From positions 1 through 26,098 of the IMG/VR virus record IMGVR_UViG_3300037488_001394: a stretch of DNA of 26,098 bases, one strand, 5' to 3'. Shown here one piece after another: positions 1 through 26,098 of the stretch. How positions within the stretch are numbered: the first letter of the stretch is position 1; the number at the start of each line of letters is the position of its first letter. The translations under genes and the position numbers were made by a program. Below the pieces are notes generated by a model. It made no database searches and was not told the DNA's origin. It worked only from the letters and a program-made list of their open reading frames with translations. This DNA is from a virus.

Positions 1-283
1 CGAGCACGAAGAAGCGCGGGTCGCCGTCCTCGCGGAGCAGCACGACGGGGATCTCGCCCTCGCGCGCGTCCTCCTCGGCCTGCTCCATGAAGCGGAGCGC
101 GCCGTGCGAGGCTCGGGCCTTGACCTCGAAGTGAACGCCCTCGAGCGTCGTCGTGAGGTCGGCGTCTCCGTTGTGGCCGCTGTACTGCACGGATCGTCGA
201 GCCTCCACGCCTAGCGCGTCGGCGACGGCCTTCGCCGCCTGCCGTTCCGCGCGCTTGCCTTTCTGCCGAGATAGAGAACCCAT
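1..283 (-). CDS. PDDEXK nuclease, Holliday junction resolvase-like (partial, 3' end outside window)
   Basis: Reading the minus strand from ATG at 283 gives 94 open codons to the window edge. The N-terminus is basic (SRQKGKRAERQ, residues 5-15), as in phage resolvases that begin with a QKGKRGE-like stretch. An acidic GDAD pair follows (D40, D42), then the FEVKA strand (E53, K55), which together form the PDDEXK nuclease core. A later helix (RFMEQAEEDAREGEIPVV) resembles the 'A...EQA..DA..G..PVV' part of this family. Such enzymes cut branched DNA during phage replication, recombination or packaging. The start is not well supported: no clear Shine-Dalgarno precedes it, and GGCCGAT occurs twice just upstream. 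A transcription terminator lies between this gene and the operon before it. Family assignment is by motif recognition only. Confidence 0.7.
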   Translation of the reverse strand, partial: MGSLSRQKGKRAERQAAKAVADALGVEARRSVQYSGHNGDADLTTTLEGVHFEVKARASHGALRFMEQAEEDAREGEIPVVLLREDGDPRFFVL

Positions 284-339
284 CGGCCAGTTGATCGGCC
301 ATCGAACGCGTCCGCTGCCGTGCGCCGTTTTAGTAGTCG

Positions 340-374
340 GGAAATAAACAGAACCGGCGGGTGGTGTCCGCCGG
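340..374 (-). terminator. Probable Rho-independent terminator
   Basis: On the minus strand CCGGCGG (374-368) pairs perfectly with CCGCCGG (360-354) around a 7-base loop and is followed by a T-rich run (TTCTGTTTATTT). It sits 25 bases after the stop of the preceding gene at 399 and before the nuclease gene, so it probably ends the long left-arm transcript. The T run is interrupted, so termination may be partial. The rest of the gap (284-339) holds no gene that I can support. Confidence 0.6.
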
Positions 375-398
375 CCCTGCGAGAAGAAAATGGCTCGT

Positions 399-641
399 TC
401 AACCGAAGCGCCTCATCAGGTCGCGCAGCCGCGCTTTCTCGCGGGAAAGCGCGATGTGCGCCGTCGGATACTCCTCGACGCGGTGCGCGAGGACCGGACT
501 GACTCGGACGCAGCCCTGCGCGTACAGGTCATCGCGCAGGTCGACGGCTCGGTGCTTCGCGCGTTCGTGCATCTTGAGGAGCGCGGTTGCGTGGACGATG
601 CCGCGCGTAGGGTGCATTCCCACGCAGCGGAGAATCCTCAT
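399..641 (-). CDS. Hypothetical small protein, 80 residues
   Basis: ATG at 641 opens an 80-residue frame rich in Arg and His, ending in a helical, charged tail (SREKARLRDLMRRFG). Third-position GC is high throughout this frame, as in neighbouring genes, which argues that it is translated. I do not recognise the family. It overlaps the 529-699 frame by 113 bases, and codon use favours that frame only upstream of about 641 and this frame downstream. The two may therefore be one gene broken by a frameshift. The frame is also open upstream to ATG 692, but that extension (MTSRESPTPSDGCSSC) looks like non-coding shadow. Confidence 0.45.
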   Translation of the reverse strand: MRILRCVGMHPTRGIVHATALLKMHERAKHRAVDLRDDLYAQGCVRVSPVLAHRVEEYPTAHIALSREKARLRDLMRRFG

Positions 642-699
642 CGTACAGCTCGAGCAGCCATCGGACGGCGTCGGCGACTCCCTCGAGGTCATGCATCAT
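529..699 (-). CDS. Hypothetical small protein or N-terminal half of a frameshifted gene, 56 residues
   Basis: ATG 699 overlaps the stop of the membrane-protein gene (ATGA), the usual coupling in this operon. The first ~24 residues (MMHDLEGVADAVRWLLELYD and on) form a plausible acidic helix with GC-rich third positions. After about position 635 the frame becomes Arg/Pro-rich with poor third-position GC, while the +1 frame (gene ending at 399) becomes the better coding frame. Joining the two frames would give a smooth protein of about 100 residues. This could be a real pair of overlapping genes, a decayed gene, or a one-base sequence error. Confidence 0.4.
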   Translation of the reverse strand: MMHDLEGVADAVRWLLELYDEDSPLRGNAPYARHRPRNRAPQDARTREAPSRRPAR

Positions 700-863
700 C
701 CTCCGATGATCGACCAGAGCCATCCGGCAACGGCGACCGCTCCGGCGATAGAGAGCAGAAAGAACAGCACGGCGCAGCCGTTCGAGAGGAGCTGCATGGT
801 TCGATACTCGCGCTGGTGCCGATCGTCCGCGCGGAGCCATTCGTCCTGCTGCTGCTCACCCAT
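696..863 (-). CDS. Small membrane protein with one transmembrane helix, 55 residues
   Basis: ATG 863 overlaps the stop of the upstream gene (minus strand GATGGGTGA), and TGA at 698-696 overlaps the next ATG. The first ~24 residues are polar and charged (MGEQQQDEWLRADDRHQREY). Residues ~31-52 form a single hydrophobic helix (AVLFFLLSIAGAVAVAGWLW) ending in SIIGG. Size and topology would fit a small holin, an anti-holin or another inner-membrane phage protein, but nothing identifies it as a lysis protein. The only lysozyme homologue in the window is about 2.9 kb upstream in the same transcript direction. Its position inside a chain of overlapping genes makes it a likely real gene despite its size. 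Confidence 0.6.
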   Translation of the reverse strand: MGEQQQDEWLRADDRHQREYRTMQLLSNGCAVLFFLLSIAGAVAVAGWLWSIIGG

Positions 864-1146
864 CGGCTTCTTCCTCCTCGGCGAGCGTCTCGAGGACGCG
901 CCGCATGATGTCGAGGTCGCGTCTGGTCAGCGAGAGGGTCGCGACATTCTGCCGCTGCTCCTGGGTGAAGTTCTTTGCAGTCGCCTCGATGACGATTTCG
1001 ACTCCGGTCGCGCCGATGTAGGCCATCGCCTCGAGGCGAAACCGATGATCGGCGTCCTCGGCTCCGATCGCCTTGCGGATCGCTCGCTCTATCGTCGACT
1101 CTGGATGCATCTGCGGGTTCGCGATCTCGTCGTAGGTAATGCTCAC
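856..1146 (-). CDS. Hypothetical protein, 96 residues
   Basis: The start is GTG 1146, which overlaps the stop of the preceding gene (GTGA) and sits 5 bases after a perfect AAGGAGGT Shine-Dalgarno. That site lies in the 45-bp direct repeat at 1141-1185. The protein is helical and acidic, ending in a run of glutamates (LAEEEEADG). I do not recognise a domain. It belongs to the chain of small co-directional genes that are translationally coupled downstream of the mom-like gene. Confidence 0.65.
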   Translation of the reverse strand: MSITYDEIANPQMHPESTIERAIRKAIGAEDADHRFRLEAMAYIGATGVEIVIEATAKNFTQEQRQNVATLSLTRRDLDIMRRVLETLAEEEEADG

Positions 1147-1185
1147 GGCGTGACCTCCTTCCGCTGCTCCTCTGCGAGCTGGTCG
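1141..1185. repeat. 45-bp direct repeat, copy 1
   Basis: These 45 bases are identical to 1506-1550. On the minus strand the repeat encodes the last 13 residues of one gene (DQLAEEQRKEVTP), the Shine-Dalgarno AAGGAGGT, and the GTG start of the next gene. Flanking bases differ immediately outside both copies. Confidence 0.9.
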
Positions 1186-1511
1186 CGCTCTTTACGCAGC
1201 CGCTCGATCTCGTCGGCGGCCTCAATCAACCGTTTGTCCGATCTTACGATTACCTCTCGGGCAATCGGAGAGGCATAATCCGATGGGCTGTGCGCCGCCG
1301 CGTAGGCGCGAATCCATTCCAAAATGTCCAGGTGTTCGATTCGATCGAGAAGGGTTTTCCACTCCTTCGCGTACTCATCGCGCGGAATGGCTACCTCTAA
1401 CCGCAGCCGCTCGATCTCGTCCGCGGCGTTCGCAATGTCTACGGCGACATCGGTATCCGCCCTATAGCACGGAATCCATCCGCGCAGCCGAGTCACGATG
1501 TCATCGCTCAC
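1143..1511 (-). CDS. Hypothetical phage protein with ADEIERLR repeats, 122 residues
   Basis: GTG 1511 overlaps the upstream stop (GTGA) and follows the second copy of the AAGGAGGT-bearing 45-bp repeat. The protein opens with MSDDIVTRLRGW and contains AADEIERLR twice (around residues 29 and 101), separated by a linker with HSPSDYASPIA. The start plus coiled AADEIERLR helix is common in small uncharacterised phage proteins, particularly from alphaproteobacterial phages (recollection, not a search). The C-terminus (DQLAEEQRKEVTP) is identical to that of the neighbouring 86-residue protein because the DNA repeat covers both gene ends. Function unknown. Confidence 0.65.
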   Translation of the reverse strand: MSDDIVTRLRGWIPCYRADTDVAVDIANAADEIERLRLEVAIPRDEYAKEWKTLLDRIEHLDILEWIRAYAAAHSPSDYASPIAREVIVRSDKRLIEAADEIERLRKERDQLAEEQRKEVTP

Positions 1512-1550
1512 GGCGTGACCTCCTTCCGCTGCTCCTCTGCGAGCTGGTCG
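1506..1550. repeat. 45-bp direct repeat, copy 2
   Basis: Perfect copy of 1141-1185, offset by 365 bp, the length of one gene unit. It includes the end of the 86-residue gene and the start of the 122-residue gene. Recombination between the copies would delete exactly one gene and keep a good ribosome-binding site for the next. Confidence 0.9.
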
Positions 1551-1768
1551 GCGACATGGCGAAGCATCGGCATCGCGTTCCGCGCGACGCTTTCCAGCTC
1601 ATCGCGGAGCGTCTTCGCGATTCCGTCGCAGACTGCGAGCGGAGCCGCGCCGGCCTCGCTCTCGATGGTGACGATCGCCTGGAGCGACACGCGTCCTCGG
1701 ACGGCGTCGATGGAGATCGCGGTGCGTCCGTCGCGCCGGGTCGAGATCCAGTTCGGCGAGTCGATCAT
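1508..1768 (-). CDS. Hypothetical protein, 86 residues
   Basis: ATG 1768 overlaps the stop of the mom-like gene (ATGA), so I prefer it to the upstream in-frame ATG at 1798, which would overlap that gene by 34 bases. The protein looks like a small alpha/beta fold (strands in SIDAVRGRVSLQAIVTIES, then a helix DGIAKTLRDELESVARNAM). It ends with the same DQLAEEQRKEVTP tail as the next gene because of the 45-bp direct repeat. I do not recognise it. Coupling to the mom-like gene makes a joint function possible but unproven. Confidence 0.6.
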   Translation of the reverse strand: MIDSPNWISTRRDGRTAISIDAVRGRVSLQAIVTIESEAGAAPLAVCDGIAKTLRDELESVARNAMPMLRHVADQLAEEQRKEVTP

Positions 1769-2256
1769 GTTGTTTTTGCTTTCAGAATGCGCGCCCATCG
1801 GACCTTCCCAGCCACATCGGCATCACGACCATTTAAGGCGCGTCGGTAACCCGGAAGTACTATTGAGCGATCTCGCTCACGCGGTTTCGACACATGATCC
1901 ACAATCCAGCCCGCAGCGCGATACATTGTTCCTGTGTGTACCGAAAGATCTTGGTACGAGATAAGTTTTTCGCATTCCGGGTGTTGATCCCTAAACCATC
2001 TTGCCATCCACGCCAAGAAGCGGCTTGCCGTGTTTCTTGGTGCGTCGGGCGCACAGGCCATCCGACGGAGTTCGCGCCAATGAGACGGCAGGCATCGAGT
2101 AGAGGGATTGTTCCAGAGCGCCACCGCATAGGTGATTCCATCCGCATGAGCATGGAACGCTTGTGTCCACGGTCCTTTGGAGCAGTTAGGCAAGCGAGAA
2201 TGCCATGCCCTCACCAGTTGGACCGCGTGCGGTTTTGGGCATTGGCTGAATGCCAA
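1765..2256 (-). CDS. Mom-like DNA modification protein (GNAT fold)
   Basis: The sequence resembles the Mom family, GNAT-fold proteins of which phage Mu Mom converts adenine to N6-carbamoylmethyladenine and so hides phage DNA from restriction enzymes. Recognisable blocks, numbered from a TTG start at 2256, are WHSRLPN (18-24), ELRRMACAPDAP (62-73), NTAS (75-78, acetyl-CoA loop region), LISYQD (98-103) and YRAAGW (112-117). The frame stays open to ATG 2352, but that extension runs through a tRNA-like sequence (2270-2342). I therefore prefer the TTG, although it lacks a clear Shine-Dalgarno; ATG 2352 is the alternative. Base composition is visibly less GC-rich than in neighbouring genes, suggesting separate acquisition. 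Gene stop overlaps the next ATG. Confidence 0.7.
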   Translation of the reverse strand: MAFSQCPKPHAVQLVRAWHSRLPNCSKGPWTQAFHAHADGITYAVALWNNPSTRCLPSHWRELRRMACAPDAPRNTASRFLAWMARWFRDQHPECEKLISYQDLSVHTGTMYRAAGWIVDHVSKPRERDRSIVLPGYRRALNGRDADVAGKVRWARILKAKTT

Positions 2257-2269
2257 GTGTCTAGCTCGA

Positions 2270-2342
2270 AGCGCGGAGGTCGGAGTCGAACCGCCGTCTC
2301 CCGTCTGGAACAACGGGTGCACTTCCCTTGTGCTATCCGCGC
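2270..2342 (-). tRNA. tRNA-Gly(UCC)-like element, possibly degenerate
   Basis: The minus strand folds as a cloverleaf. The acceptor is GCGCGGA/TCCGCGC (7 perfect pairs). The D stem is GCAC/GTGC with loop AAGGGAA. The anticodon stem is CCCGT/ACGGG, with an 8-base loop TGTTCCAG instead of 7. The T loop is TTCGACT on a stem GGCGG/CCGAC with one G-A mismatch. One extra C separates the T stem from the acceptor. The discriminator is T at 2270 and no CCA is encoded. The best reading of the anticodon is TCC (Gly), consistent with U73. The two extra bases and the mismatch suggest a decayed or atypical tRNA, or a tRNA-like leader of the mom-like gene. Confidence 0.5.
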
Positions 2343-2348
2343 AAAAGT

Positions 2349-2390
2349 TCATAGAGTTTCATCCTCGTACTGCGGCACCTTCGTCTTCAC
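2349..2390 (-). CDS. Possible 13-residue minigene or gene remnant
   Basis: GTG 2390 overlaps the stop of the CsrA-like gene (GTGA). The short frame (MKTKVPQYEDETL) ends in TGA that overlaps ATG 2352 (ATGA). Both junctions follow the coupling rule of this operon. It may be the surviving start of a gene replaced when the tRNA-like element and mom-like gene arrived, a translated minigene, or chance. Confidence 0.25.
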   Translation of the reverse strand: MKTKVPQYEDETL

Positions 2391-2572
2391 TTGATCTCCT
2401 CCCGCATGATGCGGAGCCGCTTGTCGCAGCAGAAGGCCATTCGGACCTTCTCGCCGAGGATCTCCGCGATGTCGATGTATCCGAGTGGCTCGCCGTCGAT
2501 GGAGAGCGAGACGCGCTCGCCCTCCTTTCGGACGAGCACGACGCAGCCGTGCCGTTTCGGTTGTTCGTTCAT
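2387..2572 (-). CDS. CsrA-like RNA-binding translational regulator
   Basis: ATG 2572 overlaps the upstream stop (ATGA); the product is 61 residues, the size of CsrA. It carries the CsrA pattern: VVLVRKEGER (11-20), corresponding to the usual LVLTRKxGE; GEKVRMAF (40-47), corresponding to G.KVR(I/L)G; and REEI (57-60) with the conserved RNA-contacting Arg. The 'AP' after the second motif is replaced by CD, and a few residues are inserted around 24-31. CsrA dimers bind GGA motifs near ribosome-binding sites and block or stabilise mRNAs. The gene's own leader holds a 13-bp hairpin and two GGAGACG motifs, consistent with autoregulation. Identification rests on motif recognition; divergence leaves activity open. 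Confidence 0.65.
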   Translation of the reverse strand: MNEQPKRHGCVVLVRKEGERVSLSIDGEPLGYIDIAEILGEKVRMAFCCDKRLRIMREEIK

Positions 2573-2820
2573 GCTCTCGTCTCCTTCGTCTCCTCGCCTG
2601 GGCCGGATATTGAGTCCGGCCCAGGCGCGCTCGGGAGACAGCAGCGCGCGTCCTGCGCGGTGAGCGAGCGGCATCCTATAGCCGCTCGATACTCGGCCAT
2701 GCGGCGAACATAGGTTCGCGCGAGAAGTTCGCAGGAATCTTCGACGCGCATCCGGTTCACCATAGAGAGAAGACCCTCCATCACAGACGCGGAGAGATGA
2801 GGTCGGCGCGGCTTGCTCAT
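2569..2820 (-). CDS. Hypothetical protein, 83 residues
   Basis: ATG 2820 overlaps the stop of the Gp157-like gene (ATGA). The N-terminal part is basic (MSKPRRPHLSASVMEG) and is followed by a helix with LLARTYVRRMAEYRAAIG. The last ~25 residues are Pro/Gly-rich and low in structure, and that segment of the gene carries the 13-bp hairpin at 2595-2627. The shape of the 3' end may be dictated by the RNA element rather than by the protein. Function unknown. Confidence 0.6.
   Translation of the reverse strand: MSKPRRPHLSASVMEGLLSMVNRMRVEDSCELLARTYVRRMAEYRAAIGCRSLTAQDARCCLPSAPGPDSISGPGEETKETRA
2595..2627 (-). promoter_or_regulatory. 13-bp perfect hairpin in the leader of the CsrA-like gene
   Basis: Arms CGCCTGGGCCGGA and TCCGGCCCAGGCG pair without a mismatch around a 7-base loop. 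On the minus strand the hairpin is followed by AGGAGACGAAGGAGACG and then the ATG at 2572. It lies in the 3' end of the preceding gene, so it is also coding. There is no T tract, so a terminator is unlikely; an RNA element governing translation or processing fits better. Confidence 0.6.
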
Positions 2821-3329
2821 CGGATCGAGACTCGCTTCCCGCGCTCGCCGAGATGCGCGAATGGCACGATGTCGCCTCGCTCGAGCGCCTCGCGGATCGC
2901 CTCGCTGTTCACGGTCGGCTTGTTCGAAAGCGCCCACGCCGGCAGCTCGTCGACGGCGCAGTCGAGGACCAGCGGAGCCTTGCCGCCGTTCGCGACGAGC
3001 GCGACGCGGAATCTCGAGGTCTCCTGCTTGCCCAGGCCGTGCGTCTCGAAGAACCATCGCAGCCGCTCGCGCAGGCTGTCGGCGACGCGCTCGTCGGTGC
3101 GCGCGAGGTCGCCGATGCGCTTGGCCTCGGCTTTCCTGGAGGCCGACCGCGCGTCGAGTTCCGCGATCATAGAGCAGTATCGGTCGAGCTTCTCGCTGGT
3201 GTTCGCGAGCATCTCGGCCTCGAATGACGCGAACGCGGCCTCGGTCTCTGGCGTGACCTCGCCGCCGGTCTCGGCGAGCAGATCGTGCAGGGCGCGGAGA
3301 TCGTCGGCGATCTCGTAAATGGTCGGCAT
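2817..3329 (-). CDS. Siphovirus Gp157-like protein
   Basis: This 170-residue protein starts MPTIYEIADDLRALHDLLAETGGEVTP, followed by a long charged coiled helix (~35-100) and a C-terminal beta-rich section (SRFRVALVANGGKAPLVLD). That is the layout of the siphovirus Gp157 family, first linked to phage resistance in Streptococcus and common next to phage recombination genes; its molecular role remains unclear. A GAGG ribosome-binding site precedes ATG 3329, and the gene follows the preceding one by three bases. The assignment is by sequence pattern and is fairly secure. Confidence 0.75.
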   Translation of the reverse strand: MPTIYEIADDLRALHDLLAETGGEVTPETEAAFASFEAEMLANTSEKLDRYCSMIAELDARSASRKAEAKRIGDLARTDERVADSLRERLRWFFETHGLGKQETSRFRVALVANGGKAPLVLDCAVDELPAWALSNKPTVNSEAIREALERGDIVPFAHLGERGKRVSIR

Positions 3330-3332
3330 GGT

Positions 3333-3551
3333 TCAGTCCTCTCTCGATCCGGCGACGCGGATCGTCTGGTGTGCGATGATGGAGAGCGCGAGCCGGCGCG
3401 CGAGGCGCAGCCGGCGCAGATCGCCGTAGGTCTCGACGGCGCTCTCGACGGCAGACTCGTAGCGGGAGACGACGCCTTGCCGCGTCCTCGCCTCGATGAT
3501 CCAGTCGCAGAGCGCGCGGATGCGGTCTGCGTGTGCAGCGTAGTGGTTCAC
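3333..3551 (-). CDS. Hypothetical protein, 72 residues
   Basis: GTG 3551 overlaps the upstream stop (GTGA), which fits the operon better than an in-frame ATG upstream inside the previous gene. The product is all-helical and basic (RIRALCDWIIEARTRQG, later LRRLRLARRLALSIIAHQ). No family recognised. Its position between two small coupled genes suggests an accessory early function. Confidence 0.55.
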   Translation of the reverse strand: MNHYAAHADRIRALCDWIIEARTRQGVVSRYESAVESAVETYGDLRRLRLARRLALSIIAHQTIRVAGSRED

Positions 3552-3784
3552 TTCTGCTCCTCTGGGTAGCAGTCCCAGCCGAGCGTTCGCGCGACGCGCT
3601 CGCGCCAGAATGGGTCTTGGTTCATGTGCGCGGCGGCGAGTGCGCCGCAAGCCATCCGGCGCGCGTCGTCGCGCTCCGCGATGAGCCTAGCGATGCTCTC
3701 GGCCGCGCGCTCGATCGCCGGCTCGGTGCCTCGGATCGCCGTCGCGATCGAGCGCAGCTCCTCGATGAGATCGGCGTCGCTCAT
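3548..3784 (-). CDS. Hypothetical protein, 78 residues
   Basis: ATG 3784 overlaps the stop of the lysozyme-like gene (ATGA). The N-terminal two thirds form an amphipathic helix (IEELRSIATAIRGTEPAIER and on). The C-terminus contains NQDPFWRERVARTLGWDCYPEE, of a type seen in small unknown phage proteins. No signal peptide or membrane helix is visible, so it is not an obvious holin despite following the lysozyme. Function unknown. Confidence 0.6.
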   Translation of the reverse strand: MSDADLIEELRSIATAIRGTEPAIERAAESIARLIAERDDARRMACGALAAAHMNQDPFWRERVARTLGWDCYPEEQK

Positions 3785-4176
3785 CGCTGCGCCTTCCTCT
3801 CGACGCGGCGCGCGTAGCCGAGCGTCGACGGCTTCGTGTGACCGCGCGGCCCGCCGTTGTGGATTCGCGCCACGGTCAGGAGATCCCAGGACGGCGCGTA
3901 GCGGGTGAGGTAGGCGAGCACGACGCGCTCGGCGATCGCCTGATCGCGCACCGACTGGTAGCCGAGCGCGCGGAGGTCGGGATGCCGCTCGGTCGCGTCG
4001 ATCCAGTAGGCGCGGTGGATCTGGTACGGGCCGAGCGCGCGGCCTCCGTCGCCGACGGCGTTCGCCGGGTCGGCGTCGCCGCCGGTCTCGACGGCGCGAA
4101 TCGCGTCGAGGATCGGGCGCGTGTCGAGCGCCGCCGGCGGCGGCGCGAGCAGGAGAGAGAGGAGGAGGATGTCCAC
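3781..4176 (-). CDS. Invertebrate-type (destabilase-like) lysozyme, probable endolysin
   Basis: From GTG 4176 the 131-residue product begins with a hydrophobic stretch (MDILLLSLLLAPPPAALDT), a likely signal or signal-anchor. Then come AVETGGD (E30 as the likely catalytic Glu), AVGDGGRALGPYQIH (40-54; D43 a possible second acid) and ARIHNGGP (103-110), which match i-type lysozymes. These cleave the glycan strands of peptidoglycan. An in-frame ATG at 4200 lies inside a leader hairpin; alignment with four other copies of that leader places the true start at the GTG, although the Shine-Dalgarno here is weak (GCGAGAC). A secreted endolysin can act with only a small membrane-depolarising partner. 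Its place among early-type genes is unusual. Confidence 0.7.
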   Translation of the reverse strand: MDILLLSLLLAPPPAALDTRPILDAIRAVETGGDADPANAVGDGGRALGPYQIHRAYWIDATERHPDLRALGYQSVRDQAIAERVVLAYLTRYAPSWDLLTVARIHNGGPRGHTKPSTLGYARRVERKAQR

Positions 4177-4192
4177 GGCTGTCTCGCTTTCT

Positions 4193-4209
4193 GCCGGCAT
4201 CGTGCCGGC
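4193..4209 (-). promoter_or_regulatory. Leader stem-loop, copy E (lysozyme gene)
   Basis: GCCGGCA and TGCCGGC pair over 7 bp around a CGA loop. It begins 6 bases after the stop of the preceding gene and is followed by GCGAGACAGCC and GTG 4176. It is the fifth copy of the conserved leader. Here the ATG in the loop happens to be in frame with the gene. Confidence 0.75.
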
Positions 4210-4215
4210 GGTGAA

Positions 4216-4470
4216 TCAGATGATGCCGATCATGCGCGCCTCATGCTCGCTCATCGAGCAGCCTTGATAGGCGTGAAGGCCGTTGCGCTGCACGATGCGA
4301 TAGACGGCGGCTCCGCGAAAGGGTCGCTCTGCGGGGCTAGAGCGGCGAACCTGCACAAGATGTACGCCGCCAGTCGAGGCTGTGTCGCGACCGCCGCTGA
4401 TATCAAACGAGTAGGGGCGTTCGGCGATGGTCTGATAGCGACGGGAAGAGGTCGGAAGCTTGCTGCTCAT
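4216..4470 (-). CDS. Hypothetical protein, 84 residues
   Basis: ATG 4470 follows the conserved leader (stem-loop, then AAGGAGACAGCC). The same frame is open upstream to ATG 4557, which would overlap the previous stop. That extension is Arg-rich and runs through a hairpin, so I reject it. The protein has Arg-rich beta-like segments (VHLVQVRRSSPAERPFRG, VYRIVQRNGLHAYQG) and a short helix near the end (SEHEARMIGII). No family recognised. Confidence 0.6.
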   Translation of the reverse strand: MSSKLPTSSRRYQTIAERPYSFDISGGRDTASTGGVHLVQVRRSSPAERPFRGAAVYRIVQRNGLHAYQGCSMSEHEARMIGII

Positions 4471-4482
4471 GGCTGTCTCCTT

Positions 4483-4499
4483 GCCGGCATCGTGCCGGC
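4483..4499 (-). promoter_or_regulatory. Leader stem-loop, copy D
   Basis: GCCGGCA and TGCCGGC pair over 7 bp around a CGA loop. On the minus strand it is followed directly by AAGGAGACAGCC and ATG 4470. No promoter is evident nearby, so the element works without one. Confidence 0.8.
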
Positions 4500-4515
4500 G
4501 TGACGGGTTGGACTC

Positions 4516-4539
4516 GGGAGCCGTCTTGCGACGGCTCCC
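4516..4539 (-). terminator. Hairpin with GCAA tetraloop, possible attenuator or RNA-processing site
   Basis: GGAGCCGTC and GACGGCTCC pair perfectly (plus one further G-C pair) around GCAA, a stable GNRA tetraloop on the minus-strand RNA. It lies 15 bases after the stop of the 140-residue gene. No T tract follows, so it would not be an efficient intrinsic terminator. It may protect the upstream message from 3' decay. Confidence 0.45.
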
Positions 4540-4553
4540 CGGTCCCGCTCGTC

Positions 4554-4976
4554 TCATCGTCTCGCGCTCTTCATATCCTCTGCTCCGATCGTCCAGTTGC
4601 GAACTCCGGCGATTTCGCAAAGGACATCTCCAGCGTTCTTGACCGCTCGGTTCACTAGAGCGGCCGCTTCCGTCGTGAGGTAGTCTCCACACTCGCAGGC
4701 CTGGTACTCGTATCCGCGAGCAGCTCCAAGGCAGAGTTCCGGCTTGTAATCACGAACCATCGCTTGCCAGTTTGCGCGCGTGTACTCCGACGAGATTTCC
4801 GCAGCCTGTTCGCTGTAGCGATAGGCAACAGACCGGGCGTTCTCGGCGAAGAGAATCTTGGCGGCTTCGACTGCCTTGGAATCTTCCACCATCCGAGTGC
4901 CGTACGGCGAATGATTAATCGAGGCCCAAGCGGCGATGATGTGGATGGTTTCCGGCGGAACGATGTAGGCGCTCAT
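4554..4976 (-). CDS. Conserved phage protein of unknown function, 140 residues
   Basis: ATG 4976 follows the leader stem-loop and GAGGAGACAGCC. The start MSAYIVPPETIHIIAAWA and the block AENARSVAYRYSEQ (around residues 45-58) resemble a family of uncharacterised proteins found often in phages and plasmids, which I know only as hypothetical proteins. Four cysteines cluster in the C-terminal half (LCLGA, ACECGDYL, VLCEIAG). No catalytic motif is visible. It has its own probable promoter (-10 TATGAT at 5023-5018). Confidence 0.65.
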   Translation of the reverse strand: MSAYIVPPETIHIIAAWASINHSPYGTRMVEDSKAVEAAKILFAENARSVAYRYSEQAAEISSEYTRANWQAMVRDYKPELCLGAARGYEYQACECGDYLTTEAAALVNRAVKNAGDVLCEIAGVRNWTIGAEDMKSARR

Positions 4977-5110
4977 GGCTGTCTCCTCTGCGGCATCGTG
5001 CCGCGGTTGGTCTGCACATCATACGGCTTTTCCGGCTCGCTGTTGCACACTTTGCCGGGAATCTCAGAAATATATCGGGAATCCTTCCGGCTCGGCTTGT
5101 TATCAGCCAT
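4973..5110 (-). CDS. Hypothetical small protein, 45 residues
   Basis: ATG at 5110 overlaps the stop of the 234-residue gene (TGATG), and its TGA overlaps the ATG of the 140-residue gene (ATGA), so it exactly fills the gap. The product is polar (starts MADNKPSRKDSRYIS) and ends TMPQRRQP, encoded by the leader stem-loop itself. A probable promoter also lies inside it. The fit at both ends supports translation. The alternative is that this is an untranslated leader in which the frame is open by chance. Confidence 0.45.
   Translation of the reverse strand: MADNKPSRKDSRYISEIPGKVCNSEPEKPYDVQTNRGTMPQRRQP
4990..5004 (-). promoter_or_regulatory. Leader stem-loop, copy C
   Basis: GCGGCA and TGCCGC pair over 6 bp around a CGA loop, followed by GAGGAGACAGCC and ATG 4976. 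The outer pair is G-C where copy A has C-G: covariation that keeps the stem. Confidence 0.8.
5018..5046 (-). promoter_or_regulatory. Probable sigma70-type promoter for the 140-residue gene
   Basis: The -10 is TATGAT (5023-5018, five of six consensus), with a 17-base spacer and a weak -35 GCAACA (5046-5041). The start point would fall just before the leader stem-loop. Confidence 0.45.
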
Positions 5111-5814
5111 CAGAACGGAATGCCGTCGGCGAGCGCCGCGGCCGTCTCGCGCCGGTAGTAGGCCTCAAACGCAGCAGGATCGACGGAGAGCGCCTCCGGC
5201 GCGCGAGGAGCCGTAGGCGCCGCCGCGAGCGCCGGCGCTCTGTCGAGGCTTTCCGGCGGCTTTCCCGCGCGCCGCCAGAACTCCTCCGGCGACATCTCGA
5301 GGCTCCAGCGGCACGACTCGCGATCGTAGCCGCGCAGCGAAGCGCCGCGCAGGATGTCGGTCACGGCGAGCAGCCTCGCCTTGCTCCAGGTCGACGGCTC
5401 GCCTCGGAGACCGTCCCATCCGAGCGACTGGAGGTAGCCGACCGCCGCGTCGATCCGCGCCGGCGACGCTCCCGCGATGAGCGCGAGCTGCTCGTCGCGG
5501 TCGCGATTCGTCGCGTCGCTCCAGTAGATCCGATCGCGCTCCTTCTGATCCTGCTCGGTCTGGCGCTTGATCGCCTCGAGCCGCGGCCCGTCGATCTTCC
5601 GCTGCGCCGCGTAGAACTCGAGGAACTTGCCGGGGATGAAACGGGACTTCGCGCCGCCGTGCGCGATCGCGTAGTCGTCGAGCGCTGCCCAGGCGCTCGC
5701 GAACGACAGCGCCGCGATGCGAGACCTCGCGAGCGTGAACAGCACCTCGTCCATCTCCCCGCGGAACATCGAGCGAACCCGATCGGACCACTTCACCAGC
5801 TCCTGATCGTTCAT
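5110..5814 (-). CDS. Hypothetical early protein, possibly replication accessory, 234 residues
   Basis: First gene after the promoter and leader at 5881-5832. It is largely helical. The N-terminal ~70 residues (WSDRVRSMFRGEMDEVLFTL, later ALDDYAIAHGGAKSRFIPGKFLEFY) have the layout of phage proteins near replication genes, in which a small helical bundle is followed by 'R.P....L'. The middle (RDRDEQLALIAGASPARIDA) is charged. The C-terminus is Ala/Pro-rich (ALAAAPTAPRAPEA), then a short helix ending DGIPF. I do not recognise a firm family; helicase-loader or primosome accessory is only a guess. ATG 5814 is preceded by the leader stem-loop and a weak AAAGAGAGA site. Confidence 0.55.
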   Translation of the reverse strand: MNDQELVKWSDRVRSMFRGEMDEVLFTLARSRIAALSFASAWAALDDYAIAHGGAKSRFIPGKFLEFYAAQRKIDGPRLEAIKRQTEQDQKERDRIYWSDATNRDRDEQLALIAGASPARIDAAVGYLQSLGWDGLRGEPSTWSKARLLAVTDILRGASLRGYDRESCRWSLEMSPEEFWRRAGKPPESLDRAPALAAAPTAPRAPEALSVDPAAFEAYYRRETAAALADGIPF

Positions 5815-5831
5815 CTGCTATCTCTCTTTCT

Positions 5832-5846
5832 GCGGCATCGTGCCGC
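5832..5846 (-). promoter_or_regulatory. Leader stem-loop, copy B
   Basis: GCGGCA and TGCCGC around a CGA loop, followed by AGAAAGAGAGATAGCAG and ATG 5814. This copy has the most diverged ribosome-binding region. The outer pair covaries with copy A. Confidence 0.75.
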
Positions 5847-5852
5847 GTCTCG

Positions 5853-5881
5853 AGCATATCGGCGCGCGCGAAGCGCGTCAT
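5853..5881 (-). promoter_or_regulatory. Probable promoter of the left-arm operon
   Basis: -35 ATGACG (5881-5876), 17-base spacer, -10 TATGCT (5858-5853), each four of six matches to the sigma70 consensus. It lies between a terminator and the leader stem-loop of the 234-residue gene, so the transcript would begin at or just before the stem-loop. Confidence 0.5.
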
Positions 5882-5885
5882 GCAG

Positions 5886-5925
5886 AAAAAGCGAAACCGC
5901 CGCGGTGCATCTCGCGGCGGTTTCG
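5886..5925 (-). terminator. Rho-independent terminator
   Basis: CGAAACCGCCGCG (5892-5904) and CGCGGCGGTTTCG (5913-5925) pair over 13 bp without a mismatch around an 8-base loop. On the minus strand they are followed by CTTTTTC. It ends any transcript arriving from the right before the operon promoter at 5881. Confidence 0.8.
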
Positions 5926-6119
5926 ATCCTTCCCCCCCATTCCGTGAACGACGCAAGCCGTGGTCGAGCGGCTACCGTCGTCTACGGTTTTCTCTGGGAC
6001 TGCGAACAGCACCAGCAGAGAAGAGATACGGCTGGACTCATCCGGAGGAGGAGAGAGATCAGCCGAAGCAGTCAGGCTCACGGCGAGGCAAGCGGAACGA
6101 CGCCGGAAGTCAGAGTGCT
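5886..6119 (-). ncRNA. Candidate small RNA or structured antitermination-type leader
   Basis: A promoter with a perfect TTGACA (6155-6150) points into about 230 bases that end at a strong intrinsic terminator and hold no convincing gene. A second terminator just upstream (6253-6189) isolates the unit from the recT transcript. Inside, ACGACG/CGTCGT and AGCCG/CGGCT form a two-part stem (5948-5981) with a 2x2 internal loop and the apical loop CUCGACCA. The only long frame (67 codons from a GTG) reads through the terminator. It may be an independent small RNA, or a leader whose structure lets polymerase pass the terminator, as with HK022 put RNA. Confidence 0.5.
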
Positions 6120-6125
6120 AGGGGG

Positions 6126-6155
6126 GTTTTAGGGGGGAACCGCACATTCTGTCAA
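6126..6155 (-). promoter_or_regulatory. Promoter with consensus -35
   Basis: TTGACA (6155-6150), an 18-base spacer and TAAAAC (6131-6126; four of six). The flanks are C-runs on this strand (G6-TTTTA-G6 on the other). It is the best -35 that I found in the window. The nearest downstream element is the terminator at 5925-5886. Confidence 0.6.
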
Positions 6156-6188
6156 GGGGGAAAGTTTGCGGATTCGTGAAATGGCGTG

Positions 6189-6253
6189 AAAAAACATCCC
6201 CTCACTCGCGCGTCGTTCAGGGTCCTTTCGAACCTACGCGCGGTGAGGGGATG
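6189..6253 (-). terminator. Strong Rho-independent terminator after the recT transcript
   Basis: CATCCCCTCAC (6195-6205) pairs with GTGAGGGGATG (6243-6253) over 11 bp. After one bulged base CGCGCG pairs with CGCGCG, leaving a 24-base loop. On the minus strand six Ts (6194-6189) follow at once. It sits 48 bases after the stop of the gene at 6301, so it closes the recT unit. Confidence 0.85.
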
Positions 6254-6300
6254 GAGAAGGCCGCGGTGTCGGCCTCGAGACGGCACTCGCCGCCCCTCTC

Positions 6301-6666
6301 TCAATAGGTCTGGCGCGCCCTCCAAAGGAGGATCATCCGCGCGGCCTTGCCGACGATCTCCGCGCGCAGCACGGGATCGACGGACTCCCACGCGAGTTCA
6401 TGCGCGACGATCGTCTTCCGGTCGCGGCTCAGCTGGTGCGCGAGCCGCGATCGCTGCGGCGTGAGATGTCCTGGTCGCAAGTCGAGGCAGAGACCGACCG
6501 CGAGCAGCTTGCGGACCGGCTTCGGCGTCTCGCTGTCGCCGGCCAGGATTTCTGCCGCGGCGCAGCACTCGGTCATGGTGTAGGGCCGGAAGACCCTCGG
6601 GTCTTCCTGCACGATTCCGACCTGCGATCGGATCGACTCGGTGCCTGGGAGGTCAAAGCGTTCCAC
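6301..6666 (-). CDS. Hypothetical protein with possible DnaA-C-like helix-turn-helix, 121 residues
   Basis: The start is GTG 6666, chosen because GAGGAGGT stands 5 bases before it; the gene then overlaps the end of recT by 14 bases. The N-terminal part (SQVGIVQEDPRVFRPYTMTE) is unlike anything I know. The central block PQRSRLAHQLSRDRKTIVAH (70-89) resembles the DnaA C-terminal helix-turn-helix signature, in which a helix is followed by GRDHTTVLHA. Phages do carry such stand-alone domains. If right, it would bind DNA near the origin or regulate transcription. It shares the transcript with RecT and ends at a strong terminator. The HTH assignment is tentative. Confidence 0.55.
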   Translation of the reverse strand: MERFDLPGTESIRSQVGIVQEDPRVFRPYTMTECCAAAEILAGDSETPKPVRKLLAVGLCLDLRPGHLTPQRSRLAHQLSRDRKTIVAHELAWESVDPVLRAEIVGKAARMILLWRARQTY

Positions 6667-7615
6667 GGCGCACCTCCTCGTCGGTCGCGTTTCGCAGGAT
6701 GTCGACCAGCGCCGACTTGCCGTTCGGGAACTTCCTGACGCGACCGACGACCCAGACCCCGAAAGTCGCGTTCGCCTCGAGCGCGCCGGCGAACCGCTCC
6801 TCAGCCGCGATGACCCGGCCGTCGCCGATCGCGACCTTCCAGTATTTCCCGACCTGCTCGCCGAGAGCGTCGGGACCGATGAGAACCGACTCGCAGTCCT
6901 GCTCCTGCTGCGACGGCTTGGCGTTGAGGAGCGCGAGGTTCTCCGCATCGCGGGAAACGGCTCGGGAAGGCTCGCTGCGGCCCTCGATGACGGGGAGCGC
7001 CTTCGGCTCGGCCTTGGCGCGGGACGGCCTCGGCGGGGCTTCCACGGCCTCTCCGTCGATGACCGTAGCCTGTGCCATCTCCTCGGAGGTATAGAGGCCG
7101 GAGAGTTCCGCGGGGAACGCCTTCCGCAGCGCGAGCGCCTCGGCGCACTTCGCGAGCATCAGAGCCGGCATCCGCGACCACATCGCGGTCGGCGAGCCGT
7201 CCTTGTTGCGCTGCGCGTACTCGCTCCAGAGAGCGGTCGCGACGCAAGGCTCGCGGAAGCCCTTCCTCCAGACGCCGACCCGCGCCGCGAACGGCGGCTT
7301 CTCGCTCGTCCATAGATCCGCCGGCCTGCCGTCGGCGTCGAACCAGAGCGGAGGCGTCTGCCCCTCGTACTCGCGGCTCCGCTGCGCGACGAGCCGGAAC
7401 CCGTCGATCGAGGTCTGCGGCTGACGGACCTTCTTCTGCGCCTTGTTATCCCATCGCTCGATGAAGAAGATCTGGCGCGCGAACGGGCAAAGCCCGGTGC
7501 GATCGCAGATCATCGCGAACAGCGCGAGTTCGTCAGGCGACGCGCCCGATGCGATCGTGCGAGCCAGCAGCGCCAGCCGCTCGGGATTCCCGTGGAAAAG
7601 TTCGATTTCGCTCAT
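6653..7615 (-). CDS. recT: RecT/Bet-family single-strand annealing protein
   Basis: The 320-residue protein carries the phage recombination protein Bet pattern: ARTIASGASPDELALFAMIC (18-37), TGLCPFARQIFFIERWDNK, then QPQTSIDGFRLVAQRSREYEGQTPP and KGFREPCVATALWSEYAQ. The annealing core ends with WSRMPALMLAKCAEALALRKAFP..LSGLYTSEEM. A C-terminal extension of ~115 residues (PRPSRAKAEPKALPVIEG and on) is less conserved and may bind partners. These proteins pair complementary single strands during phage replication and recombination, normally with a partner exonuclease, which is not seen in this window. The gene has its own promoter (7685-7657) and a leader stem-loop, with CAAGGAGACAC before ATG 7615. 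Confidence 0.9.
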   Translation of the reverse strand: MSEIELFHGNPERLALLARTIASGASPDELALFAMICDRTGLCPFARQIFFIERWDNKAQKKVRQPQTSIDGFRLVAQRSREYEGQTPPLWFDADGRPADLWTSEKPPFAARVGVWRKGFREPCVATALWSEYAQRNKDGSPTAMWSRMPALMLAKCAEALALRKAFPAELSGLYTSEEMAQATVIDGEAVEAPPRPSRAKAEPKALPVIEGRSEPSRAVSRDAENLALLNAKPSQQEQDCESVLIGPDALGEQVGKYWKVAIGDGRVIAAEERFAGALEANATFGVWVVGRVRKFPNGKSALVDILRNATDEEVRRGTL

Positions 7616-7628
7616 GTGTCTCCTTGCT

Positions 7629-7643
7629 CCGGCATCGTGCCGG
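7629..7643 (-). promoter_or_regulatory. Leader stem-loop, copy A (recT)
   Basis: CCGGCA and TGCCGG around a CGA loop, followed by AGCAAGGAGACAC and ATG 7615. The outer C-G pair replaces the G-C of copies B and C. Confidence 0.8.
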
Positions 7644-7656
7644 GGTTGTGGGGTCT

Positions 7657-7685
7657 ACCCTATCGGCAGGGGGACGGCAGATCAA
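7657..7685 (-). promoter_or_regulatory. Probable recT promoter
   Basis: -35 TTGATC (7685-7680), 17-base spacer, -10 TAGGGT (7662-7657), the latter typical of high-GC bacteria. The start would fall about ten bases before the leader stem-loop. Confidence 0.5.
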
Positions 7686-7692
7686 GCAGAAA

Positions 7693-7704
7693 ATTCCGCG
7701 GAAT
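7693..7704. promoter_or_regulatory. 12-bp palindrome, possible operator
   Basis: ATTCCGCGGAAT is a perfect palindrome 7 bp upstream of the recT -35 and between recT and the divergent plus-strand frame. On the minus strand it is followed by TTTTC, so a weak terminator for the tail transcript is an alternative. The rest of 7616-7791 holds only the promoter and leader described. Confidence 0.35.
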
Positions 7705-7791
7705 CTCCCAGAGAAACTCCTCGCGACGCGCGTCCAGATCGCAGCGCGCATCGCGCTCGTATCCATCAGAGCGGTGAATATTCAGGCAGGG

Positions 7792-7950
7792 ATGAAGCGG
7801 CGCGACGCCTGCCGCTCGTTCGGCCTTGCGTCGCTTTCATGGGCAACCTTTGATCTGCTCACGCTGGCGCTCGATCTCTCCGACGACGACGAGCTGCGAA
7901 CGCTCATCGCGCAGGCGAGGCACTCGCTCGCCGAGGTGCTCAAGCGATGA
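7792..7950 (+). CDS. Hypothetical small protein on the plus strand, 52 residues
   Basis: ATG 7792, with AGGCAGGG just before it, opens a short frame with convincing composition: FDLLTLALDLSDDDELRTLI, then AQARHSLAEVLKR, an acidic then amphipathic helix. The frame is open further upstream (GTG 7774, GTG 7648), and the preceding residues (LPEKLLATRVQIAARIALVS) also look protein-like, so the true start may be earlier. It overlaps the end of the last tail gene by 11 bases, tail to tail. It is the only plus-strand gene that I can support. A regulator or small accessory protein is possible; no family recognised. Confidence 0.45.
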   Translation: MKRRDACRSFGLASLSWATFDLLTLALDLSDDDELRTLIAQARHSLAEVLKR

Positions 7951-9319
7951 GCGAGTCGGCGATCGTCTCGCCTGTAGACGCGGCATCAGGCAGCGCGAGA
8001 CCGAGACCGTACATATCGAACAGGCGATCGAACGCGACCGCGAAGGCTCCGTTCCCCGTGTTCGTGAATGTGTACGAGAAGTTGTCGTCGGCGTTGAAGT
8101 CGGCCGAACCACTGATGATCGCGAGATGCTGCGAGCCGGGAGCGATCTGCTGCATCTCGGCGATGATGACCTCGTCGATGTACATCGCCGCCGTCGCGAC
8201 TCCGACCGTCGTCTCGACGACGAGATAGGTGTCGGTCGGGATGATCCGCGGCGCGAAGACCGTCGCCGTGACGAGCGAGAACGAAGTAGTAAGCGCGCCG
8301 TGCGCTGCGGTCGCCGCGAATGTCCCGCCGCCGAGAACATTTCCGGAAGCATCCTGCACCGAGACGCGGATGGTTCCGGTCGCGCTTGCGTCCTTCTTCG
8401 CCGCGAATGCGATGACATAGGCGCGATCGGGCGTCAGCTTGCCGACCGATCCTGCTCCCGCTCCGAGCTGCTGCCGGATCTTCCAGGTCGTGCTCGTCGC
8501 AGCGGCCTTGATCGAGTGAGCTCCGCGGTACACATTCGCCGCTCCGGTCTCCGTGAGGAAGTCGGTGCCGGCCGTGCCGCTCGAGACCGTGAAGAAGTCC
8601 GGAACATTAGAGGTATGCGCCTCGAAGTCGCTGTTCGTGAGGATGTTCTGATATCGCGGACCGGCGTCGATCGTCGCCGAGAGGGTCGTCATCTGGAAGA
8701 GCCGACCGGAGCCTGCCGGGAAGCGACGGTCGAGCGTCGCGAATGAAGGCTGTCCGCGGATCTGGAAGACCTCGCTGCCTCGAGCGAGTCCGCCGTTCTG
8801 CGCGTCGCTGGTGCAGCGAATGTCGAGAACCTCGGCGCGAACATTCGGCCAGTTCGCCGTGTTACCCAGCAGGATATTCGGCGTCTCGAGGAGCGCCACT
8901 ACGGTTCCGTTTCCGTTGTTCGTTCCGTCCGCCGTCAGCGTTCCCTTGCCGACCGTGTTCCTCTCGATCGTCTCGGTGTCCGTCTTCATCTGCTTGATAA
9001 GCCAGACGAGCGCGTCCTGCGTCGACTTGTTGAGCATCGCGTTCGCGTTGCCGGCAGTCGCCTCCGCGTAGCACATCTCGACGAGGGTCGTCGCAGCAGC
9101 CGAGCGGAGCGACTCGAGCAGCGGATTCAGGCTCGCGGCCTGCGATTCGGCGTCTCCAAGCGCGTTGACCATGTACGCGGTCGTGCCCGTGTACTCGGAC
9201 TTGATGTCGCCGATCTCCGTGACGATCGTCGACTGGTAGCCGCGAACCAGGTCGAGCAGATAGATGATCTTGCCGAGACGAGTGAAGAGACCATTCGAGC
9301 CGTCGTAGACCAGAGCCAT
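7940..9319 (-). CDS. Probable tail fibre or tail tip protein with carbohydrate-binding-like module, 459 residues
   Basis: The start MALVYDGSNGLFTRLGKIIY is one that I associate with a family of phage tail proteins (recollection). Residues ~1-220 are mainly helical, then mixed. Residues ~224-400 begin NILTNSDFEAHTSNVPDFF and carry GAHSIKAAATS..W.IRQQL, the pattern of CBM4/9/22-like jelly rolls (N..G.FE......P..W). The C-terminal ~60 residues are a Gly/Phe-rich beta segment ending ADSLIA. It would sit at the tail tip and contact host glycans. GAGGAG before ATG 9319 overlaps the stop of the preceding gene. It is the last tail gene; I see no clear terminator after it. Confidence 0.65.
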   Translation of the reverse strand: MALVYDGSNGLFTRLGKIIYLLDLVRGYQSTIVTEIGDIKSEYTGTTAYMVNALGDAESQAASLNPLLESLRSAAATTLVEMCYAEATAGNANAMLNKSTQDALVWLIKQMKTDTETIERNTVGKGTLTADGTNNGNGTVVALLETPNILLGNTANWPNVRAEVLDIRCTSDAQNGGLARGSEVFQIRGQPSFATLDRRFPAGSGRLFQMTTLSATIDAGPRYQNILTNSDFEAHTSNVPDFFTVSSGTAGTDFLTETGAANVYRGAHSIKAAATSTTWKIRQQLGAGAGSVGKLTPDRAYVIAFAAKKDASATGTIRVSVQDASGNVLGGGTFAATAAHGALTTSFSLVTATVFAPRIIPTDTYLVVETTVGVATAAMYIDEVIIAEMQQIAPGSQHLAIISGSADFNADDNFSYTFTNTGNGAFAVAFDRLFDMYGLGLALPDAASTGETIADSLIA

Positions 9320-9322
9320 CGT

Positions 9323-9679
9323 TTACTCCTCGATCCCGTAGAGCGTGATCGTCGCGTGATTTCCGGTCGAGCACAGCGCCCAGAGAGACTCGCCGGCTCC
9401 GAGATAGAAGGGGCCGAGATCCTGCGAGACGGCATTCTTCGCGATCGTGACATCGTAGTACAGCGCGTTGCGGGTCGTAGGCGACTCTCCAGCGCGCGTG
9501 TGGTAGATGTTGATCGTCGTCGAACTGCTGTGGATGTTCGTCATGTTCACGAGCGTAATCGTGCATCGCTTGCCGCTCGGAACCGTGTACAGCGGCCGCG
9601 CCGTAGTCGTCGGAATGTCCGACGCCAGCTTGCGCGCCGGCTCGTCGCTTGGATATCTCGGCGTCGGATATGCGCTCAT
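9323..9679 (-). CDS. Probable tail structural protein, small beta-sandwich, 118 residues
   Basis: ATG 9679 overlaps the upstream stop (ATGA). After a polar N-terminus, LYTVPSGKRCTITLVNMTNI (30-49), then SSTTINIYHTRAG, LYYDVTIAKNAV and YLGAGESLWALCSTGNHATI give the alternating strands of small phage tail or baseplate proteins ('tlYtvP.gk...i..i...N', '..L..Gd.i...'). Probably a virion protein near the tail tip. The name is by pattern only. Confidence 0.55.
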   Translation of the reverse strand: MSAYPTPRYPSDEPARKLASDIPTTTARPLYTVPSGKRCTITLVNMTNIHSSSTTINIYHTRAGESPTTRNALYYDVTIAKNAVSQDLGPFYLGAGESLWALCSTGNHATITLYGIEE

Positions 9680-9939
9680 CTGGGAGCCTCATCGGTGAAC
9701 GGGACCGCCGCATTGAGCGCGGCTCGTCGCTCCGAGCATCCGCAAGGCTTGCCCGTGACACTCTCGACGACCTTTGCGGCTCGAGCGATTCCGGTCGCCT
9801 GCGCGACCTTGTGGAGGATGTCGCCGGCTCCGCGAGGCGGACCGTCGTACTGCTCGCACATCGAGCAGACTCCGGGCGACGGCCGGCCTCCGAAGAGACC
9901 GAGCGAGCATCCGTTGCCGTCGTGGTGCTTGCAGGTCAT
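9676..9939 (-). CDS. Cysteine-rich small protein, possible zinc-binding, 87 residues
   Basis: ATG 9939 overlaps the stop of the preceding cysteine-rich gene (ATGA). Cysteines are arranged as MTCKHH..GNGC near the start, VCSMC about 15 residues later, and KPCGC in the second half (GKPCGCSERRAALN). The CxxC pairs with nearby His could bind zinc or an iron-sulfur cluster. FGGRPSPGVC..C..YDGPPRG is a striking motif that I have seen in phage tail regions without an assigned function. It may be a tail assembly factor or a virion component stabilised by metal. Confidence 0.55.
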   Translation of the reverse strand: MTCKHHDGNGCSLGLFGGRPSPGVCSMCEQYDGPPRGAGDILHKVAQATGIARAAKVVESVTGKPCGCSERRAALNAAVPFTDEAPR

Positions 9940-10934
9940 GAGAGGCTGAAGCTCCCCATCTGTACGCTCGTCTGCTGGCAATAGCCGGAGAGCACCTGCG
10001 CGCAGGTCGGAACCTGCGCGAAGGTCGCGCCTGGTCGCGGACTGCATCCTGGCGGCGGCTGAAACACGCTTGACCATGTGTAGTGCTCGTCCCAGTCGAA
10101 CTGGCAGGCCGTCGGCGTGACCTTCACGGCCATGTTTGAATCATCCGCGGTCGGGACCGACAGGTTCGGAAAGCATGTCGGCGGTTGAGACGCACTCGAC
10201 GAGATGGTCGTGAAGTTGAAGAAGCCGCCGTACAGAGGCCTCCAGATCAACGGCGGTAGATTCAGGATGCAGTCCTGCGCCTTGTAGTAGGCGTAGAACA
10301 GCCAGCCGCTGCGCGGGGTCGACGCGTAGAAGTCGTCCTGATCGCAGTATCTCTCTCCTCCTGCTCCCTCGAGAATCACGCTGCCGTAGTACCTCTCGCT
10401 CGGCTGAACGCCGTAGCAGCTCGAAGCATAGAGGAGCAGATATCCGACATCGTCAGCGGCCGGCGCGAACGTGCACGGACTCGCGGCGAACTGCGCGAGC
10501 GTGCCAAGTTCCTGCGCGCAGGAGATGAGGATCTGCGTCGTGACCTGCTGCGATGTCGTCGATGCCGTCGGCTCGCATGTGATGATCTGCGAACCTCCCA
10601 CGCAGTCGACCCAGCGTTCCGCCGCGACTGTGTACGAGCGGTCGACCTGCACGGTCCCGGTTCCGGAACCTTGGAAGTATCGGTTTCCCGCTGGTCCGTT
10701 GTCGAACCGAGTCAGCACGACCGGATCGAACTCAATGCGAGCGGATGTGCCGCGCTTCGTCTGCGTCGGGCCGAGGTCTCCTCCTCCGTCGCACCAGCTC
10801 GGGCAGATGACCTCGAAGTCCACAGACGCAAAGCACGACAGGTTCCTGAACAGCAGCGACGACGCGCAGTCGTTCTCGAACGGGTCGCAGATCAGAGGGT
10901 CGGCGCCGTCGCAGCAGCAGGAATGCATGAACAT
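9936..10934 (-). CDS. Cysteine-rich tail protein of unknown function, 332 residues
   Basis: A GAGAGGG site precedes ATG 10934. About 20 cysteines are spread through 332 residues, from the HSCCCDG near the N-terminus to CAQVLSGYC near the C-terminus, with many Ser, Thr, Gly and aromatic residues and few charges. That composition suits a disulfide-rich extracellular virion protein. No catalytic motif or known fold is recognised. Between the 251-residue protein and the cysteine-rich 87-residue protein, it is most likely part of the tail tip or adhesin assembly. Confidence 0.55.
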   Translation of the reverse strand: MFMHSCCCDGADPLICDPFENDCASSLLFRNLSCFASVDFEVICPSWCDGGGDLGPTQTKRGTSARIEFDPVVLTRFDNGPAGNRYFQGSGTGTVQVDRSYTVAAERWVDCVGGSQIITCEPTASTTSQQVTTQILISCAQELGTLAQFAASPCTFAPAADDVGYLLLYASSCYGVQPSERYYGSVILEGAGGERYCDQDDFYASTPRSGWLFYAYYKAQDCILNLPPLIWRPLYGGFFNFTTISSSASQPPTCFPNLSVPTADDSNMAVKVTPTACQFDWDEHYTWSSVFQPPPGCSPRPGATFAQVPTCAQVLSGYCQQTSVQMGSFSLS

Positions 10935-10947
10935 CGGCGAGACCCTC

Positions 10948-11703
10948 TCAATCGCAGACCGTCGTGTATCCGTTTCCGATGCTGAAGAAGTGGTAGCCGG
11001 TTCCGGTCATCGGCACGGCGTAGACCATGATGCCGATCTGAATCGGGTTGCGGGCCTGAACCTTGCCGCCTTGCGGTCGCGCCCAGCCGACGCCGTAGAG
11101 GTCGTTCGTCGAGGTCATGTACTGCGGGTCCGCTCTCTGCTCTGCTCCGTTCAGACCGACGACAGGCGAGAAGGCCGTGTCCGTTGAGAAGGTCGGCAGT
11201 CCGGCGACGATTTCGAGCTTCTGCTTCTTCATCGTGTACTGCCACTTGTTCAGCGCGCCGCTCGACTGGTCGCCGTAGGCGGTGAACGCGGTGATCTTGT
11301 ACACGCCTGCGCCGGATGTTCCCGGCGCGGTCGGGGAATAGAAGAGAGAGCCGTCCTCCTTGTACTGCGGCGCGATGACCAGCGGAACCGGGAAAGGCTC
11401 GGTGATCGCGCCGATGATCGGGAACGCGACGGTGTTCGGCGGATCGACCGACGGATCGCTCGAAGAAAGTCCCTCCGGCTTGTCGAGCCATGCGTCGCCC
11501 TTGCGCTCGACCTCGACCCATGAGTAGACGCCGCCCTGCGGCTGTGCCGTTACGCGCGCCGTCACGACGCGGCCGCGCATGCCGGTCGACGCCGACGGCG
11601 ACGATGCAGCGCCTTCGAGCGCCTCGACGCGAGCGAAGAGATCGTTCAGGTGCGCGAAGGTCAGGCGACCGACCGAACCGTCTGTGAAGCGAGGGAACTG
11701 CAT
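10948..11703 (-). CDS. Putative tail protein, 251 residues
   Basis: ATG 11703 shares one base with the preceding stop (TGATG). The N-terminus MQFPRFTDGSVGRLTFAHLN followed by DLFARVEALEG looks like a small domain plus a short coiled coil, as in trimeric virion proteins. The rest is beta-rich (GRVVTARVTAQPQGGVYSW, later VYKITAFTAYGDQSSG) and ends VGWARPQGGKV..HFFSIGNGYTTVCD. I do not recognise a family with confidence. Position suggests a tail tip or fibre-base component. Confidence 0.5.
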   Translation of the reverse strand: MQFPRFTDGSVGRLTFAHLNDLFARVEALEGAASSPSASTGMRGRVVTARVTAQPQGGVYSWVEVERKGDAWLDKPEGLSSSDPSVDPPNTVAFPIIGAITEPFPVPLVIAPQYKEDGSLFYSPTAPGTSGAGVYKITAFTAYGDQSSGALNKWQYTMKKQKLEIVAGLPTFSTDTAFSPVVGLNGAEQRADPQYMTSTNDLYGVGWARPQGGKVQARNPIQIGIMVYAVPMTGTGYHFFSIGNGYTTVCD

Positions 11704-12065
11704 CAGTCTGCGAGGATGAAGTACTGGAGGCCGACGCTAGACGAGTCGGCCTTCGCCGTCGGCGTGTTCGTCGAGAGACGCATGATCGCCGCTTCGCCAG
11801 CCTTCAGCTTTGCGAACGGAACGAACGGGCTGGTCCCGGTTCCGATCTCGACGAAGTTCGTGCTGCTTGTGTTGCGGAAGAAGCCGTAGCCAGGCGAGGT
11901 GACACTGTTCATGGAGAGCACCGTTGCCGATGTGAGGATCGTCTGAACGCCGCCGACCGCAGTCGATCCGGACAGGTCGACCGAGATCGCGCCGGGATTC
12001 TCGAGGTGCGCGAGCGATCCCTTCAGCACTTGCAGCTTGAGGTTGAGCGTGATCTCGTTAGCCAT
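11703..12065 (-). CDS. Putative tail structural protein, 120 residues
   Basis: ATG 12065 shares one base with the stop of the upstream gene. The protein is all beta by composition: LNLKLQVLKGS, ISVDLSGSTAVGG, PGYGFFRNTSSTNFVEIGTG, FAKLKAGEAAIMRLSTN, QYFILAD. The series 'pGy.f.rN.s.tNfVeig....f..kLkaGEaa..Rl' is one that I associate with small phage tail proteins of jelly-roll type. Together with the similar 118-residue protein at 9323 it may build the tail tip. Confidence 0.6.
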   Translation of the reverse strand: MANEITLNLKLQVLKGSLAHLENPGAISVDLSGSTAVGGVQTILTSATVLSMNSVTSPGYGFFRNTSSTNFVEIGTGTSPFVPFAKLKAGEAAIMRLSTNTPTAKADSSSVGLQYFILAD

Positions 12066-12877
12066 CAGAAGTTCTCGCTGATGAGGTTGAAGTTCGCGAG
12101 CGAAGGAAACGGCTGGACCCAGCGAACGGTCTTGGCGCGGAGGATGTTCGCGTTGTCACGGATGCAGACTACCTCGCGATTCTGGTCGCGCTCCGGCATC
12201 TGCTGCATGTGGAAACGCTCGTCGTAGGCGAAGCGGTGAGTGACGCTGTACTTATCGACGGCGATTCGATTCGCGCTCGCGCCCTGATAGACGAGCGTTC
12301 CCGCGGCGAAGCCCTGGAAGACGCCGTTGTTCCGGCGTCCGGTCAGCGTCGCGATCGTGAAGAGCCTCGACTGGATCGTCGACGCGAGCACGGTCTCGCC
12401 TATCGTGATCGTCGCGAAGTCGATCAGACCGCTCACGGCCTCGCCGGCGGAGTCGATCGGAGATCCGCCGATGTCGTTGTTGTTAGGCTGTCCGAGCGGC
12501 GCGCTTCCGATGCTCGGGTTCGCGCGATAGGTGTCGCGGAACTCGCTGGAGAAGTCGACGGAGAACTCCACATATCCAGGCTCCTGCGGCTGAACCGTCC
12601 CCGGCTCGGTGTTCTCGTACTGAAACGAGACCTCCCAGACGCCGCGGCTGTCGGGGATGTGCGTGATGTTGTAGGAGACGGCGTAGACATCGGTCTCGCC
12701 GGGGAACGCGTCGCCGACATCAGGCAGCGAGCCGCCGCCGAACAGAGCGCGAATCGTCGCCGGCTCTATGATCTGCGTCCCGTCGTCCCAGACCGCGAAC
12801 TTGCGCGAACCGGTGACCTTGCCGCTCGTCTGCGCGAGAGACCGCGTCTCCTGCATCTCGTATATCGTCGCGGCCAT
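12065..12877 (-). CDS. Putative distal tail protein, 270 residues
   Basis: It follows the tape measure gene directly (TGATG overlap at 12877), the place where siphoviruses usually encode the distal tail protein. The first half is beta-rich with WDDGTQIIEPATIRALF, VYAVSYNITHIPDSRGVWE and VEFSVDFSSEFRDTYRANP. The C-terminus contains YSVTHRFAYDERFHMQQMPE followed by RAKTVRWVQPFP. I do not see the classic Dit motifs, so the name rests on position. The structural role itself is likely. Confidence 0.5.
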   Translation of the reverse strand: MAATIYEMQETRSLAQTSGKVTGSRKFAVWDDGTQIIEPATIRALFGGGSLPDVGDAFPGETDVYAVSYNITHIPDSRGVWEVSFQYENTEPGTVQPQEPGYVEFSVDFSSEFRDTYRANPSIGSAPLGQPNNNDIGGSPIDSAGEAVSGLIDFATITIGETVLASTIQSRLFTIATLTGRRNNGVFQGFAAGTLVYQGASANRIAVDKYSVTHRFAYDERFHMQQMPERDQNREVVCIRDNANILRAKTVRWVQPFPSLANFNLISENF

Positions 12878-14022
12878 CAGACGAAGCCCTCGCTGTTCAC
12901 AAGTTCAAGGACCCGACCGTTGAGCTTCTGGAGTTCCTTCAGGCTCGCCTCGTCGATGCGCTTCTTCTCCGCGTCGGTGTAGGCCGAGATGCGGAACGAC
13001 CCGAGCGCCGTCGAGAAGTCGCTCGTCGAGCGCATCGCCTCGGCCGTTCCTGCCGTGATCGTCTCGATCTGGTCGGAGATGTCGGAGACCTCGTCCTCGA
13101 GCTTTCTCTTCAGCTCCTTCGCGGCCGCTTCCGCGACCTTGCGGTCGGCGTCTTCCTTCTGCTTGGCCGCCTTCTCGTCCGCGATCCGCTGCTTTTCGGC
13201 GAGTTCCATCTGCTGTTCGGTCTCGCGCACGAAAGCCTCGTCGAGCGCCTTCAGCTTCAGGTCTCGCTCCTCGACGATCGCCGTGATCCGGGCGTCTTGG
13301 AGCTTCTGCGCGGCCTCGAGTTCCGCCTGTACCAGATCGCGGGCCTCTCCGTCGAGCACCTCGACGCGTGCCGCCTGGAGCTTCAGGTACTCCTCGTCGG
13401 CCTTCCGGATCTTGTCGATCTCCAGCTGCGCGAGATCCGCGATCGCCTGACGCTGATCGTCGGCACGGGAGAGCGTGTCGCGCGTCCGCTTCTCCTCAAT
13501 CTCCGCGATCTTCTGGGTCGTGTCGAGGACGAACTTCGCCGTCTCTGCGCGCCTGTCCTCAAGCTCGGCCATCGCAGCCGCCGCTTGCTGCTGGAGTCGA
13601 GGGTCGACCTGCTTGCCCATGATCGCTTCGTTGTAGTCGGCGACGATCCCGAGACCGATGGTCCTGAAGAACTCGTTGATCCGCGGACCCTGCGATATGA
13701 CGCCTTCGGAGATCGCCTCGCCGAGGTTGAAAAACGATCCCGCGAACGGGACATTCTTCAGAGCAGAGGAGACGCTCTCGTAACTGAAGCCCTCGCGGAT
13801 GCCCTTCGCGACGAAGTCGGCGACGCCGGCGATCGCGAACGGCGATGCGAACTGCTTGAGAAGATTTCCGACGATCTTCTCGGATCCAGCCGCGAAGTTT
13901 CGCTGAAACGCGTTTCCGCTGTTGATGCCGGTCGCCTCGGCCTGCGCCTCGACCGCTGCCATCTGCGCGTTGAACGCGGCCATCTGCGCCGAGACGACGA
14001 TGTGCAGGTCGCCGGCCTTCAT
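12877..14022 (-). CDS. Tape measure protein (short)
   Basis: ATG 14022 overlaps the preceding stop (ATGA). The gene follows the tail chaperone pair and has the right composition: an N-terminal helix (LHIVVSAQMAAFNAQMAAVE), a moderately hydrophobic part (~50-130, with LLKQFASPFAIAGVADFVAK and VPFAGSFFNLGEAISEGV), then a long, highly charged coiled coil from about 145 to 345. Tape measure proteins set tail length at about 0.15 nm per residue; 381 residues would give roughly 57 nm, short for a siphovirus. No peptidase or lysozyme domain is present. Confidence 0.75.
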   Translation of the reverse strand: MKAGDLHIVVSAQMAAFNAQMAAVEAQAEATGINSGNAFQRNFAAGSEKIVGNLLKQFASPFAIAGVADFVAKGIREGFSYESVSSALKNVPFAGSFFNLGEAISEGVISQGPRINEFFRTIGLGIVADYNEAIMGKQVDPRLQQQAAAAMAELEDRRAETAKFVLDTTQKIAEIEEKRTRDTLSRADDQRQAIADLAQLEIDKIRKADEEYLKLQAARVEVLDGEARDLVQAELEAAQKLQDARITAIVEERDLKLKALDEAFVRETEQQMELAEKQRIADEKAAKQKEDADRKVAEAAAKELKRKLEDEVSDISDQIETITAGTAEAMRSTSDFSTALGSFRISAYTDAEKKRIDEASLKELQKLNGRVLELVNSEGFV

Positions 14023-14219
14023 CGGATCGACTCCTCGACATAGCGGCGCATCCAGTCGCCGCCGTTGTCCGGCTCGTCGCCCTTCAGCGCGATCTCAAGG
14101 TGACGCACGAACTCCGCGACCGTGAGGTCGAGCGGGTTGCCGAGGCCGGGTGCTGCGCGCGCGATCATGTGAGCCTCTTTGATCCAGTCCCGCGGCAGCT
14201 CTGGCGGCGCGGGACTCAT
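14019..14219 (-). CDS. Tail assembly chaperone, downstream frame (T-like segment)
   Basis: This 66-residue frame has an ATG (14219) overlapping the stop of the upstream chaperone gene. A slippery heptamer six codon-bases earlier puts it in line for -1 frameshifting, as in the G-T genes of lambda. The segment is helical and acidic (PLDLTVAEFVRHLEIALKG, ending WMRRYVEESIR) and its stop overlaps the tape measure start. It is most likely made mainly as the C-terminal part of a fused chaperone, where the T part binds the major tail protein. Independent initiation at its ATG is also possible. Confidence 0.65.
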   Translation of the reverse strand: MSPAPPELPRDWIKEAHMIARAAPGLGNPLDLTVAEFVRHLEIALKGDEPDNGGDWMRRYVEESIR

Positions 14220-14611
14220 CCGTTTCCCGACTTGCCCTCTGCGGCCTTCGCGGCCTCGGTGTCGACGCCAAGCGCCTCCAGAGCGAGCCACGGGAGGTCT
14301 TTCGGCTCGATCAGCGAGGCGATGCGCTCCGCTGACTCCGGCGCGACGCACTCGAGGACGCGCAGCGCGCCGTCGAATGTGAAGCAGTCCATGACGAGCG
14401 CCGATGCGACGCGCGACTTCCGTCGCACATCCGACACATGCCGCGCGATCTCGTCAGGCTTCAGGCCGGAAGCCTTGCCGTCGCTGGCTGCGCGAGCGAC
14501 CTCCTTCTCTGCGAACGCCTCGGCGAGCGCGATCCGCTCGCGCACGGTCACGGGACGAACCTGCGCGACGGTCCCGTCGTTCAGAGTGACCATCCACGGT
14601 GCTACCTTCAT
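14019..14611 (-). CDS. Long tail assembly chaperone made by -1 ribosomal frameshift (predicted, 197 residues)
   Basis: Frameshifting at GGGAAAC (14228-14222) would join the first 130 residues of the upstream frame (through Ser-Gly-Asn) to Arg and then the 66 residues of the downstream frame. The two-protein set, a short abundant form and a long minor form, is conserved in long-tailed phages, and its ratio is critical for tail assembly. The joined length is within the family's normal range. See the frameshift element for the sequence evidence. Confidence 0.65.
14186..14228 (-). promoter_or_regulatory. Programmed -1 frameshift signal (slippery heptamer plus stem-loop)
   Basis: On the minus strand, GGGAAAC (14228-14222) is phased as G-GGA-AAC relative to the upstream frame, the X-XXY-YYZ rule. 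After a 5-base spacer, AGTCCCGCG (14216-14208) pairs perfectly with CGCGGGACT (14194-14186) around a 13-base loop. The zero frame stops 3 bases after the heptamer plus one codon; the -1 frame continues through the 66-residue gene. Confidence 0.85.
14216..14611 (-). CDS. Tail assembly chaperone, upstream frame (G-like)
   Basis: ATG 14611 overlaps the preceding stop (ATGA). The 131-residue protein begins with a beta hairpin (VAPWMVTLNDGTVAQVRPVT), then helices (RERIALAEAFAEKEVARAA and KSRVASALVMDCFTFDGAL), ending in a helix and short tail (EAAKAAEGKSGNG). Size, fold type and position immediately before the tape measure gene fit a tail assembly chaperone, which keeps the tape measure soluble while major tail protein polymerises. 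The frameshift signal at its very end is the strongest evidence. Confidence 0.75.
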   Translation of the reverse strand: MKVAPWMVTLNDGTVAQVRPVTVRERIALAEAFAEKEVARAASDGKASGLKPDEIARHVSDVRRKSRVASALVMDCFTFDGALRVLECVAPESAERIASLIEPKDLPWLALEALGVDTEAAKAAEGKSGNG

Positions 14612-14886
14612 GCTCTCCTCGCTCTCTTCAGAAGTTCCTGGAATCCGTCCGTCTCGACGACGATTCGCTTCTCCTCGCCGGCGCGACGGATTTCGACATC
14701 GAGCACATCGGCCGGGCGCGCAGACTGCGCGCGCATCGCGGCGCGCACGGCGAACTCCTCGGACACGCGACCGGGAGTGACGCGTCTCGTCACGATCGCG
14801 CCGGAACGCAAGCGGAGCGTGACGAGCCAGTCGTCCGCTCCGGGTGCGATGACTTTCGATATCCCCTCGAGTCCCTCTGGTCTCAT
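14608..14886 (-). CDS. Hypothetical tail-region protein, 92 residues
   Basis: ATG 14886 lies two bases after the stop of the major tail gene, and its own stop overlaps the chaperone start (ATGA). It looks like a small beta-plus-helix protein: DWLVTLRLRSGAIVTRRVTP, then FAVRAAMRAQSARPAD and LDVEIRRAGEEKRIVVETDG. I do not recognise a family. Location between major tail protein and chaperone suggests a minor role in tail assembly. Confidence 0.55.
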   Translation of the reverse strand: MRPEGLEGISKVIAPGADDWLVTLRLRSGAIVTRRVTPGRVSEEFAVRAAMRAQSARPADVLDVEIRRAGEEKRIVVETDGFQELLKRARRA

Positions 14887-14890
14887 CTCA

Positions 14891-15307
14891 TCAGACCTGC
14901 CAGGTCACGACGGGAGCAGCGCCGTCCGCGTTCTCGAAGTTCGCGGTGAGCGTCGCGTCGCCGTTCTTGTCGCTGTTGAAAGCGAAGCTGTTGAAGGTGC
15001 AGTTGGCGACGATCTTCGAGTCGTTCGTCGAATCGAAGAGCGTCAGCGTCAGAGCAGCCGTGGCGGTGTCGACGAAGAAGTTCGTCGTGCTCCCGGTCGC
15101 GCTGCTGTTGACTCCCATTACCGCGTTCAGCGATCCGGTCAGGTCGAGCAGACCGAGTCGACGGCGCTTGCCGGTGTCGCCGAAGGCCGTGAGGTCGCTT
15201 GAAGGCCGCGACAGGTTCGCGGCGAACGAGCGGACCTTGAACTCCTCGTCAGCAGACGAGAGCGTGACATTTCCGTCGTTTCCGATGAGGTAGGTGTTGA
15301 TCGCCAT
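14891..15307 (-). CDS. Probable major tail protein
   Basis: A GAGG site precedes ATG 15307, and this is the first gene in a while with its own spaced ribosome-binding site. The 138-residue protein is almost all beta, with Ser, Thr, Asn and Gly-rich strands: NTYLIGNDGNVTLSSADEEF, SLNAVMGVNSSATGSTTNFF, SKIVANCTFNSFAFNSDKNG, ATLTANFENADGAAPVVTWQ. A single beta-barrel tube subunit of this size, between tail terminator and chaperones, is the expected major tail protein. Tens to hundreds of copies form the tube. Naming by position and composition. Confidence 0.7.
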   Translation of the reverse strand: MAINTYLIGNDGNVTLSSADEEFKVRSFAANLSRPSSDLTAFGDTGKRRRLGLLDLTGSLNAVMGVNSSATGSTTNFFVDTATAALTLTLFDSTNDSKIVANCTFNSFAFNSDKNGDATLTANFENADGAAPVVTWQV

Positions 15308-15314
15308 AGTTGCC

Positions 15315-15704
15315 TCAGATGTCGAAGGCCGTAGCCCGGTACCTTTCGGTCATCGACCAAGAGTCGTCGGAGAATGCGGGCACGCCGCCGTTGAGTCGCA
15401 CGAACGAGACGCGATCGAAGCCGGTCGCCGCCGTGGTCGTCGACAGCGCGGTCGCGAGCTGATCGGCGATGGTGTGGATCGCCGTCGTGCCGTTGTTGTC
15501 GTAGAAGATGGTGAACTCGAGGTCGAGCTGGTACTTCACGATGCCGCCGAACAGCGTCTCCACCGATGTCTCGGGGGCGCTGTAGATCATCAGAGGAAGC
15601 AAAGCATCCGCCGGACCTTGGTTCAGGTAGATTCGGTTTCCGAGCGTCGTGTAGACCTGCGAGCCGGATAGGCGCGTCCAGATGCCGTCGAGGATGGCTT
15701 TCAT
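15315..15704 (-). CDS. Tail terminator / tail completion protein (DUF3168-like)
   Basis: ATG 15704 overlaps the preceding stop (ATGA). The 129-residue protein starts MKAILDGIWTRLSGSQVYTT and has GNRIYLNQGPADALLPLMIY, then LDLEFTIFYDNNGTTAIHTI and ADQLATAL. This is the layout of DUF3168 and lambda gpU-like terminators, which cap the tail tube and join it to the neck. Position between the gp10-like protein and the major tail protein agrees. Confidence 0.7.
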   Translation of the reverse strand: MKAILDGIWTRLSGSQVYTTLGNRIYLNQGPADALLPLMIYSAPETSVETLFGGIVKYQLDLEFTIFYDNNGTTAIHTIADQLATALSTTTAATGFDRVSFVRLNGGVPAFSDDSWSMTERYRATAFDI

Positions 15705-16183
15705 GCGAGGTTCCTCTTGAATGCCGCGCGGAAGATCGACGGAAGCGCCTTTGCGACGATGTCCATCGAAGGCTTGAGGTAGGGTCGCTTCTTCATGCGT
15801 CGCGTTCCGAACTCGAGGAACGGCGCGTAGACCACGCTCGATCCAAGCTCATAGCCGAGCATTCCCGGCTTGCGAATGACCCTCATGTTGTACCCAGGCA
15901 GCAGGTCTTTGCCGCTCTTGATCGCGACCGACCACGAACCGCGCAGTCGGTTCGTGTTGACGGCCGGCGGGAATCCCGGCGCGCTCGCCCGATGGAATCC
16001 CATCTCGCGAAGGTTCCGCGCGCGCTTGCCGCGTCCCTTGTTCACACGGTACAGCCGACCCGTACCGGGCTTCGAGAGAACTTTCTGAATGGTGTTCGAT
16101 AGGAGAACCTGCGATGCCACAAGCCCCTCGCGCACTCCCGCGTTGAATCGCCGCCGCCATTCCGGATTCGGGATGTAGGTCAT
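15701..16183 (-). CDS. HK97 gp10-like neck/tail-joining protein
   Basis: ATG 16183 overlaps the upstream stop (ATGA). Residues ~95-160 contain RLRGSWSVAIKSGKDLLPGY and SSVVYAPFLEFGTRRMKKRPYLKP, the hallmark 'YA.~~EfGT......PfL.Pa' of HK97 gp10 family proteins. An added Arg/Lys-rich section (RVNKGRGKRARNLREMG) lies in the middle. These proteins help complete the head-tail interface. Assignment is secure at the family level. Confidence 0.8.
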   Translation of the reverse strand: MTYIPNPEWRRRFNAGVREGLVASQVLLSNTIQKVLSKPGTGRLYRVNKGRGKRARNLREMGFHRASAPGFPPAVNTNRLRGSWSVAIKSGKDLLPGYNMRVIRKPGMLGYELGSSVVYAPFLEFGTRRMKKRPYLKPSMDIVAKALPSIFRAAFKRNLA

Positions 16184-16569
16184 GGAGGCGAGTATGGGAT
16201 GTCCGGCTCGACCTCGACGACATCGACGACGGTCATCGAGAGCCGGGAAGGTGCGGCGATGTCGGCAGGGTTGACGGCTCCGACAACGCGCCAGACGCGC
16301 GTAGCCGCAGTCGGGATCGCGCTTTGGTCGCGGATCTCGTCGTCGATCGCGACATCGACCACGCCGGCGAAGTAGATCGTTCCGGCCGTCCTGCTGTTCG
16401 CGCGTCCCTCGAAGACATCCTGCGACTCGCTCGTCGGCTGGACGAACCCGGTCGCGCTCGAGCTGACCGCGTATGTCCTGATGATCTCTCCATCGGTCGC
16501 GCGCGAGATCGTCGGCCTCCAGATGTGGAGACTGACGCCGAACTCGCGGATGATCGCCTCGATGCTCAT
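16180..16569 (-). CDS. Head closure / head-tail joining protein
   Basis: The real start is ATG 16569, overlapping the connector stop (ATGA); the longer open frame upstream is Arg-rich shadow of the connector gene. The 129-residue product is beta-rich: REFGVSLHIWRPTISRATDG, SESQDVFEGR, GTIYFAGVVDVAIDDEIRDQ and TRVWRVVGAVNPADIA. This matches SPP1 gp16-type stoppers or phage head-tail joining proteins ('v.d.i.~~g..Y.V..V'). Confidence 0.65.
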   Translation of the reverse strand: MSIEAIIREFGVSLHIWRPTISRATDGEIIRTYAVSSSATGFVQPTSESQDVFEGRANSRTAGTIYFAGVVDVAIDDEIRDQSAIPTAATRVWRVVGAVNPADIAAPSRLSMTVVDVVEVEPDIPYSPP

Positions 16570-17381
16570 CGGAGCGTCTTGAACGCGTCGAGCAGCGAGC
16601 GCGCCTCCTCCTGCGATTGACCGGGAGCGCGAAGGCTGTACGAGTAGCCTCCGAGCGACTCGCTCGCGATGTTCGGGTCGCGCTTCCGGCCCTGAAACAG
16701 CGAAGCAGCGATCATCAGGACGGCTTGCTCGATGTCGTCTGGAGTCGTCGCATAGCCGGCCGTGTAGTCGATCAGCACCGAGCGGTAGCCCGTGAGCTGT
16801 CGCCCATAGACTACGCCGCTGTCGAGGTCGGCGAGGTAGTCCTCCATCGCCTGATCTGGTGCCTCGAGGTTTACCGTCGCATTCCGCAGCGTCCGACCGC
16901 TCATCCGGCGGATGTATCGGCTCGGAAGATCGAGCACGACGGAGCCGCTGAATCCGGTCGTCGCGTTGATCGCCGTCGCCATCAGCGCCGTCGTCGGATA
17001 GGTCGCGAAAGTCAGCGTCGTGGTCGTGTCCGTGCCGGCTGCGACCTGACGGTACAGGATGACCGCCGAGTCGGAGACGGTCACGGAGACGGCGGGATCG
17101 AGCGGATTCGTCGCGCCGACCGTGATCGCCGCGTTGTAGCCGATGCCGACGAAGCGGATTATCGACGCCGGATACTGGTAGAGCCGGATGCGCTCTTGCC
17201 CGTAGGTGTCGCGCCACTCGACATACGCGCGCGAGAGGATCTTGCGACCCATGTATCGCTCGGCGATGTCGCTCGCGCGGTCGATCGACTTCTCGAGGAT
17301 CGTATCGTCGCTCGACGATGTGATCCCCAGATAGCTCTTCAGGTTCGCCAGCGAGGTGAGCGCGTAGGTGTCAACCGCCAT
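16566..17381 (-). CDS. Head-tail connector (adaptor) protein, gp6-like
   Basis: The N-terminus ALTSLANLKSYLGITSSSDD followed by TILEKSIDRASDIAERYMGRK (6-47) is the gp6/QLRG-type connector signature (LK.yL.I......D..l...I..A........). The 271 residues are longer than the usual ~100-200 because a beta-rich insertion (residues ~55-170) with GTDTTTTLTFATYPTTAL separates the two helical parts. The C-terminus contains PDDIEQAVLMIAASLFQGRK, the second connector helix. It forms a ring under the portal. It overlaps the upstream small gene by 11 bases. Confidence 0.75.
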   Translation of the reverse strand: MAVDTYALTSLANLKSYLGITSSSDDTILEKSIDRASDIAERYMGRKILSRAYVEWRDTYGQERIRLYQYPASIIRFVGIGYNAAITVGATNPLDPAVSVTVSDSAVILYRQVAAGTDTTTTLTFATYPTTALMATAINATTGFSGSVVLDLPSRYIRRMSGRTLRNATVNLEAPDQAMEDYLADLDSGVVYGRQLTGYRSVLIDYTAGYATTPDDIEQAVLMIAASLFQGRKRDPNIASESLGGYSYSLRAPGQSQEEARSLLDAFKTLR

Positions 17382-17601
17382 CGTTCGACTCCTTCGTCTT
17401 CCTCATCGGCTTCTTCGGCGAATCGGTGGCTTGCGCGAACAGCGGAGCTGCGGCGACCACGCGCTGGAGATAGCCCTTCGCGACGAGCCTCGCAGCGAGT
17501 TCGGCGTCGAGGTTCACGACGGTCCCAGGACGCAGCTCGCGCCGTCCGGTTCCCGGCTGGTAGACCGAGCAGTTCCGAAGAACGATCAGTAGGTCATGCA
17601 T
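17371..17601 (-). CDS. Small conserved head-region protein, 76 residues
   Basis: ATG 17601 lies inside the end of the glycosyltransferase gene (16-base overlap). The residues LRPGTVVNLDAELAARLVAK and GYLQRV follow the pattern 'G.vv.L....A..L...G.a' of many small phage proteins encoded between capsid and connector genes. The C-terminus is basic and low in structure (PKKPMRKTKESNDGG). The role is unknown. Confidence 0.6.
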   Translation of the reverse strand: MHDLLIVLRNCSVYQPGTGRRELRPGTVVNLDAELAARLVAKGYLQRVVAAAPLFAQATDSPKKPMRKTKESNDGG

Positions 17602-18689
17602 TCAGCCGGCCTCCCGTCGTCGTAGTACTGGCCGACATACTGGTGCTTCGTGCGGAGCGCGTCGTCCGGCCAGGTGATGACGAGCTGGAGATGTCCGATC
17701 CGAACCTTCGGACACGCGGCGATTCGGAGACCCTCTCGCCGCGCCTTCTTCCAAAAGTAGATGTCGTCGTCGATTCGGCCCTCGCCCCACTCGCCGTCGG
17801 CGTTCGGCTCGCCCTTGAACCACGGCAGCGAGAGCTTGTCTAGCATCTCGGTTCGGATCAGCGTCAGTCCGAAGTGGCCGTGTCCGATGTCGACCGAGTC
17901 GCGGTGGAAGTGCGTCGCTGGACACTCGCGCATCGGGACGCCGCTCTCGTCGAGCGCCGTCAGCAGGACCGAATCGCGGTCTCGTCCGATCTGGAGCGGA
18001 CAGAGAGCGAAGATGTCCGGATTCGACTCCATGATCTGCCAGAGCCGGACGATGTCGCGCTCGTCGAAGATCGAGTCGAAGTCGATCGTGAGGATGTACT
18101 TCGGCCGCTCCGGCTTCGCGCAGATCGTTCGCATCATGCGCTGGAGCGACTGGCTCCAGAAGACGCCCGTCGACTTCGTGAACGGCACCTCGAGCGACGA
18201 GAGCGAACTGTAGACATGCCCCATCGTCTCGGTCCACGCGACGCGCGGTAGGGACATGATCGCGTGAATGTCTCGCATCGGTCGCGTCGGGATCGGGCGA
18301 CGGCGCTTCTGCGCCTTGATGGAGATCGTCGTGCGATCGGCCTTCCAGTCGAGGCCGTCGGGAGAACCGAGGATCTCGAAGCCGGCCATGTTGAGCAGGT
18401 TCGCGATCTTCTCCCGATTGTAGATCGACTTCGACAGACCTCCGCGCGTCAGCGTCTCCTCTGGATCGCCTTCGCCGGACTTGTAGTCGTCGCAGACCGC
18501 GTCGAAGTCGGTCACGGAAAGCGCGACGATGCCGTCCGGCGCGAGCACTTCCTCCCATCGCCGAAGCGTCGGGAGCGCCTTCGCGGCCGGCAGGCCGTCA
18601 AGCGTCAGCGGTGCGCGGATCAGGTCGAGCGACGATGGCTCGACTCCCTCGAGTGCGGCGTTCTCGGCGCCGACCAGAATCTCTCTCAT
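17586..18689 (-). CDS. Glycosyltransferase fused to a truncated methyltransferase-like domain
   Basis: AAGGAG stands 7 bases before ATG 18689, so the start is firm. Residues 1-125 resemble the C-terminal half of a class I SAM methyltransferase: LDLIRAPLTLDGLP, then WEEVLAPDGIVALSVTDFD and NREKIANLLNMAGFEILGS, without the glycine-rich SAM-binding loop. Residues ~150-365 look like a GT-A glycosyltransferase: PKYILTIDFDSIFDERDI with D203-F-D205 as the metal-binding DxD, EGRIDDDIYFWKKARREGLR (304-322), and a late IGHLQ histidine. Candidate acceptors are virion proteins or host surface glycans. It sits between head genes, a common place for inserted accessory genes. Confidence 0.7.
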   Translation of the reverse strand: MREILVGAENAALEGVEPSSLDLIRAPLTLDGLPAAKALPTLRRWEEVLAPDGIVALSVTDFDAVCDDYKSGEGDPEETLTRGGLSKSIYNREKIANLLNMAGFEILGSPDGLDWKADRTTISIKAQKRRRPIPTRPMRDIHAIMSLPRVAWTETMGHVYSSLSSLEVPFTKSTGVFWSQSLQRMMRTICAKPERPKYILTIDFDSIFDERDIVRLWQIMESNPDIFALCPLQIGRDRDSVLLTALDESGVPMRECPATHFHRDSVDIGHGHFGLTLIRTEMLDKLSLPWFKGEPNADGEWGEGRIDDDIYFWKKARREGLRIAACPKVRIGHLQLVITWPDDALRTKHQYVGQYYDDGRPAECMTY

Positions 18690-18703
18690 GTGCTCTCTCC
18701 TTG

Positions 18704-20428
18704 TTAGCCCTCGACGAACAGCGTCGCCTTCACATCGGCGGCGCTGACGATTCCATCGGCTTTCCCGCTCATCACCGCGTAGGCCGCGACATCGGAAACG
18801 CCTCCCGGCGTGACATCGACCCGCAGGTAACGCTTGCGTCCGGACTTGTCGATCGACAGCACGGCTCGCGGGAACGGCTGATTCGTGACCGTCTGCGATC
18901 CGGCCGAGAGGCTCTGGAACGCGCCGAACTCGCTCCAGCTCGCCTTATCGTCTGAATGATAGACCTTCAGCGTCGAGAACGCGGCCGTCGAAGCCTCGGT
19001 TCGGTCGATGATCGCCTGGAGAATCAGCTCGGCGACCGCATCGTATCCAGCATCCGAGAGATGCACCGTCGTGCCTTCGGTCGCGTAGCCGTCCAGGGTC
19101 GCGAAGTCGATCAGTCCGTTCAGGTTCACCAGCGTCGTGCGCTCGGTGCGGTTGTCTCCGAGCTGCTTGTTCTGCGCGGCGACTCGAAGCGCGCCCGTGC
19201 CGTACACCGCGTCGGTCGTCTCCGGCTGCTGCGAGACCCAGCAAAGGAACTGAAGATTCGCTTCGTTCAGTCCTGCGGCCTTCCATGCATCGCTGATCTT
19301 CTTGATCTGGCGATCCATCTGGCCTGACCACGAACCCGGGACTCCTGTGTCGATGTTGACGCCGCCCTGAATGACGACGCAGACGCGCGACGAGGTGAGA
19401 CCGCTAGCCGCGATCTGGCGGTCGTTCACTTCCTTCAGGAGAAGCGATAGCTGCTTGTCGGTCACGCTCTCGAGGTTGTTCGAGATCGTCGACATCGCGA
19501 CGCCTGCGCGATAGTGCAGCGATCCTACAGCGAAGCCCTTCGTGCTCGGTCGATAGCACGACTGGAACGCGAAGCCGACATTTCCCTTCACGCCGGCGCT
19601 TGTGGCTGTGTTTCCCGTGTAGTAGGCGAAGCTCGCGTTCGCTCCCGTTGTAGCGGCGTTTGCGGCAATTTCGACCTCGCTCGCGAACCATCCCCAGTTC
19701 GCACCGGAGGTAGTCTGTCTCGAGCTGTACGCGTCAGCTGCTCCGGTGCGGTCGATGTACATCGAGAAACTTCCGCCGCCTGGACCTGCCGAATGCAGGA
19801 CACGGTAGCGGAATGTTTCGTCAATCATTGGATTCGTCGCATCGAGATAGATGCCGGCGAGCGATGCGTAGTAGCCTTCGGTCCCGGCGACATCGCCTTC
19901 GACCCATAGGAAGTCGGTTCCGCCTTCGCCCTCCGGCGCGAATCCAGAAGAGACCGGATAGAGGCTCGACAGCGCGGACGGCGCGCGTCCGCTTCCAGCG
20001 TATGCGGTTCCGTACTTCGTGGCGCCTCCTCCACCAGTTCCCGCGGTGTCGCCCTCGCAGTTCTCCAGGTAGCCGACATCCTGCACAGACGCGTAGCGGA
20101 AACACGGGTGGATCATCGTCCCGTAGTTCGTCGCGCCGAGATTGACGAGCGCCGCGCCGAAGCCAGAGACCCAGCCGTAGGCGTTGTAGGCCGTATTCGA
20201 GTCGCCGACGAAGAGAAAGTCGACGCTCGCGTTGTTCGCGAGAAGGTCGCTCATCCAAGTCGTGAGCGTCGACGGACCCGTGATCGTCGTACTGGTCCCT
20301 CGAGCAGAGAGACAGATCGTCGCGCCGGAGAATCCGACGGTATCGAACTGAAACGACGCGGTCTGCGCCGTGGTCAGGTCTTCCGCGACCACGACGCCCG
20401 TAGGCCGAAGGTTGGATGCGCTTCGCAT
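18704..20428 (-). CDS. SGNH hydrolase domain nested in a capsid-decoration-like protein, 574 residues
   Basis: Residues ~60-475 are an SGNH/GDSL-type esterase: FVGDSN (73-78, Ser77 nucleophile), a glycine in VNLGATNYG, IQGGVN (354-358, block III Gly and Asn) and VHLSDAGYDAV (His456). The usual Asp three residues before the His is Thr453. A beta-rich insertion (~125-310) separates block I from block III. Outside the enzyme, residues ~20-55 (TASFQFDTVGFSGATICL) and ~480-574 (GRKRYLRV at 530-537) match the two halves of the neighbouring 147-residue protein. It probably decorates the virion and removes acyl groups from a surface glycan. Confidence 0.65.
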   Translation of the reverse strand: MRSASNLRPTGVVVAEDLTTAQTASFQFDTVGFSGATICLSARGTSTTITGPSTLTTWMSDLLANNASVDFLFVGDSNTAYNAYGWVSGFGAALVNLGATNYGTMIHPCFRYASVQDVGYLENCEGDTAGTGGGGATKYGTAYAGSGRAPSALSSLYPVSSGFAPEGEGGTDFLWVEGDVAGTEGYYASLAGIYLDATNPMIDETFRYRVLHSAGPGGGSFSMYIDRTGAADAYSSRQTTSGANWGWFASEVEIAANAATTGANASFAYYTGNTATSAGVKGNVGFAFQSCYRPSTKGFAVGSLHYRAGVAMSTISNNLESVTDKQLSLLLKEVNDRQIAASGLTSSRVCVVIQGGVNIDTGVPGSWSGQMDRQIKKISDAWKAAGLNEANLQFLCWVSQQPETTDAVYGTGALRVAAQNKQLGDNRTERTTLVNLNGLIDFATLDGYATEGTTVHLSDAGYDAVAELILQAIIDRTEASTAAFSTLKVYHSDDKASWSEFGAFQSLSAGSQTVTNQPFPRAVLSIDKSGRKRYLRVDVTPGGVSDVAAYAVMSGKADGIVSAADVKATLFVEG

Positions 20429-20439
20429 GGAAACAGGCA

Positions 20440-20457
20440 GCGCGGGTTTCCCCGCGC
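20440..20457 (-). promoter_or_regulatory. Stable hairpin with GAAA tetraloop between two virion genes
   Basis: On the minus-strand RNA GCGCGGG and CCCGCGC pair over 7 bp around GAAA. It lies between the decoration gene (stop 20477) and the SGNH gene (start 20428), 11 bases before that start, where no Shine-Dalgarno is visible. Only a short T run follows. It may protect the upstream message or limit expression of the downstream gene. Confidence 0.5.
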
Positions 20458-20476
20458 CGCCCGTGAGAGAGAGGGA

Positions 20477-20920
20477 TCAGATGCCGATGATGTTGCCGAC
20501 ATCGGTCGACTCGAACGCCTCGGCGGCGGTCGAGATGCCGTTCGACGGACGCTCGAGTTCGGCGATGATCGTCGGGATGCCGGCGGTCGCGTGCCCGAAG
20601 GTGACCTTCAGGAAACGCTTGCGGCCGATCGTCGGAACATTGTAAAGCACCTTCGCATTCTGGGTGCTGTTGGTCGAAGTCGAGCCGGTCCAGTCGGTTC
20701 CCAGCACGAAACCGGAGAAGGTCGCGAAGGTGCCGGTTGCGGCATCCGCGTCCTCGATCTTGTTGTTCGTGCCGGTCGCGATGGTGCCGGTCGAGGTCGA
20801 GAGGCAGATGATCTTCGCGAAGGAGAAGCCCTTCGTGTCGACCGTCGCCGTGAAGGTCGTGACGCCAGTCGTCGAGGCGGCTGTCGTCAGGACCACGGTC
20901 TTGCTGTTGGTGGGAACCAT
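20477..20920 (-). CDS. Probable capsid decoration protein, 147 residues
   Basis: AAAGGA precedes ATG 20920, 19 bases after... the major capsid gene lies immediately downstream of this start on the right (its stop is 20939), so the order is capsid then this gene. The protein is Thr/Ser/Gly-rich and beta by composition: TFTATVDTKGFSFAKIICL, then NNKIEDADAATGTFATFSGF and IGRKRFLKVTFGHA, ending in a polar tail. Small proteins of this kind after the capsid gene often bind the capsid surface. Its two halves reappear around the SGNH enzyme in the next gene. Confidence 0.6.
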   Translation of the reverse strand: MVPTNSKTVVLTTAASTTGVTTFTATVDTKGFSFAKIICLSTSTGTIATGTNNKIEDADAATGTFATFSGFVLGTDWTGSTSTNSTQNAKVLYNVPTIGRKRFLKVTFGHATAGIPTIIAELERPSNGISTAAEAFESTDVGNIIGI

Positions 20921-20938
20921 GTGTAGAGGTCCTTTCGA

Positions 20939-22315
20939 TCAGAGGGTCAGCTTGATGACGGCGCCCGACGCGGTCGAGTCGCCGACATTCGCGCAGACGA
21001 TGTCGAAGCGTTCGGTTCCACGGACGACACGCTCGTCCTGCTCGAACGCGTTGAGAGCGGAGTCGCTGAACGCGACGGCCGTCGAGCGACGGTCGCCGAG
21101 ATAGCAGCCCTGCGAGAGATCGCCGATGAACGCGAAGGTAAGGCCAGCGGTCGCAGGAGCGGCGGCCATCACCTGCACGAACTCGACGGGGTAGCCGAAG
21201 AAGCGCGGCTCGACGCCGGCGGTGATCTCCGCAGCGGTCACGCCGCCGGCAGCCATCGCGATACGCTCGAAGACATTGTGATAGACCGACTTGTGACAGT
21301 AGATCTTCACATTGTTCCGCTGGTAGGCCCACGCCGGGAGCTTCGCGAAGCCAGCGTTGATCTCCTCGCGGGTCACGCCGCTCAGAGCACTAGCGCCGCC
21401 GTCGCTGATCTGGTAGGTCCCGTTCGAGAGCGCGCTCTCGAGGCCGACGATGCCACCATAGGTCGAGGTGCCGTCGCCGAGGAAGCCGCAGCTGTCCTCC
21501 TTCTGCGCGAACGAGTACGCGATTTCGCCGGCGATGTCGTCGCCGATGTTCACGACCGCGTCCTCGAGCAGCTCGCTCGAGACCGTGGTGAGAGCCATGA
21601 GCTTCTTCGCGACGAGCTGCACGCTATCGAAGACCTGCTGCGACTCGGTGCCGGCCGAAGCCTCGCCGACGAAGTACGCGGTCAGAGTCGACGAACGCTT
21701 CGGGATGCGGAGCGTGTCCGAGGCCATCGGCCAGATACGCGCGTTGCGGCGGAAGACGCCGAACTGCTCGCGGAGGGTGATGAGCTCGTTCTCGAACTCG
21801 TCGGGAACGAGGAAGCCGCCGGCGCTGTTCACGCCTTCCGTGTGGCCCTTCGTGCGGAGCGCGAGGCCGTTCGCGTTGCAGAAGTCGGCGGACTTCTTGT
21901 GGCCCATCGCGCCGAGGCACCAGGTGCCGAAGCGCCAAGCGCGCTCCTTCTCGGCGAAGTTCTTCAGCTTGCCGTAGACCTTCGCGGTCTCCCACGCCTG
22001 CGGCGCGGCGGTGACAGCGGCGACGCGAGGCGCGGCCTTCAGCTCGGCGGCGACCGCCGAGCGGACGCTCTTCGTGATCTCTTCCTGATTCATTGGATCG
22101 CCCTCCTCGGGCTTTGCGGCGTCCTCCTCCATCTGCGGCGCGGCCGGCATGAGGTGGACATCCAGGGTTTCGGGGTCGATCGCAACGCCTTCGGCATCGA
22201 CGATCATGTAGCGGTCGAGGATGAGCTTCTTCTGGGCAAGGACGCCCGGCTCTCCCTTCGACTTCGCGGCGACCGTTAGGGCGTCGCGGAACTTTTCGAG
22301 TGACATGGTCTGCAT
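20939..22315 (-). CDS. Major capsid protein, HK97 fold
   Basis: A CGGAGG site 8 bases upstream selects ATG 22315 rather than the ATG three codons on. Residues 1-~110 are charged and helical, the scaffolding-type delta domain removed by the protease. VNSAGGFLVPDEFENELITL (162-181) marks the start of the HK97-fold body. Typical body segments follow: SDTLRIPKRSSTLTAYFVGE, LVAKKLMALTTVSSELLEDA, SFAQKEDSCGFLGDGTSTYG, and near the end LGDRRSTAVAFSDSALNAF. The gene lies right after the prohead protease. It forms the icosahedral shell. 458 residues is on the large side of the normal range. Confidence 0.9.
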   Translation of the reverse strand: MQTMSLEKFRDALTVAAKSKGEPGVLAQKKLILDRYMIVDAEGVAIDPETLDVHLMPAAPQMEEDAAKPEEGDPMNQEEITKSVRSAVAAELKAAPRVAAVTAAPQAWETAKVYGKLKNFAEKERAWRFGTWCLGAMGHKKSADFCNANGLALRTKGHTEGVNSAGGFLVPDEFENELITLREQFGVFRRNARIWPMASDTLRIPKRSSTLTAYFVGEASAGTESQQVFDSVQLVAKKLMALTTVSSELLEDAVVNIGDDIAGEIAYSFAQKEDSCGFLGDGTSTYGGIVGLESALSNGTYQISDGGASALSGVTREEINAGFAKLPAWAYQRNNVKIYCHKSVYHNVFERIAMAAGGVTAAEITAGVEPRFFGYPVEFVQVMAAAPATAGLTFAFIGDLSQGCYLGDRRSTAVAFSDSALNAFEQDERVVRGTERFDIVCANVGDSTASGAVIKLTL

Positions 22316-22395
22316 GGTGCAGGCCTCCGTTTAGGATCGGCCTCCACGCCTTCGAGGTCGTCTTTCAGGCACTCGCCGTAGGATCGACCGCAGGA

Positions 22396-23067
22396 TCAGA
22401 GGTAGATAGAGCCACGCGCGCGAGCGATCTCGCGACGCGCGATCTCCGCGATGTCAATCGGCGCGGACTTCTTCGCGGTTGAGCGCACCGAAGGAAGCGA
22501 TACGGTCACGACCGTCCGCTTGGGCGGCTCGACTCCGAAGAACTGCTTCGCCGCGACAGGCGACACGATTCCCTTCTTGACGGCGGTGATGAGTGCTTCC
22601 GGATTCGCCTGGAGCGGAGCGAGAGAGACCTCGAGCAGCTTCCAGCGAGAGAAGATCGTCTGCACATCGTCGCCGTACTTCTTGCGATCGACATCGGTCG
22701 CACGACGGATACCGCCGCTCTCCGGCACATAGCCGACCGAGACGGCGTTCACGATGCCCTGACCGACGAGCGCAGCGGCGACCTCCGGAAAGAACTCGCC
22801 GACATACCCGTCCGGCTTCTTCGCGAAGGTGAACTCGCCGACGATCGAGCGGTCGCCTCGCTTCAGTCCAACGCACTTGCCGACCGGCTTCGCGTAGTCG
22901 TGGTTCCAGAAGAGCACCGGGTTCTGGTCGAACTCGCGAGAGTTCATGCCCTGCGGGATCAGAACTTCGCCGTCGCGGTCGAGCGTCTCCGCCGTGATTA
23001 CGGCGGTAAAGCCCTTCGCGGTCGAGGAGACCTCTGCGGCAAGCGCCTTGCGGTTCATCGTGTTCAT
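22396..23067 (-). CDS. Prohead protease, HK97 gp4 family (peptidase S78)
   Basis: ATG 23067 overlaps the portal stop (ATGA), giving 223 residues; the longer frame to 23331 is shadow. The family blocks are clear: FWNHDYAKPVGKC (53-65, catalytic His56), IVNAVSVGYVPE (105-116, Ser110) and LLEVSLAPLQANPEAL (144-159, Glu146), matching HK97 gp4 His65, Ser114 and Glu148. The enzyme cleaves the delta domain from capsid subunits inside the prohead and then itself. The 80-base gap to the capsid gene holds two GGAGGCC repeats, one in the capsid ribosome-binding site. Confidence 0.9.
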   Translation of the reverse strand: MNTMNRKALAAEVSSTAKGFTAVITAETLDRDGEVLIPQGMNSREFDQNPVLFWNHDYAKPVGKCVGLKRGDRSIVGEFTFAKKPDGYVGEFFPEVAAALVGQGIVNAVSVGYVPESGGIRRATDVDRKKYGDDVQTIFSRWKLLEVSLAPLQANPEALITAVKKGIVSPVAAKQFFGVEPPKRTVVTVSLPSVRSTAKKSAPIDIAEIARREIARARGSIYL

Positions 23068-26000
23068 GCGGTTCCCTTGTCGAGCTGCGCGAAGTACGCC
23101 TCGGTATCGGCGTCGATCTGCTGCTGGATCTCCCCGTACTCGCCGGCGAGCTTCGGAATCATCGAGCAGCGGCAGTTCGGATGCAGCGGAGGCGAGTCGA
23201 TCGCCTCGTAGTCGAGCGCGAGTTCGCCTCCATCGGCTCCGGTCAGCGTCTCGCCCTTCTGATAGAACGGCTGATCGAGTCCGACGGCGTCCTTCTCGAA
23301 CGCCTTTGAAGCCGCTTCGCAGAACTCGCACGGATCAGGCGCGAGCAGCCAGGTCTTCCCCTCGACGATTCCGGTCGACTTCCACGCCTCAAGTTCGGCG
23401 GTGCGAGTCGCGCGCTGCGCCTCGGTGCGCGCGATCGTCACGGCGCGAAGTCGAGTCGATCGTTCCGCGTCGCCCTTTTCGCCGGCCCAGTTCTGGACGC
23501 GCTCGGCAAGCTGGTCGATCGTCTCGCCGTCCGCGATGCCGTCGCCCAGAATCTCGCCGACGCGAACGGATGTGTAGCGGTTCACGCCGGACGCGGCCGT
23601 GCGCGAGAGGCGCACGGACTCGGACTGCGCGTAGGCGCGGAGGTCGTCGCGCGCGACATTGAACGGATCGTCGATGATTCTGCCGAACGGATCATCCGGA
23701 TCGCTGCCACCAGCCCCGCTCGCCGCAACGGCCTTTCCGACGGTGTCGAGTCCGAGGTTGACGCCCTGCGTCAGGGCATCTGAAAGATACGGCCGAAGCG
23801 CGTTGACGAGTTCCGCGTTCCATCGGGACTCGCGGAGCAGCTTCTCAACGCGCGCGACGGTCTGCGCGGTCGGTCGGCCTTCCTTCCGGATCGTCGCGAT
23901 GACCTCGGCAACCTGCTTCTCGAGCACCTTCGAGACGGCGCGACCGATCGCGTCTTCCTTCTCGGTGATGTCGTCGAACTCACGCTCGGCGTCGCGCTCG
24001 CTTGCCTTGGTGTAGAGAGCAGACCACAGAGCCTTCTGGCTGATGCTCTTCTTCGCGTCGCTCTTCTTCGGATGCCCGTCCGGCAGCAGGTCGAAGTCTG
24101 TCGTGTAGTCCGCGTCCTCGGGCTTTCCGTTGCGAACCAGATAGAGGAAGGCGTTCACGCGAGCAAGCGCCCATTGTTCGCGGCCGACGCCCGTCCGGTG
24201 GCTCGTCGAGTACGCGCCGGCGCCGCGGCGATAGACCGCCTTCAGCATCCCGAGATCGACCTTCTTCGAATCGGCGTCTCCGTGCTTCTCGTTGTGCTCG
24301 TCGACCTTCGAGCGCAGCGCCTCTTCGGTCGCCTCGCTGATCTCGATCCCTCCGCGCGATCCGCTCGCCGACCCTTCCGGGTTTCGCTCGCTGCCGCTGA
24401 TGCGCTCGGACGGCTTCGCCGGCGGATCGCCGCCGCCATTCTTCGAGCAGCAGCCGCAGGACTTCCGCGCAGCCTTGCGTTCGCGCTCGCGGTCGAACTG
24501 CTCGACCTTCCGGCGCGCCCACGCGAAGCCGTCGTCGCCTCCCCAGCCGTTCCACGCCTGCCATCCCTTGCCCTGCTCGTCCCAAGTCTCGCCCTGCTTG
24601 TCGACTTCGTGCCGCTCGAAGTACGCGAGCATCCGGCGGATCGTGTCCTCCGAGAGCGCGACGCGGTTCGCAAGGTCTCGCGCGCGAGCGATGCCGACGG
24701 CGGTCATCCCGCGCTGCGACTCCGGCTTTCGCGCGCGAACCTCGAGCGCCCGTCGAGCGTTGTCGGCGACCGTCTGCGGCGGACGCGTGTCGATGTCGGA
24801 GAGCGCCTTCGTCGCAGGCTCCATCGGGAGCGCAGCGAGCGCGTCCTCGAGCGACTTGCCCTGGCACATTGAGTAGGCGATCGCGACCGCTTGATCGCGG
24901 TCGTAGCCCTCTTCGATGAGCTTCGGGATCTTCTCCTCGACGCAGTCGGATAGTGCGTCCTTCTGTTCAGGCTCAGCCGTATCCGTCTGTATACTCGCGC
25001 CGAACGGAGCAAGCGGCGCAGCCGGCGCGGGACCGCCGAGCGGCTGTCCGTTGATGAGCAGCCGATCGGCCATCGGGTCGGCTACGACCTCGAGACCTTC
25101 AGCCATGCGCGCCTCGTTCGCGGTGAGGATGCCGCCGGCAACGCTCGATCGACGCTTCTCGAACGCGAACTTCTCGTCCTCGATGACCGGCGAATCGTAG
25201 GCGAGGAACGCATCGTCCTCGATGCCGAACAGCGGGAGGAGCTGCGCGTTCAGCACCTGCTCGTCGAGACGGAGCAGAGGAAGCACGGAGATTGCCTTCC
25301 ACGACTGGAAGCCGACCGTCGCGCTCGCGAGGTTCGGGTCGTTCGCCTTCAGCATCGAGACCGGGACGCCGAACACGGCCGCGATCTCCTCGACGATGTC
25401 GTCGCGACCGCCGAGATCCTTCGGCGGGAAGTTCATCGGCTTCAGGTCGATGTCGGCGGTCGCCGTCAGGAAGCGGCCGGTGCGGCTCTTGCCTCGCAGC
25501 TTCTCGTCGATCTGCACCTCGAGCCGCTCGATCTCCTCCTGCGACGCGTTCGACTTGATCGTGAGAAGGTAGTCGGGACGCGCCTTGTTCTCGAAGAAGG
25601 AGAGGTCCATCTCCTTCATCGCGGCGTTCATGTTCGCGACTCCCCAAGCCGCCTCGAGCTTGCCCAGACCGTAGTACAGGTCGCCGGGATTCGGTCGCTT
25701 GAAGTGGATGACTTCGTCAGGCGCGAAGATCCTGCGCTGGTCCCGCGACGCGCCGTAGAGGTACGCGTCGATGAACTGCTCGTTGCCTGGCACGATCTCG
25801 ACGAACTGGCTCGGCATCGTCCACAGCTCGACCGGGACGCCGGTCCGATCGTCGATGACCGGGTGGATGTAGGCGTTCCCCGTCAGCTCCTGATAGAGAA
25901 TGCGGAGGACCGTCGCCTCGTATCCGTTCTGGTACGGGTTCACCTGATCGAGCAGCGTCAGGATCGGATGACCTTCGGTCACGACCTCGTAGTCGTCGCC

Positions 26001-26098
26001 GAACTCCGCGGCCTTCTGCATGACGAAGCGCGACGGCTGATCCTCGGTCGCGCCAGCGAGACGCGCGCGAGCCTTGCGCGAGACGCGGCGCGTATCCC
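23064..26098 (-). CDS. Portal protein fused to Mu gpF-like head morphogenesis domain (5' end outside window)
   Basis: The frame is open to the right edge (25 codons before ATG 26021). Numbered from that Met, residues 1-~325 are an HK97-type portal: LYQELTGNAYIHPVIDDRTG, VIHFKRPNPGDLYYGLGKLE and VFGVPVSMLKANDPN. Residues ~358-395 (SDCVEEKIPKLIEEGYDRDQ, AVAIAYSMCQ) and 480-505 (GKGWQAWNGWGGDDGFAWA) are small repeat-like modules, followed by SCGCC (521-525). Residues ~600-660 carry STSHRTGVGREQWALARVNA and DFDLLPDGHPKKS. Residues ~800-955 are Mu gpF-like, with IARTEAQRATRTAELEAW, DPCEFCEA and HPNCRC. The portal is the packaging channel; gpF-like proteins help head assembly or are injected. Confidence 0.85.
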   Translation of the reverse strand, partial: DTRRVSRKARARLAGATEDQPSRFVMQKAAEFGDDYEVVTEGHPILTLLDQVNPYQNGYEATVLRILYQELTGNAYIHPVIDDRTGVPVELWTMPSQFVEIVPGNEQFIDAYLYGASRDQRRIFAPDEVIHFKRPNPGDLYYGLGKLEAAWGVANMNAAMKEMDLSFFENKARPDYLLTIKSNASQEEIERLEVQIDEKLRGKSRTGRFLTATADIDLKPMNFPPKDLGGRDDIVEEIAAVFGVPVSMLKANDPNLASATVGFQSWKAISVLPLLRLDEQVLNAQLLPLFGIEDDAFLAYDSPVIEDEKFAFEKRRSSVAGGILTANEARMAEGLEVVADPMADRLLINGQPLGGPAPAAPLAPFGASIQTDTAEPEQKDALSDCVEEKIPKLIEEGYDRDQAVAIAYSMCQGKSLEDALAALPMEPATKALSDIDTRPPQTVADNARRALEVRARKPESQRGMTAVGIARARDLANRVALSEDTIRRMLAYFERHEVDKQGETWDEQGKGWQAWNGWGGDDGFAWARRKVEQFDRERERKAARKSCGCCSKNGGGDPPAKPSERISGSERNPEGSASGSRGGIEISEATEEALRSKVDEHNEKHGDADSKKVDLGMLKAVYRRGAGAYSTSHRTGVGREQWALARVNAFLYLVRNGKPEDADYTTDFDLLPDGHPKKSDAKKSISQKALWSALYTKASERDAEREFDDITEKEDAIGRAVSKVLEKQVAEVIATIRKEGRPTAQTVARVEKLLRESRWNAELVNALRPYLSDALTQGVNLGLDTVGKAVAASGAGGSDPDDPFGRIIDDPFNVARDDLRAYAQSESVRLSRTAASGVNRYTSVRVGEILGDGIADGETIDQLAERVQNWAGEKGDAERSTRLRAVTIARTEAQRATRTAELEAWKSTGIVEGKTWLLAPDPCEFCEAASKAFEKDAVGLDQPFYQKGETLTGADGGELALDYEAIDSPPLHPNCRCSMIPKLAGEYGEIQQQIDADTEAYFAQLDKGTA

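Follow-up and report, generated by a model that had tools for sequence, protein, structure and literature searches.

Proteins of the CsrA/RsmA family bind hairpin loops of the type A(N)GGA or ANGGAN (PMC4066749), and in Escherichia coli glgC the CsrA site is formed by a hairpin that lies directly ahead of the Shine-Dalgarno (SD) sequence (PMC7652899). The csrA genes of phages have been counted since 2020, and a CsrA-family gene is phage-borne in F116 and in Vibrio and Pseudomonas phages (PMC7366521), as in the virus described here. In the records listed, the proteins of csrA-bearing phages share about 48-98% identity with E. coli CsrA. Our literature search found no paper in which phage mRNAs are the targets of a phage CsrA. 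A second group of described elements comprises the start-associated sequences (SAS/ESAS) of cluster K and the repeats of the Microbacterium clusters EF and EG, which, like the elements presented below, precede the starts of non-structural genes. For cluster K, the way the ESAS arms deviate lends no support to pairing as RNA, and DNA-binding sites are favoured (PMC3203893).

The locus analyzed here is the left arm of a virus sequence of 26,098 nucleotides (IMG/VR record IMGVR_UViG_3300037488_001394, positions 1 to 26,098), referred to as the window. Its genes and leader elements are the following:

7629..7643, minus strand: hairpin A (CCGGC-ACGAT-GCCGG), leader of recT; covariance model R1 35.2 bits
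6653..7615, minus strand: recT, RecT-family single-strand annealing protein, 320 aa; Pfam PF03837 E=2e-30; PHROG 2780
6301..6666, minus strand: gene A2, 121 aa; kept in all relatives; leader without hairpin
5832..5846, minus strand: hairpin B (GCGGC-ACGAT-GCCGC), leader of gene B; R1 38.3 bits
5110..5814, minus strand: gene B, 234 aa, conserved, no function assigned; hairpin in 11/12 homologues
4990..5004, minus strand: hairpin C (GCGGC-ACGAT-GCCGC), leader of gene C; R1 40.7 bits
4554..4976, minus strand: gene C, 140 aa, no function assigned
4483..4499, minus strand: hairpin D (GCCGGC-ACGAT-GCCGGC), leader of gene D; R1 35.6 bits
4216..4470, minus strand: gene D, 84 aa, no function assigned
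4193..4209, minus strand: hairpin E (GCCGGC-ACGAT-GCCGGC), leader of gene E; R1 35.1 bits
3781..4176, minus strand: gene E, destabilase-like lysozyme domain, PF05497 E=1e-6; GTG start at 4176 chosen by the leader
2645..2659, minus strand: sixth, diverged hairpin (CGCGC-AGGAC-GCGCG), leader of the csrA-like gene
2634..2640, minus strand: UGUCUCC, complement of GGAGACA; occurs only once on the window's coding strand
2595..2627, minus strand: 13-bp hairpin separating anti-SD from SD in the csrA-like leader
2387..2572, minus strand: csrA-like gene, 61 aa, proposed hairpin binder; Pfam CsrA E=8.8e-4, under its cut-off

The five copies reported in an initial annotation of this DNA could be reproduced: CGGCACGATGCCG occurs exactly five times in the window, always on the minus (coding) strand (7642-7630, 5845-5833, 5003-4991, 4497-4485 and 4207-4195) and never in the other orientation, and dinucleotide shuffles contain on average 0.17 copies and never reached five. 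Downstream of each hairpin come a purine-rich site and then the start codon, at 13, 17, 13, 12 and 16 nt from the end of the full stem for A to E. The GGAGAC-type site that had been assigned to every copy is found after A, C and D only, with GAGAGAT after B and GCGAGAC after E. Measured from the 5-bp stem, the spacing to the start codon is 13-20 nt in 37 leaders, which places the hairpins immediately before the SD or in overlap with it, as for CsrA targets and likewise for the glgC hairpin. In contrast to known CsrA/RsmA targets with several scattered sites, each gene here has one near-identical hairpin. The structural genes of the window contain no copy, in agreement with the earlier reading, and the element matches no Rfam family at gathering score, where the window gives a tRNA only and six relatives give nothing. 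Promoters in front of A, B and C, as suggested initially, are plausible: a strict sigma-70 scan returned none at the leader hairpins, but weaker -10-like hexamers precede all three and recur in relatives (TATGGT, TATGCT, TATACT).

IMG/VR relatives contain the same leader with altered but paired stems and a restricted 5-nt loop. Among 35 distinct hairpins 99.4% of the cells are paired and all five pairs are changed on both sides, which bears out the compensatory change seen in the first reading; the doubly changed cells number 45 compared with 14.4 in shuffles, and the covariation score is 0.725 versus 0.171. For a non-circular test, orthologous leaders were picked by the downstream protein alone. 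The hairpin was present in 11 of 12 leaders picked by homology to protein B (29-52% identity), G014 being the one homologue whose leader is without it, and these B leaders covary even when taken alone (11 doubly changed cells vs 5.2). All six recT homologues of the window's clade have the hairpin in their leaders, and it is absent from the 16 leaders of A2, which served as internal negative control, and from 12 Gp157 leaders. Copies lie in sense orientation 47 times and in antisense 9 times (4.5 in shuffles). A search of this phage group for relatives that keep the genes but have randomly varying leaders found none; the element is absent from distant contigs that have only recT in common, and in the RecT relatives L104-L130 no leader scored above 14.3 bits with model R1. 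A loose scan of IMG/VR for CGGCACGATGCCG plus GGAGA yielded 97 single matches, which were mostly chance and were discarded. Based on stem covariation, orthologous leaders and sense-strand bias, action as RNA, already proposed in the initial annotation, is strongly supported, and we regard it as near certain that the leader hairpin is an RNA element whose stem covaries.

The conserved unit is a 5-nt loop A-Y-G-A-Y closed by C-G. The element had been read as CGGCA-CGA-TGCCG with a 3-nt loop, but the stem is one pair shorter, because relatives show A..C and A..A beside the loop and the A-T is therefore not a conserved pair. Of 143 leader hairpins with a 5-nt loop, 36 have ANGAY or ANGGA, compared with 1.7 expected. 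More distant relatives have orthologous leaders with ANGGA or AGGA loops; the B leader, for example, has the loop ACGAU in the window as against AUGGA in G009 and ACGGA in G015, so that the ANGAY loop and the CsrA loop are interchangeable at one orthologous site. The A(N)GGA loop of CsrA/RsmA sites is thus absent from all five ACGAU loops of the window, occurs in orthologous or related leaders of about half of its relatives (G009, G012, G014 and G015-G017) and is partly matched by the AGGAC loop of the csrA-like leader. Likeness to CsrA/RsmA sites extends to a second GGA in most SDs and to the presence of a CsrA-like protein, and the differences are loops of 4-5 nt, which in the window's clade are ANGAY without GGA. 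Taken as such, the ANGGA loops of the relatives point to the CsrA/RsmA family. Two observations speak against CsrA binding, namely the loop length of 5 nt versus 6 nt in the best-studied CsrA loops and the preference for weaker stems in SELEX.

A CsrA-like ORF is present in 12 of 12 contigs spanning the left arm. The protein of the window reaches 19.6 bits with the CsrA family PF02599, below the cut-off of 27 bits, and hhalign against two canonical CsrA sequences gave an uninformative probability of 5.6% (P 0.007). Sequence matches in the PDB were RsmF, RsmN and CsrA. An AF2 monomer model (pLDDT 84.5) has five strands corresponding to b1-b5 of the fold, and its top PDB match is RsmN (4krw; probability 0.98, Foldseek E 0.27, TM 0.59), with the next best at 0.6 or below. 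RsmN/RsmF of Pseudomonas aeruginosa (PDB 4krw, 4kji, 4k59) are thus the best matches in fold and sequence, but RsmN has a rearranged topology, whereas five strands and no C-terminal helix are predicted for the window's protein. R57 is the equivalent of R44, which is essential for RNA binding, and is invariant in an alignment of seven sequences; in the G013 homologue this arginine is doubtful. Weak sequence scores together with the fold match would tentatively place the 61-aa protein in the CsrA family. A profile search with the CsrA-like alignment returned three contigs only, two of them already known, and a search with the window's protein found none of the known phage CsrA proteins. Four other csrA-bearing phages had no comparable set of ANGGA leader hairpins. 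Co-occurrence of protein and hairpin is confounded by shared ancestry within one phage group.

The csrA-like gene has a leader with an organization of its own. The element of the sixth hairpin lies 58-77 nt upstream of the start in seven relatives, and in the predicted fold UGUCUCC pairs with the csrA-like SD (z -2.9 to -4.5). The order hairpin, UGUCUCC, stem and SD is found in G000-G002, G009, G012 and G015-G017, and the csrA-like genes of G005, G011 and G013 have no such hairpin-plus-UGUCUCC leader. The gene is probably autoregulated via this arrangement of hairpin and anti-SD. The first reading had overlooked this hairpin (2659-2645) and the csrA-like gene, and had noted neither that the loop is what is conserved nor that relatives carry ANGGA loops.

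We assume, with a probability of about 0.62, that the phage CsrA-family protein (2572-2387) binds the hairpins and controls translation initiation of early genes. ACGAU (A-N-G-A-Y or ANGGA in relatives) would be its putative binding site, and from its position about 13-17 nt ahead of the start codon a bound dimer may reach or cover the SD and in this way adjust translation initiation jointly for recT and for genes B to E. Different from CsrA/RsmA systems, the targets would be the phage's own early genes. As the loops of the window lack the GGA that known CsrA proteins need, binding by the phage protein, which we infer, would require a changed specificity, and as leaders B and E have no GGA at the SD, bridging to the SD would not be general. 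Repression as by CsrA on E. coli glgC seems most likely, but preferring it to activation or mRNA protection is a guess by analogy. If true, the virus runs a private RNA-level control circuit over its early genes. One phage family here has both a csrA-like protein and a ready set of covarying candidate target hairpins on its own early mRNAs. Such a circuit is testable with one small protein and 35-nt RNAs, and the natural loop variation (ANGGA, AGGA, ANGAY) would show how a CsrA-type protein shifts its RNA specificity. Only tentatively do we extend this to a private Csr system of an uncultured phage family, in which loop specificity moved from GGA to ANGAY, with an early-gene regulon, self-control by hairpin and anti-SD, and a separate small terminated RNA of G001 with the same hairpin, which might act as decoy like bacterial CsrB.

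It is rather unlikely that the hairpins are RNA protein sites for another binder, either host CsrA in the case of the ANGGA forms or a different phage protein such as A2. By the published rules, the ANGGA forms are good sites for host CsrA (PMC4066749, PMC7652899), but host CsrA would not be expected to target loops without GGA, such as all five of the window; A2 is kept in every contig, but it was the search bait, so that its presence is no evidence, and its sequence resembles a helix-turn-helix DNA-binding protein. Moreover, the hairpin in the csrA-like leader itself argues against any such binder. Less probable still is a role without protein, in which a 5' stem shields the mRNA or holds the SD region open. 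In line with this, stable stems stand close to the probable 5' ends of A to C, and the SD regions are largely unpaired in the predicted folds. A mere stabilizer, however, would not require a particular loop, which here is limited to ANGAY/ANGGA, and D and E are located between genes of an operon where no promoter was seen and hence away from a 5' end.

A repressor that binds palindromic DNA operators, the reading put forward for the ESAS of cluster K or the inverted repeats of cluster EG, would also account for inverted repeats before starts, some of them beside promoter-like hexamers, and such repeats are known in other phages. We consider operators very improbable here, as the stem sequence is free to vary while pairing is kept, the element is oriented like its gene and asymmetric in its loop, promoters are missing before D and E, and the start codon follows at a nearly constant distance. 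The cluster K element, named as closest precedent in the initial annotation, does not hold as such, because its arms do not support RNA pairing (PMC3203893); it is defined by GGGATAGGAGCCC with 17-bp conserved arms, whereas the sequence here is unrelated and the arms vary with compensation. SAS/ESAS and EF/EG repeats are conserved in sequence, in contrast to the covarying stem and conserved loop of the leader hairpins. Just as improbable are hairpin promoters for a phage RNA polymerase, although the 3-nt-loop reading resembles those of N4, or small upstream ORFs starting at the AUG within ACGAU-G, which in A, C and D would span seven codons and end at the main start. A gene for a large virion polymerase was not seen, the AUG is missing from ANGGA loops, and in the recT leader of G001 the upstream frame does not stop. 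Terminators were ruled out since no U-run follows the hairpins, and a mobile repeat was ruled out since the positions are orthologous and the stem sequence is free.

The window, a complete IMG/VR record of 26,098 bases, carries its genes on the minus strand, from the portal and tail genes (26021 to 7940) into recT and an early or replication arm. The five leader hairpins described in the initial annotation all lie in coding orientation exactly where it had placed them, with 0.17 expected from shuffles, and downstream of each come a purine-rich site and then a start codon:

7643-7629, minus, hairpin A, before recT
5846-5832, minus, hairpin B, before gene B
5004-4990, minus, hairpin C, before gene C
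4499-4483, minus, hairpin D, before gene D
4209-4193, minus, hairpin E, before gene E

A GGAGAC-type site had been proposed for every leader, which is partly right, as GGAG is absent from leaders B and E (two of five). The suggestion that copies A to C follow promoters also holds only in part: a strict promoter scan returned nothing. A 10-bp hairpin with a GCAA loop (4516-4539, minus) lies upstream of copy D in the gap between genes C and D; it is retained in the related contig G002 with the loop GCGA and has no U-run. The probably non-coding stretch between B and A2, the gene following recT (about 6155-5890, minus), contains TTGACA-18-TAAAAC and a terminator-like hairpin (5925-5892); G001 has a recognisable counterpart, as does G005 at the promoter, and the stretch is a candidate phage small RNA.

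Related contigs, all read over their full length, were obtained by a search with protein B (G001 and G002), by motif scan (G003-G005) and via alignment of A2 (G007-G017), the last using neither the hairpin nor the CsrA-like protein for selection. Leaders in G001 and G002 are of the same kind, with different stems (GGC/GCC, GTC/GAC, GCC/GGC) flanking a constant GCAYGATGC. Among 35 distinct hairpins all five pairs vary on both sides and 99.4% of cells are paired, a percentage that is partly circular because the hairpins were chosen for pairing; the covariation score is 0.725 versus 0.171 after shuffling and at most 0.106 with the partner slid. Owing to this circularity, leaders were also chosen by the downstream protein alone, and the hairpin was found before 11 of 12 homologues of B, which share 29-52% identity with the window's protein, and before 6/6 near-clade recT homologues, versus 0/16 for A2 and 0/12 for Gp157, genes separated by little space from the gene upstream. 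The four more distant recT homologues are not directly preceded by a hairpin; in G011, G005 and G013 it precedes a small ORF just upstream of recT instead. B leaders alone gave 11 doubly changed cells versus 5.2 when shuffled. Hairpins with at least five Watson-Crick pairs and an ANGAY or ANGGA loop numbered 47 sense and 9 antisense in nine contigs, and 4.5 (at most 11) in mononucleotide shuffles of the sense strands in 1-kb blocks. The leader hairpin is thus an RNA element, and the covariation bears out the earlier claim that it acts on RNA. In G005, G011 and G013 two family hairpins about 100 nt apart share one leader before a small gene (L298 1135-1250, L307 14398, L310 14467), and the RNA between them is possibly structured.

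R1, a covariance model built on the leader, gave the five window copies 35-41 bits and detected new copies in relatives, and in 27 contigs sharing only recT nothing exceeded 14.3 bits apart from three loci that the motif had been used to retrieve. No comparable set of leaders turned up in four unrelated phages that bear csrA. Phage F116, which has canonical CsrA-like genes, carries similar hairpins with AGGA loops at two places upstream of genes (L341 33510 and 39447), possibly by chance.

The candidate binder is encoded in the same arm:

2572-2387, minus, CsrA-like protein of 61 aa, Pfam CsrA match under its cut-off

A profile of this protein and its relatives detected a homologue in each contig spanning the arm (G000, the window itself, G001, G002, G005, G009, G011, G012 and G014-G017; weaker in G013). 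Its AlphaFold2 model has five strands (pLDDT 84.5), and the best PDB match is RsmN of the RsmA/CsrA family (probability 0.98, TM 0.59, E 0.27), the second-best having a probability of at most 0.6. PDB sequence matches were RsmF, RsmN and CsrA proteins and one unrelated protein. R44 is essential in CsrA, and this position is arginine in 7/7 aligned proteins. Membership in the CsrA family is likely. The homologues at L131 5052-5321 (G001) and L132 3156-3419 (G002) have a zinc-ribbon-like C-terminal CxxC...CxxC tail that is missing from the window's protein.

The innermost A-T read as a pair in the initial annotation turned out to be unpaired, since relatives show A..C and A..A. The loops are ANGAY (ACGAU, AUGAU, AAGAU, AUGAC, ACGAC, AAGAC, AGGAC), ANGGA (ACGGA, AUGGA, AAGGA) or AGGA, rarely AUGAG and perhaps AUGA and AGGAA. 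Both kinds coexist in single genomes (G011, G012, G015) and replace one another at orthologous B leaders. For CsrA/RsmA the known loops are ANGGA and AGGA (PMC4066749; PMC7652899). The anatomy is also that of the E. coli glgC leader, where a high-affinity CsrA hairpin lies just upstream of the Shine-Dalgarno sequence (SD) and the dimer bridges both.

The csrA-like leader itself shares this type of hairpin (loops AGGAC, AUGAC, ACGAC), with UGUCUCC after it, 58-77 nt before the start (G000-G002, G009, G012, G015-G017). This heptamer complements GGAGACA, the SD region conserved among the hairpin-bearing genes. By our reading it falls in differing frames of overlapping coding sequence in G000, G001 and G015, which argues for conservation as RNA. 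In predicted folds (G000, G001, G009; z -2.9 to -4.5) it pairs with the csrA-like gene's own SD, and one would naturally infer autoregulation.

The most likely mechanism is that the phage's CsrA-like protein would bind the hairpin loops and govern how ribosomes reach recT, B, C, D, E and its own gene. The grounds for inferring this binder are the identity of the loops, co-occurrence and the leader of the csrA-like gene, and common descent is a confounder here. By analogy with glgC, the direction would be repression; CsrA is also known for activation or mRNA protection (PMC7652899). The window loops lack GGA, which is the chief weakness of this hypothesis and, if it holds, its chief novelty. 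CsrA sites are already known, as are csrA genes carried by phages; a search of open-licence papers found no case in which a phage's own CsrA is paired with a phage regulon of dedicated hairpins.

An extra unit in G001 (L131 2205-2390) consists of a B-type promoter, a structured RNA (z -4.1) and a terminator. This possible decoy RNA holds the hairpin TCGCGC-ATGAT-GCGCGA, which does not form in the predicted minimum-energy fold. The window further contains an exact 45-base direct repeat (1141-1185 and 1506-1550) at the 3' ends of two adjoining small genes, as well as:

1765-2352, minus, Mom-like protein, DNA-modification gene (PF25680, E=9e-13), with a distant homologue in G001
2271-2343, minus, tRNA-like match with unclear anticodon (31.8 bits), at the start of the Mom-like ORF
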